The notes beneath the pieces are model-generated. The model saw only the letters and a list, made by a program, of their open reading frames with translations, did no database searches and was not told where the DNA came from. From Mucilaginibacter saanensis (GTDB lineage: Bacteria > Bacteroidota > Bacteroidia > Sphingobacteriales > Sphingobacteriaceae): a stretch of DNA of 64,000 nt. The position numbers were made by a program, and so were the translations under genes. The number at the start of each line of letters is the position of its first letter. Position 1 is the stretch's first letter. Where the stretch lies: positions 62,001-126,000 of the forward strand of contig NZ_JACHBZ010000013.1 of the NCBI RefSeq assembly GCF_014200575.1, written 5' to 3'. Below, piece after piece: positions 1 through 64,000 of the stretch.

Positions 1-428
1 TATTTTAAACGTTTATAGGCCTGGTTAAAATCCTTTGAAGCAAAAATAAACATCAGCTTATTGTAAGCACTTTGATTACGATAAGCAAAAAGCACCATTG
101 CCGCATATTCCTTTTTCAGCTGGTCAAGCTGGTTTTGTAAGCTATGTACGGTATTATTGCTTTCGGAGATCTGGTTATCTAAATTTCTTACTTCAGAGTT
201 TATAATATTTATTTTTTCTTCTCTCAGGTTAATCTGTGCCTTTAACAAGCTCAGTTGCTTTAAAGTAGCTTTTTTATTACTGGCAGTTTCCTGGTAATCC
301 TTGTTCAGTTGCTCCAGTTCTTCTGATAGTTTATCACGCCTGCGCTTTAATTCGGCACTGCTTTGTGCATGCACATCAACCGCTATAAATACCGTTATTA
401 TAAAGAATACTGCTTTTAAAAATTTCAT
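1..428 (-). CDS. EnvC-like murein hydrolase activator / M23 peptidase, N-terminal part
   Basis: This reading frame begins with ATG at 428 on the minus strand and runs off the left edge, so only about 142 residues are visible. It opens with a signal peptide (MKFLKAVFFIITVFIAVDVHA, cleaved near residue 21) and continues as a charged coiled coil rich in Lys, Glu and Gln, with a later segment reading YAAMVLFAYRNQSAYNKL. That layout fits the N-terminal coiled coil of EnvC/NlpD-type periplasmic proteins, whose C-terminal LytM (peptidase M23) domain activates amidases for cell separation. The LytM domain itself lies outside the window, so the call rests on the coiled coil and its place behind the DUF4292 lipoprotein gene, 17 bases away. 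Confidence 0.75.
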   Translation of the reverse strand, partial: MKFLKAVFFIITVFIAVDVHAQSSAELKRRRDKLSEELEQLNKDYQETASNKKATLKQLSLLKAQINLREEKINIINSEVRNLDNQISESNNTVHSLQNQLDQLKKEYAAMVLFAYRNQSAYNKLMFIFASKDFNQAYKRLK

Positions 429-445
429 CAAACAAACATAATTAA

Positions 446-1234
446 TTATTTGGCCGGCTCATAACCGTCAGGTATACTAAAAGGATAACTTTGCTGTACA
501 TCAAAGTCGGCTTTTGTATAGTGCAAATTAACTTGTATTTTTTTATCTTTTACTATTGATGCAATATCTATTTGCGATGGCATAATTCTGTTAGTAGCTT
601 GTATAAAGGTATTATTTACTACCTGCAATGATTGCCCAGCCAGTTGGTTTGACAAGTTTGTTTGCGTAACCTTTAAATCGGCACCTATTACCAGCTTGTA
701 CAAAAGATCCTGCAGATTACCGCTTAAGGTGCTATTACCATCAGCAGTAGTGTAATCTCCTTTTTCGTTCAGCAGTTCCGGTATGGCATTGCCTATCAGC
801 AATGACTCCAGCGTTTTATAATTAACCTGCTGACTGGCGAATTTGTATACATAGCTGAAAGGTTTTTTCAGATATACGCCCTGCAAGCGGTTAATAAGCA
901 AAATACTATCCGGAGTTATCATGGCGCGGGCAGCCTCAACGCCAAAAATAGCGGTGATGGATACCCAGATCCTTTTATCGCGCTCAATACGTATGTTCAG
1001 GGTAACGTCATTACTGTTACCGTTAATATCCAACTTGGTTTTTGCCTTGCCGGCAAACGTGTTAAAACTCACCTGCTTTGCCCTTATGGCATCCAGCTTG
1101 CTGCTCAACTTATCAACAGGCTTTGTTGTTGAATCAGATTTACGGGCAACCAATATTTGCTTACGCGCCTTACAGCTCACCATAACCAGCAGGCAGCAAA
1201 CTATAAGTAACTTATTCGCTATATTTTTTTTCAT
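446..1234 (-). CDS. DUF4292 lipoprotein
   Basis: A 262-residue envelope protein with a lipoprotein signal: hydrophobic residues 9-19 followed by VSC, so Cys21 is the probable lipidated residue. The remainder matches the DUF4292 family of Bacteroidota, whose fold is thought to resemble LolA/LolB-like lipoprotein carriers; a lipid or lipoprotein chaperone role is inference. The ATG at 1234 lies inside the end of the upstream TPR gene (stop at 1212), so the two are translationally coupled. It sits between the TPR gene and the EnvC-like gene in an envelope operon. Confidence 0.8.
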   Translation of the reverse strand: MKKNIANKLLIVCCLLVMVSCKARKQILVARKSDSTTKPVDKLSSKLDAIRAKQVSFNTFAGKAKTKLDINGNSNDVTLNIRIERDKRIWVSITAIFGVEAARAMITPDSILLINRLQGVYLKKPFSYVYKFASQQVNYKTLESLLIGNAIPELLNEKGDYTTADGNSTLSGNLQDLLYKLVIGADLKVTQTNLSNQLAGQSLQVVNNTFIQATNRIMPSQIDIASIVKDKKIQVNLHYTKADFDVQQSYPFSIPDGYEPAK

Positions 1235-2969
1235 TTATCTTACGCTCTAATACCGGCGACTGCTCACCGTAGCTTTTAGCTTTTTTCCAATTTTGTACGG
1301 CGCCTTCTGTATTACCCAGGTAAAACAAAATATCGCCATAATGTTCATACTTGGCCGAACTATTATCCTTATCATGCGCCAATGCCTTCTCCATCCATAC
1401 CTTTGCATCGGCATATTTTTTTTGCTTAAACAACACCCAGGCATAAGTATCTTCGAAAGATGCTGTATTGGGCTGCAATTCATTTGATCGTGCCGACATT
1501 TGTGCAGCTTTATCCAAAGCCTCACTTCTTAACGATAAATAATAGGCATAATTGTTTAACGTAAACGCATTGTCCGGATTATAGCTTAGTGCTTTGTCAT
1601 AAGCCTCATCAGAGCTTTTATTGTCCTTAAGATCATGGTAACAATCACCTAACAACGAAAAACTTAGCGAAAGTAAGTCCTTATCCTGAATTTCTAATGA
1701 AGTTGCATTTTTAGCATAGCCCAGTGCCTTTTTGAAATCCTTTTTTTGCGCCCAGCCCACGCCCACCATATAATTCATCCACCCCTGGTTAGGAAACAGC
1801 GACAGTGCATTTTCGCCATCCTTAATGGTGCCGTCCATGTCGTTTTCGCTTAGTTCTATACGTACCAGCTGTTCGTGCACGGCATAAACCTGCTCATTAA
1901 GTGCAATTGATTTTTTGTATGCCGCCTTAGCCTCTTTGTATTTTGCACTTTGCAGCAACATGTCGCCATATATAGCATAGGCCTTGGCATCGGCCGGATG
2001 GGCAATTGTTAATATACGGCTTAGTTCAAGTGCACTGGCTTTAGCATTAGGTTCAGGAAACTTGGGGAAATAACCCGCAATGATCCTGATCTTTTCATCA
2101 ATACTCACATCCTGATTTGCAAATGCAAGTGTAAGCTCACTAAAGCTGGCATCGTTATTTTTTTTGTCGCGGTAAATATCGGCCAAGGCCAGGTGTACCA
2201 TGCCATTACTGCCATCCAACTTTTCGGCCTTTTGTAAAACGTTAAGTGCTTTGTCACTTAACCCGTTTGAGTTATAAATTTCAGACAATAACAAATAATA
2301 CCTGATTTGACCTGGATTATCAACAATGGCCTTTTCAAGTTCGGCAGCTGCCTGATCAATTTTACCCTGTTTAAGATAAATTTTTTGGCGGCTTGCCAAA
2401 ATATCGTCACTTGGGCCGTTAAGCTGCTCCAGTTGGTTGTACACTTTAAGCGCATCATCATACTTTTTTAAAAGCAGGTATGCATTGGCCTTATCAAAAT
2501 AATAGTCGGGTTTATCAGGGTTGATCCGGATTAGCTGGGTAAATACATTTTCAAGCTTGCTGATGTTGTTGTTCTTTTCATAACTATCGGCCAGGGCCAC
2601 CCAATACCATTCATTATCAGGACTGATAGTTACCGCTTTTTCCAGCAATGGCAGGGCACCGGCATAATCATTTTGTGTCTTTTTAAGATTAGCCAGTTCA
2701 AACATCGAGGCATCATTTGAAGGGTCGGTTTGTAGCACCCGCTCAAACATATCTGCCGCCAGCTTGGTATTATCAATAGTTTTTTCGCGCAGGGCGGAGA
2801 AAAAAAGCTGTTTAACAATGGTACTGTCAATAGGAGCCAAAGGTTTGGCTGCCACCTTTTGGGCCAATACATGTTGCGAGAGTAAAAAGGGTACAAAACA
2901 AAATACAACTACAGCATAGTTTAATTTGCCATAATTCCCTTTTATATTATATGTTACCTCATTGCCCAT
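1212..2969 (-). CDS. Secreted tetratricopeptide repeat protein
   Basis: A 585-residue protein with an N-terminal hydrophobic stretch (about residues 18-36, ending in LAQ) that looks like a signal peptide, followed by about twelve TPR helical pairs. Typical repeat signatures are visible, such as NPDKPDYYFDKANAYLLLK and YNPDNAFTLNNYAYYLS. TPR arrays act as protein-binding scaffolds, here probably in the periplasm or at the outer membrane. It lies between dut (44 bases upstream) and the DUF4292 gene (overlapping by 23 bases) in what looks like one minus-strand operon. The binding partner cannot be told from the sequence. Confidence 0.85.
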   Translation of the reverse strand: MGNEVTYNIKGNYGKLNYAVVVFCFVPFLLSQHVLAQKVAAKPLAPIDSTIVKQLFFSALREKTIDNTKLAADMFERVLQTDPSNDASMFELANLKKTQNDYAGALPLLEKAVTISPDNEWYWVALADSYEKNNNISKLENVFTQLIRINPDKPDYYFDKANAYLLLKKYDDALKVYNQLEQLNGPSDDILASRQKIYLKQGKIDQAAAELEKAIVDNPGQIRYYLLLSEIYNSNGLSDKALNVLQKAEKLDGSNGMVHLALADIYRDKKNNDASFSELTLAFANQDVSIDEKIRIIAGYFPKFPEPNAKASALELSRILTIAHPADAKAYAIYGDMLLQSAKYKEAKAAYKKSIALNEQVYAVHEQLVRIELSENDMDGTIKDGENALSLFPNQGWMNYMVGVGWAQKKDFKKALGYAKNATSLEIQDKDLLSLSFSLLGDCYHDLKDNKSSDEAYDKALSYNPDNAFTLNNYAYYLSLRSEALDKAAQMSARSNELQPNTASFEDTYAWVLFKQKKYADAKVWMEKALAHDKDNSSAKYEHYGDILFYLGNTEGAVQNWKKAKSYGEQSPVLERKINEKKYSE

Positions 2970-3013
2970 GCTTCGCTTCCTGAATATCGTTCTATTGCTA
3001 CCCGGTTTGTATC

Positions 3014-3454
3014 TTATTTTAAACCAATGCCCGTATGGCCAAAGCCACCTTCGCCGCGTGTAGTTTCGTTCAGTATCTCTACTTCGTCCCAGTTTACCTT
3101 TTCGTGTTTGGCAACTACCATCTGGGCAATGCGATCACCAGTATTAATTTCAAATACCTCGGCCGAGAAATTAATAAGCAACACTTTGATCTCTCCGCGA
3201 TAATCAGCATCAATAGTACCGGGCGAGTTAACAATACCTATACCATGTTTAAATGCCAGTCCGCTGCGCGGTCTTATCTGTGCTTCAAACCCCTCTGGCA
3301 GTTCAATATACAAGCCGGTTGGTATCAGTTTGCGCTCCATTGGCTTAAGCAATATAGTTTCATCAACACTGGCACGGAGATCCATACCCGCAGCGTGAGC
3401 CGTTTCATAAGCAGGTAAACTATTGTTTGATTTGTTAATTATACGGATGATCAT
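3014..3454 (-). CDS. dut: dUTP diphosphatase
   Basis: A 146-residue homotrimeric-type dUTPase, which hydrolyses dUTP to dUMP and pyrophosphate to keep uracil out of DNA and supply dTMP synthesis. The conserved motifs are present in order: AAGMDLRA near residue 21, [11 protein letters not shown] near 62, [16 protein letters not shown] near 73-88, and the flexible C-terminal GEGGFGHTG that closes over the active site. Length is normal for the family. The start overlaps the stop of the upstream flippase gene by four bases (ATGA-type coupling). Confidence 0.97.
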
Positions 3455-4935
3455 CGTTTACTAAATATAACTTTTAAATCCTTGCGCTCAAAATAATAGG
3501 TGGCCAATGCAAATAACAGCAAAAGCCCGTTACCTGCAAACAAGTTTCGTTTAAATACTGTAAAAGATAAAAACACCATGACAATTGAGGCCACAATATA
3601 AGCCAGATTCTTTTTGATGTTGTATGGTATTGGGTAATTTTTTTGTCCCCATAAATAGGATAACACCATCATGGTAGCATAAGCCGCCAGCGATATCCAT
3701 GCCGAAGCCATATAGCTATATTTGGGAATAAAGACCACATTAAGTATAATGGTTAATATAGCCCCTACTCCTGATATATATAATCCGTATTTGGTTTGGT
3801 CAGATAGCTTATACCAAACCGAAAGGTTCATATAAATACCTAAACTCACATAACCGAAAAGTAACACCGGCACTACGCCCAGGCCTGACCAATAGGAGCT
3901 TTTGATGAAATGTTTTAATATTTCGATATTGGCTACCAACCCTACAAATATTACGCAAACTGCAATTACAAAATAATTCATAATGCGGGCGTAGGTTTGC
4001 GTGGCGTTTTTATTTTTAGCATGACTAAAAAAGAAAGGCTCGGCCCCTAATCTGAAAGCCTGTACAAATATGCTCAGGAACAAGGATATTTTAGCACAAC
4101 CTGAATAAATACCAACAGCGGTACCGCTCAAGTTTTCGGGCAGTAGTTTACCGAGCAGTAGTTTATCAAGGTTTTCATTAATTACAAATGAAATATTGGC
4201 CACCAGCACAGGCCAGCTGTATAAAAACATTTCAAACAGCATGGGCCAGTTAAACTTAAACCGCAGCTTCAATAACTCAGGCAGTAATATTAATAAGGTA
4301 ATACCGCTTGATATAAAGTTTGATACAAATACGTAACCCAGCCAACCCTGCCTGAACCATCCGCTTATCCATGCGGCGCCTACCATTTGATGTTTTATAA
4401 TAAAAGGCAGCCCGTATATGAAGGTTAAGTTAAAGCCTACAAAAATGAGCACATTAATCAATTTAATGATGCCATATCTGCCCGGCCTTCCGTCGGCACG
4501 TAACCTTGCAAAAGGAATAACCGCCAGCGCATCAAGCACCAGAACGGCTATAAAGTATTTTACATATAGTATATAATCGGTGTGCGGGGTGTGCGAATCA
4601 ATACTGATATCGGTTGCTATATTTCCAATAAAGGGAAGCGTGCAAAGCAAAAAAAGTACCGACAGGGTAAATATGGCAATAAACGCATTATCATAAACCG
4701 CCTGCTTATCATCCTCGCGTTTGTTCAGGTACCTAAAAAAGGTGGTTTCCATGCCAAATGCCAGTAATGGGTTAAGCATTGATACCCAGCTGAACATGGT
4801 AGTAAATATGCCATAAACACCGGGATTATAAGCCCGGGTATATATTGGAGTTAGCAAAAAACTAAGCACCCTTGATACTACAGTACTTAGTCCGTATATG
4901 GCCGTTTGCCCGGCAAATTTTTTAGCAGTTGACAA
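3451..4935 (-). CDS. Polysaccharide flippase (Wzx/PST-like)
   Basis: A 494-residue integral membrane protein with about 14 hydrophobic segments along its whole length, the layout of the polysaccharide transporter branch of the MOP superfamily. These proteins move lipid-linked saccharide units across the inner membrane. The N-terminus ([28 protein letters not shown]) is the usual first helix of the family. It is the first gene of the minus-strand operon that continues with dut. It is distinct from the second flippase at 45292, which sits in a glycosyltransferase cluster. The substrate is unknown; lipid II or another envelope saccharide are both possible. Confidence 0.88.
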
Positions 4936-4975
4936 TGTTGATGTATAGGGTAATTAAAATAATACAGCCTGTGTA

Positions 4976-5257
4976 TTACAGGCTCCTTTTTACAACTTCA
5001 AAATTACGATAGTTTTTTAATTCGCCCTCATGGCTTTCAACAGAAGTTACTTGGGCATCCTGGGGGCCCTCATTACACCAGTCCATAAACATATCCATCA
5101 TGGTTTCATCAGCCTCGGCCGCTATAAAAACGTCGCCGTTGGGTTCGTTTTTTACAAAACCGCGAACCCCCAACTGGTCAGCGACTGCCTTAGTGGCTTT
5201 ACGATAAAAAACGCCCTGAACTTTACCCTTTACTGTGATATCGAGATGCCTGATCAT
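4976..5257 (-). CDS. acyP: Acylphosphatase
   Basis: A 93-residue acylphosphatase, which hydrolyses the carboxyl-phosphate bond of acylphosphates such as carbamoyl phosphate or 1,3-bisphosphoglycerate. The family signature GKVQGVFYRK carries the phosphate-binding Arg19, and GFVKNEPNGDV carries the catalytic Asn37; the 18-residue spacing between them equals that of characterised acylphosphatases. Length is typical. It lies 40 bases upstream of the flippase gene and on the same strand, so co-transcription is possible, though the role in that operon is not obvious. Confidence 0.94.
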   Translation of the reverse strand: MIRHLDITVKGKVQGVFYRKATKAVADQLGVRGFVKNEPNGDVFIAAEADETMMDMFMDWCNEGPQDAQVTSVESHEGELKNYRNFEVVKRSL

Positions 5258-5348
5258 TATAAGTTGATTGGATTTATTTGTTGAGTGAGTGAATAGTTAA
5301 ATGCTTTTACAAATTAACTCAATACAAGCCAACCAACCTAATCAACTA

Positions 5349-6515
5349 TTAAACTAAACGGCGCACTTTGCTTTCTGGCGTTATGTTCAATCCGTCTAAA
5401 CCGGTTATCAGGTTAAGCCCTGGTGTTTTTCCGGGCTCTAACGTTCCCTTTTCCTCATCAATACCTAAAAATTCGGCCCCGTTCAAAGTACCCCATTTTA
5501 TTAACTGGGCAGTGCTCACGGCCGGAAATTTTTTCTGAATGGTACGCATCTCACTTAAAATACACAAACTTCCGTTTGATGCCAGACTATCGGTACCCAG
5601 CGTTATGTTAAAACCCTGGTCAATAAAGAGTTGTATTTTAGGCAAACGGTTTTCAATATACAAATTGGCATTGGGGCAAAAGCACCAGTTTATTTTACGA
5701 TCAAAACGTTTTATAAAATAAATGTCCTTTAAATTGGTACAGGTATTATGTACCAGCAAAACCTGCTGTTTGTTGGTTAGTAAAGGAATGATGGATTGTA
5801 GCGAGTTACGGGCCTGCGGTTTAAAATGGCTGATATCCATACCAAAATACTCATAAAGCTCCAGAAAGCCACCCAACTTATAACGGTAAAACTTATTCTC
5901 GTCCTCACATTCCTGGTTATGGATACTGATGAGGTTTTGACCCGAATCACTGTGCTTCCTGATCAGTTTAAATAATTCCTTTGATACCGAGTACGGCGCA
6001 TGCGGCGTAATAGAACAGGGCTGTGGTTTAAACTCGTTCAGCAACTCCACCGCATTATTAAAAATCTCTTCGGCCCGCTGTGGTAAAAAACCAAAGGTTT
6101 CAACAAAAGTGTGATAGTATAATTTACTGGCGGCCTTAACGGGGATGCTTAAATTACTGTTGGAGATGTCGCCAACGGCTACAATACCGTTATTATACAT
6201 CTCCTCATCCGCCTTTTGAATAGCTTCCTGCACTTCCTTATCGTCGGCTTTTCTGGAAACTTGTACATCTTTTATAAAATTGATAAGCCCTTTGCCCGGC
6301 TGTATCTTATCTTTAAGGTGCGACAACTCAATGTGGCAATGGGTATTTACAAACCCCGGACAAATAATACCACTTAAATGCTCAATAGGTCCATCTGGAG
6401 GGTTATTCTGGTCTGTAACGGCGATGATCTTACCCTGATCATCAACAGTAACAATTCCATTTTTAACAGGATCGGCATGAACGGGAAAAACGTAATCGGC
6501 TCTAAAACTTTTCAT
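5349..6515 (-). CDS. Amidohydrolase-superfamily deaminase
   Basis: A 388-residue metal-dependent hydrolase of the ATZ/TRZ-like amidohydrolase branch. The metal ligands are visible: NTHCHIE (His59 and His61), SIHNQE (His199), LVHNT (His256) and LGTDS (Asp309). Relatives deaminate aminated rings (guanine, 5'-deoxyadenosine-type compounds, aminodeoxyfutalosine). Databases often label Bacteroidota members as aminodeoxyfutalosine deaminase, but no other futalosine-pathway gene is in this window, so the substrate stays open. A good TAnnTTTG element lies about 55 bases upstream of the ATG, divergent from the rlmN promoter. Confidence 0.85.
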   Translation of the reverse strand: MKSFRADYVFPVHADPVKNGIVTVDDQGKIIAVTDQNNPPDGPIEHLSGIICPGFVNTHCHIELSHLKDKIQPGKGLINFIKDVQVSRKADDKEVQEAIQKADEEMYNNGIVAVGDISNSNLSIPVKAASKLYYHTFVETFGFLPQRAEEIFNNAVELLNEFKPQPCSITPHAPYSVSKELFKLIRKHSDSGQNLISIHNQECEDENKFYRYKLGGFLELYEYFGMDISHFKPQARNSLQSIIPLLTNKQQVLLVHNTCTNLKDIYFIKRFDRKINWCFCPNANLYIENRLPKIQLFIDQGFNITLGTDSLASNGSLCILSEMRTIQKKFPAVSTAQLIKWGTLNGAEFLGIDEEKGTLEPGKTPGLNLITGLDGLNITPESKVRRLV

Positions 6516-6567
6516 TAATGTATATCACTTAGTATCAAACTCAACGTTTTTCAATAAAACAACCCTG

Positions 6568-6575
6568 CAAAATTA
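6568..6575 (-). promoter_or_regulatory. Candidate -7 element of the amidohydrolase gene
   Basis: TAATTTTG on the minus strand matches the Bacteroidota housekeeping -7 consensus TAnnTTTG exactly. It predicts a start of transcription near 6560 and a leader of about 45 bases. No clear -33 TTG was seen. Confidence 0.5.
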
Positions 6576-6659
6576 ATTACAATTAACTTTTAGTTATTGT
6601 TTTTTATCATTCAAAAAAAAGAATGACTTTAAGATAAGACAGATTTTTTTAAATTTAAG

Positions 6660-6667
6660 TACTTTTG
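6660..6667 (+). promoter_or_regulatory. Candidate -7 element of rlmN
   Basis: TACTTTTG matches TAnnTTTG exactly and ends only four bases before the GTG start of rlmN. Transcription would start at or within a few bases of the start codon, so the mRNA may be leaderless. The -33 region is A/T-rich without a TTTG. Confidence 0.5.
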
Positions 6668-6671
6668 CACT

Positions 6672-7739
6672 GTGAATAATGCAAAAGATAAAATAGACAT
6701 CCGCAGCATCAGCCTGGAAGCCTTGCAGGAGCATTTTATCCGTATGGAGGAAAAAAGTTTCAGGGCTAAACAGGTTTATGAATGGCTTTGGAAAAAATCG
6801 TGCTTCTCTTTCAACGAAATGAGCAATATTTCAAAAGAACTGCGCACTAAACTTGATGAAAACTTTGTAATTAACAATGTTAAAATTAATTCTTCGCAAG
6901 TTAGTGCTGATAAAACTATAAAAAATTCTTTTATTTTACACGATACTCATTTAATTGAGGGCGTTTTAATTCCGACCCCTGGCCGGATGACCGCCTGTGT
7001 ATCGTCACAAGTGGGTTGCAGCCTCACATGTAAATTTTGTGCTACAGGATATATGGAGCGCAAAAGGAACCTGAATCCCGATGAAATTTATGACCAGGTA
7101 GTACTAATTGATAAACAGGCCCGTGAAAATTACGGCGTGCCATTATCAAACATTGTTTACATGGGTATGGGTGAGCCCTTGTTGAATTATGCCAATATGA
7201 TGAAGTCTGTTGAGCGCATTACAGCAGAGGACGGACTAAACATGTCACCTAAAAGAATTACCGTATCTACCGCGGGTATTGCCAAAATGATCAAAAAGCT
7301 GGGCGATGACCAGGTGAAGTTTAATCTTGCCTTGTCATTACATGCCGCTAATGACGAAAAACGCAATACCATAATGCCTATTAATGAGCAAAACTCCTTA
7401 AAGGCCCTGGCCGAGGCATTGAAATATTACTATGCCAAAACTAAAAACCCGGTTACTTACGAATATATTATTTTTGACGGCGTTAATGACGGTATCCAGG
7501 ATGCTATTGAACTGGCTAAGTTTTGTAAGCACCTGCCCTGCAAAGTAAATATTATTGAATATAACCCTATTGCCTTTGCCAGCTATATTAATGCCGGCGA
7601 AGATAAGGTAGAAGCATTTGCCGCTTATCTGCAAAAACAAGGTATTAACACCCATTTACGCCGTAGCCGCGGTAAGGATATTGATGCCGCCTGCGGGCAG
7701 CTTGCCATTAAAGAAAAAGCCAAGGTTACGGAAGTTTAA
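6672..7739 (+). CDS. rlmN: Dual-specificity 23S rRNA/tRNA A2503/A37 methyltransferase
   Basis: A 355-residue radical-SAM methyltransferase that makes 2-methyladenosine at A2503 of 23S rRNA and, in characterised enzymes, at A37 of some tRNAs. The 4Fe-4S motif is Cys116-x3-Cys120-x2-Cys123 (CSLTCKFC), the methyl-carrying cysteine is Cys341 in DAACGQ, and the SAM-binding MGMGEPLLN segment is present. The N-terminal region (RAKQVYEWLWKKS) is the family's RNA-binding helix. The start is GTG at 6672; no ATG lies nearby and the family N-terminus is complete from here. The promoter lies almost on the start codon. Confidence 0.96.
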   Translation: MNNAKDKIDIRSISLEALQEHFIRMEEKSFRAKQVYEWLWKKSCFSFNEMSNISKELRTKLDENFVINNVKINSSQVSADKTIKNSFILHDTHLIEGVLIPTPGRMTACVSSQVGCSLTCKFCATGYMERKRNLNPDEIYDQVVLIDKQARENYGVPLSNIVYMGMGEPLLNYANMMKSVERITAEDGLNMSPKRITVSTAGIAKMIKKLGDDQVKFNLALSLHAANDEKRNTIMPINEQNSLKALAEALKYYYAKTKNPVTYEYIIFDGVNDGIQDAIELAKFCKHLPCKVNIIEYNPIAFASYINAGEDKVEAFAAYLQKQGINTHLRRSRGKDIDAACGQLAIKEKAKVTEV

Positions 7740-7762
7740 AAAATCTGTGCTAAATTCATGGC

Positions 7763-8461
7763 ATGAAATTGCTGCGTGGTTACCTGGCCGATTTTGTTTC
7801 GCTACTGTTTCCAGAACTTTGTCCGGCGTGCCAGGCCAGCCTGGTGGCTAATGAACGCATCATCTGTTCAGACTGCCGCTACAATTTACCCTTCACTAAT
7901 TTCCATTTACAGGCCGATAACATTGTTGCACAGCAGTTTTATGGCAAAATTAATGTAACCGCCGCCTACGCACTATATTACTTTACCAAAGGAGGTAAAG
8001 TGCAAAACCTGATGCACCATTTTAAATATAAAGGGATGCAGCAGATTGGCACCCTGTTGGGAAACATAGCAGGCTTGCAATTAACGGAGAGCCCTGTTTT
8101 TAATACCGTTGAGCTGATTATACCTGTGCCGCTGCACAAAAGCCGGCTTAAGGAGCGCGGCTATAACCAAAGCACCTGTTTTGCACAAGGGCTGGCACAA
8201 AAGTTAAACGCCGCGGTTGAAGACGATAACCTGCAGCGGAGAGTAGCTACCGAAACGCAAACCCATAAATCGCGCTTTGCCCGTTTTGAAAACATGCAGG
8301 ATGTGTTTATGGTTAAACATCCCGAAAGGCTGATGAATAAACACATTTTACTGGTTGACGATATTGTAACCACCGGCTCAACTCTTGAAGCATGCGGTAT
8401 GGAACTGCTAAAGATACCCGGACTTACATTGAGTATAGCCACCATAGCGTATGCGCAGTAA
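7763..8461 (+). CDS. comF: ComF-family phosphoribosyltransferase-like protein
   Basis: A 232-residue ComF/GntX-type protein. The N-terminus has a four-cysteine zinc finger (Cys20, Cys23, Cys35, Cys38), and the C-terminus carries the PRPP-binding loop ILLVDDIVTTGSTL at residues 195-208. Homologues are needed for DNA uptake in naturally competent bacteria, with an uncertain enzymatic activity. The gene begins 23 bases after rlmN on the same strand, so the two are probably co-transcribed. No other competence gene is in the window. Confidence 0.9.
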   Translation: MKLLRGYLADFVSLLFPELCPACQASLVANERIICSDCRYNLPFTNFHLQADNIVAQQFYGKINVTAAYALYYFTKGGKVQNLMHHFKYKGMQQIGTLLGNIAGLQLTESPVFNTVELIIPVPLHKSRLKERGYNQSTCFAQGLAQKLNAAVEDDNLQRRVATETQTHKSRFARFENMQDVFMVKHPERLMNKHILLVDDIVTTGSTLEACGMELLKIPGLTLSIATIAYAQ

Positions 8462-8535
8462 TGAGAAGAAAATTCTAAGTCCTAAAAACTAAATTCTAAT
8501 ATCTAAATCCGAGATTGAACATCCGAAATCCCAAA
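8461..8535. repeat. Degenerate AT-rich word repeat
   Basis: The space between comF and the histidine kinase consists of imperfect units of the type CTAAATTCTAA and ATCCGAAATCCC, 7-12 bases long and not exactly periodic. The same words recur at 21115-21190 and 31478-31606. No open reading frame or hairpin with a T-tract is seen. Confidence 0.6.
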
Positions 8536-8539
8536 TACC

Positions 8540-11500
8540 TTATTGGTGTTGGTATCTGCTCAATTTATCGAAAAGTGATTTGGGATCAAATGGTTTCAGA
8601 ATATAGTCATTCATACCGGCTTTACCAATTTCGCCCATTTGGTTGCTGAGCATTGATGCCGTTAAGGCAATAATGGGTAATTGCTGAAAATAAGGATCGG
8701 CTTTGGAGCGAATGATCTGGGTAGCCTCCAACCCTCCCATCTCAGGCATGTGAATATCCATTAATACCACATTGTAAGTACGGTTAGCTTCAATCTTGCT
8801 GATAGCTTCGATACCGTTTTCGGCAAAATCAGCATCGGCACCCCATTTTTTGAGTATCTTATTTATCAATAACCGGTTTATCTGGTTATCATCAACTACT
8901 AAAACATTAATTTTCAACCCTGTTTCCACGTTATTGCTATTACTGTTTAAATGGCTATCAATTTTGTTGAAAGTTATGGTAAACCAAAAAGTAGATCCCT
9001 GCCCCGGTACACTATCCACATTTATCCGGGAATCATGCAGTTCAATCAGTCGTTTACTAATGGCCAGTCCTAAACCTGTACCTCCGTATTTACGGGTAAT
9101 ATCGGCTTCAGCTTGTTTAAACTGCTCAAATATGGTGCTCAGTTTATTACCGGCAATTCCAATACCGGTATCTGAAACTGAAAACCTTATTCGCACATCC
9201 TTATCGGTTTCCTGAATAACTTTCAAGTCAATATTAACACCGCCCTGCTCCGTAAATTTAAGCGCATTGCTCACCAGGTTCAATAAAATCTGACATAGGC
9301 GGGCACGGTCGCCAATTACCGTAGCAGGTATACCGTTATCAATACTTTGGCTAAGGTAAATATTTTTTTCGTCGGCTTTATACCGCATTGAATTGTTAAT
9401 GCTCAGAATAAGCTCGCGTATATCCAGATTTCCTTTCTCCAGCTCAATGTTACCGGTTTCTATTTTAGTAAAATCCAATACATCGTTAATCAGGGTCATT
9501 AAGTTTTCTGCCGAAAACTTGAGGATCTCCAGGTTCTCCTTCTGGGTATCCAACGGATCGTCATCAAGCAACAAGTGCGACATCCCGATAACTGCGTTAA
9601 GCGGTGTGCGTATTTCATGACTCATTACCGATATAAACATATCCTTGGCCCGGCTTAGCTGCAAGGCTTCCTCCTTGGCAGATATCAGTTCAATTTCGGC
9701 TTTCTTTTTGGCGGTTATATCAATGATTACTTCGATGTATTTATCAATATCGCCCTGGCTGTTAATAATTACCGAGTTGATGACCGAGATCCATAAAGGC
9801 AGCCCGTCTTTCCGATAAATAAGCAGGTCAACTTCAAACGATTGTTTATTTCTGGATAGTTCACGGGCTTTTTGAATACTGGCAACATCAGTAAGCTCGC
9901 CCTTAAGCACATCACCCAAATGATTGCCACTTACCTCGTGTATGTTATAGCCGGTGATTTGCTCAAAGGCATTATTTACCCACTCAACCCTGCCACTGCT
10001 GTCATTAATTACAATGCCACTGGTAGTGCTGCTGGCCACTAATGATAGTTTGGTTAACTCCTCCTGGCTTTTTTTACGCTCAGTAATATCAACCATTACA
10101 CCTATCTGGCGTTCAACCTTACCTATTTCATTAAACAAAGGGCTATTGGAGATTAGTACCCATCTTGGCGTATTGTCTTTTTTGTAAATTTTTAGCTCAA
10201 TCTCGTATGGTTTATTCTCTTTAACAGCTTGTACCGCGTGCTCAAAAATGACAAGATCGGTATCCTCCCCAACAAGTGCGTTGCCCATAGCCTTACCTTC
10301 CAGTTCTTCAAATGAATAACCAATAATACTTTCCAAAGCTTCGTTCATCCACAGCATTTTACCCTGGTTGTCCCGAATAAAAATACCACTGGGCGATTTT
10401 CTGGCAGCAAACGATAAAATTTCAAGCTCCTGCTCTATTTTTTTTCGGGATGTTATATCAATTATTATCCTTATAAATTTATCAATTTCGCCATCGGCAT
10501 TACGAATTACGGAGTTAACAACGGCAATCCACGCCGACGTACCATTTTTATGATTTATTAATAATTCAACCTCGTATGATTCTTTATTCCTTATCGATGC
10601 CTCTAATTTTTCAATAGCGGCTTTATCAATTGGTTTACCTTTTAGTGTAGCTCCTAAATATTTATCTTCAACATCGTCAAGCGCATAGCCGGTGACTTTT
10701 GTAAATGCATCATTTATCCAGATCACCTCATCGGCGGCATTACTGATCACTACACCATTACTCACTTTGCTGGCCACCAATGACAATGTTTCCAAATCAT
10801 GCACAATCTTTTTCTGATAGCTTATATCACGACCGTTGGCAAACCACTTGTCCTCTTTAAAGATAACCAGCCAATTAATCCACTTGATTTTGCTTACCGT
10901 AGTATAAACAGGTGTTTCTATTTCAAATTTACGCTGTTGTCTGCTTAGGCTGTCCTGAAGATTTTTTAATGAAGCAGCCCTCTCCTCTTCCGGAAAAAAA
11001 TCCCAAATCTGTTTTCCAACAACCTCATTAGCGGTATATCCCAAAACCGATTGTACAGCCTGGTTGATGCGCTCAATTTTAAAGTCCCTGTCCATGATAC
11101 AGTGAATATCAGGCGAACTATCAAAAAGGTCATGAAATTCTTTATGGCGGGCAAGGCTTTCCTCCAGATCGTTTTTTTGCTTGCGAAGTATCAGGTGCGA
11201 CATCACCTCGTCAGCCAAAATACGTAAAGCGTCGCGTTGCTCGGGAGTAAGCTTACGCGGTACCATATCAATAACGCATAGCGACCCTAACCTGTAGCCA
11301 TTTGGGTCAATTAAAGGTGCTCCGGCGTAAAATCGTACGTTTTCACTGGTTACAAAAACATTGTCCTTAAAGGTGTCGTTTTGCAGGGTATCATCTATCT
11401 CCAGAATTTCATCGTCCAGGATAGTATAATTGCAAAAGGCGCCGGCACGTGGGGTTTCCCCCATGTCGACGCCAAATTTCGACTTAAACCATTGCCTGTC

Positions 11501-11668
11501 GGCATCAATTAAAGTGATGAGGGCAACAGGTACGTTACATATATAAGACGCAAGGCGGGTAATAGCATCATACTCCTTTTCAGGCAATGTATCTAAAACA
11601 TAGTATGATTTAAGGGCTGCTAAACGCTCGTTTTCTTTAGTTATAAGTTCCTGCTGCCTAATAGTCAT
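8540..11668 (-). CDS. Hybrid sensor histidine kinase (GAF, four PAS, HisKA, HATPase, REC)
   Basis: A 1042-residue cytoplasmic hybrid kinase without membrane segments. In order: a GAF domain (about 20-160), four PAS domains (about 175-290, 295-410, 415-535, 540-655), HisKA with the phospho-accepting His684 in SHEIRTP, a HATPase (N-box Asn801, DTGIGI at 833-838, GGTGLGL at 862-868), and a C-terminal receiver with Asp926/Asp927, phospho-acceptor Asp971 and Lys1025. PAS domains 2 and 4 are near copies, suggesting internal duplication. No partner regulator or phosphotransfer protein is adjacent. It starts only three bases after the glyA stop, so it is probably transcribed with glyA. The signal is unknown. 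Confidence 0.95.
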   Translation of the reverse strand: MTIRQQELITKENERLAALKSYYVLDTLPEKEYDAITRLASYICNVPVALITLIDADRQWFKSKFGVDMGETPRAGAFCNYTILDDEILEIDDTLQNDTFKDNVFVTSENVRFYAGAPLIDPNGYRLGSLCVIDMVPRKLTPEQRDALRILADEVMSHLILRKQKNDLEESLARHKEFHDLFDSSPDIHCIMDRDFKIERINQAVQSVLGYTANEVVGKQIWDFFPEEERAASLKNLQDSLSRQQRKFEIETPVYTTVSKIKWINWLVIFKEDKWFANGRDISYQKKIVHDLETLSLVASKVSNGVVISNAADEVIWINDAFTKVTGYALDDVEDKYLGATLKGKPIDKAAIEKLEASIRNKESYEVELLINHKNGTSAWIAVVNSVIRNADGEIDKFIRIIIDITSRKKIEQELEILSFAARKSPSGIFIRDNQGKMLWMNEALESIIGYSFEELEGKAMGNALVGEDTDLVIFEHAVQAVKENKPYEIELKIYKKDNTPRWVLISNSPLFNEIGKVERQIGVMVDITERKKSQEELTKLSLVASSTTSGIVINDSSGRVEWVNNAFEQITGYNIHEVSGNHLGDVLKGELTDVASIQKARELSRNKQSFEVDLLIYRKDGLPLWISVINSVIINSQGDIDKYIEVIIDITAKKKAEIELISAKEEALQLSRAKDMFISVMSHEIRTPLNAVIGMSHLLLDDDPLDTQKENLEILKFSAENLMTLINDVLDFTKIETGNIELEKGNLDIRELILSINNSMRYKADEKNIYLSQSIDNGIPATVIGDRARLCQILLNLVSNALKFTEQGGVNIDLKVIQETDKDVRIRFSVSDTGIGIAGNKLSTIFEQFKQAEADITRKYGGTGLGLAISKRLIELHDSRINVDSVPGQGSTFWFTITFNKIDSHLNSNSNNVETGLKINVLVVDDNQINRLLINKILKKWGADADFAENGIEAISKIEANRTYNVVLMDIHMPEMGGLEATQIIRSKADPYFQQLPIIALTASMLSNQMGEIGKAGMNDYILKPFDPKSLFDKLSRYQHQ

Positions 11669-11671
11669 TTA

Positions 11672-12958
11672 TTATTCCGAGCCGTTCTCTCTGTACAACG
11701 GATAGTCGTACATCAGCTTGTGAACCTTTTTACGTATTTTCTTTATAGAAAGTTCATTTTCAGGGTCAGCAATTACAGCATCTATCAGCTCAACAATATG
11801 TTCCATTTGTTTTTCTTTCATACCGCGGGTAGTAATAGCTGCAGTACCTACACGTATACCCGATGTTACAAACGGCGACTTATCGTCATAAGGAACCATA
11901 TTTTTATTCACCGTGATATCAGCTGTTACCAAAGCATTCTCGGCAGCTTTACCGGTAATGTTTTTATTACGCAGATCAATCAGCATTAAATGGTTATCGG
12001 TACCGCCTGATATAATTTCATAACCGCGCTTTACAAAGGCTTCTGCCATGGCGCTGGCGTTTTTCTTAACCTGCAATATGTATTTCATATAGCTTTCGCT
12101 TAAAGCCTCGCCAAAAGCGATTGCCTTTGCAGCTATAATATGCTCAAGCGGGCCACCCTGTGTACCAGGAAAAACAGCCATATCCAGTAATGATGACATC
12201 ATCCTTACTTCGCCTTTTGGTGTTTTTATACCGAAAGGATTTTCAAAATCTTTACCTAACAAAATAAGACCACCACGCGGGCCACGTAATGTTTTGTGTG
12301 TAGTAGTAGTAACAATATGGCAATGAGGCAGCGGATCAGTTAATAAGCCTCTGGCAATAAGCCCTGCCGGATGCGAAATATCTGCCAGTACCAAAGCACC
12401 TACCTTATCGGCCACTTTACGTATAAATTCATAATCCCAATCACGTGAGTAAGCAGAAGCACCACAGATGATCAGTTTTGGTTTTTCTTTAAGCGCAACT
12501 TTTTCAAGTTGTTTATAATCAACCAAACCGGTTTCTTTAACTACACCGTAAAAATGCGGCTCATATAATTTACCAGAAAAGTTAACCGGTGAGCCATGTG
12601 TTAAGTGGCCGCCATGTGACAGATCAAATCCCAATATTTTATCGCCCGGTTGAAGAACAGCCAGCATAACTGCAGCATTGGCCTGTGCACCTGAATGCGG
12701 TTGTACGTTTGCCCATTCTGCATTAAATAGTTGCTTGGCTCTTTCAATAGCAATAGTTTCAATTTCGTCAACTACCTGGCAGCCGCCATAATAACGTTTG
12801 CCCGGCAAACCTTCGGCGTATTTATTGGTAGCAACAGATCCTGCCGCTTCCATAACCTGACGGCTTACAAAATTTTCGGACGCTATAAGCTCAATGCCTT
12901 CTTCCTGGCGTTGCTGCTCTTCATCAAGTAGTTTAAAAATTAATTTGTCTCTTTTCAT
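11672..12958 (-). CDS. glyA: Serine hydroxymethyltransferase
   Basis: A 428-residue PLP enzyme that interconverts serine plus tetrahydrofolate with glycine plus 5,10-methylene-tetrahydrofolate, the main entry of one-carbon units. The PLP-binding lysine is Lys222 in [14 protein letters not shown]; the N-terminal [11 protein letters not shown] and the YYGG segment are typical. Length agrees with the family. The unusual point is its downstream neighbour, a large histidine kinase whose ATG lies at 11668, practically abutting the stop. Confidence 0.97.
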
Positions 12959-12984
12959 TATATATTATTAAAACGGCGCTAAGT

Positions 12985-13225
12985 TAGCAAAAAGCTTAAA
13001 GCTAAACGCCAAAAGCATCAAGCTTTTTTGTATTATTGATTGAATCTGTGCGTATTAATTAGTCTAAAGTTAAAGGCCAAAAGCATAAAGCTTTCTTTGA
13101 GGCACTAATCACTTTTAACTTACTATAAAGACTAAATCACAAACAGTTAAATTTTATTTCTGACGACAATAACTTTTTGCCTTTGGCTTTAAGCCTTAAG
13201 CTCCCGGCTTTTAGTTTTCGGCTTT
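12985..13225. repeat. Degenerate AAGC/CTAAAG word repeat between glyA and scpA
   Basis: The stretch is built of variants of AAAGCTTAAAGC, TAAAGGCCAAAAGC and TTAAGCCTTAAGC. It continues across the scpA stop codon into the last codons of that gene. Nothing else was recognised here; the segment around 13090-13180 is simple AT-rich sequence. Confidence 0.6.
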
Positions 13226-13972
13226 AAGCTCTTCCCGTGCCGATATCCTGAAATTATTATACCCCAGCCCTATCTGTATATCAATCAATTCCTGCTGTAG
13301 CATTTCTAAAACAGCTAAAAAGTTGTATACAAAATGTACCTTGTTTTCTGAGTGCCCTGCTATAGCTTTAAAATCAAGCATTTTATTAATTTTCAGCAAA
13401 TCGCCTACAGCTTTCTTTTGCTTTTCAATGGTGTATGGGTATTGCACTACGGTGTGTTTTACCTCCTCGCTGCGGTTAATATAGTTTTTCATGAGCCGCT
13501 CATGTACCATCATCAGCCTGTACAAACTCAGTTCAGACAGTTCTTCGCCGGGCTGGGTAACTTTATCAATCTGCTCCAGGTCAAGCTTAATATTGCCGCG
13601 TTTTTCCTGTTTAAATCGCTCATCCTCATAAGGGCGCAGCTCATCGCATAACTCCTTGAATTTTTTATATTCAATCAGTTTCCTGATGAGGTTTTCTTTG
13701 GTATCCGTATCATCACCCGCTGCATCTGCCTCATACCTGGGCAGCAACATCTTGGCTTTTATCCGCATCAGGGTAGCGGCTACAAAAATAAACTCGCTGG
13801 CCAGCTCCATATTGAGACTGGTCATCTGGTGTATGTAGTTTAAAAAATCATCAGCTATACGGGCAATCGGGATATCATGTATATCCAGCTCATCCCGTTC
13901 AATAAAAAAAAGCAGCAGATCAAACGGACCTTCAAATTGGGGTAATCGTATGGCAAAGCTGTCGTCGGTCAT
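13211..13972 (-). CDS. scpA: Segregation and condensation protein A
   Basis: The ScpA kleisin links Smc heads and, with ScpB, forms the condensin that organises and segregates the chromosome. The protein, 253 residues from the chosen start, has the family's opening FAIRLPQFEGPFDLLLFFIERDELDI-type segment and a C-terminal winged-helix region. A longer frame back to 14029 exists, but the ATG at 13972 was chosen because homology begins right after it and a TAnnTTTG element lies at 13983-13990. The last residues (EELKAEN) are encoded by a word repeat that continues downstream, so the C-terminal tail may be a recent replacement. Confidence 0.92.
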   Translation of the reverse strand: MTDDSFAIRLPQFEGPFDLLLFFIERDELDIHDIPIARIADDFLNYIHQMTSLNMELASEFIFVAATLMRIKAKMLLPRYEADAAGDDTDTKENLIRKLIEYKKFKELCDELRPYEDERFKQEKRGNIKLDLEQIDKVTQPGEELSELSLYRLMMVHERLMKNYINRSEEVKHTVVQYPYTIEKQKKAVGDLLKINKMLDFKAIAGHSENKVHFVYNFLAVLEMLQQELIDIQIGLGYNNFRISAREELKAEN

Positions 13973-13982
13973 AAATGTTGCC

Positions 13983-13990
13983 CAAAAATA
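13983..13990 (-). promoter_or_regulatory. Candidate -7 element of scpA
   Basis: TATTTTTG on the minus strand matches TAnnTTTG and ends ten bases before the ATG at 13972. It rules out the longer reading frame that starts at 14029 if used. Confidence 0.5.
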
Positions 13991-13997
13991 AGATTTT

Positions 13998-14092
13998 TTT
14001 AGTATCAAGTAGTTAGTATCAAGTATCAAGACATTTACATTGTTAATAGTTCTTTATATAATCGTGATACTTGATACTAACTCCCTGATACA
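13998..14092. repeat. AGTATCAAGT word repeat
   Basis: Units of AGTATCAAGT and its complement GATACTTGATACTAAC recur here about five times in both orientations, with a non-repetitive middle (14030-14065). It belongs to the same kind of degenerate intergenic repeat as elsewhere in the window; no spacers of constant length are present. Confidence 0.55.
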
Positions 14093-14140
14093 ATCCAGAA
14101 ACAATAAATAACATTTATATGTCCTGTATTTATAAATAAA

Positions 14141-14159
14141 TAACTTACTTTGTAAGTTA
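14141..14159. promoter_or_regulatory. Palindrome upstream of dxs
   Basis: TAACTTAC and GTAAGTTA form perfect eight-base arms around TTT, 14 bases before the dxs ATG. The sequence also contains TACTTTG, one base short of the TAnnTTTG spacing. It could be an operator overlapping the promoter or a small 5' hairpin. Confidence 0.35.
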
Positions 14160-14172
14160 AATATCCTTATAA

Positions 14173-16110
14173 ATGTCAATGCAGGTACCGGCCGGAGATT
14201 TACTACAAAAAATAAACTACCCGTCTGATTTAAAGCAACTTAACGAAGATCAGCTTGAGCAGGTTTGCCAGGAGCTCCGTCAATATATTATTGATGTGGT
14301 ATCAGTAAACGGAGGCCATTTTGCGGCCAGTTTAGGTGTGGTTGAGCTAACCGTTGCCCTTCAATATATTTTAAACACCCCTTATGACCAATTGGTGTGG
14401 GATGTTGGTCATCAGGCTTACGGTCATAAAATACTGACCGGCCGCCGCGAGGAATTTCATACCAACCGGGTATACAAAGGCTTGAGCGGTTTTCCGAAAC
14501 GTTCAGAAAGCGAGTATGACACCTTTGGTGTAGGGCACTCCTCTACCTCCATATCTGTGGCATTGGGCATGGCTGTGGCATCGCAATACAAGGGCGAAAC
14601 CGACAGGCAGCACGTTGCCGTTATTGGTGATGGCGCCATGACCGCGGGAATGGCTTTTGAGGCACTTAACCATGCAGGTATTGAAAACTCAAACCTGCTG
14701 GTGATTTTGAACGATAACAATATGTCTATCGACCCTAATGTGGGTGCCTTGAAAGAATATCTTACCGATATTACTACCTCAAAGCCTTACAACCGCTTCA
14801 GGGATGATATAGCGCATGTATTGGCCAAACTATCGGCCATTGGGCCTGATGCTTTTAAAATAGCGCAAAAGATTGAAAAAAGCGTAAAAGGAACTTTACT
14901 TAAACGCAGCAACTTTTTTGAAGCGTTAAAATTCAGATATTTTGGCCCTATTGACGGGCATGATGTAAATCATTTGGTAAAAGTACTTAAGGACCTCCGC
15001 GATATCCCCGGGCCAAAGCTATTACACTGCGTTACCACCAAAGGTAAGGGCTATGCACTGGCAGAAAAAGACCAGACCAAATGGCATGCCCCCGGCTTAT
15101 TTGATAAAATAACAGGCGAAATTAAAAAAACCAAATACGATAAGCCACAACCGCCAAAATACCAGGATGTATTTGGTAATACTATTATTGAATTGGCCGA
15201 GCAAAACCCTAAAATTATGGGTATTACGCCTGCCATGCCATCGGGTTGCTCACTTAACCTGATGATGAAAGCCATGCCAACCCGTGCTTTTGATGTGGGT
15301 ATTGCCGAGCAACATGCCGTAACCTTTTCCGCCGGATTGGCTACACAAGGTTTAATACCTTTTTGTAATATATACTCCAGCTTTATGCAGCGGGCATATG
15401 ACCAGGTAATACATGATGTAGCCATACAAAAGCTTAACGTTATATTTTGTTTAGACCGGGCCGGACTAGTTGGTGCGGATGGCCCAACACACCACGGTGC
15501 TTATGACCTTGCCTTTATGCGCTGCATACCCAACATGACGGTATCATCGCCAATGAACGAGGAAGAGCTACGTAACCTGATGTTTACTGCCCAACAAGAC
15601 AACATGGGCCCGTTTGTGATCAGGTATCCTCGCGGCAGCGGTGTAATGGTTGATTGGCAGCGTCCATTCAAGGCAATACCTGTTGGTAAAGGCCGCAAAA
15701 TATGTGACGGTGAGGATATAGCCATTTTATCAATAGGCGCTATAGGTAATGAGGTGGTAAAAGCCACTGCCGACCTGAATGCCGAAGGCTATTACCCTGC
15801 GCATTATGATATGCGTTTTGTAAAACCGCTTGACGAGGCTTTACTTCATGATGTGTTCCAAAAATTTGAAAAGGTGATCACTGTTGAAGATGGCTGCCTT
15901 GAAGGAGGAATGGGAAGCGCCATCATTGAATTTATGGCTGATAATGGCTACCACAAAACCGAAGTAAAACGCCTTGGCATACCAGACAAAATTATAGAAC
16001 ATGGCGAACAGCCCGAGCTTTGGGCCGAATGCGGCTACGATGCCAAAGGCATAGTTACCCAGGTAAAAAATCTGGGTGCAAAGCAAAATGCGCATACCAT
16101 AGCATCATAA
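14173..16110 (+). CDS. dxs: 1-deoxy-D-xylulose-5-phosphate synthase
   Basis: A 645-residue thiamine-diphosphate enzyme that condenses pyruvate and glyceraldehyde 3-phosphate, the first step of the non-mevalonate isoprenoid pathway and a supplier for thiamine and pyridoxal synthesis in many bacteria. The TPP-binding motif [18 protein letters not shown] spans residues 152-169 with the NDN at 180-182, and the central pyrimidine-binding domain and transketolase C-domain are complete. It stands alone on the plus strand and ends at a strong terminator. Normal length. Confidence 0.97.
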
Positions 16111-16111
16111 A

Positions 16112-16143
16112 ACAAAAAGAGCGGCCAAGGCCGCTCTTTTTGT
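16112..16143. terminator. Bidirectional rho-independent terminator
   Basis: A perfect 15-base stem (AAAAAGAGCGGCC and its complement) with a two-base AA loop lies between the convergent dxs and RemB/Wzi-like genes. A-tract and T-tract on the two sides let it serve both strands. Confidence 0.92.
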
Positions 16144-16177
16144 TTTATGATTAATTTCTCTTAATCCTGCTTGCTTA

Positions 16178-17764
16178 TTAATGAGCTCTGTAGCTTACCA
16201 GATCATTATAGATACTGCGGAAGGAACTACGTACGCCCAAGGTTAGCATACTGGTTTTATCATGAAACTGGCTATTTTTCTCCGAGCGGTAAAGCCCACC
16301 CAGTTCAATACGCAGATTATATTTAGGGTTTAGCAAATAGGCTACCTTACCTTCCAGATAAATCATATTAGTGGTTAAACCCTGGCCGGTATAGTTACCT
16401 AATGCCCTTGCCGGATCTACATAAACCTGAAAAAGATCTTTTCCGTAGTTAACACCATTAATGTCTAATCCGTAATGGCCATAATCGGCCTCGCCAGAAA
16501 AATCAAATCTTTTATAAGAGTAGTTTAGCAATCCAACTACCTCCCTGAAATTTGCTCCCCAAGGGTGTGCCAGTGGCTCGCCATTCTCTGTGTAGTTAAT
16601 TACCGAACTCCGTTCAGAATAAGTATATGGCTTTGCATTATTGGTTTCAACCAAATAATTAAGGCCTTTTACACTAAATAGGTCTGCCCCTCTGAAACCC
16701 AATTGCCAGCTGTATTTATTACGCGAGCTGCCATCGCTTGAGAAAAAGTTTTTTGCCTCAAACTCGTCCAAAGCAAACTGACCGTAAGCTGTAATACCAT
16801 CGGTAAGTTTGTATTTACCGGTAAACCCAATCAGGGCATTATCCGGCGAACCGTTGGTGGCTTCAAGCGGCCTCAAAAATATTACCGGGTTTATATAGGT
16901 AAAATCAAATCCACGTGCATGACCGTTGTCATCTTTAGCGGCCCATATAATAGAGTCAAAGAAACCCAATGAAAGCCGGTTGCTCACATTCCAATCCAGG
17001 TAGTGGAAAACTCCATATTTTTTTCTGTCGCCGGCCTCTACCTTAACCGATAAGGGATCATCAAAATATGCCCACATGGCCATGTATCTTACATTGCCAA
17101 GGGTGGCCGTTAATTTAAAAAACGGATAAGGCGATGCATAATCAGACAATAACTCAGAACGGTAACCATCACCAATAAAAGTTTTATCGCGACCGGCTGT
17201 TATGTTTAAATATTTATTAGGCGTATAAGATACCAAAGCCGTGATATATGACCATCTATACTCATTTCCATAAATACCGGCATAAGCCTGCCCGGGTGCA
17301 ATACCTATCTGGTTAACGTATGTTGACAAATAATCGGGCAACATTGCCCGGTTTTCATAGGCACTCACATTATAAGATAATTTATCGCCAACGGTACCAC
17401 CCAGCTGGATGCCAAGCGAGCCGAAATTGGTGTTCTTTTTACCTGAAAAATCACGGCTCAGGCTAAACTCAGGTAACAGGTCAGTATAAAAGGTATATCC
17501 GCTTCCTTTAAGATCTATCTGGTGATCATTAAAAAACTTCCCATTAAGCCCGCCAATATTCATCAGCGAATCATAATGGTGTCTTACCAGGGAATCGTCG
17601 GCAAAAGCGGGTTTTAATGAACTGTGTACCCTGGTTTTGGTTGAATAAACATCCTCATTAAGCTTTTGGTAAAACTGATATGAATATGGTTGATATACAG
17701 ATTGTGCTTTTACAACTCCGCTTATCAAAAACAATAATATAATACTGGTAAATATTTTTCTCAT
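16178..17764 (-). CDS. Outer-membrane barrel, RemB/capsule-assembly Wzi-like
   Basis: A 528-residue secreted protein with a signal peptide (residues 1-20, ending VVKA) and alternating aromatic/polar strands typical of an outer-membrane beta-barrel. Segments such as FIGDGYRSELLSDYASPYPF and INPVIFLRPLE match the Wzi-like capsule-assembly family, which in Bacteroidota includes proteins labelled RemB, linked to surface polysaccharide and gliding. It follows gmd by 27 bases, which supports a role in surface glycan attachment. Whether this strain glides cannot be judged from the window. Confidence 0.75.
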   Translation of the reverse strand: MRKIFTSIILLFLISGVVKAQSVYQPYSYQFYQKLNEDVYSTKTRVHSSLKPAFADDSLVRHHYDSLMNIGGLNGKFFNDHQIDLKGSGYTFYTDLLPEFSLSRDFSGKKNTNFGSLGIQLGGTVGDKLSYNVSAYENRAMLPDYLSTYVNQIGIAPGQAYAGIYGNEYRWSYITALVSYTPNKYLNITAGRDKTFIGDGYRSELLSDYASPYPFFKLTATLGNVRYMAMWAYFDDPLSVKVEAGDRKKYGVFHYLDWNVSNRLSLGFFDSIIWAAKDDNGHARGFDFTYINPVIFLRPLEATNGSPDNALIGFTGKYKLTDGITAYGQFALDEFEAKNFFSSDGSSRNKYSWQLGFRGADLFSVKGLNYLVETNNAKPYTYSERSSVINYTENGEPLAHPWGANFREVVGLLNYSYKRFDFSGEADYGHYGLDINGVNYGKDLFQVYVDPARALGNYTGQGLTTNMIYLEGKVAYLLNPKYNLRIELGGLYRSEKNSQFHDKTSMLTLGVRSSFRSIYNDLVSYRAH

Positions 17765-17791
17765 GTGCAGAGTTGATAATATAAATAGAGA

Positions 17792-18928
17792 TTACTCAAA
17801 ATAATTAAGCGTTTTAAATCCGCCTTTTTTCAAATATTCATCTTTTTTAACCAATTGCATATCTGATTGTATCATATCTGTAACCAAAGCCTGCAAATCA
17901 TATTTAGGTTTCCATCCTAATTTTTCAAAGGCTTTTGTGGCGTCACCTATTAACAGTTCAACCTCAGTAGGTCTAAAATATTTGGCATCAACTTTAACAA
18001 TGGTTTGACCAAATTTTAATGCATCGGTATTTAAGCCAAGTTCGGCAGCTTTTTGCTGGTCTATATCAATAATTACGCCACGTTCGTTTTCGTCCTTGCC
18101 GCTAAATTCAACTTCGATGCCCAGTTCATTAAATGCCATTCTTATAAAATCGCGCACGGTGGTTGTAATACCTGTTGCAATTACAAAATCTTCGGCTTTA
18201 TCCTGTTGCAGCATCAGCCACATCGCTTCAATATAATCTTTGGCATGTCCCCAGTCGCGCTGCGCAGAAAGGTTACCTACGTAAAGGCAATCCTGCAAGC
18301 CCAAGGCAATTTTTGAAGCGGCACGGGTAATTTTACGGGTTACAAAAGTTTCGCCGCGGATAGGGCTCTCGTGGTTAAATAGAATACCGTTACAGGCATA
18401 CATATTATAAGCTTCGCGATAGTTTACGATAATCCAATAGCCATATAACTTGGCCACTGCATACGGCGACCGCGGGTAAAACGGAGTGGTTTCACTTTGC
18501 GGTACAGCTTGCACCAAGCCGTAAAGCTCTGATGTAGACGCCTGATATATGCGTGTTTTTTGGGTAAGTCCTAATAACCGTACAGCTTCCAAAATACGCA
18601 AGGTCCCAATTCCATCGGCATTGGCTGTGTATTCCGGAGTATCAAAACTCACTTTTACGTGACTTTGGGCTGCCAGATTATAAATTTCATCGGGCTGTAC
18701 TTCCTGTATTAATCTAATTAAGTTAGTTGAGTCTGTAAGATCACCATAATGCAGTTTAAATTTTACATTAGGCTCATGCGGATCAAGGTAAAGGTGGTCA
18801 ATACGTTCAGTATTAAATAATGACGACCTCCTTTTAACACCATGTACTTCATATCCCTTTTTCAACAAAAATTCGGCTAAATATGCGCCGTCCTGACCAG
18901 TTATACCTGTTATTAAAGCTATTTTCAT
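17792..18928 (-). CDS. gmd: GDP-mannose 4,6-dehydratase
   Basis: A 378-residue short-chain dehydrogenase-type enzyme that turns GDP-mannose into GDP-4-keto-6-deoxymannose, precursor of GDP-fucose, GDP-rhamnose and related sugars. The NADP-binding [12 protein letters not shown] lies at residues 7-18, followed by [15 protein letters not shown]; the catalytic [10 protein letters not shown] (YxxxK) is present. A longer frame to 18991 exists, but the ATG at 18928 gives the family N-terminus. The usual partner, GDP-fucose synthase (fcl), is not adjacent; the next gene is the Wzi-like barrel. Confidence 0.95.
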
Positions 18929-19020
18929 TAATTTTAATACGCTAAATTTATATATTACAATATTATCCAAATTAATTGTAAAAACCCACATAAGAGCGCA
19001 ACATAAGCCCGCTTTTTATA

Positions 19021-19028
19021 CAAAGTTA
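19021..19028 (-). promoter_or_regulatory. Candidate -7 element of gmd
   Basis: TAACTTTG on the minus strand matches TAnnTTTG exactly and would give a leader of about 85 bases. A weaker TAAATTTA lies nearer the ATG. Confidence 0.4.
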
Positions 19029-19095
19029 ATTACCGGCCCCAAAAAGCCTGCCTAACTTATTGATATTGTAAAATTTACGATTAAAATAATTCCGG

Positions 19096-19659
19096 TTAAA
19101 TTCCGGCAACTTCATTCTCGAGTTCCTGATACCATTCCTGGCCATACTTACGAATAAGCGGGTCTTTTAAAAATTCATGTACGCGTACCTTGAGCTCGTC
19201 GCCAAAAGAACATGCAGGGCTGCAAATGCTCCAGCGATCATAGTTTAATACATCAAACTCTGGATATGAAGTGATACGGATAGGGTACAAATGACAGGAG
19301 ATGGGTTTTTTCCAACTGATGGCGCCTTCTTCGTAGGCCTTTTCAATACCGCATTTAGTTATACCGTTTTCCCATATCACATAGGCGCACTCCTTATTCA
19401 CATCAACACATGGCGTAGTATAATCGCCCTCAAAATCCTTCACATAAGTACCCACCTTTTCAATGGTACGGATGCCTTTTTGGGTTAGATAGGGTTTTAC
19501 CTTGGGATATATCTCTTTTAAAATATCAAGTTCATTGGCATTTAACGGTGCACCGGAATCACCTTCCAAACAACATGCTCCTTTGCATCTGTTCAGGTTA
19601 CAAACAAAATTTTCCTTCACTACATCCTCGTGCACTAATACATTACCAACCTCAATCAT
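19096..19659 (-). CDS. DUF3109 cysteine-rich protein
   Basis: A 187-residue soluble protein of the DUF3109 family, common in Bacteroidota and of unknown function. It has ten or so cysteines in conserved groups: Cys20, Cys25, Cys29 and Cys30 near the start, then PCVDVNKECAYV, TKCGIE, SCHLYPIRI and SICSPACSFG. The pattern resembles the YkgJ-type CxxCxxCC proteins proposed to bind zinc or an iron-sulphur cluster; metal binding is inference. It starts four bases after the DUF3108 gene, so the two are co-transcribed. Confidence 0.85.
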   Translation of the reverse strand: MIEVGNVLVHEDVVKENFVCNLNRCKGACCLEGDSGAPLNANELDILKEIYPKVKPYLTQKGIRTIEKVGTYVKDFEGDYTTPCVDVNKECAYVIWENGITKCGIEKAYEEGAISWKKPISCHLYPIRITSYPEFDVLNYDRWSICSPACSFGDELKVRVHEFLKDPLIRKYGQEWYQELENEVAGI

Positions 19660-19663
19660 ATTT

Positions 19664-20449
19664 TTATTTACTTTTTATAGGGTTTAAAGGATATTTCAAA
19701 CCGGTAGCGGCCTGCAGATCCATCGTTATACTACCTAAAATAACCTCTACATGCGCTTTTACAGGTATCCTGTTGCCATCATTGGTTATCCAAAGGTACA
19801 ATTTACTATCCTTCCTGAAAATACGCCCGGGAATAATGGTAGGATTAAATTTAAGGCAATTAAACTTCCCCATTGAACAGCTTACCACCTCGGTACCTAC
19901 ATAGGTTATTCCCATGGAGTGAAAGCCATCTTCCAGAAAATACTGCATTTCAAATTTATCACCAACTTTCATCTTTGAAACATCAATAGTACGGGCAAAA
20001 TAATACGCCGATACAAAATCAAATGTTTTCCCTTTAAAGGTGAATGCTCCCTTGTTGGCTGTTACCTTGTTATCCTTATAGTCAAAACTTACATTATCGG
20101 TATGTTTCCATTTACCTTCGCGCCGGTTTTCGGTATAAAAGTAAGGCTCTAACGTATTTTGATCAACGTACGATTCGTACTTGTTACGTACCTTATAAAA
20201 AAAATCAAATGACCCGGCCGTTTGGCCTTCAGCAATTAAGTGAAAAGCGGGCGTATTAAATTTTTTATCACTGGCCTCTACCCTGATATTGGCTTCGGCA
20301 GCTGTGAAAACCCCGTATTTCATTCTGTAACTTAGCTTTTCGCCCACCTTAAAAACGGGCTCGCTTATTTTTGTTAATTCCTGCGAAAAAACGTTACCGT
20401 AACATAAAAGTAAGAACAGGGTATAAAAAAGGTGTTTTCTCATTAGCAC
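19664..20449 (-). CDS. DUF3108 periplasmic protein
   Basis: A 261-residue protein with a signal peptide (about residues 1-22, MLMRKHLFYTLFLLLCYG start) and a beta-rich body matching DUF3108. Characteristic segments are VGEKLSYRMKYGVFTAAEA near residue 36 and DLQAATGLKYPLNPIK at the end. The family is envelope-associated and of unknown biochemical function. It precedes the DUF3109 gene by four bases. Confidence 0.82.
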   Translation of the reverse strand: MLMRKHLFYTLFLLLCYGNVFSQELTKISEPVFKVGEKLSYRMKYGVFTAAEANIRVEASDKKFNTPAFHLIAEGQTAGSFDFFYKVRNKYESYVDQNTLEPYFYTENRREGKWKHTDNVSFDYKDNKVTANKGAFTFKGKTFDFVSAYYFARTIDVSKMKVGDKFEMQYFLEDGFHSMGITYVGTEVVSCSMGKFNCLKFNPTIIPGRIFRKDSKLYLWITNDGNRIPVKAHVEVILGSITMDLQAATGLKYPLNPIKSK

Positions 20450-20593
20450 AGTTTGCTTTTGTATAAATGAAGCTGCCCTTACATTTACAAGGGTGAAGAT
20501 ATGACAACTGCTACTATAAATGGTTTAAATGCATTTTTATTGCGCTGGCATACAAATACCCGAGGCGGGTTCATCAATTTAAAAGCAAATGCT

Positions 20594-21109
20594 TTAATCC
20601 TTACGTTTATAAATTGGCACTGTTGAGCACGGCTCGCCAAACATCAGGCTTTTTACTACAGGTGTTAGCTTCTTTGTTAATTCCACATAAGCCGAAACCG
20701 GAACAGCGGTATCACCACAGCCTTTTAATACAATACGCTGATCACGGTATTGTTCAAAATCAGCTTTTGACATTTCCTTTTCAAACAGTACAGTTTCCAG
20801 CACTTCCTGGTTACCAAAAACCACTTCGCGGGCGTAGGGAGCCATACGGTTGGCCAGCAGCATATAGGCCCACGCCGGTACAATGGCATCGGCAGAGCAG
20901 GTAATACCTACATTTTTACCTTCGTACTGTGTCCAGTCGTGCTCCTTTACAAACTCCCTGAAATCTTTTTCACGCAACATAAGGCCGTGGAACAGGTTAT
21001 CTTTAATATCGTAAACAACACGCTCGCCGGCAGGATAAAAAGCGGCAGGATCTAAAGTAACCAGACCACTTTGAGCCACTTTATTCACTATATTTTCCTG
21101 TATATCCAT
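20594..21109 (-). CDS. DUF2480 family protein
   Basis: A 171-residue cytoplasmic protein matching the DUF2480 family of Bacteroidota. It contains a repeated pattern: VGITCSADAIVPAWAYMLLANRMAP near the middle and VLKGCGDTAVPVSAYVELTKKLTP later, which looks like two half-domains of one fold. No function is known. Its upstream side is filled with word repeats and shows no clear promoter. Confidence 0.75.
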   Translation of the reverse strand: MDIQENIVNKVAQSGLVTLDPAAFYPAGERVVYDIKDNLFHGLMLREKDFREFVKEHDWTQYEGKNVGITCSADAIVPAWAYMLLANRMAPYAREVVFGNQEVLETVLFEKEMSKADFEQYRDQRIVLKGCGDTAVPVSAYVELTKKLTPVVKSLMFGEPCSTVPIYKRKD

Positions 21110-21114
21110 AATGG

Positions 21115-21190
21115 TAAATTCTAAATATTAAGTTCTGAAATCTAAATCTCAAACACCAGATTTTAATTACTAAATATTAAGCTCTGAGCT
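21115..21190. repeat. Degenerate TAAATTCTAAATATTAAG word repeat
   Basis: Units such as AATTCTAAATATTAAGTTCTG and AATCTAAATCTC alternate here, with one near copy of CTAAATATTAAG(T/C)TCTGA at each end. Same type as 8461-8535. Confidence 0.6.
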
Positions 21191-21211
21191 GGCCGCCCCG
21201 AAATTTTAGAG

Positions 21212-21250
21212 TAAAAAAAATCCGGGAACAACATGAAGCTGCTCCCGGAT
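21212..21250 (-). terminator. Terminator of the SurA_N-type isomerase gene
   Basis: ATCCGGGAGCA and TGTTCCCGGAT form an 11-base stem with one mismatch around a nine-base loop, followed on the minus strand by a run of eight T. Confidence 0.9.
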
Positions 21251-21272
21251 ACAAAATTACTTTAAAAATTGA

Positions 21273-23399
21273 TTATAACAGTTTAGCCCTGTTATCTTTT
21301 ACATTGGCATTATCTTTCAATGCATCCAGTATCTGTCCTTCTGAACGTTGCAGTAAGGTTTGGGTTATTTGTTGTTTCTGTCTTACGTCATTAGTAAGCG
21401 GAGCAGGATTAGTGAATCCGTCAACAACATACACATAAACCCCTTGCTGACCGTTCACCGGTTTTGACAATTTGTTTGGCTGTGAACCAAATATAGAACC
21501 GATAACTTTGTACTCAATTGATGCACCAGGAATAACCGGGTTAGCAAAAACAATGTTTTGTACAGGAACAACTTTGCTACCTGTTTTTTGAGCTACCTGA
21601 TCAATTGATGAACCTCCGCTTAAAGCAGCCTGGAATTTCTCATCAAGTTGTTTGCCTTTTACCTCGTTGCGTACAGCCGGTTCAATTTGTTTTTTAACTG
21701 CGCTAAGTGATAATAAACCTTTAGGCTTAATTTCGCTTAAACGTGTTACGATGTATTGATCGCCAACGGTAAATACCTTATCGGTAATGTCGCCTTTATC
21801 GGCTTTATATGCCCATCTAACTACATCCCTTGCGTTATCTAAACCAGGTAAGCTTGAAGCTACACCGGTAATATCTTCAGCAACGCTTTTCTTTAAACCT
21901 TCTTTTTTAACCTCGGCATCAAAGTTGTCTTTTGTTAACGAGCCTAAAAATGCCTGAGCCTTGCTGTAAGCAATAGTTTGGGTTTTGCTGCTTGATACTA
22001 TTGGTTTATCAACAACAGCAACCTTAACCACCTTTACAGATCCTTTCTGATCTTCTACCTGAATAAGGTGTACACCAAATTGTGAAGTAACTACAATCAG
22101 ATCACCTTTGTTGGCTTTAAACGCTGCAGTGGTATACTCAGGAGTAATCTGACCACCAGCACCCATTGAACCGTTAACATCAAATGACGGGATATCGCCA
22201 CCCTTAACTGCGCTTCCCTTATCAACAGAGAAAGTAGCAGCCAGTTCAGTAAATGATTTACCACCCTGAATTAATTTCTTAATAGAGTCAGCCTTGGCTA
22301 TAGCTTTATCAATACCGCCTTCGGTAGCCGGGTTAATTAATATGTGTCTTGTTTTAACCGAATCAAAAGTAGTTTTAACATCAGTCAGCTTAGCTAATTT
22401 ATAGCTACCGTTTGATACGTACGGGCCGTATACAAAACCTTTGGCTGCATTAAACATTACTGTATCCAGTTTTGGATCAAGGCCACCTTTTTTCTGGAAA
22501 GCAAGCGGAGTTTTTGTTTCAGAGTTGATCTGTACAAAAAGTGAATCGTTAGTGCTTGTCTTGAATTTTTCGGCAATTTTATCAATATCCGCTTTTATAG
22601 CTGCAGTATCATCCTTAGATGCTGAAGCGTTAAAGCTTACATACTCAAATGACCTTAAATCCTGTGGATTTTTAAACTCGGCTTTATGAGCATTGTAATA
22701 AGTATTGTAATCATCGTCAGTTAAGGTAACCTTAGCGTCAGGGATCGAAGCGTAATCAAGCGTGGCATACTTAAAGTTAACCAGCTTATTTTTTGCTTCG
22801 TAATCGTCTTTAGCATCTAAAGAGTTTACATAAAGGCCATTGGTAACCAAAGCCATGTATTTAGTTGCTTTTTTTGCCTCAATTAACTGGATCAAGAAAT
22901 CGCCCCAGGCTTGTTTTTGTGTAGGATCTGCTTTGCCTGACTGTAAGTAGCTCAGGAACTGGTTTAGTTTGTTTTTATCAAACTGACCGGTTTGCGGATC
23001 AGAAAACTGACGTGCAATTTGAGGGTCAGGTGTATTACCGCTAACCATTGATGTACTTTCGTCGCCGCCAACCACGATGCCTAATTTTTCAATTTCCTTG
23101 TTAATCAGAATTTGGCTCAGGTACTGGTTCCAGGTAGTTTCCTGGATGTAACTGGTAATTTGTGGTGAAATATTTTGACCAGACTGTTTAAACTGTGCGG
23201 TATTTTGCTCCAGTTTTTTATTAAACTCATCGTAGGGCACTTTTTCGCCATTTACTACGGCCAATTCATTAGTGTCATCCTTAAAAAAAGAACCACCAGA
23301 CCTTACTACCTCGCTTACAATAAAAGCAAGAAGCGCGAAACCAATAAAGAATGCGAGAATCGTCCCCATCCTTTCGCGCAAAAAACCCATTATACCCAT
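21273..23399 (-). CDS. Membrane-anchored parvulin-type peptidyl-prolyl isomerase (PpiD/SurA-like)
   Basis: A 708-residue folding factor anchored by one membrane helix (about residues 12-34) with the bulk in the periplasm. An SurA_N-type chaperone region is followed by a parvulin domain (about 345-450: TRHILINPATEGG, GGDIPSFDVNGSMG, TSQFGVHLIQV) and a second, degenerate isomerase-like region. PpiD-like proteins help newly exported outer-membrane proteins to fold. It lies downstream of lptC and the barrel gene, a neighbourhood common in Bacteroidota, and ends at a strong terminator. Confidence 0.9.
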   Translation of the reverse strand: MGIMGFLRERMGTILAFFIGFALLAFIVSEVVRSGGSFFKDDTNELAVVNGEKVPYDEFNKKLEQNTAQFKQSGQNISPQITSYIQETTWNQYLSQILINKEIEKLGIVVGGDESTSMVSGNTPDPQIARQFSDPQTGQFDKNKLNQFLSYLQSGKADPTQKQAWGDFLIQLIEAKKATKYMALVTNGLYVNSLDAKDDYEAKNKLVNFKYATLDYASIPDAKVTLTDDDYNTYYNAHKAEFKNPQDLRSFEYVSFNASASKDDTAAIKADIDKIAEKFKTSTNDSLFVQINSETKTPLAFQKKGGLDPKLDTVMFNAAKGFVYGPYVSNGSYKLAKLTDVKTTFDSVKTRHILINPATEGGIDKAIAKADSIKKLIQGGKSFTELAATFSVDKGSAVKGGDIPSFDVNGSMGAGGQITPEYTTAAFKANKGDLIVVTSQFGVHLIQVEDQKGSVKVVKVAVVDKPIVSSSKTQTIAYSKAQAFLGSLTKDNFDAEVKKEGLKKSVAEDITGVASSLPGLDNARDVVRWAYKADKGDITDKVFTVGDQYIVTRLSEIKPKGLLSLSAVKKQIEPAVRNEVKGKQLDEKFQAALSGGSSIDQVAQKTGSKVVPVQNIVFANPVIPGASIEYKVIGSIFGSQPNKLSKPVNGQQGVYVYVVDGFTNPAPLTNDVRQKQQITQTLLQRSEGQILDALKDNANVKDNRAKLL

Positions 23400-23496
23400 A
23401 TACTTTTTATAATTACTTTTCTATTCTTCAAAAGAGGGCGCAAGATACAATTTTTAGTAAAATTCTATAACACAAAATTTTCCTTAAAAAAAGTCA

Positions 23497-24078
23497 TCAC
23501 TGTGTCGCATTTTCATCTACGTGAAATATCCCTTTGCTATTTCTCAGAGATGGATGCAAAAACTTGTCATCACTCTCAAAATCGTCCCCATTCATTACAT
23601 TTCCACCACTCATGGTAACCTCAACCGGCTTGTGAGAGTAAACTTTTTTTGTTACGGAGTTCCAAAATAATTCGTCTGATTTGTAGGTTTCGCCTTTGGC
23701 ATTGGTAGCTACTACGTTTTTACGAAATTCGTATAGCTTAGTATCTTCATGCAGTATGCCCGTATCGGCTATAATGCGGCCTGATTCTTTCTGGGTTAAC
23801 TTATCATAAAATATGATCTGCACCCCTTTGGGCATTACCTTGTAAGGCTTTTTGGTTTGATATTGTAACAGTAAGGGAGCGGTGAGGTGTAACTGAACTT
23901 TTGCCGAGTCGCTCATGATCAGATCAACCCCGGTGGTGGGTTCAACAATAACCCCCACCTCGTTTGATGCTATTTCTTTAACCTTGTTTAAATCATTCTC
24001 ACACGATGATATAAAAAAGGCAAACACGGGCAATAACAACAGGCACAAGCCACGTAAATGTTTTACCCGGTTATACAT
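23497..24078 (-). CDS. lptC: LPS export periplasmic protein LptC (lipoprotein type)
   Basis: A 193-residue protein with a lipoprotein signal (residues about 10-25, FFISSC, Cys26) and an LptC/OstA-like beta-jellyroll body (DTGILHEDTKLYEFRKNVVATNAKGETYKSDELFWN). LptC hands lipopolysaccharide from the LptB2FG transporter to LptA. E. coli LptC is membrane-spanning, while the Bacteroidota form is a lipoprotein as here. It starts ten bases after the upstream barrel gene. Confidence 0.87.
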   Translation of the reverse strand: MYNRVKHLRGLCLLLLPVFAFFISSCENDLNKVKEIASNEVGVIVEPTTGVDLIMSDSAKVQLHLTAPLLLQYQTKKPYKVMPKGVQIIFYDKLTQKESGRIIADTGILHEDTKLYEFRKNVVATNAKGETYKSDELFWNSVTKKVYSHKPVEVTMSGGNVMNGDDFESDDKFLHPSLRNSKGIFHVDENATQ

Positions 24079-24087
24079 AACACCTGA

Positions 24088-25407
24088 TTAATCAAATTTA
24101 TATTTCTGGAACCACCTGTCGTTAAGTGTAAAGCCCAGGTGAATATTCACATAGTTTTCACGCACCAGCCCATTCACTAATGAACCACGCTGGCCAACCT
24201 CTGCCGAAATATTGATTTTATAAAAACTACCATTGTTAGGACGTAAAGGCAAGCCCAAACCTGCAGTTACTGCATATTTTTTAATTTTGGTATTGTTAAT
24301 GGTCATGTAGGTTTCGTCATATATGGCCCCTAAACGGTAATCAACCGACGCCAAATAGTTACGAAGCGTGGCAATATTTGGAGTAAACTGCCCACCCACA
24401 TTAAATGTTCTGCTATTTTGCAAGCCCTGATTTACACCACCAATGCTAAGGTCAGACCAATTGCTCATGGTATAGTCAGCACCTACCAGGAATTTACCGT
24501 CGTCCTGAAAAGAGATACCGAAACGATTGGTTTGCGGCAGCTTTAATTTTGATTTAGGATCCTGTCTGCTAACAACACTATCAACGGCCACGTTCTGGTT
24601 ACCGTTGCTGTCATTAAAATATTGACTTACAATAAAGCTGCTTTGTGAATTTAGCTTTGAACCCGCTGATGCAGAATACCCGAAAGTCAGGTGCTTGGTA
24701 TCCGAAAAATCAAATGAATACTGGGCGCCATAATCATAATTTAAACCAGATATGGAGTTAGTTTGCTCTATTTTTGAGTTGATGGTTCCGGCAAGCAACG
24801 GAATTTCGGTTGTGCTTATATCTTTTAAAGTACCAAAAATATACGATACGTTACCACCAATTAAAAAGTGTTTGCCTATGCCAAATCCGTAACCTATATA
24901 AGCTTTTGATAAACCACCATCGCCACTGTAAGTATAATTGGTAACATTGGTATCAGCAGGTGATGTAGTGCCAAAACCTTTAACAGATTTTGTATAGTTA
25001 TAGCCACGTTCGCTATAAGGCAATAATCCAAAGCTAAGCGCTGAGTGTTTTGATGTAGGTATAGCAAACGCAACGTGGCTAAGCCTGAAGTTACTATTTT
25101 TTTGACTCGCTGCACCTGTTTGGTTTAGGGTTAAAAAGTTGCTATATATACCAATGTCAATAGTGGTAAGGTTTATAGCCCCGTAAGCAGCAGGGTTTAT
25201 AACGTTAATACTGTTAAACAAACTTATTTTATTGGTAGCTACGCCAATACCACCCATACCTATATTCTGTGGCATTAATTGAGGATCGATATCACCAATA
25301 CCGTACCTTGAATATGGAGAGCTTGAAGTTGCAGTTGATTGTGAATGTGCTGCAAATGCAATAACAGCAAATAAAAGTGTTATAAAAAACCTGGTATATT
25401 TAATCAT
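24088..25407 (-). CDS. Putative outer-membrane barrel (FadL/PorV-like)
   Basis: A 439-residue secreted protein with a signal peptide (residues 1-22, ending AFAAHS). The segments SSPYSRYGIGDIDPQLMPQN and GMGGIGVATNKISLFNSINVINPAAYG are the usual N-terminal plug of OmpP1/FadL- and PorV-like Bacteroidota barrels, followed by amphipathic strands to the C-terminus. The ligand is unknown. The ATG lies inside the end of coaX (overlap eight bases) and the next gene is lptC, so it belongs to the envelope series. Confidence 0.75.
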   Translation of the reverse strand: MIKYTRFFITLLFAVIAFAAHSQSTATSSSPYSRYGIGDIDPQLMPQNIGMGGIGVATNKISLFNSINVINPAAYGAINLTTIDIGIYSNFLTLNQTGAASQKNSNFRLSHVAFAIPTSKHSALSFGLLPYSERGYNYTKSVKGFGTTSPADTNVTNYTYSGDGGLSKAYIGYGFGIGKHFLIGGNVSYIFGTLKDISTTEIPLLAGTINSKIEQTNSISGLNYDYGAQYSFDFSDTKHLTFGYSASAGSKLNSQSSFIVSQYFNDSNGNQNVAVDSVVSRQDPKSKLKLPQTNRFGISFQDDGKFLVGADYTMSNWSDLSIGGVNQGLQNSRTFNVGGQFTPNIATLRNYLASVDYRLGAIYDETYMTINNTKIKKYAVTAGLGLPLRPNNGSFYKINISAEVGQRGSLVNGLVRENYVNIHLGFTLNDRWFQKYKFD

Positions 25408-26143
25408 TATGCTTTTGTATAGCTGCGTTTAATCCTTTTAAAACCAAATAAGGTTCATTTTTAATATAGGGGGCAAAGATGCTATTTTTCAATAGAGTAT
25501 CAAAAAAAATACTGTCGCCGCCACTTAGTATAATATTCAGTTGTGTGTTGTTATTTTTATAACTTTCAATAAACCCCGTTAGCTCATATTTTATCCCGTT
25601 TTGCACGCCTGAGCGCATGGCGGTTTCTGTATTGTTACCGTATGCTGTATTAAAAGTGGCATCGGTATTAATTAATGGCAAACCGGCTGTATAATAATTT
25701 AAAGCCTTATAACGCATATTTAAACCCGGCGATATACTGCCGCCAAAATAATTTGCACCAGCGTCAATATAATCATACGTTATACAGGTGCCCCCGCTAA
25801 TAACCAGGTTGTTTACACCGGGATATTGATGATTAGCGCCTATAACAGCTGCCAGGCGGTCGGTACCAAGCGTTTCAGGGGTTAAATAGTGGTTTTGTAT
25901 GGTGGTTTTTATCAGGGCACTGAAATAAGTGAGCGGAATTTTTACTCCCAGATCAGTTTGCCATGGCTCAACTTGCTTTTTAACCGACGATATTATTGCC
26001 CTGTTTACGTTATAATTATTCAAAAAACTATCCAGCGTATTGCTGTCAACAGTTTCATACTGCACAACTGCCAGCAATTCATCCAGCTTAAAAACTGCAA
26101 TTTTTGTATACGTGTTACCAATGTCGATAACCAGATTGGTCAT
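25400..26143 (-). CDS. coaX: Type III pantothenate kinase
   Basis: A 247-residue ASKHA-fold kinase that phosphorylates pantothenate, the first step of coenzyme A synthesis. The phosphate-binding DIGNTYTK is at residues 6-13, GTDRLAAVIGA at about 97-107, and ISGGTCITYDYID near 119-131. Type III enzymes are not inhibited by CoA and typically need a monovalent cation. The ATG overlaps the purQ stop by one base and its own stop overlaps the barrel gene, so purQ, coaX and the barrel gene are coupled. Confidence 0.95.
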   Translation of the reverse strand: MTNLVIDIGNTYTKIAVFKLDELLAVVQYETVDSNTLDSFLNNYNVNRAIISSVKKQVEPWQTDLGVKIPLTYFSALIKTTIQNHYLTPETLGTDRLAAVIGANHQYPGVNNLVISGGTCITYDYIDAGANYFGGSISPGLNMRYKALNYYTAGLPLINTDATFNTAYGNNTETAMRSGVQNGIKYELTGFIESYKNNNTQLNIILSGGDSIFFDTLLKNSIFAPYIKNEPYLVLKGLNAAIQKHND

Positions 26144-26835
26144 CAGGCCTTAACTAACGATAATATAGATTCAAAAATAGCCAGCCCGTCTTCGTTAGCC
26201 AACAAGCTATCGGCAGCACGTTCCGGGTGAGGCATTAAACCAAATACATTTCTGTTAGCGTTGCAAATACCTGCAATATTTTCTAATGATCCGTTAGGAT
26301 TAGCTTCGGCAACAATGTTACCAGCTTCGTCACAATACCTGAACAATACCTGCTCATTATCATTAAGCGCCTTTATTACATCAGCGTCGGCAAAATAATT
26401 ACCCTCGCCATGGGCAATAGGGATTTTTAATGCACGCTGCGGGTCAATTTGCGCGGTAAGTAATGATTTGGTTGTTTGCGGTTTTAAATAAACATTGCGG
26501 CAAATAAACTTACGGTTTACGTTGTGCAGCAATGCACCATCAAGCAAGCCTGCTTCGGTTAATATCTGGAAACCGTTGCAAATACCCATTACATAACCGC
26601 CTTTTGCAGCAAATTGGATAACCTCCTGCATAATTGGTGAGAAACGGGATATGGCACCTGAACGAAGATAATCGCCAAAAGAAAAACCACCTGGTAAAAC
26701 AACAAAGTCAACACCCTGCAAATCATGGTCTTTATGCCATAATCTTACTACCTGCTGACCCATTATTTTTTCTAATACATATATGATGTCTTCATCACAA
26801 TTAGATCCGGGAAATATAACTACTCCAAACTTCAT
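26143..26835 (-). CDS. purQ: Phosphoribosylformylglycinamidine synthase glutaminase subunit
   Basis: A 230-residue class I glutamine amidotransferase that supplies ammonia for the fourth step of purine synthesis. The nucleophile is Cys86 in MGICNGFQIL, and the His/Glu pair is in LMPHPERA near the C-terminus. Length and the opening FGVVIFPGSNCDED fit PurQ rather than the fused PurL. The partner purS and purL genes are not in the window. It directly precedes coaX. Confidence 0.96.
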   Translation of the reverse strand: MKFGVVIFPGSNCDEDIIYVLEKIMGQQVVRLWHKDHDLQGVDFVVLPGGFSFGDYLRSGAISRFSPIMQEVIQFAAKGGYVMGICNGFQILTEAGLLDGALLHNVNRKFICRNVYLKPQTTKSLLTAQIDPQRALKIPIAHGEGNYFADADVIKALNDNEQVLFRYCDEAGNIVAEANPNGSLENIAGICNANRNVFGLMPHPERAADSLLANEDGLAIFESILSLVKA

Positions 26836-26880
26836 GTTACAAAACTAATATAACCGCTGAAATTTGAACGAATGTAAAAG

Positions 26881-27867
26881 TTAAAAATTGTTAAACTGAA
26901 AGCAGATGATGCTGATTAGCAGCAATAAAAACAAACTTTCATAAAACCATTTACCGGTAGCATACAGGAAATAATAGGCAAAAAACACCGCCGCGGGCAC
27001 TATACACAATAAAAAATGGTTTAAATGGAATGCTGCATTTACATAAAATGAAAATCCGGCTATTAAAAAAATAAAAAATAACAGCTGAAAAGATTTTCGG
27101 ATTTGCACGTAACTTTTGAAAAAGTTTTGCCGCAATTTAAAAAAACAGAGCAGTAATATCCCTAATACCGGCACAAGCAACAGATAGTTATAGGAGTTTA
27201 TATTGATATGATCCGGAAACTTGGTACCCAAAGGCCGCCAGATAGTATAAAAGCCGGCCAGCCGGTCGTTCAAATAGTAAAATACCGCCAAAAAGAAAAA
27301 TATAGTACCATAACCCAGTATACAGGCTACCCACTCGCGCCAGTCAAATGGCTTAAACAATACCAGTGCAATCCATATTACCAGGAACAGGTAAATAAAA
27401 GGGAAGTAAATTAGTGAACCCAATGCCACTATCATACCCAGATCATATACAGTTGATTTGGCATCTTCGCCCTTATACAGGCTAAACAGCTTAAAAAGCA
27501 TCCATATTACCAAAAAATTGCAGATAAGTGGTGCACTGAGCATTAAAAACGGCGTAAATAAACCCGAGAGCGTTACGTACATCAACGCTGGTAAAAAGGT
27601 AGGCTTACCCAGCAAATTATAAAAATTGATAAGATAATTAAGCAGCAGGGCCTGTGCAAACACCAGCACCGCAGCCAGCAGCACATTTAAAACCGGCGAA
27701 AAAGCGTACTCATACGCCACAGGTACCAGCAACCGGGCAAATGGCTCAACAAAAATAAACTGCAACTTATCAGGCACGTGAAATAAATAACCTACCCGCG
27801 ACAAGAACAATACTATTATCAGCCACACAACATTCAACGGATTAAAGGCTCTGAATATATTGATCAT
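26881..27867 (-). CDS. DUF6427-like multi-pass membrane protein
   Basis: A 328-residue integral membrane protein with about nine hydrophobic segments. It resembles the Bacteroidota family DUF6427, with the opening FRAFNPLNVVWLIIVLFLSRVGYLFH. No catalytic motif was recognised. It precedes purQ by 46 bases on the same strand. Function unknown; the family assignment is from memory of its N-terminus. Confidence 0.65.
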   Translation of the reverse strand: MINIFRAFNPLNVVWLIIVLFLSRVGYLFHVPDKLQFIFVEPFARLLVPVAYEYAFSPVLNVLLAAVLVFAQALLLNYLINFYNLLGKPTFLPALMYVTLSGLFTPFLMLSAPLICNFLVIWMLFKLFSLYKGEDAKSTVYDLGMIVALGSLIYFPFIYLFLVIWIALVLFKPFDWREWVACILGYGTIFFFLAVFYYLNDRLAGFYTIWRPLGTKFPDHININSYNYLLLVPVLGILLLCFFKLRQNFFKSYVQIRKSFQLLFFIFLIAGFSFYVNAAFHLNHFLLCIVPAAVFFAYYFLYATGKWFYESLFLLLLISIICFQFNNF

Positions 27868-27913
27868 ATCAAGGTGCGAAGTTTTGCGGGGGTAAAATTA
27901 GCAGAAAAACCTT

Positions 27914-28918
27914 TTATGATATCATACTTTGTGGCTTTGCGTATTGCTTTATTAAATTATCAACTATGCTGGCCGTTTCATCTGGGAAATTTACCAGTAC
28001 TTTTTTATCGTCCTGTATCCAGTTGTTAAGGCGACCCACAAATTTTTCATTAATCTCATTTACTACGGGCACCCCCATTTTTGATGCGGCCAGGGCATTA
28101 CATTGCTGTTCATATTGCCCTTTCATGGGTATCATCAAAACTTTCTTTTTCAGGAACAGCGCTTCGGCCGGTCCTTCAAAGCCGCCGCCTGTAAGCAGGC
28201 CTTCGCAATTGGCCAGGCTTTTATTAAAAGCTTCATTATTTACCGGAAATATTTCAATGTTGCCAGACCGGTAGGGTGTTTTTTGCCGTTTAGAAAATAT
28301 TTGCCACTTGGCATCTGTTGCAAGGCTCAAATGCTTGAGCAGCGTTTTATCATCATAAGCAGGCAGGTAAACAGTATAATGCCCCAGGTTTGCCGTTTCC
28401 ATTTCGCGGATGCCGCTCCTGATTACCGGGGTATGTATAAAATCATCATACCTGTCAAAATGGAAACCTACATGATGTGTAGTTGGCGAATAATATTTAA
28501 ACAACCATTCGGCATAGTTCCATTTGGCCGGGCGCGGTGTATTGGGCGATACAAATGAACATTGATGACTTAATGACACCGATGGTACCTTTTGTAAACG
28601 GCAGGCCCAGGCGCTTACCGGTTCAAAATCATTAATGATCAAATCATACCGATTTAGCGGCAAACTATGCATATCGCGCCAAAGCTGGCGCAGATTCATG
28701 ATTTTAAATGTGGCCCAGTTATCAACACCTCCATTGGTACCAAACACAAAACTAAAACCGTGAAATTTATATTTGAGGGGCTGTGCCAGTGAAACTTCTG
28801 CTTCGGTACCACTTATTAACAGGTCAACCTCGCCGTATTGCTGCAATAAAGGCACAATTTCACGGGCCCGGCTAATATGTCCGTTACCTGTTCCCTGTAT
28901 GGCAAAAAGTATTTTCAT
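27914..28918 (-). CDS. MurG/UGT-like glycosyltransferase
   Basis: A 334-residue GT-B glycosyltransferase. The opening GTGNGHISRAREIVPLL is the glycine-rich loop of the MurG/UGT type, and LLTGGGFEGPAEALFLKKKVLMIPMKGQYEQQCNA near residue 245-280 is the nucleotide-sugar binding region. A lipid or undecaprenyl acceptor is likely but not shown. The neighbour upstream encodes an LpxH-like phosphoesterase, a pairing that suggests lipid A or glycolipid work. A long perfect hairpin lies 12 bases before the ATG. Confidence 0.82.
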   Translation of the reverse strand: MKILFAIQGTGNGHISRAREIVPLLQQYGEVDLLISGTEAEVSLAQPLKYKFHGFSFVFGTNGGVDNWATFKIMNLRQLWRDMHSLPLNRYDLIINDFEPVSAWACRLQKVPSVSLSHQCSFVSPNTPRPAKWNYAEWLFKYYSPTTHHVGFHFDRYDDFIHTPVIRSGIREMETANLGHYTVYLPAYDDKTLLKHLSLATDAKWQIFSKRQKTPYRSGNIEIFPVNNEAFNKSLANCEGLLTGGGFEGPAEALFLKKKVLMIPMKGQYEQQCNALAASKMGVPVVNEINEKFVGRLNNWIQDDKKVLVNFPDETASIVDNLIKQYAKPQSMIS

Positions 28919-28930
28919 GGTAGTATACGT

Positions 28931-28984
28931 GTTTTAAACTTTTATTGGGGCGGCTGGTGAGCTGTCCCAATAAAAGTTTAAAAC
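28931..28984. repeat. Perfect 19-base inverted repeat before the glycosyltransferase gene
   Basis: Arms 28931-28949 (GTTTTAAACTTTTATTGGG) and 28966-28984 are exact complements around a 16-base loop. Neither side has a T-tract of the usual terminator type. On the minus-strand transcript the hairpin would stand 12 bases before the ATG at 28918. Confidence 0.9.
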
Positions 28985-29151
28985 GTAGGTTTTTATAGTT
29001 TTAAATGCGGGGGTCAAGTTAGCAAAGAAAACGACTTGTTGTAAAATGATTTATTTTAGATGATTATTGAGCTTTGAGATATGCAGAAAGATCAGCGCCC
29101 CCTTCCCTACTGCCATAGTCACATTAATCTTATATACTCCGATGATCTGTT

Positions 29152-30006
29152 TTAAAAAGGTTCCTGTTTAAAACGCTCCAGCAGATTTTTAACATCCATT
29201 TTGGCATCCAAATCTTCCGCATCGGTCTTATCATCCTCGTCAGTATCGGTTTTAAAATCATCAGAATTGTACTTGAATATTTTCCAGGTGCCTTCCTGGT
29301 ATTCCAACGCGGTGAGGCTCTCTACCCAATCGCCCGAGTTCAGATACAGTACAGAACCTGTTTGATCGGTATTTGATATCTTCCTGATCTCGGCATGATG
29401 TATGTGTCCGCAAATAACGTACTGGTAATCCTTGTCAACAGCTAAGTCGGCGGCGGTTTGTTCAAACTGGTTAATAAACTTCACCGCTTCTTTAAACCTG
29501 GCCTTCACCTTTTGCGAGAAACTCATTTTTTGCCTGCCAAAAGCAGTTAGCAGCCAATTGGTAAGGCTATTGATCAGGATAAGGGTATCATACCCTACCG
29601 CGCCCAGTTTGGCCAGCCATTTGGAGTGTTGCATGGTTACGTCAAATATATCGCCATGAAATATCCAGGCTCTTTTACCATCAATATTTAAAACAACCTT
29701 GTTTAACAATTGAAACGAGCCGAGGTTAAAGTCGGTAAATTTGCGCAGCATTTCGTCATGGTTGCCCGTTAAATAGTGTACCGGTATGCCATCTGTTACA
29801 AACTTAAGTATGCGGCGCACTACTTTCATGTGAGCCTCGGGCCAGTATGATTTACTGAACTGCCATATATCAATAATATCGCCGTTAAGAATAAGCATTT
29901 TAGGTTTAATGCTCTTTAAATATTTAAGCAGTTCTTTGGCATGGCAACCATAAGTACCCAGGTGCACGTCAGATATTACTACGATATCAACTTCACGTTT
30001 CGACAT
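29152..30006 (-). CDS. UDP-2,3-diacylglucosamine diphosphatase-like metallophosphoesterase
   Basis: A 284-residue calcineurin-type phosphoesterase. The metal-binding motifs are in order: DVHLG (residues 12-16), GDIIDIW (about 41-47), GNHDE (about 81-85), HGD (about 117-119) and GHIHHAEI (about 198-205). The DIW and HIHHAE context is that of LpxH, which releases lipid X from UDP-2,3-diacylglucosamine in lipid A synthesis. The C-terminus adds an acidic stretch (DDFKTDTDEDDKTDAEDLD). Its MurG-like neighbour agrees with a glycolipid role. A general UDP-sugar phosphoesterase is the alternative. Confidence 0.85.
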   Translation of the reverse strand: MSKREVDIVVISDVHLGTYGCHAKELLKYLKSIKPKMLILNGDIIDIWQFSKSYWPEAHMKVVRRILKFVTDGIPVHYLTGNHDEMLRKFTDFNLGSFQLLNKVVLNIDGKRAWIFHGDIFDVTMQHSKWLAKLGAVGYDTLILINSLTNWLLTAFGRQKMSFSQKVKARFKEAVKFINQFEQTAADLAVDKDYQYVICGHIHHAEIRKISNTDQTGSVLYLNSGDWVESLTALEYQEGTWKIFKYNSDDFKTDTDEDDKTDAEDLDAKMDVKNLLERFKQEPF

Positions 30007-30081
30007 TAAAGTTTGGGGGTTATTTTTTCATCCGGCAAATAATACCGGTTAATATTTATAATGGAATGGTTTAACAAACGA

Positions 30082-30192
30082 TTACTCGTCGTCTTCGTCT
30101 TCATTAACATTCAGTTCATAAGGGCTGATATAAAAGGCGCCTACTAACACCAGCAGCCCCATAACAACCAGATACGCATATTCAAAATTCAT
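30082..30192 (-). CDS. Small single-helix membrane protein with acidic tail
   Basis: A 36-codon reading frame starting ATG at 30192 and ending TAA at 30082. It encodes a short N-terminus, one hydrophobic helix (about residues 8-22, LVVMGLLVLVGAFYI) and a strongly acidic C-terminus (ELNVNEDEDDE). The composition is that of a real small membrane protein and not of random translation. It lies alone between the DinB and phosphoesterase genes on the same strand. No family was recognised and no strong promoter was seen. Confidence 0.5.
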   Translation of the reverse strand: MNFEYAYLVVMGLLVLVGAFYISPYELNVNEDEDDE

Positions 30193-30265
30193 CACAAAAT
30201 GATTTTAACAAATGTCCGAAAACTAAATTATCTTACTGTTAAGACTCTGTTAAATGTAAAAGGTT

Positions 30266-30784
30266 TCACGCAGCGCGAAATTTTCCTTTTATCCGCTCCA
30301 ATTGTTTTAAATGATGCTGCAAATGTATCCGGGTAAATTTAAACCATTGTTTGGCATTAAGCATACCTAAACGCCTATGTTTATAACGCACATCGGCAGG
30401 GGCATTGGCAACAAGAGGCAAAATGTCTTCAACCCGCTTGCGGCATTTGATGATTAAATTACGGGCATCTTCCTTACTAATCTTCTCTGCAGCCGTACTT
30501 TCAGGAGCTTTGGTTTTTACCGGCAGCAAGCATCCGAACAACAACACAAAGTGCCCCTCCAAGGTTAACCCATCGGTGGTGGGCGGACAATTACTATGCG
30601 AACAACGCTCCAATGCTATTAAGGCGCCCAGGGTAGCCTTGGCTACGTGACTATAAACCTCGGCAAAGGACCAGCAACCAGCCATCGGGGTTTCGGTAAA
30701 TAATTCATCGGGAATAGTGTTTAACTGTTCGCGGTAATTGTTGAGTGCCACTTCGATAGCCCTGTATTCCTTTGCAATGTTCAT
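30266..30784 (-). CDS. DinB-family protein
   Basis: A 172-residue four-helix-bundle protein of the DinB/YfiT superfamily, with the metal-site region CWSFAEVYSHVAKATLGAL near residue 32-50 and RIHLQHHLKQLERIKG near the C-terminus supplying the two further histidines. Members are metal-dependent thiol transferases or hydrolases, often of unknown substrate. The start overlaps the stop of the HAD gene by four bases. Confidence 0.82.
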   Translation of the reverse strand: MNIAKEYRAIEVALNNYREQLNTIPDELFTETPMAGCWSFAEVYSHVAKATLGALIALERCSHSNCPPTTDGLTLEGHFVLLFGCLLPVKTKAPESTAAEKISKEDARNLIIKCRKRVEDILPLVANAPADVRYKHRRLGMLNAKQWFKFTRIHLQHHLKQLERIKGKFRAA

Positions 30785-31476
30785 AACATTAAAGTTAGCT
30801 CTTTTAGGTGAGTAATCTGTACCGGCACATCATTGGGTTGCGGGGCATTAAACGGATTAAAATAAATGGCGTCTATCCCAAAGTGAAGTGCGCCATAAAC
30901 ATCGGCCTCCAGGCTATCGCCTATCATTACACTCTCGTATTTTGCAGCACCGGCCAGGTTAAGAGCATATTCAAATATGGCTTTATCGGGTTTATTAACG
31001 CCAGCATCTTCAGATACGATGATGTGCTGAAAGTAACCAGCCAGGTTGGAGCCAGCTATTTTTAATTGCTGCGATTCCTTAAAACCATTTGAAATTAAAT
31101 GCAGCGTGTATTTCTGCTGCAGGTATTGCAGCGTTTCGTGCGCATGGGGGAAAAGGTTGGTTTTGGTAGGGCAAAGCTTTACATAAGCATCCTCAAAATC
31201 GGCCGGGATGGTATCCGGATGCAGACCAAGCTCTATAAATGTTTTTTTAAAACGAGCCTCCCTCAATTCGTCTTTCGAAATCTCGCCAAGGTGATACTGT
31301 GCCCAAAGCTGGTGATTATGGCGGGTATAAGTTTCAATGAACAGATTGGCCGATGTTAACCCAATAGCATTTAATTGATGAACATGATAAAGTTCATGCA
31401 GGGTTTCCTCGGCATTTTTATCAAAATCCCAGATGGTATGGTCAAGATCAAAAAAGATGTGTTTGTATTGTTTCAT
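30781..31476 (-). CDS. HAD hydrolase, YjjG-type pyrimidine nucleotidase
   Basis: A HAD-superfamily phosphatase, 231 residues from the chosen start. Motif I is FFDLDHTIWDF with the nucleophile Asp, motif II is the Ser in LHLISNGF, and motif III/IV is NKPD then IGDSLEADVYGA. YjjG dephosphorylates non-canonical pyrimidine nucleotides such as 5-fluoro-dUMP. A longer frame to 31506 was rejected because those codons consist of a TTTCGGATGTTC-type word repeat found elsewhere between genes, while the ATG at 31476 gives the family N-terminus. Its neighbour upp also handles pyrimidines. Confidence 0.88.
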   Translation of the reverse strand: MKQYKHIFFDLDHTIWDFDKNAEETLHELYHVHQLNAIGLTSANLFIETYTRHNHQLWAQYHLGEISKDELREARFKKTFIELGLHPDTIPADFEDAYVKLCPTKTNLFPHAHETLQYLQQKYTLHLISNGFKESQQLKIAGSNLAGYFQHIIVSEDAGVNKPDKAIFEYALNLAGAAKYESVMIGDSLEADVYGALHFGIDAIYFNPFNAPQPNDVPVQITHLKELTLML

Positions 31477-31477
31477 T

Positions 31478-31606
31478 TCGGATGTTCTGTTCGGAGTTGT
31501 TTCCATTTATTTTTCAATTAAAAACTCAACAGCTCCTCAAAAAATAAATCCAAAATTAAACTATTCGCAAAGCAAATCCGAAATCAAACTTCCGAAATTC
31601 CGAAAT
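31478..31606. repeat. Degenerate CCGAAATC word repeat
   Basis: Variants of ATCCGAAATC and TTCCGAAATTCCG, and a TTTCGGATGTTC at the left end, fill the gap between the HAD gene and upp. The words equal those at 8500-8530. Confidence 0.6.
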
Positions 31607-31609
31607 CAC

Positions 31610-32254
31610 TCAGGCCTTTTCGCCAAAAGCCAGGTCACCGGCATCGCCCAGGCCGGGTACAATGTAGGCCTTGCTGGTCATTTCGTCGTCAATGGCACAA
31701 AACCATAGTTTTGCCTTGGGCAGGTTTGCACGCACATGGGCCACACCTTCGGTACTGGCAATTACGGCAGCAATGTGCAGTTCCTTAATCTGGTATTGCG
31801 CCATCAGCTCCTTGCAAACCACTACAACGCTTTGCCCGGTGGCCAGCATAGTATCGCACAAAATAAATATTTTATCGTCAAGGTTGGGGGTAGATATATG
31901 ATCAACCTGTATCACGAAACTGCCATTGCGCTTTACCTTACGGTAAGCCGTAATAAATGCAGAAGCCGATTGATCAAAATAATTCATAAACCCCTGATGA
32001 AAAGGCAAACCAGCACGCAGAATAGTTCCTAACACGGGCTCATCTGCGGGTATATTTACATTGGCGGTGCCCAGGGATGTTTGCACTTCCTTAACGTCGT
32101 ACCTAAGGGTTTTACTGATTTCATAAGCCAGTATCTGCCCCAGCTTTTCCTGATTGCATTTAAAACGCGCTTTATCCTGCTGAATATCCGTATCCCGCAG
32201 TTCGGCCAGAAACTGATTGGCAATGGTATTGGTTTTATTGAGGATAAAAATCAT
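31610..32254 (-). CDS. upp: Uracil phosphoribosyltransferase
   Basis: A 214-residue enzyme that makes UMP from uracil and PRPP for pyrimidine salvage. The PRPP loop FILCDTMLATGQS lies at about residues 129-141, and the C-terminal uracil-binding segment PGLGDAGDLAFG is intact. The N-terminal half has the family's RAGLPFHQGFMNYF. A TAnnTTTG element about 50 bases upstream is divergent from the GNAT promoter. Confidence 0.95.
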   Translation of the reverse strand: MIFILNKTNTIANQFLAELRDTDIQQDKARFKCNQEKLGQILAYEISKTLRYDVKEVQTSLGTANVNIPADEPVLGTILRAGLPFHQGFMNYFDQSASAFITAYRKVKRNGSFVIQVDHISTPNLDDKIFILCDTMLATGQSVVVVCKELMAQYQIKELHIAAVIASTEGVAHVRANLPKAKLWFCAIDDEMTSKAYIVPGLGDAGDLAFGEKA

Positions 32255-32302
32255 ACTTAAAATTAATGCTTTTAAATGGTAATATCATTACTTATTAATA
32301 TT

Positions 32303-32310
32303 CAAAACTA
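32303..32310 (-). promoter_or_regulatory. Candidate -7 element of upp
   Basis: TAGTTTTG on the minus strand matches TAnnTTTG and predicts a leader of about 43 bases. Confidence 0.5.
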
Positions 32311-32339
32311 TGTCATTTTGTTTGCAGTAAAAAAATCAA

Positions 32340-32371
32340 TTTGAATATATGTAGTTAACTACGTATACTTG
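32340..32371 (+). promoter_or_regulatory. Promoter of the GNAT/MarR operon
   Basis: TTTG (32340-32343), a 20-base spacer and TATACTTG (32364-32371, one mismatch to TAnnTTTG) form a near-consensus Bacteroidota promoter 17 bases before the ATG at 32389. Confidence 0.65.
32351..32362. promoter_or_regulatory. Probable MarR operator GTAGTTAACTAC
   Basis: A perfect 12-base palindrome lies wholly inside the spacer between the -33 and -7 elements. Its TAGTTAACTA core is of the kind bound by MarR-family dimers. The regulator gene is the second gene of the operon, which suggests autorepression. Confidence 0.65.
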
Positions 32372-32388
32372 TACATAAATTTATTATC

Positions 32389-32886
32389 ATGAGTACAATT
32401 ACTGTTATTACGCCCTTAAATAATGATTATTGCGAACAGATTATTGATGTTATTTTACCCATTCAGCAAATTGAATTCGGTGTTCCCATTACTTTACAGG
32501 ACCAGCCCGACCTGTTGGATATTGAAACAAACTATCATAAAACCGGTGGCCATTTCTGGGGTGCCAAACATCATGACCTGTTGGTAGGTACCATAGCGCT
32601 GATAGGTTTTGACCGTAATGCCGGCGCTATCCGTAAAATGTTTGTGCGTAAAGAATACCGGGGTAAGGAGTTAGGTGTAGCACAATCGCTGCTTAATGAA
32701 CTTATTGACTATTGCCGGCAAAAACAAATTACCGATGTGTACTTAGGCACTGTTGACGTGCTGAAAGCCGCTCACCGTTTTTATGAGCGTAACGGCTTTA
32801 CCCGGCTGGCCAAAGCAGGTCTGCCCAAATCATTTCCGGTGATGAGTGCCGATACTGTTTTTTATCAATTACATTTGGGCAATTAA
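32389..32886 (+). CDS. GNAT-family N-acetyltransferase
   Basis: A 165-residue acetyltransferase. The acetyl-CoA binding motif A reads FVRKEYRGKELGVAQSLL (about residues 84-101), followed by the AHRFYERNGF segment of motif B. The substrate is unknown. It forms a two-gene operon with a MarR regulator 14 bases downstream; in other bacteria MarR and GNAT domains are also found fused in one protein, which supports a functional pair, for example detoxification of a small molecule sensed by the regulator. Confidence 0.88.
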   Translation: MSTITVITPLNNDYCEQIIDVILPIQQIEFGVPITLQDQPDLLDIETNYHKTGGHFWGAKHHDLLVGTIALIGFDRNAGAIRKMFVRKEYRGKELGVAQSLLNELIDYCRQKQITDVYLGTVDVLKAAHRFYERNGFTRLAKAGLPKSFPVMSADTVFYQLHLGN

Positions 32887-32900
32887 CCGCAGGTTTACAG

Positions 32901-33380
32901 ATGAATGTTATTGACGAATCGGGTATTTTAGCCATCGCGACAAGGTTACAGCGCCTTAGCGAGCAGCTACGTAAGGATGGCACGCTGATATATAAAGCCC
33001 ATGGTCTTGATTTTGAGCCCAAGTGGTTCCCGGTTATCTATACCCTGCATTTGCGGCCGGTTTTAAGTGTGGTTGAAATTGCCAATGAAATAGGCTACAC
33101 CCACCCTTCAACCATTAGTCTTTTAAAAGAGCTTGAAAAAGAAAAGCTGATACGTTCCAAACGTGACAAGGCCGACGAAAGAAAACGGTTGATTCAATTG
33201 ACCGCTAAAGGTCAGGAACTTATTGGACGCATGCAGCCGGTTTGGGAAATTATAATAGCCACCTTAACAGAAGTAACTAATACCCAAAATAACCTGATGC
33301 TGGCCATAGGCGAAGTGGAAGAACAAATGAAACAGCTCAGTTTTTTTGAGCGGGCCAAACGCATAGGCCAAACAGATTAA
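32901..33380 (+). CDS. MarR-family transcriptional regulator
   Basis: A 159-residue winged-helix regulator. The recognition region is IANEIGYTHPSTISLLKELEKEKLI (about residues 55-79) and the wing carries SKRDKADERKRLIQLTAKGQEL. Both ends are helical, as in MarR dimers. It probably represses its own operon through the palindrome at 32351-32362 and is released by a ligand related to the GNAT substrate; this is inferred from position. Confidence 0.88.
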   Translation: MNVIDESGILAIATRLQRLSEQLRKDGTLIYKAHGLDFEPKWFPVIYTLHLRPVLSVVEIANEIGYTHPSTISLLKELEKEKLIRSKRDKADERKRLIQLTAKGQELIGRMQPVWEIIIATLTEVTNTQNNLMLAIGEVEEQMKQLSFFERAKRIGQTD

Positions 33381-33434
33381 AGTAAAGCAGGTGATACTTG
33401 TTGCAGATTAATATTTACACGGGTAAAACACTGT

Positions 33435-33450
33435 TGACATACGGTTGTCA
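33435..33450. promoter_or_regulatory. Inverted repeat TGACA-N6-TGTCA upstream of uvrB
   Basis: A five-base perfect inverted repeat with a six-base spacer lies about 65 bases before the uvrB ATG. As uvrB is an SOS gene in many bacteria, a damage-response operator is one possibility, but no Bacteroidota consensus could be checked. Confidence 0.25.
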
Positions 33451-33515
33451 TTATCATGTACTTATTTTGATTTGCAAACCCCATTGTTGGATTATTTGTA
33501 TTTTTACATTATACC

Positions 33516-35540
33516 ATGGATTTTACTTTAACCTCTCAATACTCACCCACCGGCGACCAGCCTGAAGCCATTAGGCAACTGGTTGAAGGTGTAAACAATG
33601 GCGATCCTTTTCAAACCCTGCTGGGCGTAACCGGTTCGGGCAAAACATTCTCGGTTGCCAATGTAATACAACAAACACAAAAGCCTACGCTGATACTAAG
33701 CCACAATAAAACACTGGCAGCACAGCTTTATGGCGAGTTTAAGCAGTTTTTTCCGGAAAACGCAGTAAACTACTTTGTGTCATACTATGATTATTACCAG
33801 CCCGAGGCCTTTATACCTACCACCAACACCTATATTGAAAAGGATCTGCAGATAAACGAGGAAATTGAAAAACTACGTTTACGCACCACATCAGCGCTCA
33901 TGTCTGGTCGTAGGGATGTTATTGTGGTATCGTCTATATCATGTATTTACGGTATGGGTAACCCGGATGACTTTGCCGATTCAGTTTTTAAATTTGCCGT
34001 TGGTACGCGTATTAGCCGCAACGCATTTCTGCATCGTTTGGTTGAAATATTGTATGCCCGCACCACCGCCGATTTTAAACGCGGAACATTCAGGGTTAAG
34101 GGTGATACGGTTGATATTTTTCCGGCCTATCTTGATTATGCTTACCGCATCTCCTTTTTTGGCGATGATATTGAAGAACTGAGCAGTTTTGACGTAAGCA
34201 CCGGCAAAACAGTTGAAAAAATGACCCACATGGTGGTATATCCCGCCAACCTTTATGTAGCACCACGCGAGCGTTTCGTACAATCTATCTGGGCCATACA
34301 GGAAGAACTGGAAACCCGCAAGAAACAGTTTATTGGTGACGGCCGTTTCCTGGAAGCAAAACGGCTGGAAGAAAGGGTTAATTACGATCTGGAAATGATA
34401 CGCGAATTGGGTTACTGCTCAGGTATCGAAAACTATTCACGCTTTTTTGATGGTCGGCTGCCCGGGGCACGCCCCTTTTGCCTGCTTGATTATTTCCCTA
34501 AAGATTACCTCATGGTGATTGATGAAAGCCACGTAACCGTTCCGCAGATCAGGGCGATGTATGGCGGCGACAGATCGCGTAAAATGTCATTGGTTGATTA
34601 TGGTTTTCGCCTGCCAGCCGCTTTGGATAACCGCCCGCTTAATTTTCAGGAGTTTGAAGGGCTTGCACCACAAACCATATATGTAAGTGCTACCCCTGGC
34701 GATTTTGAGCTGGAAAAATCCGAAGGCGTAGTTGTTCAGCAGGTGATACGCCCTACCGGTTTGCTTGATCCCATTATCGAAATACGTCCGGTAATAAACC
34801 AGGTTGATGACCTGCTTGACGAGGTGGATAAGGTTATAAAAATGGGCGACCGCATATTGGTTACCACCCTTACCAAACGCATGGCCGAAGAATTGGCAAA
34901 ATACATGGACCGGCTGGGTATTAAATGCCGCTATATCCACTCTGAAGTAAAAACCCTGCAAAGGGTGGAAATTTTAAGAGGTTTGCGCCTCGGCGAGTTT
35001 GATGTGCTGATAGGGATAAACCTGCTACGCGAGGGATTGGATTTACCAGAGGTATCATTAGTAGCCATTTTAGATGCCGATAAAGAGGGCTTTCTGCGTT
35101 CGGAACGGTCACTCATACAAACCATTGGCCGTGCTGCCCGTAATGATAGGGGCCGCGTTATTATGTATGCCGATAAAATAACCGACTCCATGCAAATAAC
35201 CATGGACGAAACCAACCGCCGCCGTGATATACAGATGGCCTATAACACCAAACATGGCATAACACCTACCACTGTAGGCAAAAGCCGTGAGGAAATTATG
35301 GAACAAACATCGGTTGTTGACTTTAAAGGCGGCGTACAGCAAGCCTACGTAGAAGCAGATGTAGTATCATTGGCTGCCGACCCTATTGTACAGTACATGA
35401 CCAAGGCCGATCTGAAAAAATCCATTGAGAACACTAAAAAGGAAATGCTTGCCGCCGCCAAAAACATGGACTTTTTACAGGCCGCCAAACTACGCGACGA
35501 GATGTTTGCGCTTGAAAAAATGATGGAGGAGAAGTTTTAA
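33516..35540 (+). CDS. uvrB: Excinuclease ABC subunit B
   Basis: The 674-residue damage-verification subunit of nucleotide excision repair. Walker A is GVTGSGKT at residues 37-44, the beta-hairpin region YYDYYQPEAFIPTTNTYIEKD follows near 90-110, helicase motif II is DESH near 340, and motif VI QTIGRAARN lies near 530. The C-terminal UVR domain (about 635-670) that contacts UvrC is complete. Single gene on the plus strand. Confidence 0.97.
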   Translation: MDFTLTSQYSPTGDQPEAIRQLVEGVNNGDPFQTLLGVTGSGKTFSVANVIQQTQKPTLILSHNKTLAAQLYGEFKQFFPENAVNYFVSYYDYYQPEAFIPTTNTYIEKDLQINEEIEKLRLRTTSALMSGRRDVIVVSSISCIYGMGNPDDFADSVFKFAVGTRISRNAFLHRLVEILYARTTADFKRGTFRVKGDTVDIFPAYLDYAYRISFFGDDIEELSSFDVSTGKTVEKMTHMVVYPANLYVAPRERFVQSIWAIQEELETRKKQFIGDGRFLEAKRLEERVNYDLEMIRELGYCSGIENYSRFFDGRLPGARPFCLLDYFPKDYLMVIDESHVTVPQIRAMYGGDRSRKMSLVDYGFRLPAALDNRPLNFQEFEGLAPQTIYVSATPGDFELEKSEGVVVQQVIRPTGLLDPIIEIRPVINQVDDLLDEVDKVIKMGDRILVTTLTKRMAEELAKYMDRLGIKCRYIHSEVKTLQRVEILRGLRLGEFDVLIGINLLREGLDLPEVSLVAILDADKEGFLRSERSLIQTIGRAARNDRGRVIMYADKITDSMQITMDETNRRRDIQMAYNTKHGITPTTVGKSREEIMEQTSVVDFKGGVQQAYVEADVVSLAADPIVQYMTKADLKKSIENTKKEMLAAAKNMDFLQAAKLRDEMFALEKMMEEKF

Positions 35541-35577
35541 GATGTGCAAATGTGTAGGTGTGCGAATGTGCAGATTA
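35541..35577. repeat. GTGCAAATGTG word repeat after uvrB
   Basis: Three to four variants of GATGTGCAAATGTG follow the uvrB stop directly. Another member of the degenerate intergenic repeats in this window. Confidence 0.5.
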
Positions 35578-35676
35578 AGTATATTCAATTTGTATTCGGT
35601 ATAAGACAGGTTATATTCAACCTAATGTCAAAAAATGCATTAACATCATATTAAAACAATTTTAACGTTATATGCT

Positions 35677-35684
35677 TATATTTG
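35677..35684 (+). promoter_or_regulatory. Candidate -7 element of the DUF4834 gene
   Basis: TATATTTG matches TAnnTTTG exactly, 18 bases before the ATG at 35703. Confidence 0.55.
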
Positions 35685-35702
35685 TAGGCTAAAATCAATG
35701 AG

Positions 35703-35954
35703 ATGATGCTAATTCGTTTTTTACTCATATCAATTTGCATATTATACATTATACGCAGTTTAATGCGCTACCTCATACCCGTACTTTTTGAAAGTGTGGT
35801 AAACAAAGCGCAACAGCAGCAGCAATATCAGCAGCAGCAACGCCAGGCAAGAAAGCCGGAAGGAGCCATTAAGGTTGACTATATACCGCAAGGTAAAAAG
35901 AGCAGCGTACCTGACTCCGAAGGGGAGTTTGTTGATTATGAGGAAGTAAAGTAA
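35703..35954 (+). CDS. DUF4834 small membrane protein
   Basis: An 83-residue protein with one N-terminal membrane helix (about residues 3-21), then a glutamine-rich stretch (QQQQQYQQQQRQ, residues 37-48, a CAG/CAA run in the DNA) and an acidic end (DSEGEFVDYEEVK). It matches DUF4834 of Bacteroidota, of unknown function. A second ATG follows immediately and could be the start. It is followed six bases later by another small membrane protein gene. Confidence 0.78.
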   Translation: MMLIRFLLISICILYIIRSLMRYLIPVLFESVVNKAQQQQQYQQQQRQARKPEGAIKVDYIPQGKKSSVPDSEGEFVDYEEVK

Positions 35955-35960
35955 TTTAAT

Positions 35961-36257
35961 ATGCTGCCAGACGAGGTTTATAAAAGAAGACCCAACCATA
36001 ACAACACGCCCGAATCCATCATTCTTATTGTTGCCAACTACATTGTGTTTGCTGTAGCAATGCAGCTATTTGCAGCCTGCACAAAAATCAATTCATTTTT
36101 CTGGGTTACTTTGGCAGCACTTGCCCTCTATAACTTTTTTAATATCCGCAAATACCGCGCTGACTATGGCAAAGCACAGATTATAGCCTACGTGATCAGT
36201 ATTGCCGGTATGTTTTTGTTGTTTTTCCTGTTGCGCAGCCGCGAGCTGTCCTGCTAA
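35961..36257 (+). CDS. Small three-helix membrane protein
   Basis: A 98-residue protein with three hydrophobic segments (about residues 20-40, 45-62 and 74-92) and a basic N-terminus (VYKRRPNHNN). No family was recognised with confidence. It directly follows the DUF4834 gene and is probably transcribed with it. Confidence 0.7.
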   Translation: MLPDEVYKRRPNHNNTPESIILIVANYIVFAVAMQLFAACTKINSFFWVTLAALALYNFFNIRKYRADYGKAQIIAYVISIAGMFLLFFLLRSRELSC

Positions 36258-36421
36258 TAAAAAGAACCAGGCAATCAGAACTACTATTTCTTTCCTGCAT
36301 AACCAACATTCCCGGCCGCGCTATATCAGGATTTAGCGGCATTCAATTAACCTTTTTACAGGGCTTTTACCTTAATTCTTATATCTTAATTACTGTTTAG
36401 CTTAATTCTCATTCAAATTTC

Positions 36422-36429
36422 TATTTTTG
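36422..36429 (+). promoter_or_regulatory. Candidate -7 element of the YfhO gene
   Basis: TATTTTTG matches TAnnTTTG, 32 bases before the ATG at 36462. The remainder of the 200-base gap shows nothing else. Confidence 0.5.
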
Positions 36430-36461
36430 AGGAATATAATTATCCATTTCAAAAAACTTAA

Positions 36462-38939
36462 ATGAATAACTGGTTCAAGCGTAACGGCATTCACTTTGCC
36501 ATAGCAGCAATATTTTTAGTGGTATGCTTTATTTATTTTACTCCTGCATTTCAAGGAAAAACAATCGGGCAAAATGACGTTACAAGGGCGCAGTCAACCC
36601 AAAAAGAAATTAACGATTACCGGGCAAAAGACACCACCATATTATGGACCAACCAGATCCATGGCGGTATGCCTACCTTCCAGATCTGGGCGCCTTACAG
36701 TGCCAATTTAACCACCTGGGTAGTAAGGGCCGTTAATTATTCGTTCCCTAATCCTATAGGTACCATCTTAATTTTCCTGCTGGGGGCTTACTTACTTTTC
36801 TGTGTATTAAAGCTCAATCCATGGCTGGCTGCGGCCGGCGCAATAGCCTTTACATTTTCGTCATATAATATTATTTTGCTGGCGGCGGGACATGCTAACC
36901 AGGCATTTGCCATAGCATTTTTTGCACCAATTCTGGCAGGTATCATACTTATTTTAAGAGGAAAACATTTTGTTGGGGCTGCGTTAACTGCATTGGCATT
37001 GGCTATGGAGATCAGGGCCAACCACGTTCAGATGACTTACTATTTATTGCTGGTATTGCTTATACTGGTAGCTATTGAACTGTATCACGCTATAAAAACC
37101 AAAACAACTGCCGCCTTTTTTAAATCAATAGCTTACGTAGCTGCGGCCGTTTTACTGGCAGTTGCCGTAAACGCATCTATGCTGTGGAGCACTTATGATT
37201 ACGGTAAGGATACCATTCGCGGTAAATCAAACCTAACACAACATACTACCGAGCCAAGCAATGGTTTACCTAAAGACTATGCCTACCAATGGAGTCAGGG
37301 TGTTGGCGAAAGTATCACCTTCTTAATTCCTAACGCTTACGGCGGTACCTCAAGGGGCCCTGCAAATGAAGATTCAAACGTTGTTAAAGCACTAACTGAA
37401 AAAGGTGCCGATGCAAACCAGGCGCAATACATTGCACAAAATGCCATGCCTTTGTACTGGGGAGATAAGCCCTTTACTGAAGGTCCGTTTTATTTTGGTG
37501 CTGTTATTTGCTTTTTGTTTGTATGGGGATTATTCATTGTTAAAAACCGCATCAAGTGGTGGTTATTGGGCGCTGTGGTTTTCACCTTACTGCTTTCCTT
37601 TGGTAAAAACTGGCCTTACGTGTCTGATCTTTTCTTTAACTATTTTCCGTTATACAATAAGTTCAGAGCGGTTGAATCCATTTTAGCGGTAGCCGGTTTA
37701 TGCTTCCCTATACTGGCCATGTTAACCGTAAACGAGATAATTACCAACGAGAATAAAACCGAATTATTTAAAAAATTAAAGATAGCCCTTTATATCACCG
37801 GTGGTGTTGCGCTCATAGTGGCTGTAGTACCAAGCCTGTTATTATCATTCAAAACCAGCAACCAGCAAGGTTATATTGACCAGCTGTCGCAAATGCTTAA
37901 AATTGATAATGCAACAGCAAGTTCTTTAGCCAATGCACTGGTTGCCGACAGAACCTCTATTGCACAGGCCGATGCCATACGCTCATTAATTTTCATAGCT
38001 ATCACATTTGGTATAGCCTGGGCATTTATTAAAAAGAAAATAAACGTTACAGTTTTGTCTGTAGCATTTTTGGGCCTGATATTGGTTGATATGTGGACTG
38101 TAGATAAACGCTATTTAAACAACGATAGCTTTGCTGCCAAACAAGACAATGAAACACCGCAGCCACGTGAGGTTGATCAGTTTATTTTGAAAGATAAGGA
38201 CCCTGATTTCCGGGTTATTGACCTTACCCAATCCATCACCGGCGACGGTACTACCCCATTCTTCTATAAATCAATAGGAGGTTATTCTGCCGCAAGGTTG
38301 AAACGTTTCCAAGAGTTGGTTGATGAGCAGCTTACCAAAAGCATCAATCACGAGGTATTGGACATGCTGAATACGAAATACATTATCTCGTCTGATCCAA
38401 AAACGCAAAATCTGGGCATGCAGGTTAACCCAACCGCATGCGGACATGCCTGGTTTGTAAAAAGTGTTAAATACGCAAAAAATGCCGATGAGGAAATGCA
38501 GGCTATCAGCAGCTTTGCCCCTAAAGACGAAGCTATCGTTGATAAGCAATATGAGAATGATATTGATGGCAAACAGGTAACAACAGATCCAAATGGCAAA
38601 ATTGACCTGGTGAGCTACTCTCCTGACCATATGATTTACCAGAGCGGTTCAACAGCATCACAAATAGCAGTTTTCTCTGAAGTATACTATAACAAAGGAT
38701 GGAAAATGCTGATAGATGGTGTTGAGAAACCATATTTCCGTGCCGACTATATTTTACGTGCGGCGCAGATACCAGCCGGTAACCACAAAATTGAGTTTAT
38801 ATTTCATCCAACATCATACTATGCAGGCGAAAATATCTCTTTAGCCGGATCTATACTGCTGGTGCTTGCCCTTGGTGGTGCCGTTTATACAGAAACCAAA
38901 AAGAAACCCGTAACTAAACCGGCTGCTAAAAAATCATAA
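36462..38939 (+). CDS. YfhO-family membrane protein (GT-C type)
   Basis: An 825-residue protein with about 12 membrane helices in the first 530 residues and a soluble C-terminal part, ending in one more helix and a basic tail (TETKKKPVTKPAAKKS). It matches YfhO; in Gram-positive bacteria such proteins glycosylate teichoic acids, using a lipid-linked sugar. In Bacteroidota the acceptor is unknown. Segments such as GKTIGQNDVTRAQSTQKE after the first helix are family-typical. It stands alone and ends at a strong terminator. Confidence 0.87.
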   Translation: MNNWFKRNGIHFAIAAIFLVVCFIYFTPAFQGKTIGQNDVTRAQSTQKEINDYRAKDTTILWTNQIHGGMPTFQIWAPYSANLTTWVVRAVNYSFPNPIGTILIFLLGAYLLFCVLKLNPWLAAAGAIAFTFSSYNIILLAAGHANQAFAIAFFAPILAGIILILRGKHFVGAALTALALAMEIRANHVQMTYYLLLVLLILVAIELYHAIKTKTTAAFFKSIAYVAAAVLLAVAVNASMLWSTYDYGKDTIRGKSNLTQHTTEPSNGLPKDYAYQWSQGVGESITFLIPNAYGGTSRGPANEDSNVVKALTEKGADANQAQYIAQNAMPLYWGDKPFTEGPFYFGAVICFLFVWGLFIVKNRIKWWLLGAVVFTLLLSFGKNWPYVSDLFFNYFPLYNKFRAVESILAVAGLCFPILAMLTVNEIITNENKTELFKKLKIALYITGGVALIVAVVPSLLLSFKTSNQQGYIDQLSQMLKIDNATASSLANALVADRTSIAQADAIRSLIFIAITFGIAWAFIKKKINVTVLSVAFLGLILVDMWTVDKRYLNNDSFAAKQDNETPQPREVDQFILKDKDPDFRVIDLTQSITGDGTTPFFYKSIGGYSAARLKRFQELVDEQLTKSINHEVLDMLNTKYIISSDPKTQNLGMQVNPTACGHAWFVKSVKYAKNADEEMQAISSFAPKDEAIVDKQYENDIDGKQVTTDPNGKIDLVSYSPDHMIYQSGSTASQIAVFSEVYYNKGWKMLIDGVEKPYFRADYILRAAQIPAGNHKIEFIFHPTSYYAGENISLAGSILLVLALGGAVYTETKKKPVTKPAAKKS

Positions 38940-38956
38940 CCGTTTAGTCAGACATA

Positions 38957-38991
38957 AAAAAAGCGATGAGTATTAAACTCATCGCTTTTTT
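38957..38991. terminator. Bidirectional terminator between YfhO and MutS-like genes
   Basis: AAAAAAGCGATGAGT and its exact complement form a 15-base stem around a five-base loop (ATTAA), with A- and T-tracts on the two sides. It serves the convergent genes at 36462-38939 and 39060-40415. Confidence 0.9.
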
Positions 38992-39059
38992 ATGGGGTGT
39001 ATTTAGGTTAATTTGTATATAATTTATGGCATCCGGTATAAGATGAATATCTCTAAACA

Positions 39060-40415
39060 TCATCCCCGGCCTTCCTTTGCTGATGCATTTTCCAGGATTT
39101 CCAGGATACCTTCATTTTTAAATATAAAGAATCCCAAGGTTTCTTCTGAAACACCTTCCTGAATCTTATATGCAAAAACAGGCTTACCAGCTTCTATTTT
39201 TGATGCAAAATATTTGAATGATATGTTATGGTATAGCTTTAGTTCGGTTGCAATTTCAACAATATGTGTTGATATCAAAAATACACTATTCCTGATTTTT
39301 GACAGCGCCGTAATGGTTGCCAGTGATGCATCATAAGCATCCTTTACATTGGTTCCTCTAAACAACTCATCAAAAATAATGAACATATTATTGCGTTCCA
39401 GGATCTTGTTGGCGGTTTCCTTTACCCTTTTGATCTCGCTATAATAGTGACTATAACCGCTATTAATATTGTCGGCCAGGTTTATGGTAGTGATCAACCC
39501 GCTAAATACGTTAGTTTGCATACTGCTTGCCGGTATCGGAAAGCCGATATGTGCCAGGTACACCGCTAACCCTAACGATTTTAGAAAAGACGATTTGCCG
39601 GCCATATTAGCACCCGTTAAAAAAACAAGATTCTGTTCGTTATCTATGCTAATATCATTCTTAACCGCATTTTTTATGCAGGGATGATACAGATCAGTAA
39701 TATGAACATAAGCGCCTTCCGCTACACCATACTCCGGCAAACAGAAACCATGATGAATGGCAGCCTTGGCTACTGCTATATACACATCCAATTCATAAAC
39801 AATATTTATTAAGGCCTTTACAGCCCGCATTTGCTGTTTTCTCAATAAGTTATCATAATAACCGATCTCGAAATAATTTAATTTCTTGTCGCCCTCAGCT
39901 ATCACTATTTTTCCGATTGCTTTAATATCGAAGAAGTCCTTTAATTTTTCGGCTATGGCGGCCATGTGGGCAGGAAGTTCCTTTTCTTTGTTCAGCAGTT
40001 CCTGGTAAAACTTCCATACGGCCTGTAGTAACGTAACCACATCATTGATGCCCTTTGATACCACATAATAGTTATTGTTATGACTAAATTTATAACTAAG
40101 TCCCTTGGCAAAAGCATCAAGCACGTTGGTACTCATGGCGCCTACATTAAAAGCCAGGTAATGTTCAATAAAATCAAGGTCCTTTTTATCTAAAGGCAAA
40201 TGATCCTGATTATCATAAAAGTATTTGATACAATCTCTGCGGGAGGTAAGCACATTGATATCAGCAGATGGTGTCGCCATCATTTCAGATAATTTGCGGC
40301 TGCCGCCTAAGGTACTTACGTGGTCAAAAAAGTTATAAACCGCTATTTTATTGCCGGCTTGATTAAAGATCTGCAGATCATTAACTGTTTGTTTGTCGAC
40401 CTCGAAATGAGCCAT
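39060..40415 (-). CDS. Short MutS-like ATPase
   Basis: A 451-residue protein with a MutS-type core and ATPase: Walker A TGANMAGKSS (residues 267-276), Walker B IIFDELFRGT (346-355) and a C-terminal dimerisation region. The N-terminal mismatch-recognition domain of MutS and the Smr/KOW tail of MutS2 are absent. Such short MutS relatives are common in Bacteroidota and have no established role in mismatch repair. It begins 17 bases after the last glycosyltransferase gene of the surface-glycan cluster. Confidence 0.87.
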   Translation of the reverse strand: MAHFEVDKQTVNDLQIFNQAGNKIAVYNFFDHVSTLGGSRKLSEMMATPSADINVLTSRRDCIKYFYDNQDHLPLDKKDLDFIEHYLAFNVGAMSTNVLDAFAKGLSYKFSHNNNYYVVSKGINDVVTLLQAVWKFYQELLNKEKELPAHMAAIAEKLKDFFDIKAIGKIVIAEGDKKLNYFEIGYYDNLLRKQQMRAVKALINIVYELDVYIAVAKAAIHHGFCLPEYGVAEGAYVHITDLYHPCIKNAVKNDISIDNEQNLVFLTGANMAGKSSFLKSLGLAVYLAHIGFPIPASSMQTNVFSGLITTINLADNINSGYSHYYSEIKRVKETANKILERNNMFIIFDELFRGTNVKDAYDASLATITALSKIRNSVFLISTHIVEIATELKLYHNISFKYFASKIEAGKPVFAYKIQEGVSEETLGFFIFKNEGILEILENASAKEGRG

Positions 40416-40432
40416 GCTTGCCGTTATTTAGG

Positions 40433-41191
40433 TTAATCATTTGTGTGCTTATTGCCCAAGCGGTGCCAGCCCAGGTTAAAAGCGATTACAAAGTGATTTA
40501 AAACGGTGGGAATCAATCCATAGTATCGTTTCATGATATTAAAACGTTCCTGCAAACTTTGGCGATGTTTCTTTTTTGACATGCCCCCTACCAGGTATTT
40601 GGCCACGTACTGGTTCACGTTTACAATTTTCTTAGCTTTCTTAGCTGCGCGTATTATCCAGTCAATATCGGCGCTGAGGTGATAACGGCTATCATAAGGC
40701 TCTGTTAACGCCCGCCTGATGTATATAGCCTGGTGACTGATGCTCATGCCGTATTTAAACCCACGCCAGGTAAACGCGCGCGGGGCCTGGTGCCTGCGCT
40801 GCCCAAGGCTTTGCAGGTTATTGTCAATCATCTCGGTTTCGCCATAATAAATATCGGCATCATCCGCGGCGGCAAAAACATGAGCTACGGTGTCAGGAGC
40901 ATAAAACTCATCGCCCGAGTTCATGAATATCACATAATCGCCGGTGGCTAAGGCCAGTCCTTTATTCATGGCGTCATAAATACCCTTATCCTTTTCACTG
41001 ACGAGCTTACTGATGCGGTCATGATATTTATTGATCACCTGCAACGTACCATCATTTGACAGGCCATCAATAATAATATATTCAATATTGGTATACGTTT
41101 GCCCCAAAACCGACAGCACGGTACGCTCAATATCGCGCGCATTGTTATACACAATGGTAATAACGCTTAACCGGGGATTAAACACGTTCAC
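40433..41191 (-). CDS. Family 2 glycosyltransferase
   Basis: A 252-residue GT-A glycosyltransferase. The N-terminus has LSVITIVYNNARDIERTVLSVLGQ, the DxD-type region FMNSGDEFY near residue 91 and the acceptor-side segment RYHLSADIDWIIRAAKK near 170. It overlaps the upstream GT4 gene by 14 bases. Close relatives act on O-antigen or capsule repeats; donor and acceptor are unknown. Confidence 0.9.
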   Translation of the reverse strand: MNVFNPRLSVITIVYNNARDIERTVLSVLGQTYTNIEYIIIDGLSNDGTLQVINKYHDRISKLVSEKDKGIYDAMNKGLALATGDYVIFMNSGDEFYAPDTVAHVFAAADDADIYYGETEMIDNNLQSLGQRRHQAPRAFTWRGFKYGMSISHQAIYIRRALTEPYDSRYHLSADIDWIIRAAKKAKKIVNVNQYVAKYLVGGMSKKKHRQSLQERFNIMKRYYGLIPTVLNHFVIAFNLGWHRLGNKHTND

Positions 41192-42467
41192 CTCCTGTTC
41201 CGGGTTTCAACAAATGCTCATAAACATCAATATGCTTTTGGGCAATTACGGTTTCTGAAAAGGTATCCAGAATGGTTTGGCGCGCCTGTTCCTGCAATTG
41301 CTCCCTCCCGGGATGTTTGATCACCCACTCCATACCGTCTGTAAAGCTCTCTGCCGAACGATAGGTAGCCAGGTAGCCATTGTATTCATGTTGCACCATA
41401 TCGGGTATACCGCCCGTTGTAAATGCTATTACGGGCGTACCACAGGCTAGGCTCTCCATTACCGTATAAGGTAAATTATCTTCGAGCGAAGGAATCAGGA
41501 AAGCATCGGCAGCTGCATAGTACCGTGCCAGTTGTTCGTCATTATTAATAGTACCTAAAAAACTTGTCTGGAACGGAAAATCAGGCACGTCCTCCGTACC
41601 CCGGTTACCAAATACCACGAGTTCTATCTGATCGGCTTTTGCACCCAAACGCTGTTTAAGCAGTTCCATACTCTCCAGCAGGTACTGCGTACCCTTGTGC
41701 AGGTCTTTTCTGGAAGGCATAAAGCCGCTCAGAAAAATAAACTTATCTACCGGCAGTCCTGCCTGCTCTTTAGCCAGCTTTTTATCTACTGGTTTAAAAA
41801 TATCTGTTTCAAGAGTATTGGGTATCTGATGTATGACCCGGCCCTGCAACAGGCTGCTTTGCCTTACCGATTTTTGCATCCATGAGCTGGGTGCAGTAAT
41901 GGCAAAGTCAAGAACCTGGTAAGCATGATGCTTTTGCTTCCATATTTTGTGTGAAATATCGTGATCTGACGCGCGGATCAGCAGTGGGCAGTTACCGCAC
42001 TGGCGCATATAATGATCACAGGCATAACGCACGTGGCAGCCACCGGTAAAGGCATTACTGTCATGAAACGTCCACACAATGGGTTTATTTAGCTTAGCGA
42101 TCTCGGCAATATGATCCGGGTTTAAAAACCCGTGATTAACCCAGTGTAAATGGATAACATCTGCATTTTTAACATCGGGATGGTGAATAACAGAGCGCCC
42201 GAACCAGGCAAAGGAAAATGGCGTGCGCGATAATGGCTTTAAATATCTTTTAGCCAGTATGCGCTCCAGAATAATGGCAGCAGCGGTATAAGCCCGCTGA
42301 ACGGGGTTTGAATTAAAAGTGCCAACCTGCGGATTTTTCCCGAATTTATAATGAACAATAACTTTGGAGTCGATGTTTTGACTAAGCAATGCACGGTTAA
42401 GGCGCATACAGGCACGCCCTGCCCCGCCATTTCCATCATAGGTATTCAGATGCACTACTTTTAACAT
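41178..42467 (-). CDS. Family 4 glycosyltransferase
   Basis: A 429-residue GT-B enzyme. An N-terminal glycine-rich YDGNGGAGRA at residues 9-18, the HWVNHGFL region, and the C-terminal EDNLPYTVMESLACGTPVIAF nucleotide-sugar motif near residues 330-350 are present. The internal CDHYMRQCGNCPLL segment is a variant seen in a subset of GT4 enzymes in surface-glycan clusters. The ATG at 42467 is 44 bases from the preceding gene's stop. Confidence 0.9.
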   Translation of the reverse strand: MLKVVHLNTYDGNGGAGRACMRLNRALLSQNIDSKVIVHYKFGKNPQVGTFNSNPVQRAYTAAAIILERILAKRYLKPLSRTPFSFAWFGRSVIHHPDVKNADVIHLHWVNHGFLNPDHIAEIAKLNKPIVWTFHDSNAFTGGCHVRYACDHYMRQCGNCPLLIRASDHDISHKIWKQKHHAYQVLDFAITAPSSWMQKSVRQSSLLQGRVIHQIPNTLETDIFKPVDKKLAKEQAGLPVDKFIFLSGFMPSRKDLHKGTQYLLESMELLKQRLGAKADQIELVVFGNRGTEDVPDFPFQTSFLGTINNDEQLARYYAAADAFLIPSLEDNLPYTVMESLACGTPVIAFTTGGIPDMVQHEYNGYLATYRSAESFTDGMEWVIKHPGREQLQEQARQTILDTFSETVIAQKHIDVYEHLLKPGTGGERV

Positions 42468-42510
42468 GCCTCAAAAATACATTTATTCATATAAACCTAA
42501 ATAACAGAAT

Positions 42511-43410
42511 TTAGCCCATGCGCTGCTTTACAAACCTTACGGCACGCTGCAACAGGCTACCTTTACGATGTGCCAGAAAGTTCTTGATAGCGTTATATGC
42601 CTTTTCATCTTCCTCAATTACATCAGGAAACTTTTTTACAGGCTGCTGTGATATATGCACATCATACATACGCTCTTTATTGGAGTGCACCCCGGTACCA
42701 TCATGGCCAATATTGTTGATGAGAGATCGCGACGGGTTTAAGGTAAGACCACCTTTTAAAAATATAGAAGCATACCAGCGTATGGCCCATGAGTTGTTTT
42801 TACCGGCCTTAAACTCCTGCACCTGTCGCCAAAAGTTCATCTTACCCTCTATCGAGAAACGAATGATGCTCAGCGTATCAAACTGCGCAATCAATTTGTC
42901 AATATCGGGTTCAAAGTGGTTCCATGAACGTGCCCAGGTGGCCCATCCCCAGCTGCTGGCTGCCCGGTAAAAAAAAGATTCGGGCAATTCCTCATCTTTC
43001 AAATTATACATGTAGGCGCCTATATGCATCACTTTTTCCTGGTTAGCATAGCGGGCTAAGCCCTCATTAAAATACTCCAGTGTATAGGGCGATGATAACA
43101 GGTCATCCTCAAAAACAATCACCTTGCCGTATTCATATACGAGCTGGGTAACCCCGCTGATTATGGATTCGGCCAAACCCAGGTTATGATCTCTTAAAAT
43201 AACCTTTACCGATTTAAAGCCCGTGGTTTCTTTAGCCAGCTGCCTTACCTGCTCCACCTTCTCACGGTCAGCATCGGTTTTGGCGGAGTCACAAAAAATG
43301 TATAGTCTTGATTCATCTGCCAGCACATTTTTTTGCAAATGAATAAGCGTACGGCGCGTATGATCGGGCCGGTTATAAACAAATAAGGCAATTGGGGCAA
43401 GTTGCTGCAT
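42511..43410 (-). CDS. Glycosyltransferase, GT2-like (sugar-transferase fold)
   Basis: A 299-residue glycosyltransferase. It opens with LAPIALFVYNRPDHTRRTL, carries the metal-binding FEDDLLSSPYTLEYF (about 101-115) and the AASSWGWATWARSW motif near 150-163. This is a GT-A fold common in O-antigen clusters of Bacteroidota. The neighbouring methyltransferase gene ends 12 bases upstream. Donor sugar unknown. Confidence 0.86.
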   Translation of the reverse strand: MQQLAPIALFVYNRPDHTRRTLIHLQKNVLADESRLYIFCDSAKTDADREKVEQVRQLAKETTGFKSVKVILRDHNLGLAESIISGVTQLVYEYGKVIVFEDDLLSSPYTLEYFNEGLARYANQEKVMHIGAYMYNLKDEELPESFFYRAASSWGWATWARSWNHFEPDIDKLIAQFDTLSIIRFSIEGKMNFWRQVQEFKAGKNNSWAIRWYASIFLKGGLTLNPSRSLINNIGHDGTGVHSNKERMYDVHISQQPVKKFPDVIEEDEKAYNAIKNFLAHRKGSLLQRAVRFVKQRMG

Positions 43411-43422
43411 TGGTAATAAAAA

Positions 43423-44196
43423 TCAGAATAGTTCAGGTTGTTCGCTGGCTTTTTTACACAGAACGGTATAAGCGTTTGCAAATTGTTCACTTATCTTTTT
43501 TCCGAAAATTTTGTTCAAACTTTGCTTAACCGTAAACTCGGCCGCTATGCGCAGGTTATTCACCAAACTTTTAGGTTTTTTCTGATTAATGTAAGCATTA
43601 AAACGGGTTACCTCGGGTTCAATCATCGAGGTAAGGTCGTTTTCAATTTCAAAACCTTCTGTGCGCAACAAATACCGGAGCGATGTTGGGGTGTATACAT
43701 TGATATGCCCATAAGCCAGAAAGTGTTTTATGCGGGTATCAACACCGGCCTTATAATCACGCGGCACTTCAATAACGCATTGCTTTGCCACCCGTTTAAT
43801 TTCGCGCAGTAGCATACGTTCGTGCTCCACATGTTCAAGCACGTGCGACAGGATAATGAGATCAAAACTATCATCGCCAAAAGGCAGCTTATAGCCGTCA
43901 AACACCTGTACCGATGTTAAATTTTTAATACCTCTCGACTGAATATAGTCAACACCGCTGCCCGATATTTCAACAGCGTGATACTCGGGGGCAAAGTTAT
44001 TATCTGACAAAAATTTCAGAATGCTGCCATCACCCGCACCTACTTCAAGCACATTTTTAAAGGTTAACCCTTTGCATACATCAATAATATGCTGTGCCTT
44101 ATATTTTGCACCGAGCATACGCCAGGCTTCATCGTGCTTTTCATAAAAATGATCGTAAGCGGTTTTAACATTCCCGCTGATAATTGATTCCTGCAT
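43423..44196 (-). CDS. Class I SAM-dependent methyltransferase
   Basis: A 257-residue methyltransferase with the SAM-binding motif NVLEVGAGDGSIL (about residues 48-60) and the acidic loop FDLIILSHVLEHVEHE near 115-130. It belongs to the Methyltransf_11/23 type often found in glycan clusters, where it may methylate a terminal sugar. Position among glycosyltransferases is the only hint to substrate. Confidence 0.88.
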   Translation of the reverse strand: MQESIISGNVKTAYDHFYEKHDEAWRMLGAKYKAQHIIDVCKGLTFKNVLEVGAGDGSILKFLSDNNFAPEYHAVEISGSGVDYIQSRGIKNLTSVQVFDGYKLPFGDDSFDLIILSHVLEHVEHERMLLREIKRVAKQCVIEVPRDYKAGVDTRIKHFLAYGHINVYTPTSLRYLLRTEGFEIENDLTSMIEPEVTRFNAYINQKKPKSLVNNLRIAAEFTVKQSLNKIFGKKISEQFANAYTVLCKKASEQPELF

Positions 44197-44226
44197 TATT
44201 TACGAAGGTAGAATTTTTATTGTTTA

Positions 44227-45237
44227 TTAAAACTTTTCCTGATCTGCTTTCCCCAGGCGATTATTAAGTCCGTCATTTACTGCCGATACTAATTTATGAT
44301 ATTCGTTTTGTTTTGAACTGCATATACTGATAAGCCATAAATAAGCCAGATACAAACGCTTATTTAACTTAAAAACAGAGGCTGAACGTATAGCAACCTT
44401 TGAATAAAAATACATCCGGTTACGCACCGCATAATAAGTTCTGAAACTCCACTGATCTAATAAATGAGAATGAAAAGGTTTTGCCTGATAAGTTAAACCC
44501 TGCGACCGGTCAATATCTGTTACTTTGCAGGAAGGTATCAGCCATATAGTTGCTCCCCACTGGGTAATGCGGTAAGTGTATTCAGAATCATCGGCATATA
44601 AGTAAAACCGCTCGTCAGGATAGCCTATTGCGGCAATTAATGTCCGGTGCATGAGTAAACCACCATAAGGTACATAGGGCATCATGGCTTTGTCTTTATA
44701 AGCGGCAGTCTTTTTAAATTTATCGCCCAGTTTATAAAGCTGATTTTTTAAGATATTGAATACGCTAAATCCCATAAAGTTATCAGGTACCAAATAATAC
44801 CTGTCCGGATTCTCGCCGCGCGCTACTTTAACATGCGGTAGCCGATCCTCGCGCAGGCAGTAAAGGGCCTTCTTATTATCGATGCCGGCTACTTTGCTCC
44901 ATTTATCCAGCAGGCAGGTAAGTGCATTTTCATCAGGTAAATTATCATCATCAAGCAGCCATATCAAGTCGGCATCGGTTTGATGATAGGCATATTCTAT
45001 AGCTTGTTTATACCCCCCCGCCGAACCTGTATTTTCAGCATTGGCCAAAACGACTACGCGGTTATCACCCATCAATGCAACGTTATCTTTAACACTATAA
45101 ACCGAGGCGTTATCGGCCACAACAATATGTGTTACCTGTTCAAACGAAAGTACCCGCTTTAACACCTGCTCCAAAAATTGCCACCTATTTGCATAGGTAA
45201 CCGTTAACACACACACTTTATATTTTATATTTGCCAT
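44227..45237 (-). CDS. Galactofuranosyltransferase GlfT2-like family 2 glycosyltransferase
   Basis: A glycosyltransferase of 336 residues from the chosen ATG (an alternative ATG lies at 45258). It has VCVLTVTYANRWQFLEQVL, the ENTGSAGGYKQAIEYA donor-site segment, LLDDDNLPDENAL with the metal-binding DDD, and YADDSEYTYRITQWG. This combination is that of the GlfT2-like/rhamnosyl-type group that uses NDP-furanose or similar donors. It is the first gene of the minus-strand glycan cluster and diverges from the flippase gene at 45292; the space between is too short for two well-separated promoters. Confidence 0.85.
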   Translation of the reverse strand: MANIKYKVCVLTVTYANRWQFLEQVLKRVLSFEQVTHIVVADNASVYSVKDNVALMGDNRVVVLANAENTGSAGGYKQAIEYAYHQTDADLIWLLDDDNLPDENALTCLLDKWSKVAGIDNKKALYCLREDRLPHVKVARGENPDRYYLVPDNFMGFSVFNILKNQLYKLGDKFKKTAAYKDKAMMPYVPYGGLLMHRTLIAAIGYPDERFYLYADDSEYTYRITQWGATIWLIPSCKVTDIDRSQGLTYQAKPFHSHLLDQWSFRTYYAVRNRMYFYSKVAIRSASVFKLNKRLYLAYLWLISICSSKQNEYHKLVSAVNDGLNNRLGKADQEKF

Positions 45238-45291
45238 TGATTGCTCCAAAATTATCATTTTACATCATACAATACAGCCTTATATAATTGA

Positions 45292-46773
45292 ATGGGAATA
45301 ATAAAACAACAAACTATCAAGGGTTCCCTTTATTCCTACCTGGGTGTGTTTATTGGCTTTTTAACAGTAAGCATTATACAACCCCATACCTTAACTAAAG
45401 AACAAATAGGGCTTATAACTATATTAACTTCGTTATCATTAATGTTTGCCCAGTTCTCCATACTGGGTTTTAACGGCACGGCACGGTATTTTCCATACTT
45501 CCGCAGTGAAGAAAAGAAGCATCACGGTTATTTATTTTTGGCCTGTATGGTATCATTACTGGGTACCATCCTTTTTGTTTTACTGACCTGGGCGTTTAAA
45601 AATGAACTGGTGGGGCAAAATGCCAAAACTGTTCTTTTTGAAGATTATTACTGGTACCTGGTACCGCTTACCGTTTTCACCCTGTTTTTTAACGTTTTTG
45701 ACCTTTATGCCCGCCTGCTTTATAATATAACCACCGGGCTGATATTGCGCGAGTTTACCAAGCGCATATTTATACTGATACCACTTTTGCTTATTTATTT
45801 TCATTTGGTAAGCTTTAAAATGTTCATGATATTATGGTTAACAGCTAATATTATTACAACAGCGCAGATAGTAATAAGACTAATAAAAGACAAACAATTT
45901 TCGCTTGAGCCCAACTTTGAGTTTTTAACAAAGGATATGGCGAACAAACTTATAGGTATTTGTTTTTTTACAATACTAACCGGTACATCGCCCCTGATCA
46001 TTCAAAATATTGATAATTTGCTCATCTCAAAAAAACTGGGGCTCGATAATACGGGGATATATGCGCTGGCCTTTAGCTTTGGGAGCATTATTTCATTGCC
46101 ATCACGCTCATTATACAGCATTTCCTATACCATTGTAGCCGAGTCATTTAAAACAAATGACCTGAAAAACATCAGTACTGTTTATGCCAAAAGCTGTATT
46201 AACCAAATCATCAGCGCCTTATTTATATTTATTGTGATGTGGGCCAGTGTTGATAACATTTTTGCCATGGAGCCGCCGGATTTTAAGGCTGGTAAGTATG
46301 CTATATTTTTTGTGAGCCTGGGCTATTTCATTGATTCGGCAACGGGGATAAACCTGGTGATACTGGCTACATCAAAATATTTCAGGTACGAGGCCCTGTT
46401 TAACCTCCTGCTGGTACCCGTTATTGTTGCTGCCAACATCATCCTGATACCCATATACGGCATTACCGGTTCGGCAATGGCATCGGCCTTGACCTTCTTT
46501 ATTTTTAATCTGTTCAGGTACATATTTATATGGGTTAAATTTAATATGCAGCCATTTAATATGCAATGCCTGCTGGCCCTTGGCACAGGGGTATTGGTTT
46601 ATTATTTATCTGTTTGGACAGTGCCGCACCTGCAAAATTTTGTTATTGATACTATCGTTCGTACGGCTTTTATTACCGCGCTTTATTTACCGGCTGTTTA
46701 TTTTATGAAGCTCTCTGAGGATATTAATGGCATTATTGATGGTTTGATAGCAAAAGTGAGAAGAGGACGCTAA
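45292..46773 (+). CDS. Oligosaccharide flippase (Wzx-like)
   Basis: A 493-residue membrane protein with about 14 hydrophobic segments, of the polysaccharide biosynthesis (RfbX/Wzx) family. The opening QTIKGSLYSYLGVFIGFLTVSIIQPHTLTKEQIG is typical. It is transcribed away from the glycosyltransferase series but clearly belongs to it, moving the finished lipid-linked unit to the periplasmic face. No Wzy polymerase or ligase is in the window. Confidence 0.9.
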   Translation: MGIIKQQTIKGSLYSYLGVFIGFLTVSIIQPHTLTKEQIGLITILTSLSLMFAQFSILGFNGTARYFPYFRSEEKKHHGYLFLACMVSLLGTILFVLLTWAFKNELVGQNAKTVLFEDYYWYLVPLTVFTLFFNVFDLYARLLYNITTGLILREFTKRIFILIPLLLIYFHLVSFKMFMILWLTANIITTAQIVIRLIKDKQFSLEPNFEFLTKDMANKLIGICFFTILTGTSPLIIQNIDNLLISKKLGLDNTGIYALAFSFGSIISLPSRSLYSISYTIVAESFKTNDLKNISTVYAKSCINQIISALFIFIVMWASVDNIFAMEPPDFKAGKYAIFFVSLGYFIDSATGINLVILATSKYFRYEALFNLLLVPVIVAANIILIPIYGITGSAMASALTFFIFNLFRYIFIWVKFNMQPFNMQCLLALGTGVLVYYLSVWTVPHLQNFVIDTIVRTAFITALYLPAVYFMKLSEDINGIIDGLIAKVRRGR

Positions 46774-46779
46774 CCCCCT

Positions 46780-46880
46780 CTAAATCTCCCCCGAAATGGG
46801 AAATTTTAAAATATTTTCATGAATCCCCACTCCCACGAGTTTAGTGAATCGCAGCTCGTAGGGCGCAAGATGGGGGAGTT
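46780..46880. repeat. Imperfect inverted repeat with CCACGAGTT/AGCTCGTAGG core
   Basis: CTAAATCTCCCCC at the left and TGGGGGAGTTTA at the right are imperfect complements, enclosing CCCACGAGTTTAGTG and CAGCTCGTAGG. A related core occurs at 58672-58698. It looks like a REP- or MITE-type element, not a terminator. Confidence 0.55.
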
Positions 46881-46903
46881 TATATAACCCGCATTCAAAG
46901 CCA

Positions 46904-46934
46904 CAAAAAAAGCCCTGCGGTATTCCGCAGAGCT
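46904..46934 (-). terminator. Terminator of typA
   Basis: On the minus strand AGCTCTGCGG, AATA and CCGCAGGGCT form a hairpin with one mismatch followed by seven T. Confidence 0.88.
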
Positions 46935-46956
46935 TATATTTTAATTTACTTACCAA

Positions 46957-48768
46957 TTATTGGTTTGTAAATCTCTTAGCGTTAATTCTTCTTTCGTTTT
47001 CGTTCAGGAATATTTTACGTAAGCGGATGCTTTGAGGGGTTACCTCAATGTATTCATCAGCTTGTATGTATTCCATTGACTCTTCTAACGAGAATTTAAT
47101 AGCAGGTGCTATACGTACGTTGGTATCGCTACCAGATGCGCGCATGTTGGTTAACTGCTTGCCTTTAGTTAAGTTAATAACCAAATCGTTATCGCGGATG
47201 TGCTCGCCTAATACCTGTCCTTCGTAAACATCAACTCCCGGATCAATGTGGAAACGACCACGATCCTGTAATTTATCAATTGCAAAGGCGGTAGTTTTAC
47301 CAGTATCCATTGATACCAATACACCATTTAAACGGCCCGGGATCTGACCTTTCCATGGTTCGTATGCTTTAAAGCGGTGAGCCATGATAGCCTCGCCACC
47401 GGTAGCAGTCAATACGTTGTTACGTAAACCGATAATACCACGGGCCGGGATATCAAATTCTAAGTGTTGTAGATCGCCTTTAGGCTCCATGATCAACAGA
47501 TCACCTTTGCGCTGTGTTACCAACTCAATAACTTTACCTGCAACATCACCCGGTACATCAACAATTAATGTTTCAACCGGCTCACATTTAACACCGTCAA
47601 TTTCTTTAACAATTACCTGTGGCTGACCAACCTGCAACTCATAACCTTCGCGGCGCATAGTTTCAATCAATACAGATAAATGGAGAATACCACGACCATA
47701 CACCAGGTATGAATCAGGCGATTCGGTTTCAACAACCTTAAGCGCCAGGTTTTTTTCCATTTCTTTATATAAACGATCACGCAGGTGACGTGACGTAACA
47801 AATTTACCTTCTTTACCAAAAAACGGTGAAGTATTGATAGTGAACAACATGTTCATGGTAGGCTCATCAATATGAATAACCGCCAGTTGTTCTGGTTTTT
47901 CAAAATCGGCAATGGTATCACCAATATCAAAACCTTCAATACCTACTACGGCACAAATATCGCCAGAGCTTACTTCTGTAGCACGTACTTTACCCAAACC
48001 TTCAAAAGTATAAAGTTCTTTTATTCTTGATTTTTGGATAGTACCATCGCGTTTTACCAATGATACCGGCATGTTTTCTTTGATGGTACCACGGGCAACA
48101 CGACCAATAGCAATACGGCCTACGAAAGATGAATAATCTAAAGAGGTGATCTGCATTTGTAATGTACCTTCTTCTATAGGTGCTGGTGGAATGTTTTCCA
48201 GGATAGCATCCATTAGCGGGAAAATATTATCAGTAGGTTGTTTCCAGTCGTTGCTCATCCAGCCTTGTTTTGATGAACCGTAGATAACCGGGAAATCCAG
48301 CTGATCTTCAGTTGCCTCAAGGTTGAAGAATAACTCAAAAATTTGTTCGTAAACCTCTTCCGGGCGACAGTTTTCTTTATCTACCTTGTTTACAACCACA
48401 ATTGGTTTTAAGCCTAAAGCCAAAGCCTTTTGGGTTACAAAGCGGGTTTGAGGCATAGCGCCTTCAAAAGCATCGCAAAGTAATAATACACCATCAGCCA
48501 TTTTCAATACGCGTTCAACCTCGCCACCAAAGTCGGCGTGACCAGGAGTATCAATAATATTGATCTTAACGTCTTTATACATTACCGAAACGTTTTTTGA
48601 TACGATGGTGATACCACGCTCACGTTCCAGGTCGTTATTATCCAATATCAATTCACCAGTTTCTTGGCCTTCGCGAAAAATGGCGCAACTGTGTAAAATT
48701 TTGTCAACCAAGGTGGTTTTACCGTGGTCAACGTGTGCGATAATCGCAATGTTTCTTATTTTTTGCAT
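46957..48768 (-). CDS. typA: Ribosome-associated GTPase TypA/BipA
   Basis: A 603-residue translational GTPase related to EF-G, which binds the 70S ribosome and helps 50S assembly, mainly under stress or cold. G1 is AHVDHGKTT (residues 11-19), G3 DTPGHADF and G4 NKVDKENC; the EF-G-like domains and the BipA-specific C-terminal domain are complete. A frame extending to 48795 exists, but the ATG at 48768 gives the family N-terminus (MQKIRNIAIIAH) and lies downstream of the promoter element at 48793-48800. Confidence 0.97.
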   Translation of the reverse strand: MQKIRNIAIIAHVDHGKTTLVDKILHSCAIFREGQETGELILDNNDLERERGITIVSKNVSVMYKDVKINIIDTPGHADFGGEVERVLKMADGVLLLCDAFEGAMPQTRFVTQKALALGLKPIVVVNKVDKENCRPEEVYEQIFELFFNLEATEDQLDFPVIYGSSKQGWMSNDWKQPTDNIFPLMDAILENIPPAPIEEGTLQMQITSLDYSSFVGRIAIGRVARGTIKENMPVSLVKRDGTIQKSRIKELYTFEGLGKVRATEVSSGDICAVVGIEGFDIGDTIADFEKPEQLAVIHIDEPTMNMLFTINTSPFFGKEGKFVTSRHLRDRLYKEMEKNLALKVVETESPDSYLVYGRGILHLSVLIETMRREGYELQVGQPQVIVKEIDGVKCEPVETLIVDVPGDVAGKVIELVTQRKGDLLIMEPKGDLQHLEFDIPARGIIGLRNNVLTATGGEAIMAHRFKAYEPWKGQIPGRLNGVLVSMDTGKTTAFAIDKLQDRGRFHIDPGVDVYEGQVLGEHIRDNDLVINLTKGKQLTNMRASGSDTNVRIAPAIKFSLEESMEYIQADEYIEVTPQSIRLRKIFLNENERRINAKRFTNQ

Positions 48769-48792
48769 GAAATATGCCCTATAAATTTGGCG

Positions 48793-48800
48793 CAAAGGTA
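48793..48800 (-). promoter_or_regulatory. Candidate -7 element of typA
   Basis: TACCTTTG on the minus strand matches TAnnTTTG exactly, 24 bases before the ATG at 48768. Confidence 0.6.
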
Positions 48801-48994
48801 CAGTTAATATATGAGCTTTTAAAGCTTTATCGACTAAAGCAGAAAGATTTATACAATTTGATTACCAAATAATGTTGATGAGATACTATTTAAAGCCTTT
48901 ATAAACAGCGATAGTACATAATAAGTTATCGCAAATTTACTTCAGATCTGATATGCCCTATCTTAAGCTTACATAATATTCACCTCGCGTGTAT

Positions 48995-49017
48995 GATGCT
49001 GAAACAAGTCAGTGTCC
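48995..49017. repeat. Half copy of the palindromic GAAACAAGTTCAG element
   Basis: GATGCTGAAACAAGTCAGTG is a decayed single arm of the element found in full at 63762-63851. It stands just outside the esterase stop. Confidence 0.5.
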
Positions 49018-49032
49018 AGTTCCAAGCTTATA

Positions 49033-49821
49033 TTATCGCCCAAATGCCCAAACCAAAAACTTAGGCATAGCTTTGGCCCAGGTTGCAGTATCATGACTGC
49101 CGCCAACTACCTCTATATATTGTATATCCTCCGGACGTTTATAGCCTTTATCTTCCAGCTCTTTAATCAGATCAATGGTATCATCAATGGCATCAATAAT
49201 CCCGTTTTTGTTCCGGTCACTTGTTTCATCATGAGTACCGGTTTGCAACCAGAATTTAAGACTGGGTTTATCCCCCGTGTTTTTAATAACCGAATGCATA
49301 ATACGGTCAGCATCGGTATATCCGTTGCCCAAATCCTTCCTTCGCCACCAGAATGATCCGGAAAACACGCCCACCTTATCAAACACATCACCGTTGTTCC
49401 AGGCAATATCAAAGGCCGACAAGCCCCCTAAAGAAAACCCGGCAAAAGCAGTGGTTTCAAAGCTATTTACACCGGTTTCAGCTTCAATCATTGGTAACAG
49501 CTCTGTTTTTATAAACGCGGTATAAATATCAGCCCGGGAGCCCCGGCCTTTAAAATCCGGATTACCCGCCACGCCATACTCCTGAATGCGGTCTTCGGCT
49601 GCGTGTATAGCCACTACCAGAGTCGGTTTTAAGCGGTTGTTACCGTAAAGCTGCTCCAGCGTACCCCGCAGTTCCAGGTTCTCCAACTCCTGCCCATCGT
49701 TCAGCAGCAACAGGTTTAGCGGCCCGTCTATTTCCTGTTCATCAGGCATTAACCATGTACAGGTAACCTCGCGTTGCAGCAGATCAGAACTTATAATTAT
49801 ACTTTTTTCAATGATCGTCAT
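49033..49821 (-). CDS. Enterochelin-esterase-like alpha/beta hydrolase
   Basis: A serine esterase of 262 residues from the chosen ATG. The nucleophile elbow is GFSLGG with Ser130; His243 in GGSHDTATW is the likely catalytic histidine. An EF-hand-like loop, DRNKNGIIDAID (residues 202-213), has acidic or amide residues at positions 1, 3, 5, 9 and 12 and Gly at 6, suggesting calcium. The family (putative esterase, Fes/IroE-like) cleaves esters or lactones; there is no signal peptide, so it acts in the cytoplasm. A longer frame to 49917 was rejected because it runs into the promoter and repeat. It faces the amidoligase series. Confidence 0.85.
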   Translation of the reverse strand: MTIIEKSIIISSDLLQREVTCTWLMPDEQEIDGPLNLLLLNDGQELENLELRGTLEQLYGNNRLKPTLVVAIHAAEDRIQEYGVAGNPDFKGRGSRADIYTAFIKTELLPMIEAETGVNSFETTAFAGFSLGGLSAFDIAWNNGDVFDKVGVFSGSFWWRRKDLGNGYTDADRIMHSVIKNTGDKPSLKFWLQTGTHDETSDRNKNGIIDAIDDTIDLIKELEDKGYKRPEDIQYIEVVGGSHDTATWAKAMPKFLVWAFGR

Positions 49822-49871
49822 TTCAGTTTCAGCCCAGCCCCAATACATCTTTATCGTAATTTTTAAGGGCA

Positions 49872-49879
49872 CAAAAGTA
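49872..49879 (-). promoter_or_regulatory. Candidate -7 element of the esterase gene
   Basis: TACTTTTG on the minus strand matches TAnnTTTG exactly and gives a leader of about 45 bases to the ATG at 49821. Confidence 0.5.
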
Positions 49880-49907
49880 AAAATAGTTTTTATTTTTTGA
49901 GTATTTA

Positions 49908-49987
49908 CCTCACCCAATCCTCTCCTTTGGAGAGGACTTTAAAATACGCTTTTTTGAACCCTCTCCTTTGGAGAGGGTAGGGTGAGG
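49908..49987. repeat. Compound inverted repeat (CCTCACCC ... GGGTGAGG)
   Basis: Outer arms CCTCACCC and GGGTGAGG enclose two copies of the self-complementary CCTCTCCTTTGGAGAGG (49919-49935 and 49960-49976). The whole could fold as a cruciform with two side hairpins. It separates the two divergent esterase genes. Confidence 0.85.
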
Positions 49988-50083
49988 TTTCCTTTTTTTT
50001 TGGCCTAACCTTTAATTTATCAGACTGTTGCCTTTTTGAATCAAACCTCTTAACTTACCATCTGAAACCAAAAAACAATCGCT

Positions 50084-50791
50084 TTGACCGAAAAATATCA
50101 TCGTTGGCACTCGCCAAACTTAAGCGCCGACATGGAGATGCTGGTATTTGGCGACAGTGGGTTTCCAGTAATCCTATTCCCCACTACCAAGGGGCGTTAT
50201 TACCAGAATAAGGATTTTGGGTTGATTGATAGTGCCAAATGGTTTATTGATCAGGGCCTGGTGAAAATTTATTGCCCTGACACTATTGACGACCGCAGTT
50301 GGTACGACAAAAGTATCTCCCCTGCCGATCGCGCCCGTAACTATACCTGGTATGATAAAATGCTTGTTGACGAGTTGGTACCATGGGCCATGCACGAAAC
50401 CGGCGCAGGTAAAGTAGCCATGGCTGGCTGTAGTTTTGGCGGTTACCATGCAGCCAACTTTGCCTTTAAACATCCCGAAAAGGTAGCCCACCTGTTTACC
50501 ATGGGCGGCGCCTTTGATATTAAAATGTTTACCGATGGCTTTTATAACGACGATATATTTTACAATAACCCAGTTGATTACTTGCCTGGCGACAATAAGC
50601 CCGAACTGTGGCAGATGAATATTATACTTGGTACATCAGAGCATGATATTTGCAAAGATTATAACATACAGCTATCAAACATTTTAACGCAAAAAAACAT
50701 TAATCATTGGTTGGATATTCGCCCCTTTGCCAGTCACGACTGGCCAATCTGGCGCGAGATGTTCCCGCATTATTTATCTGCTATTAAATGA
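50084..50791 (+). CDS. Esterase-like alpha/beta hydrolase (COG4947 type)
   Basis: A 235-residue cytoplasmic hydrolase. The nucleophile elbow is GCSFGG with Ser117, and FASHDWPIW near the C-terminus supplies the histidine. The opening YHRWHSPNLSADMEMLVFG and FPTTKGRYYQNKDFGLID agree with uncharacterised esterases of COG4947. The start is TTG at 50084, chosen because the conserved N-terminus begins at its second codon and no ATG or GTG lies nearby. It is 99 bases before the ATP-grasp gene on the same strand, in a series that also holds GCS2 and GATase genes. Confidence 0.83.
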   Translation: MTEKYHRWHSPNLSADMEMLVFGDSGFPVILFPTTKGRYYQNKDFGLIDSAKWFIDQGLVKIYCPDTIDDRSWYDKSISPADRARNYTWYDKMLVDELVPWAMHETGAGKVAMAGCSFGGYHAANFAFKHPEKVAHLFTMGGAFDIKMFTDGFYNDDIFYNNPVDYLPGDNKPELWQMNIILGTSEHDICKDYNIQLSNILTQKNINHWLDIRPFASHDWPIWREMFPHYLSAIK

Positions 50792-50890
50792 GATTAAGGA
50801 TAAAAGACTAAGATATTAAGAGTTAGGAATATATATAAACAATAACCGGGCACCGGTACTCAAATCCGCCCCCCGAAATACATCATCCCC

Positions 50891-51970
50891 ATGAAAAAAA
50901 TAGGCATCCTATTCGGACAAGAAAATTCATTTCCACAGGCATTTGTTGACCGTATTAATCAAAAGGCCGAGAAAAATATATCGGCAGAGTTTGTTCGCCT
51001 TGACAAGGTGATCCAGGCCGAGCCGCTGGATTATGCAGTAATTGTAGACCGCATATCGCAGGATGTGCCCTATTATCGGGCTGCATTAAAAAATGCGGCT
51101 ATATGCGGTACCGCGGTAATCAACAATCCGTTTTGGTGGAGCGCCGATGAGAAGTTTTTCAACAACGCCTTAGCCGTAAAACTGGGCATACCGGTACCCA
51201 AAACGGTGATTTTACCATCAAAAGAACTTCCTGATGATACTACCAATAAATCATTCCGAAACCTGGCCTACCCTCTGGATTGGGATGGCATTTTTAACTA
51301 TGTAGGTTTCCCGGCCTACATGAAACCCTTTGATGGTGGCGGCTGGAAAGAGGTTTACCAATTACAAAACCGGGATGATTTTTTTGACAAATACAATAAA
51401 ACCAAGCAATACGTAATGATGCTGCAGGAAGAGGTTGTGTTTGACGATTACTTCCGGTGTTATTGCATTGGCGGCAAACATGTGCGCATTATGCAGTATG
51501 AACCGCGCAATCCGCATCATTTGCGTTATGAGCATGGCAAGGCCCCTGCATCAAAAAAAATACTGGAAACAGTTAAAAACTATGTGATAAAATTAAACCA
51601 GTATTTAGGTTATGATTTTAATACGGTGGAATTTGCCATTCGCGATGGCATCCCTTATGCTATTGATTTTTGCAACCCTGCCCCCGACGCCGAAGTAACC
51701 AGCGTAGGCCAGGAAAACTTTGACTGGGTAGTGGAAGCCGCTACAGATTATGCCATTGAACGCGCAAAAAAACAAAAAGACGGTCTGGATAACTTAACCT
51801 GGGGCGAGTTTGTAAAAACATCGGCAGCAAAAACTCCGTTGACGGGGGGCAAAATCAAACCAACGAAAGAAGATGTATCTGTAAGCAAAGTTGACCATGC
51901 AATTGGGGCGGAGGGAAAGGTGAAGAAAGAGAAAGCAGCGAAGACCAAAAAAGCTACCGCCAAGAAATAA
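50891..51970 (+). CDS. ATP-grasp ligase (RimK/glutathione synthetase-like)
   Basis: A 359-residue ATP-grasp enzyme that should form an acyl phosphate and then an amide bond. AYMKPFDGGGW (residues 142-151) is the nucleotide-binding strand and glycine loop, MLQEEVVFDDYF (177-188) follows, and the metal-binding part is VEFAIRDGIPYAIDFCNPAPD (Glu247, Asp259, Asn262). A low-complexity Lys/Ala tail (343-359) is unlike the core and could bind nucleic acid or be disordered. Neighbours are a hydrolase upstream, then a GCS2-type ligase and a glutamine amidotransferase, so it is probably one of two amidoligases of one pathway. Substrate unknown. Confidence 0.85.
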   Translation: MKKIGILFGQENSFPQAFVDRINQKAEKNISAEFVRLDKVIQAEPLDYAVIVDRISQDVPYYRAALKNAAICGTAVINNPFWWSADEKFFNNALAVKLGIPVPKTVILPSKELPDDTTNKSFRNLAYPLDWDGIFNYVGFPAYMKPFDGGGWKEVYQLQNRDDFFDKYNKTKQYVMMLQEEVVFDDYFRCYCIGGKHVRIMQYEPRNPHHLRYEHGKAPASKKILETVKNYVIKLNQYLGYDFNTVEFAIRDGIPYAIDFCNPAPDAEVTSVGQENFDWVVEAATDYAIERAKKQKDGLDNLTWGEFVKTSAAKTPLTGGKIKPTKEDVSVSKVDHAIGAEGKVKKEKAAKTKKATAKK

Positions 51971-52075
51971 AGAACAAAAGATAGGCCCGAATCCTACATG
52001 TTTAGTTGCCGGCTTGCGTGGCGCTTGCCTTTTTGAGAGGGGACGTTTATCGAATAATATAAACTAATAAAATCA

Positions 52076-52534
52076 ATGAGCGATAAACCAACAATTGATC
52101 AAAAACTATCTAACAATATTAAACAATATGGGCTCCAGGTATTACATGTAATGGCAGATGACACAGGCCCTGGCTTTAGTTATTCCATTGGGTTGTTTGA
52201 AAGTTATGGTCATCCGGAAATAATTATAATTGGGCTAAAACAACAATTAGCTCATAAGCTTATAAACAATATGGCTAATGACGTTAAGAAGGGAAAAATA
52301 TACACGTCATTAAAATATGAAGCTGGTATACTGGATAATTTTAATTGCTACCTGATTAAAGTAGAGAAATCAAACTAGGACAATTACATGGGGCAGGCAC
52401 AACGCTGGTATAGAGGGGATGAGTTTCCTTTATTACAATGTGTGTATCCAACTGTAAAAGGAATTTATCCATGGGAGGATAAATGGCCCGAGAATATTAA
52501 AGATTTACAGCCTTTATTAGGCCCCATTAAATAA
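52076..52534 (+). pseudogene. DUF4262 gene with in-frame TAG
   Basis: The first 100 codons encode a DUF4262-type protein (LHVMADDTGPGFSYSIGLFESYGHPEIIIIG). They end with TAG at 52376-52378, but the same frame goes on without shift for another 52 codons, reading GQAQRWYRGDEFPLLQC and GIYPWEDKWP, which are the usual C-terminal part of the family, to TAA at 52532. A single change from TAT or TAC (Tyr) to TAG would explain it, though amber readthrough or a sequence error are possible. The gene is richer in A+T than its neighbours and splits the amidoligase series, so it may be an insertion. Confidence 0.75.
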
Positions 52535-52548
52535 AGCACTAACCAATT

Positions 52549-53646
52549 ATGAACGAGTTTACCTTAGGTGTTGAAGAAGAGTTTATGGTGATTGATCCCG
52601 TAACCAGGGAGTTAAAATCACACGAACAAAAAATTGTAGATAGTGCCCAGAAGATCCATGAAGATCAGGTAAAAGCCGAAATGCACCAGGCCGTAGTGGA
52701 AGTAGGCACACACATTTGCCACAATACCCAGGAGGCCCGTAAAGAGGTAAGCAAATTGCGTACTACCGTAGCCCAACTGGCCGGCGATATTGGTTTGCGT
52801 ATTGGCGCAGCCGGCACCCACCCCTTTTCGCTCTGGCAGCACCAGCTCATTACTGATCATCCGCGGTATTTTGAAATTGTGGATGAAATGCAGGAGGCCG
52901 CACGCTCCAACCTTATCTTTGGTTTACATGTGCATGTGGGCATCCAGTCGCGCGATATGGCTATTCATATAGCTAACCAGGTGCGGTATTTTTTACCGCA
53001 TGTTTATGCACTATCAACCAACTCCCCATTTTGGGAGGGGCGTAATACCGGTTTTAAATCATTCCGCACCAAGGTATTTGACAAGTTTCCACGCACAGGT
53101 ATTCCAGATTCCTTCAGCAGCATTGAGGAATATGATAACTACATTAAGCTGCTGGTAAAAACCAACTGTATTGATAATGCCAAGAAAATATGGTGGGACA
53201 TCCGCGTACATCCATTTTTTGAAACTATTGAATTCAGAATTTGCGATTGCCCTATGCTGGTTGATGAAACCATTGCCTTTACCGCGCTTTTCCAGGCGCT
53301 TTGTGCTAAATTGTACAAATTAAGGCAACAGAACATGAAGTTTATTACCTACTCCCGTGCGCTTATTAATGAAAATAAATGGCGCGCCGCTCGTTACGGT
53401 ATCGACGGTAAAATGATTGACTTTGGTAAAGAAATGGAAGTAAACACCCGATCGCTGGTATTGGAGCTCCTGGATTTTGTTGATGATGTGGTGGACGAAT
53501 TAGGCTCGCGAGACGACCTGCAATATGTACATAAGATACTTGAACACGGCACCGGAGCCGACAGGCAGTTAGCCGTTTACCAGCAAAACAGTAGCTTTGT
53601 AGACGTGGTTGACTACATTACCTCGCAAACTTTAAAGGGATTATGA
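52549..53646 (+). CDS. Carboxylate-amine ligase (GCS2/YbdK family)
   Basis: A 365-residue ligase of the glutamate-cysteine ligase 2 superfamily, using ATP to join a carboxylate and an amine. The N-terminal GVEEEFMVIDP (residues 7-17) carries the metal-binding glutamates, EVGTHI follows near 50, and the GTHPFSLW and FGLHVHVGI segments are typical of YbdK. The E. coli relative shows only weak glutamate-cysteine ligase activity; the true substrate is unknown. The stop overlaps the following GATase start by four bases, so the two are tightly coupled. Confidence 0.9.
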   Translation: MNEFTLGVEEEFMVIDPVTRELKSHEQKIVDSAQKIHEDQVKAEMHQAVVEVGTHICHNTQEARKEVSKLRTTVAQLAGDIGLRIGAAGTHPFSLWQHQLITDHPRYFEIVDEMQEAARSNLIFGLHVHVGIQSRDMAIHIANQVRYFLPHVYALSTNSPFWEGRNTGFKSFRTKVFDKFPRTGIPDSFSSIEEYDNYIKLLVKTNCIDNAKKIWWDIRVHPFFETIEFRICDCPMLVDETIAFTALFQALCAKLYKLRQQNMKFITYSRALINENKWRAARYGIDGKMIDFGKEMEVNTRSLVLELLDFVDDVVDELGSRDDLQYVHKILEHGTGADRQLAVYQQNSSFVDVVDYITSQTLKGL

Positions 53647-54479
53647 CAACAAATAAACCGGAAATCAGGATAGCGATCCTTGATTTGTATGATGGGATAG
53701 CTAACGAGGGAATGCGCGGTTTCCAGGATATTTTAAACCGGTATAGAGTACAGCATGGACTTAATTTAAGTTACCAGATATTTGATGTGCGCCGGCGCTG
53801 CGAAATGCCGGATGCCAAATTTGACATCTATATTTCAAGCGGTGGCCCTGGCGATCCACTGATATCAGAAGGTACTGAGTGGGAGAAAAAGTATTTCAGA
53901 TTGATAGAAAAACTGGAAGACCATAACCTTTCTAACAATACCGATAAAAAACATACGCTGTTTGTGTGTCACTCTTTCCAGTTGATGTGCCGTCATTACA
54001 AATTGGGCGATATCAATATGCGTCGTTCTCCGTCGTTCGGGGTGCTGCCGGTTAATCAAACCGATGCGGGTGCCAGTGAACCCCTTTTTGAGGGTTTGTT
54101 TAACCCGTTTTACGCTGTCGATTCGCGCAGCTGGCAGGTAATCAACCCCAACGAAAACCGCTTTAAAGAACTCGGTATGCAGTTGGTTGCCATTGAAAAA
54201 GAACGCCCACATATTGAACTGCCCCGCGCTATGATGGCCGTACGTTATAACGACTACTTTTTTGCTACCCAGTTTCACCCGGAAGCTGATGCCGGCGGCA
54301 TGAAAGCACTATTGCTACAGGATGAGAAAAAGAACGAAGTGATAAACGAGCATGGAGAGGTAAAATACGACGAAATGCTTAACCACCTTAATGACCCGGA
54401 TAAGATAACCCATACCCAACAGATACTCATCCCTAACTTTTTAGACAGGGCAATATTGAGCTTGCACGGCGCAGTGTGA
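53643..54479 (+). CDS. Class I glutamine amidotransferase-like protein
   Basis: A 278-residue class I GATase-fold protein. The nucleophile is Cys109 in FVCHSFQLMC, and the His/Glu pair is His212/Glu214 in TQFHPEAD; SSGGPGDP at 65-72 is the oxyanion strand region. The elbow reads CHSFQ, with Ser in place of the usual Gly. Standalone GATase domains either provide ammonia to a partner ligase or hydrolyse gamma-glutamyl bonds; the overlap with the GCS2 ligase gene supports a joint role. About 55 residues after the triad form a C-terminal extension. Confidence 0.87.
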   Translation: MTTNKPEIRIAILDLYDGIANEGMRGFQDILNRYRVQHGLNLSYQIFDVRRRCEMPDAKFDIYISSGGPGDPLISEGTEWEKKYFRLIEKLEDHNLSNNTDKKHTLFVCHSFQLMCRHYKLGDINMRRSPSFGVLPVNQTDAGASEPLFEGLFNPFYAVDSRSWQVINPNENRFKELGMQLVAIEKERPHIELPRAMMAVRYNDYFFATQFHPEADAGGMKALLLQDEKKNEVINEHGEVKYDEMLNHLNDPDKITHTQQILIPNFLDRAILSLHGAV

Positions 54480-54499
54480 GAATTGGATAAAACGAAGGG

Positions 54500-54520
54500 T
54501 ATCCTGAGTTTGTCGAAGCA
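54500..54520. repeat. Half copy of the palindromic element (left of GIY-YIG)
   Basis: TATCCTGAGTTTGTCGAAGCA resembles one arm of the inverted repeat at 54858-54929, so the GIY-YIG gene has a copy on each side. Confidence 0.6.
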
Positions 54521-54555
54521 CGTCAGTTATTGTCTGAGTTAGATATAAAAATCTT

Positions 54556-54867
54556 TTGAAATTGGTCAACCACTATCATGTTTATATATTAGGTTGTAGT
54601 GATGGCTCTTATTACACGGGCATAACCAATAATATTGAACGACGGCTAATCGAACATCAATCAGGTGAAAATCCAAAGTCTTATACCTATAAACGACGTC
54701 CTATTCAACTTCTTTTTAACGAGGTGTTTAATGATGTTAACCAGGCAATAGCCTTTGAAAAACAGGTTAAAGGATGGCGAAGGGAAAAGAAAGAAGCAAT
54801 AATTAGTGGGAGCTGGGATTTGTTGCCTGAATTAGCGAAAGCAAGCAAAAAGGGCTCGTCATCCTGA
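54556..54867 (+). CDS. Small GIY-YIG nuclease-domain protein
   Basis: A 103-residue single-domain GIY-YIG protein of the YhbQ/UPF0213 type. The signature YVYILGC-like HVYILGCSDGSYYTGIT gives the two Tyr, and RRLIEHQSGENPKSYTYKRRP and EKQVKGWRREKKEAII supply the Arg and Glu of the active site. The start is TTG at 54556, as no ATG is placed well. The last codons (GSSS and TGA) belong to the palindromic repeat that follows, so the stop codon is provided by the repeat. It is flanked by repeat copies on both sides. Confidence 0.85.
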   Translation: MKLVNHYHVYILGCSDGSYYTGITNNIERRLIEHQSGENPKSYTYKRRPIQLLFNEVFNDVNQAIAFEKQVKGWRREKKEAIISGSWDLLPELAKASKKGSSS

Positions 54868-54929
54868 GCTTGTCGAAGGATCTTGCGCAGAAGCCTTTAC
54901 CCGCCATGCTTCGACAAGCTCAGCATGAC
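54858..54929. repeat. Palindromic element GTCATCCTGAGCTTGTCGAAG / CTTCGACAAGCTCAGCATGAC
   Basis: Arms of 21 bases (54858-54878 and 54909-54929) are complementary with one mismatch around a 30-base centre. The element overlaps the last codons of the GIY-YIG gene. It belongs to a REP-like family widespread in bacterial intergenic DNA. Confidence 0.88.
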
Positions 54930-55002
54930 ACCGCCTTCCGTCATAATTATCTTCCCAATACACAAATCAGATAAAAGAACCTGTCGTGCTGAGCCTTAAA
55001 AC

Positions 55003-55038
55003 AACAAAGCCGCAATCTTAAAAGATTACGGCTTTGTT
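55003..55038 (-). terminator. Terminator of the TolC/adaptor operon
   Basis: AACAAAGCCGTAATCTT and its complement form a 17-base stem with one mismatch around a two-base loop, followed on the minus strand by TTGTTGTTTT. Confidence 0.85.
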
Positions 55039-55057
55039 ATACCTATATGTTTTTTAA

Positions 55058-56395
55058 TTACTGTTTGGCATCGGCCGTAAACAGTTTTGATTTATCAACC
55101 TTTTCAACCACCATACCGTCGGCCAGTGTTTTTGAAATGGCAGAGTATGGTGCAGACACCACTTCATCTCCACTTTTTAAACCTGATATAACCTGTATAT
55201 AAGTATCATTCTGGATACCTGTAGTCACCTGTACCTGTTTTAGCTTGCCGGCATTATAAACAAATACATACTCTTTTGATGGCACGGTGATCTGCGGTTT
55301 ACTTTGATCATTATCTTTTGCCGGCGCAGTATTGGTTTCCTTTTTTTCCTCGCGGGTAGTTACTGATTGTATTGGCACCGACAATGCTTTTACATGGTTA
55401 GTATTGATATCAACAGTAGCCGTTAATCCCGGACGGAAAGGCGAAGGATTATCTACCGTTTTTTTCAATAAACCAGCATAAGAGCTGGAATCAATACGTA
55501 CTTTAACTGTAAAGTTGGTCACCTGATCGGCAGTGGTACCTACCACGTTGGCTGAGCTTCCAATTTCAATTACCTGCCCGGTAAATTTTTTACCTAAAAA
55601 GGCATCAATCTCAATATTAGCCGGGTCGCCTAAGCCGATACGGTTAATATCATTTTCGTTCACATCTACATTCACATCCATTTTACTCAGGTCAGATATG
55701 GTCATGATCTCGGTACCGGCAAACTGCTGGGTTCCCAAAACACGCTCGCCTTTTTGAATAGAAAGCTTAGACACCACGCCATCAACCGGCGAATAAATAG
55801 TTGTTTTAGCCAGGTTATCCTGTGCTTCTTTAACCGATGCAGATGATTGAGCCAAACCAAATTGTGCGCCAACTACATTTTGTTTAGCCGCTTCTAAACT
55901 GGCCTTGGCACCTTCGTAACTGGCTTTGGCATTGTCATACTCTGATGCTGTTAATACCTTATTCTTATAAAGTTCTTCACTGCGTTTAAAAATAGCAGCC
56001 TGGTTGGTGTAAGTAGCTTCGGCCTGCTTAAGCATTTGCTGCGAGTTGCCTACACTAGCTTTTTGGGTACTGAATGATGCTACAGCCCTATCATAACCCG
56101 ACTTTAATATATCGGGGCGTATTTTACATATCAGCTGGCCTTTTTTTACCACATCCCCCTCTTTTATAGGCAGCTCTACCACCTCTCCGGATACTTCCGG
56201 ACTTATTTTAACCTCAATATGAGGTTTTATTTTTCCGCTGGCCGATACTGTTTCATTCACTTCACGCACATCGGCTTTTTCGGTGGCTATCTGGGTTAAA
56301 GGCGGCTTACCAATAACGCCGGTCACCTTTAATATGATAAGCAATACAATTATTGCTCCCAGGCCAATCAAAATATATTTAGTAGTTTTTCCCAT
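55058..56395 (-). CDS. Efflux periplasmic adaptor (MacA/HlyD type)
   Basis: A 445-residue membrane-fusion protein anchored by one N-terminal helix (about residues 7-27). A lipoyl-type segment (KISPEVSGEVVELPIKEGDVVKKGQLIC, 65-92), a long alpha-hairpin (about 100-215) and a second lipoyl half (IYSPVDGVVSKLSIQKGERV) are followed by the beta-barrel and membrane-proximal domains. It connects an inner-membrane pump with TolC, most like MacA of the MacAB ABC type. The TolC gene is 52 bases upstream, but no pump gene follows: the operon ends in a terminator right after it. Confidence 0.92.
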   Translation of the reverse strand: MGKTTKYILIGLGAIIVLLIILKVTGVIGKPPLTQIATEKADVREVNETVSASGKIKPHIEVKISPEVSGEVVELPIKEGDVVKKGQLICKIRPDILKSGYDRAVASFSTQKASVGNSQQMLKQAEATYTNQAAIFKRSEELYKNKVLTASEYDNAKASYEGAKASLEAAKQNVVGAQFGLAQSSASVKEAQDNLAKTTIYSPVDGVVSKLSIQKGERVLGTQQFAGTEIMTISDLSKMDVNVDVNENDINRIGLGDPANIEIDAFLGKKFTGQVIEIGSSANVVGTTADQVTNFTVKVRIDSSSYAGLLKKTVDNPSPFRPGLTATVDINTNHVKALSVPIQSVTTREEKKETNTAPAKDNDQSKPQITVPSKEYVFVYNAGKLKQVQVTTGIQNDTYIQVISGLKSGDEVVSAPYSAISKTLADGMVVEKVDKSKLFTADAKQ

Positions 56396-56447
56396 GACTA
56401 TGCGTTTGGATAATTTTATGTGTGTTTAAGATTTAGCTTATTAGTAG

Positions 56448-57893
56448 TTAAAGCGTTATAGGATTACCCAGATAATAATCAATTACCTTACTCCTGAAAA
56501 TTACCTGGTACTGTGCCTCAATCATATCAAACTGCGATTTATTGAGATTGGTTAACGAGGTATTATAATCAAGCGAATTTACCAGCCCTACGGTATAACG
56601 CTGTTGTATAATGTTAAAGGCTTCCTTGTTGGCCTGATAGGTTTCTATAGTTGATTGATATTTTTTTGCAGCCGCCTGCACATCCCATACAGCCTGGTAA
56701 ATAATTTTACTCAGGTTATTACGGGCCAGTTGTGCGGTTACCTGTGCATTTTGAGCCTGTATTTTTGCTTTGCGTACCGAAGTGCGGGCGCTAAACCTGG
56801 TAAAAATAGGTATCTGTAAACTTAAGCCTGCAGCCTGGTTAAAATTATCACTTAGCTGTGTAAAAAACGGATTAGCCTTGAACGAACTCGTATAATTGGG
56901 CGTTACTACCACCTGTTGTGTATTTTGAACCAAACCTATCGGGCTAAATGTACCGTTAAGTACTGTATTGTAAGGTGTATTTTTGGCACCCGAAAAATAG
57001 GAACCTGCCTGGCCAAACAAACTAACCGATGGATAATAGGCTGCCTTAGCTACCTTTATACCCTGCTCGTATGATTTTTGTTGTACCTCGGCAAGCAATA
57101 CATCGGGATTTACACCTAATGCCGTTTTCAATACATCCTGCGGATCATAAATTGTTTTAACATCCGTTAGCTTACTGATATCCGGCTTTTGTATCTGTAT
57201 ATCGGTTGCCGGCCTCATTTCCATGTATTGCTTTAGCGTAAGCATGGATAGCTCCAGCTGATTGTCGGCATTGGTATAATTCAGATCAGCAGTTGATAAC
57301 TGTGCTTTAGCCTGCGACAGATCGGCCAGGGTCTGGTTACCTACGTCAAAATTCTTTTGTGCTCGGTCCAGCGTTAATTTTGAAATATCTATCTGCTGTT
57401 GTGCTGCCGTTACCAGATCCTGGTTGGTTAGTACCTGCAAAAAAGTGGTAACTACATTCAATATCAAATCGTTCTTGACCTTTGAAGTTGCAGTTCTATT
57501 GGCATCAAGCAATATTTTATTCTGTATTACCTGGTTACGTAGCTGCCCGCCCTGAAATAAAGTTATGGACGAGGTAATATTACCATTTACAGCAAAAATA
57601 CGCTGGTTAGTGAACTGGTTGGTTGATGGGTCAATATTACGGCCAAAATTAAAAGCTGCCTGAGGCGATGCAGTTAAATTAGGCAACTGGTTATATTTTG
57701 ATTGCTTTAGATCTTCTTCAGACAAAGCCTCCGTAAATTGCGATTGTTTGATAGTTAAGTTACGATCAAGGGCCAGATCAACCGCTTTTTGTAAAGTGAT
57801 CACTTCCTGAGCTTTAGCATTAAAGCTAAGCGCCGAAAATAGTAAAGCACAAATAAAGGTTGTTTTAACGGGTAGTGATAATGTTGGTTTCAT
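56448..57893 (-). CDS. TolC-family outer-membrane efflux protein
   Basis: A 481-residue outer-membrane factor with a signal peptide (about residues 1-28, ending AKA). It has the two-fold repeated helical hairpin organisation of TolC (VITLQKAVDLALDRNLTIKQ near 30 and QGIKVAKAAYYPSVSLFGQ near 280), which forms the trimeric channel-tunnel. It is the first gene of a two-gene unit with the adaptor. No regulator is adjacent. Confidence 0.93.
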   Translation of the reverse strand: MKPTLSLPVKTTFICALLFSALSFNAKAQEVITLQKAVDLALDRNLTIKQSQFTEALSEEDLKQSKYNQLPNLTASPQAAFNFGRNIDPSTNQFTNQRIFAVNGNITSSITLFQGGQLRNQVIQNKILLDANRTATSKVKNDLILNVVTTFLQVLTNQDLVTAAQQQIDISKLTLDRAQKNFDVGNQTLADLSQAKAQLSTADLNYTNADNQLELSMLTLKQYMEMRPATDIQIQKPDISKLTDVKTIYDPQDVLKTALGVNPDVLLAEVQQKSYEQGIKVAKAAYYPSVSLFGQAGSYFSGAKNTPYNTVLNGTFSPIGLVQNTQQVVVTPNYTSSFKANPFFTQLSDNFNQAAGLSLQIPIFTRFSARTSVRKAKIQAQNAQVTAQLARNNLSKIIYQAVWDVQAAAKKYQSTIETYQANKEAFNIIQQRYTVGLVNSLDYNTSLTNLNKSQFDMIEAQYQVIFRSKVIDYYLGNPITL

Positions 57894-57990
57894 AGAGTTT
57901 TTCTATACAATGGTAAGCAACTGATGATTACCTTGCAATGTTCATTATTGTTTATTTTTTTGAATAAAACATTTAACATTCTATTTTAAT

Positions 57991-58614
57991 ATGTATTTGG
58001 TTAAAACACCCTGGCTACTCAAAAGACTGTATCCTGAACTAATTTGGAACGTAAACCAAACTAACCGCTGTATTTATCTCACTTTTGACGATGGCCCTAT
58101 ACCAATTGTTACAACACACATATTAAATATTTTAAAACAATACAATGCAAAAGCCACGTTTTTTTGCATTGGCGATAATGTAAGCAAACATCCTGACATT
58201 TTTAAACAATTGGTAAAAGATGGGCACTCCATTGGCAACCATACCTACAACCATTTAAAGGGTTGGAAAACTGATAAAGAAACTTATCTGAATAATTTTT
58301 TACAGACCGATAAGGTACTGGACACCCCGCTTTTTCGTCCGCCCTATGGCAGGATCAAAAAACAACAGATTAAAGCGCTGCAGGCAGCACGTCCCGATAT
58401 TAAGATTGTTATGTGGGATGTGCTAAGTGGCGACTTTGACATCAATCTTAAACCCGAAGCCTGCCTCAACAATGTGCTAAAACATACCGAACCGGGATCC
58501 ATCGTTGTATTTCATGACAGCCTGAAAGCATTTGACCGGGTAAAATATGTGCTGCCCCGTGCTATGGAAATATGGAGCAACGCGGGGTATGAGTTTTACG
58601 CCCTGCCTGTCTGA
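57991..58614 (+). CDS. Polysaccharide deacetylase (NodB-like)
   Basis: A 207-residue carbohydrate esterase family 4 protein. Motif 1 is TFDDGP (with the Asp-Asp pair), motif 2 HSIGNHTYNH (metal-binding His residues), motif 3 LFRPPYGR, and the later motifs WDVLSGDFD and IVVFHDS are present. There is no signal peptide, so a cytoplasmic or membrane-surface site is possible. Substrates of the family are N-acetylated glucans such as peptidoglycan or chitin-like chains. Confidence 0.92.
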   Translation: MYLVKTPWLLKRLYPELIWNVNQTNRCIYLTFDDGPIPIVTTHILNILKQYNAKATFFCIGDNVSKHPDIFKQLVKDGHSIGNHTYNHLKGWKTDKETYLNNFLQTDKVLDTPLFRPPYGRIKKQQIKALQAARPDIKIVMWDVLSGDFDINLKPEACLNNVLKHTEPGSIVVFHDSLKAFDRVKYVLPRAMEIWSNAGYEFYALPV

Positions 58615-58977
58615 AGGAGGGGACTATAAAGCACGCAGTATTAAATTTTGTGAACGCATTGCCACACTAACGCGAGTTTAGCGTAGCGTAACTCGTGGTT
58701 ATCATGATGTATGCTTCCAGCTTACATTACCTGAAAGTTAAAGCCAGAGCAGGCCACGAGTTGGAAGCCCACGGTGTAAGCTATTTTCATCACAATATTG
58801 TTGCAAATTACAAACTTATAGCTTTAAAGCTAAAACTCCCTATTTAGAATATCTCCAAATAACATTTACCCAATTGACTACCAGCTTTTACCTGTAATTT
58901 TTGTAAATTCGCCGCACTGGGCTCAGATAATGGGTTTAGTGTCAATTCTTTTACTTTCACCTAAAAATCAAATACAA
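58615..58977. other. 363-base intergenic region with repeat core and aconitase promoter
   Basis: No open frame of note. 58672-58698 holds an inverted repeat (CGAGTT, loop, AACTCG) and 58753-58763 a related CCACGAGTTGG; both recall the element at 46832-46862. The right part (58860-58920) is the aconitase promoter region. The middle (58770-58860) is AT-rich and shows nothing. Confidence 0.6.
58874..58903 (+). promoter_or_regulatory. Candidate promoter of the aconitase gene
   Basis: TTG (58874-58876), an 18-base spacer and TAATTTTTG (58895-58903) approximate the Bacteroidota consensus with one extra base in the -7 element. A second weaker match, TAAATTCG, lies at 58904-58911. Confidence 0.4.
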
Positions 58978-61245
58978 ATGGCTTTTGATTTAGATATGAT
59001 CAAAAAAGTTTACGACCGCTACAGCACCCGTGTGGATGCTGCCCGCAAAGCGACTGGTAAACACCTTACTTTAACCGAAAAAATATTATACGCTCACCTT
59101 TCTGAGGGCGATGCTCAAAATGCATTTGGCCGCGGAGTGGATTACGTTGATTTTGCACCAGACCGTGTGGCTATGCAGGATGCAACAGCGCAAATGGCCC
59201 TTTTGCAGTTTATGCAGGCTGGCCGTCCGCAGGTTGCTGTTCCTTCTACCGTACATTGCGATCACCTTATACAAGCTAAAGTTGGCGCAGTTGCCGATTT
59301 AAATACTGCCATTGATGTAAACCGCGAGGTTTATGATTTCCTGGCTTCGGTTTCAGATAAATATGGTATTGGTTTCTGGAAAGCCGGTGCAGGTATCATT
59401 CACCAGGTTGTTTTAGAGAACTATGCATTCCCTGGTGGTATGATGATCGGTACCGATTCACATACGCCTAACGCAGGTGGTTTAGGTATGATTGCTATTG
59501 GTGTTGGTGGTGCTGATGCCTGCGATGTTATGGCAGGTTTACCATGGGAGCTAAAATTCCCTAAACTTATCGGCGTTAAACTAACCGGTAAATTATCAGG
59601 CTGGACATCAGCTAAAGACGTTATATTAAAAGTAGCTGGTATTCTTACTGTAAAAGGTGGTACCGGTGCTATTGTTGAATATTTTGGCGAAGGTGCACGT
59701 TCACTATCAGCCACAGGTAAAGGTACTATCTGTAACATGGGTGCCGAAATTGGTGCTACTACTTCTATCTTCGGGTATGATGAAAAAGCTGCTGCTTACC
59801 TGAAAGGTACAACTCGTGGCGATATTGCTGACTTGGCCGATGCTATTGCAGAACACCTAACCGGTGATGATGAAGTTTACGCTAACCCTGAGCAATATTT
59901 TGACCAGGTTATTGAAATTAACCTAAGCGAGCTTGAACCACATGTAAATGGGCCGTTCACTCCGGATCTGGCATGGCCTATTTCTAAATTTGCCACTGCA
60001 GTTAGAGAAAACAACTGGCCTGCTAAATTAGAAGTTGGTTTAATTGGCTCTTGTACCAATTCATCCTATGAAGATATTACCCGTTCTGCATCTATCGCAA
60101 AACAGGCTATCGATAAAAAATTAAAAACTAAAGCAGAGTTTACCATTACTCCAGGATCTGAACTGGTACGCTACACGGTTGACCGTGATGGCTACCTGGA
60201 TACCTTTGGTCAAATGGGTGGTGTGGTACTGGCTAACGCCTGCGGACCATGTATTGGTCAATGGGCTCGTCATACTGACGATCCTACCCGTAAAAACTCT
60301 ATCATCACTTCATTTAACCGTAACTTTGCTAAACGCCAGGATGGTAATCCTAATACACACGCTTTTGTGGCATCTCCGGAAATTGTTACCGCATTTGCTA
60401 TTGCAGGTGATTTAACTTTTAACCCGCTAACAGATACTCTTACCAACGAAAATGGCGAGCAGGTTAAATTTGACGAGCCACAAGGTATTGAAATGCCAGT
60501 GAAAGGTTATGCCGTTGAGGATGCCGGTTACCAGGCCCCTGCCGAAGATGGTAGCCAGGTACAGGTTATTGTTGATCCAAAATCGGCACGTTTACAATTA
60601 CTTGAGCCATTTAAAGCATGGGAAGGTACAGACATTAAAGGCTTGAAACTGTTAATTAAGGCTAAAGGTAAATGTACCACTGACCATATCTCTATGGCTG
60701 GTCCGTGGTTGAAATTCCGTGGTCACCTGGATAACATTTCAAACAACATGCTGATTGGTGCTATTAACTATTTTAATGATACCGCCGACAGCGTTAAAAA
60801 TGAAATAACCGGCGAATACGGTCCGGTTCCCGCCACTCAGCGTGATTACAAAGCACACGGTATTGGCTCAATAGTAGTAGGCGACGAAAACTATGGCGAA
60901 GGTTCATCACGTGAGCATGCTGCCATGGAGCCACGTCACTTGGGTGTACGCGCCATACTGGTAAAATCATTTGCCCGTATCCACGAAACCAACCTTAAAA
61001 AACAAGGTATGTTAGGTATTACCTTTGTTGATACCAACGACTACGATAAAATTCAGGAAGATGATCTTATTGACATCAATGGTTTAACCACTTTTGCCCC
61101 AGGCAAACAGTTAACCGTTGTATTAAACCACAAAGATGGTTCGGTTGATTCGTTCCTTGTTAACCATACTTACAACGCTCAGCAAATAGAGTGGTTTAAA
61201 GCTGGTGGTGCGCTAAACATCATCCGCAAGCAAATGGCATCGTAA
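58978..61245 (+). CDS. acn: Aconitate hydratase
   Basis: A 755-residue 4Fe-4S enzyme of the mitochondrial type, which isomerises citrate to isocitrate in the TCA cycle. The cluster cysteines are in [11 protein letters not shown] and [11 protein letters not shown]; the swivel domain contains the [14 protein letters not shown] arginine motif. A frame opening at 58930 exists, but the ATG at 58978 ([15 protein letters not shown]) gives the family N-terminus and leaves room for the promoter. It stands alone and ends at a terminator. Confidence 0.96.
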
Positions 61246-61285
61246 GCTAAGAGCCGAAAGGTTAAAGCTGAAAGCTCATATTTTG

Positions 61286-61316
61286 AAAGCCTTTCCATTT
61301 TGGAGAGGCTTTTTTT
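61286..61316 (+). terminator. Terminator of the aconitase gene
   Basis: AAAGCCTTTCCA and TGGAGAGGCTTT form a 12-base stem with one mismatch around TTT, ending in seven T. Confidence 0.85.
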
Positions 61317-61461
61317 GTTGGAATCCGGCATTCACTATTATTCTTCACTTGAAATAAATAATAAATCAATCTCATCAACTGTAGCAAAAGATTATTTTAG
61401 AGACTAATAATTCTTATTTCTGTTTTTTTATCTTTAAGCTATATCTTTTAGATTTCGTAAA

Positions 61462-61980
61462 ATGGAAAATCTTGAACTTTTACTCAAGGAGCTTTACACA
61501 AAAGCATATCTTGGGAAATGTAAGAATTACAATGCTGCAGGGAGATTCAAAAAATATAAAAACGCGACAGGCTTACCGGGAATCCTGGTAAATATTACTC
61601 TGGGGTCGGTTCTCTTTGCAGATATTTCTAAAACGATACCTGATTATATAAAATGGATAGCTGCATTTTTATCGTTTACAGCTGCATTATTGACTGGATT
61701 TCAAACATATTTTAACTACCAAAAACGATTAGAAATGCACGACAAATTGGGTAATGATTTTCTGTATATCGAACATGAAGTATATAAATTATATCAAAAA
61801 TTCAAAATGAACAAATCTTCTGTTGATGAAACCTTGAAACAATATGATTTTTTTGATGATAAATATCAGCAGATACTAAAAAAATCTTCTGGTTTTCCAA
61901 CTAATAAGAAGGACTTTGAATCTGCATTACGGTCAAAGAGGATAAAAAAGGAAAATGATTCTCTATCAATTTTGAAATAA
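61462..61980 (+). CDS. SLATT-domain two-helix membrane protein
   Basis: A 172-residue protein with the SLATT layout: an N-terminal helix (residues 1-35, with KELYTKAYLGKCKNYNAAGRFK), two membrane helices (about 37-54 and 62-84) and a long C-terminal cytoplasmic helical part. SLATT domains occur as predicted pore-forming effectors with SMODS or SLOG nucleotide-signalling proteins. Here no cyclase or SLOG gene is nearby, so the protein is solitary. The gene is clearly richer in A+T than its neighbours, which suggests transfer. Function in defence is inference from the family. Confidence 0.75.
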   Translation: MENLELLLKELYTKAYLGKCKNYNAAGRFKKYKNATGLPGILVNITLGSVLFADISKTIPDYIKWIAAFLSFTAALLTGFQTYFNYQKRLEMHDKLGNDFLYIEHEVYKLYQKFKMNKSSVDETLKQYDFFDDKYQQILKKSSGFPTNKKDFESALRSKRIKKENDSLSILK

Positions 61981-62043
61981 AAAGTCATTCTTTTATTATA
62001 CCCTAAAACCTAAATGTGTTATCACTTATAATTTTAGTTAACA

Positions 62044-63675
62044 CTATAGCTTCTTCATCACCCTTTTCAACACCAATAAATTTTGTCCATTCAGGCTGTA
62101 GCCACCGATATTGTTTTGATACAGGTTTACCAGTTTATCATAGTATAATACCACCACCGGCGATTGCTCCATCATCAAATTATCCATTTGCTGGTACAGC
62201 GCATAACGTGCAGTATCATTTTTTACCTGGTAAGTTTGCTCAAACAGGGCGTCGAATTTTTTATTGTTAAAGCCGGTATAGTTGGGGCCATAAGGGATCT
62301 TATTCTTGGAGTAAAATACCGACATGTAGTTTTCACCGTCGGGATAATCGGCAATCCATTGACCGTAGAAGAAATTGATACCATTTTTTGATACCAATTC
62401 GCGTAAACTGGCCCCTTGGGTAATCTCCACACTAGTTTTGATGCCAATCCTATCCAGTTGACCTTGCACATATTCAATTAAACTACGGTACCCCACAGTG
62501 GTAGCTAATGAAATTTCGGGCAGATTCTTCCCGTCAGGAAAACCAGCTTCGGCTAACAACTGGCGGGCCTTGTCAGGGTCGTAGCCATATCCTTTCACAT
62601 CTTTACTAAAGCCCGGCATACCTTCCGGAATAAAGCCTGCATAGCCAGGCGTACCCATGCTATTGCGGAGGTACTTGATCATCTTTTGCCTGTCGATGGC
62701 ATAATTAATAGCCTGCCGTACCTTTAATATTTTAAGGGGCGACTTTTTGACTATAGCCAGGTTGGTATCTACCAGTATACCCAGGTACATGGTATTAAGA
62801 TAAGGAGCTGTATTTAAAATAAATTTCCCTTTATACTTTTGCGTAACGCTGCCCGATTTGGTGAGTATGTCATCGCGGTAGCTCCCATCAATATCATTCA
62901 AAAAGTCGAGCTTTTTCTTGATGAACTCCAGGAACGAGGTTTGCTTATCAGCTATAAAAGTGGCCTTAACAGCATCAAGGTATGGTAAACGTCTACCTTT
63001 GTTATCTTTTTCCCAATACTTTTCATTCTTTAACAGCACCAGCACCTCACCCTCTTTCCAATATTTAAATTTAAACGGCCCGGTACCTACCGGATGACTT
63101 CTGAAATCCTTGCCATAATACTCAACCACCTCACGTGGAACAACCGAGCAGTATTGTGCAGTAAGCATGCTCAAAAAGGGCGCAAACGGCTGTTTAAGTT
63201 TGATCTGGAATGTACTGTCATTTGGTGCACTAAAGGCGCTTTTACTTGTTATTTTATCGCTGAAAATCCATGACCCGGAGGAGGCCACCTTAGGATCAAT
63301 TAAACGGCCAAAGCTGTAAACGAAATCAGAGGCTATGGCTTTCCTACCAAAACCGCCTGCAAAATGCGGATCATCGTGAAAGTATACATCATTGCGCAGA
63401 TGAAAAGTATACAACAGACCATCAGCCGATACATCCCATTTTTTTGCAATACAAGGAATTACCTTAAGACTATCATTGATTTGTACCAGCCCATTAAAAA
63501 CCTGGTTATCCATCCATATAGTATAATGGTTACGGCAAAAAGCCGGATCAAGAGAGGTAAGCCCTTCTTCCAGATTAATGTTAAAGACGGTTTTATGTAA
63601 ATCGGGGGTATCAGTATGACAGGCAGTAAGTTGGATTAGCAGAACAGAAAGCAGCAATAATACCCATTTATTCAT
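62044..63675 (-). CDS. Peptide-type ABC transporter substrate-binding lipoprotein (SBP family 5)
   Basis: A 543-residue lipoprotein with signal LLIQLTAC (Cys19), then the extracellular solute-binding family 5 fold of OppA/DppA. Typical segments are EGLTSLDPAFCRN near residue 36, HPVGTGPFKFKYWKEGE near 192 and VRQAINYAIDRQKMIKYLRN near 325. Ligands are peptides, nickel or other small solutes. No permease or ATPase gene is adjacent, so the transporter partner is elsewhere. A 24-base palindrome lies just upstream of the ATG. Confidence 0.92.
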   Translation of the reverse strand: MNKWVLLLLSVLLIQLTACHTDTPDLHKTVFNINLEEGLTSLDPAFCRNHYTIWMDNQVFNGLVQINDSLKVIPCIAKKWDVSADGLLYTFHLRNDVYFHDDPHFAGGFGRKAIASDFVYSFGRLIDPKVASSGSWIFSDKITSKSAFSAPNDSTFQIKLKQPFAPFLSMLTAQYCSVVPREVVEYYGKDFRSHPVGTGPFKFKYWKEGEVLVLLKNEKYWEKDNKGRRLPYLDAVKATFIADKQTSFLEFIKKKLDFLNDIDGSYRDDILTKSGSVTQKYKGKFILNTAPYLNTMYLGILVDTNLAIVKKSPLKILKVRQAINYAIDRQKMIKYLRNSMGTPGYAGFIPEGMPGFSKDVKGYGYDPDKARQLLAEAGFPDGKNLPEISLATTVGYRSLIEYVQGQLDRIGIKTSVEITQGASLRELVSKNGINFFYGQWIADYPDGENYMSVFYSKNKIPYGPNYTGFNNKKFDALFEQTYQVKNDTARYALYQQMDNLMMEQSPVVVLYYDKLVNLYQNNIGGYSLNGQNLLVLKRVMKKL

Positions 63676-63681
63676 TTCAAG

Positions 63682-63705
63682 CTAATGTAATAATTATTGC
63701 ATTAG
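63682..63705. promoter_or_regulatory. 24-base palindrome upstream of the substrate-binding protein
   Basis: CTAATGTAATAATTATTGCATTAG is a palindrome with one mismatched pair. It ends six bases before the ATG at 63675, a place suited to an operator or a 5' leader hairpin. Confidence 0.5.
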
Positions 63706-63761
63706 TGATTTACTGCTTTATCTATTTATTACTTATGGATGAAAATAAGTAACTCTTGAAT

Positions 63762-63851
63762 TGTCACCCTAACTTGTTTCAGAAACTCTCAGAATGGGGA
63801 AACTTATAGTAAGCCATACATATGGGGTGCCGAAACAAGTTCAGCATGACA
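63762..63851. repeat. Palindromic element TGTCA..AACTTGTTTC / GAAACAAGTTCAG..TGACA
   Basis: Arms 63762-63780 and 63832-63851 are imperfect complements around a 51-base centre. The sequence is a variant of the element at 54858-54929 with the core GAAACAAGTTCAG in place of CTTCGACAAGCTCAG. Confidence 0.75.
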
Positions 63852-63857
63852 AAAAGA

Positions 63858-63888
63858 ACAAAAAAAGCCCCCAATTGGGGAGGCTTTT
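63858..63888 (-). terminator. Terminator of recA
   Basis: On the minus strand AAAAGCCTCCCC, AATT and GGGGGCTTTTTT form a hairpin with one bulge, followed by the T-tract. Confidence 0.8.
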
Positions 63889-63919
63889 CAATATCAAGAC
63901 TTTGATACCCGAAATCTTA

Positions 63920-64000
63920 TTATTCTTCAACCAGGCTTTCTCCGGTAACGGTTGCTCTAATTTTAGTTTCCAGTTCTTCCTGCAGTTCAGGGTTATCCAA
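63920..64000 (-). CDS. recA: RecA recombinase, C-terminal end
   Basis: Only the last 26 codons are visible, read on the minus strand from the right edge to TAA at 63920. They encode LDNPELQEELETKIRATV followed by a short acidic tail (GESLVEE). DNPEL..ELE.KI is the usual C-terminal segment of Bacteroidota RecA, followed by the acidic tail that modulates DNA binding. The terminator behind it fits the end of a gene. The call depends on this short piece only. Confidence 0.75.
   Translation of the reverse strand: MDNPELQEELETKIRATVTGESLVEE

Follow-up and report, generated by a model that had tools for sequence, protein, structure and literature searches.

The question raised by this locus, which lies in a 64,000-nucleotide stretch of Mucilaginibacter saanensis DNA (the window), is whether two esterases, two ligases and a glutamine-amidotransferase-like enzyme stand side by side by accident or serve one pathway. 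The initial annotation had placed five such genes at 49033-54479, and open reading frames, Pfam and NCBIfam models confirm that all of them are in place and were assigned to the correct families (Table 1). The overlap it had described between the last two genes is also real, the ATG of the glutamine-amidotransferase-fold enzyme (GATase) at 53643 preceding the GCS2 end at 53646. A sixth ORF, carrying a DUF4262 domain and absent from that gene list, sits between the ATP-grasp and GCS2 genes. An Rfam scan of 48000-55500 returned no match, and neither promoter predictions (18 vs 15.4 ± 3.7 in shuffles) nor terminator predictions (6 vs 5.4 ± 2.4) were clearly more frequent in the locus than in shuffled sequence.

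Table 1. Positions of the genes and of the repeat at the locus, numbered along the window.
Feature	Position	Strand	Remark
EstA, PF00756 esterase, divergent	49033..49821	-	listed ORF from TTG 49917; ATG 49821 likelier
CCTCTCCTTTGGAGAGG palindrome, two copies between EstA and EstB	49919..49976	.	repeat
EstB, small alpha/beta-hydrolase	50084..50791	+	PF00561 / PF00756; TTG start
RimK-like ATP-grasp ligase, Lys/Ala-rich C-terminal tail	50891..51970	+	weak TIGR00768
DUF4262 ORF, in-frame stop at end, low GC	52076..52378	+	PF14081 83.3 bits
GCS2 / YbdK-type carboxylate-amine ligase	52549..53646	+	NF010039, TIGR02050
Class-I glutamine-amidotransferase-fold enzyme (GATase)	53643..54479	+	PF00117

Sequence models place the GCS2 protein among the YbdK-type carboxylate-amine ligases. 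It scores 216.5 bits against PF04107 (cut-off 21), exceeds the thresholds of both NF010039, the model named 'carboxylate-amine ligase' (543.2 vs 371), and TIGR02050, that of the YbdK family (309.2 vs 176.4), and has a PDB relative in E. coli YbdK (1r8g, E 1.2e-50); across 13 sequences, mean column identity is 79%. The likeness does not extend to the genomic surroundings, as none of the cluster genes occurs in the 4-kb stretch around ybdK in E. coli K-12. The ATP-grasp ligase of the window has no Pfam match at E <= 0.01 and, at 30.3 bits, stays well below the curated cut-off of 143.4 for the RimK family TIGR00768. Pfam R2K_2 weakly matches 16 of 24 members of its own group (E <= 1, 0.0019 at best) and does not match the window protein itself; a PDB search with the profile gave no sequence match. 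Its residues K145, E180, E247 and N262 are invariant in 24 sequences; we take them to be the nucleotide lysine, a glutamate and the E...N metal ligands.

The GATase scores 30.8 bits against PF00117 (cut-off 22.8), and its predicted structure (model pLDDT 92.6), together with a Cys-His-Glu triad (C109, H212, E214) invariant in 36 sequences, as is Gln113, identifies it as having the class-I glutamine amidotransferase fold. A profile search of the PDB found 3l7n and 2vdj only. Matches to the model's fold include the gamma-glutamyl peptidase GGP1, plain amidotransferases and MetA, and the best VIA match is the glutamine amidotransferase 1o1y. Identity to plant GGP1 is only 13-14%; MetA and DnfC are equally close, and 1o1y is closer. 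A shared fold alone shows no function.

Both esterases belong to the serine hydrolases. EstA reaches 80.1 bits against PF00756 (cut-off 22), and EstB 33.9 against PF00561 (cut-off 25.8) and 25.3 against PF00756 (cut-off 22), while both stay far below the cut-off of 222 for the enterochelin esterase model NF007758 (57.9 and 15.5, respectively). Invariant residues are S162 in G-F-S-L-G and H275 in EstA (17 aligned sequences), and S117 in G-C-S-F-G, D188 and H218 in EstB (18 sequences); visual inspection of EstB revealed no signal peptide. The listed EstA start, TTG 49917, abuts the palindromic repeat, and in our judgement ATG 49821 is the likelier true start.

The decisive evidence on the unity of these genes comes from their distribution. 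Among 148 Bacteroidota genomes, 60 carry the ATP-grasp gene, 50 of them with GCS2 and 40 with GATase, after weak matches in one genome each to the ATP-grasp (E 7.8e-4) and the GATase (2e-4) had been dropped before counting. Relatives of the window ATP-grasp occur at 48-83% identity in 57 of the 147 other genomes; two more, at 34-36% and accompanied by no other member, were kept in the 60, where they weigh against a pathway. Within families, the cluster genes are mostly all present or all absent, even when unlinked, and none of 5000 within-family shuffles matched the observed concordance. Two control families were flat: isocitrate lyase, for which 23 of the 30 genomes with a match at E <= 1e-20 were kept, and catalase, for which 24 of 25 were. 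Both are rarer than the cluster genes (40-63 genomes). Gene order is conserved across families. The ATP-grasp, GCS2, GATase and EstB genes, together with a further ligase gene (c5), thus co-occur by more than chance and behave as one unit, and the condition under which the initial annotation would have called the arrangement accidental did not arise. An accidental neighbourhood of unrelated enzymes might be argued from the lineage-limited distribution of EstA and DUF4262, but conserved order, joint inheritance and flat controls refute it for those five genes and leave it a practically negligible probability.

In the best 80 of 573 confirmed related loci, a sample in which close relatives are over-represented and some loci are truncated where contigs end, EstA has a homologue in 71 and EstB in 55; two taxon labels among the 80, 'Flavobacteriaceae' and 'Williamsia', are not trusted. 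At E <= 1e-50, EstA is found in 14 of the 148 genomes, in 13 of them near the ATP-grasp cluster; the linkage count took in 18 of 84 matched genomes, and its 15 'near' cases include two weak matches. For EstB, 10 of the 73 matched genomes were left out because their only matches had E > 1e-20, and the counts include a second paralogue of about 30% identity. A second EstB copy in the M. saanensis genome adjoins, by eye, a GDSL-like gene, an uninformative observation.

Two ligases had been claimed and both are present; the set was nevertheless incomplete, since c5 makes three. Fold comparison of its predicted structure describes c5 as a circularly permuted ATP-grasp ligase with the fold of glutathionylspermidine synthetase, YgiC and glutathione synthetase. 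In relatives, c5 usually follows GATase directly, and in the M. saanensis genome it lies on another contig. Its sequence is poorly covered by existing models: the one c5 protein scanned (L028) has no Pfam match at E <= 0.01, and 31 members yield weak matches at E <= 1 to GSP_synth in five (best E 0.0026) and to CP_ATPgrasp_2 in 11 (best E 0.0011), with 12.7 bits vs 32 for the first member. The c5 profile found no sequence match in the PDB, and a single c5 sequence retrieved three glucanosyltransferase chains only (E 0.032), which were taken as chance. In all seven loci without c5 that were read, another circularly permuted ATP-grasp (c55) lies between the ATP-grasp and GATase genes and is an apparent stand-in for c5. 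Homology between the two is not demonstrated (blastp E 0.036 over 127 residues; hhalign probability 0.8%). A search of 72,556 plasmid records gave no match to the ATP-grasp at E <= 1e-10 or to c5 at E <= 1e-8.

The reading that we favour, tentatively and with somewhat less than even confidence, is that these genes form one multi-ligase pathway, probably cytosolic, for a small non-ribosomal gamma-glutamyl (pseudo)peptide; its reaction order, substrates, cellular place and hydrolase roles are what we infer. GCS2 would use ATP to activate glutamate at its gamma-carboxylate for coupling with an amine or an amino acid, after which the RimK-like ATP-grasp and c5 could extend the molecule at the free carboxylate by one more residue and by a capping amine. 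The GATase-fold enzyme, with its Cys-His-Glu triad, would cut or exchange the gamma-glutamyl bond in trimming or turnover without feeding ammonia, and EstA and EstB may split esters or thioesters of the product or of a precursor. In 25 of the loci L024-L050, gaps measure -14 to 11 bases between GCS2 and GATase, which leaves no room there for the precursor-peptide gene of a graspetide RiPP, and -17 to 715 bases between GATase and c5.

For the GATase, the initial annotation had offered two roles, ammonia supply and trimming of gamma-glutamyl bonds. Glutamine-dependent amidation, in which its ammonia would pass to GCS2 or an ATP-grasp to give a primary amide, agrees with the gcs2/gat overlap, suggestive of coupled translation, with the invariant triad and Gln113, and with 1o1y as best VIA match. 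We nonetheless consider it unlikely, because GATase is unmatched in 20 of the 60 ATP-grasp genomes and, in 11 of the remaining 40, lies more than 10 kb off or on another contig (some such contigs, as in G109, may in reality be adjacent); in eight genomes, moreover, it accompanies the ATP-grasp without GCS2. Trimming is retained and preferred, a hydrolase seeming more likely than an ammonia donor; a gamma-glutamyl peptidase is among the close folds, though plain glutamine amidotransferases are too. Such a hydrolase would also suit amine or xenobiotic catabolism resembling the Puu pathway, where gamma-glutamyl groups protect amines during breakdown: GCS2 would glutamylate an amine, the amine would be processed, and the GATase-fold enzyme would free the glutamate. 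A gamma-glutamyl ligase-type enzyme whose neighbour resembles a gamma-glutamyl peptidase in fold parallels that scheme, and an amidohydrolase and a 4Fe-4S ferredoxin adjoin unlinked c5 in four of eight c5 loci from two families (three in f22, one in f25). Yet no recurring oxidase, dehydrogenase or transporter was recognised in the linked clusters, 18 genomes possess ATP-grasp, GCS2 and c5 with no GATase match, and two further ligases would be left unexplained; such catabolism seems quite improbable.

The same ligases could instead modify proteins, the RimK-like ATP-grasp and its partners adding amino acids to a ribosomal or nucleoid protein and the GATase-fold and serine hydrolases removing or trimming them. 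RimK and the R2K clade are the nearest named models of the ATP-grasp, and PMC4431377 proposes protein modification for that clade, with protein targets also for R2K.2 and R2K.3. The Lys/Ala-rich tail of the window ATP-grasp could, by eye, bind nucleic acid. Against this stand several relatives of only about 316-319 residues that are devoid of the tail, the lack of any recurring target-protein gene recognised among the loci compared, and the presence of several ligases in one neighbourhood, which PMC4431377 calls typical of peptide metabolites; protein tagging is accordingly improbable. A thiol akin to glutathione or trypanothione would begin with gamma-Glu-Cys formed by GCS2 and be completed by the ATP-grasps, with the esterases in the role of S-formylglutathione hydrolase, itself a PF00756 member. 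The pairing of GCS2 with the fold of c5 speaks for this, as does G109, the only genome of the 148 without a match to BshC of the bacillithiol pathway and a carrier of the cluster. Since BshC occurs in the 147 others, carriers and non-carriers alike, a general replacement of bacillithiol is rejected, and nothing points to cysteine as a substrate; we regard the thiol as quite improbable.

The favoured gamma-glutamyl (pseudo)peptide pathway has its closest parallels in the synthesis of glutathione, glutathionylspermidine and trypanothione, which likewise combine a GCS-type ligase with ATP-grasp ligases and include the fold shared by c5, GspS, YgiC and eukaryotic GSS. It differs in that GCS2 is YbdK-type (with cysteine use only putative), in the additional RimK-like ligase, GATase-fold enzyme and two serine hydrolases, and in its occurrence alongside BshC. 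E. coli YgiC and YjfC are peptide-spermidine ligases according to a title cited in PMC12568646; c5 is only 15-16% identical to them and is grouped with other ligases. Unlike the NRPS-independent pseudo-tripeptide pathways of E-64 (Cp1B) and dapdiamide (DdaF), the cluster spans many Bacteroidota families with joint inheritance, and neither a warhead enzyme nor an amide bond synthetase was recognised in it. None of the articles brought up by open-access full-text searches was recognised as a description of the cluster; the amidoligase survey of Iyer et al. (2009), which lay outside those searches, reportedly describes gene clusters made up of these enzyme families.

The ATP-grasp is present in roughly 40% of the Bacteroidota genomes surveyed, mostly together with the rest of the set, yet the window ATP-grasp and the c5 protein scanned both escape Pfam at the threshold used. 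Once c5 and its apparent stand-in are counted in, the vague picture of two ligases with a GATase gives way to a defined pathway proposal with three ligases, and identification of the product would bring a new small molecule to light in a major bacterial group. A bolder and rather unlikely form of the proposal is that this widespread, near all-or-none core pathway, with its three differently built amide ligases, makes an undescribed gamma-glutamyl-peptidyl-amine, a bacterial analogue of trypanothione or glutathionylspermidine that would be produced in addition to bacillithiol and be served by a gamma-glutamyl peptidase and serine hydrolases of its own.

Gene neighbours were compared in 140 loci, which are not mutually independent; opposite-strand ORFs called in three loci (c88) and the ATP-grasp genes uncalled in L117 and L126 were re-examined by tblastn. 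Around unlinked gcs2, c5 and estB (40 loci), cross-family clusters were mostly antisense ORFs over the query or single pairs. One neighbour cluster, from four loci in three families, resembles by eye a secretion-signal domain. The DUF4262 ORF is a rare insert outside the pathway: it has homologues in two of the best 80 of 573 confirmed loci, its GC content is 0.327 vs 0.44-0.45 in its neighbours, and the apparent remainder of the domain runs on in the same frame past the in-frame stop. Also outside the pathway is the palindrome, a repeat with two exact matches in the 64-kb window vs a mean of 0.00 in 100 shuffles.

The two esterases EstA and EstB, the RimK-like ATP-grasp ligase, the GCS2 ligase and the class-I GATase of the window appear to belong to a pathway of the amidoligase kind. 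The initial annotation had proposed these five genes as a unit from sequence alone, and the cluster proves real, conserved and functionally linked. It is also larger than stated there, taking in c5 (a glutathionylspermidine-synthetase/YgiC-like, circularly permuted ATP-grasp, here on another contig) and, at loci of other genomes that lack c5, c55, described below. No description of the cluster was recognised among the papers listed by searches of the open full-text literature; any prior description would most likely stand in the 2009 amidoligase survey, which lay outside that search. Accordingly, c5, c55 and the joint-inheritance test extend the earlier finding and may already stand in literature beyond that search.

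The strongest evidence for more than chance association is joint presence or absence within families. ATP-grasp, GCS2 and c5 occur together or are missing together in every genome of f1 (4 with and 2 without the set), f4 (3/11), f10 (2/2), f14 (7/6), f17 (1/1) and f28 (1/1). When presence was shuffled within families, the observed concordance was reached in 0 of 5000 shuffles for each of five gene pairs. The controls isocitrate lyase and catalase, patchy in the same genomes and rarer than the cluster genes, stayed flat (concordance 89 and 92 vs shuffle means of 89.0 and 92.2; Fisher 0.25 and 0.07). Co-occurrence beyond chance is thereby borne out for ATP-grasp, GCS2, c5, GATase and EstB. The exceptions comprise G007 and G087, with a distant ATP-grasp only; G004, with a distant GCS2 only; G144, with GCS2 and c5 and no ATP-grasp match; eight genomes with ATP-grasp and GATase without GCS2; and four with all but c5. 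An EstB match stands alone in one f14, one f17 and three f21 genomes.

Across 148 Bacteroidota genomes, an identical set for every protein query, and after weak matches were dropped, 60 carried ATP-grasp (including two distant matches at 34-36% identity) and 52 carried GCS2 (including a single distant match at 32%); EstB was present in 63, c5 in 49 and GATase in 40. Within 10 kb of ATP-grasp, the counts fall to 33 genomes for GCS2, 29 for GATase and 28 for EstB; therefore, many genomes keep the set with its parts separated. Among the best 80 of 573 loci from an ATP-grasp scan of species genomes, the tblastn counts were 77 for GCS2, 71 for EstA, 57 for GATase, 55 for EstB and 51 for c5. The flanking gene bipA appeared in only 31, which indicates that the cluster outlives the surrounding synteny.

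Ten of the 148 genomes carry ATP-grasp and GATase without c5. In all seven c5-less loci read, c55, another circularly permuted ATP-grasp (PF14403, 37.3 bits vs a cut-off of 32), lies between ATP-grasp and GATase, followed in 5/7 by c29, a PF00756-type esterase. From this we infer, post hoc, that a canonical plus a circularly permuted ATP-grasp form the most constant core, with GCS2 and GATase as common additions. Since homology between c5 and c55 was not demonstrated by sequence and profile comparison, c55 may replace either c5 or GCS2.

In this 6.24 Mb genome, the window lies on contig 13. GCS2 scored above the cut-offs of two NCBIfam models, carboxylate-amine ligase and YbdK; both esterases passed that of PF00756 and GATase that of PF00117. 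ATP-grasp reached no Pfam or NCBIfam cut-off. The GCS2 and GATase genes overlap by ATGA. Residues with known catalytic roles in these families are invariant in the cluster protein alignments (13 to 36 sequences each).

Coordinates of features in the window and at other loci
Feature	Position	Strand	Remark
Cluster	49033-54479		EstA to GATase
EstA		-	
EstB		+	
ATP-grasp		+	
GCS2		+	
Class-I GATase		+	
Repeat	49919-49976		Between EstA and EstB; 17-base palindrome twice, inside an apparent larger inverted-repeat element
ATP-grasp C-terminal tail	51848-51970		Lys/Ala-rich, probably disordered; absent from ~316-319-residue relatives (e.g. L022, L052-L056)
DUF4262 ORF	52076-52536		Between ATP-grasp and GCS2
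GIY-YIG-domain gene	54556-54867		3' of GATase, the usual c5 position in relatives
Ferredoxin + amidohydrolase	L167:4605-6423; L168, L172, L173		Directly before unlinked c5
Second EstB paralogue	L143:7782-8507		Same genome; ~32-34% identity; GDSL-like gene adjoins (by eye)

The DUF4262 ORF is best read as an insert and ruled out as a cluster member, because an in-frame stop interrupts it, it is AT-richer than its neighbours (GC 0.327) and homologues occur, in the same place, at only 2 of the best 80 of 573 loci (L008, L064). GIY-YIG homologues lie near the cluster in 2/80 related loci, in the GATase/c5 interval of L019 and after c5 in L028.

Regarding function, glutathione exemplifies how small-peptide pathways combine a GCS-type with an ATP-grasp ligase. 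Comparable logic appears in the E-64 pathway (PMC12568646) and in what PMC4431377 says in general about ligases encoded side by side; the c5 fold group includes peptide-amine ligases, judging by the title of the YgiC/YjfC paper cited in PMC12568646. By this logic and the fold group of c5, the GCS-type ligase and two ATP-grasp-type ligases would build a gamma-glutamyl (pseudo)peptide, and the fold group suggests, by analogy, that the product may bear an amine cap. The GATase-fold enzyme would trim this compound, and EstA and EstB would hydrolyse an ester or thioester. Such chemistry is plausible. Tagging of a protein by ATP-grasp is kept as a rival, although an improbable one, because the nearest models of this ligase are RimK and R2K. 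A general stand-in for bacillithiol is argued against by BshC, present in 147/148 genomes; the sole genome lacking a match, G109, carries the cluster.

Forty loci were read around unlinked gcs2, c5 or second estB genes; in many genomes that have ATP-grasp and no EstB linked to it, EstB was matched by such a second copy. The sole clear cross-family companion was an amidohydrolase (PF07969, 276.3 bits) abutting or overlapping the c5 start and preceded by a 4Fe-4S ferredoxin, an arrangement seen at 4/8 c5 loci (three f22, one f25); this pair is a lead outside the window. Near the cluster itself, an extra ATP-grasp (c54) was seen at L102, L104, L113 and L132, and an isoaspartyl peptidase/asparaginase-type gene (c81) at L106, L113 and L132, and weakly at L102.
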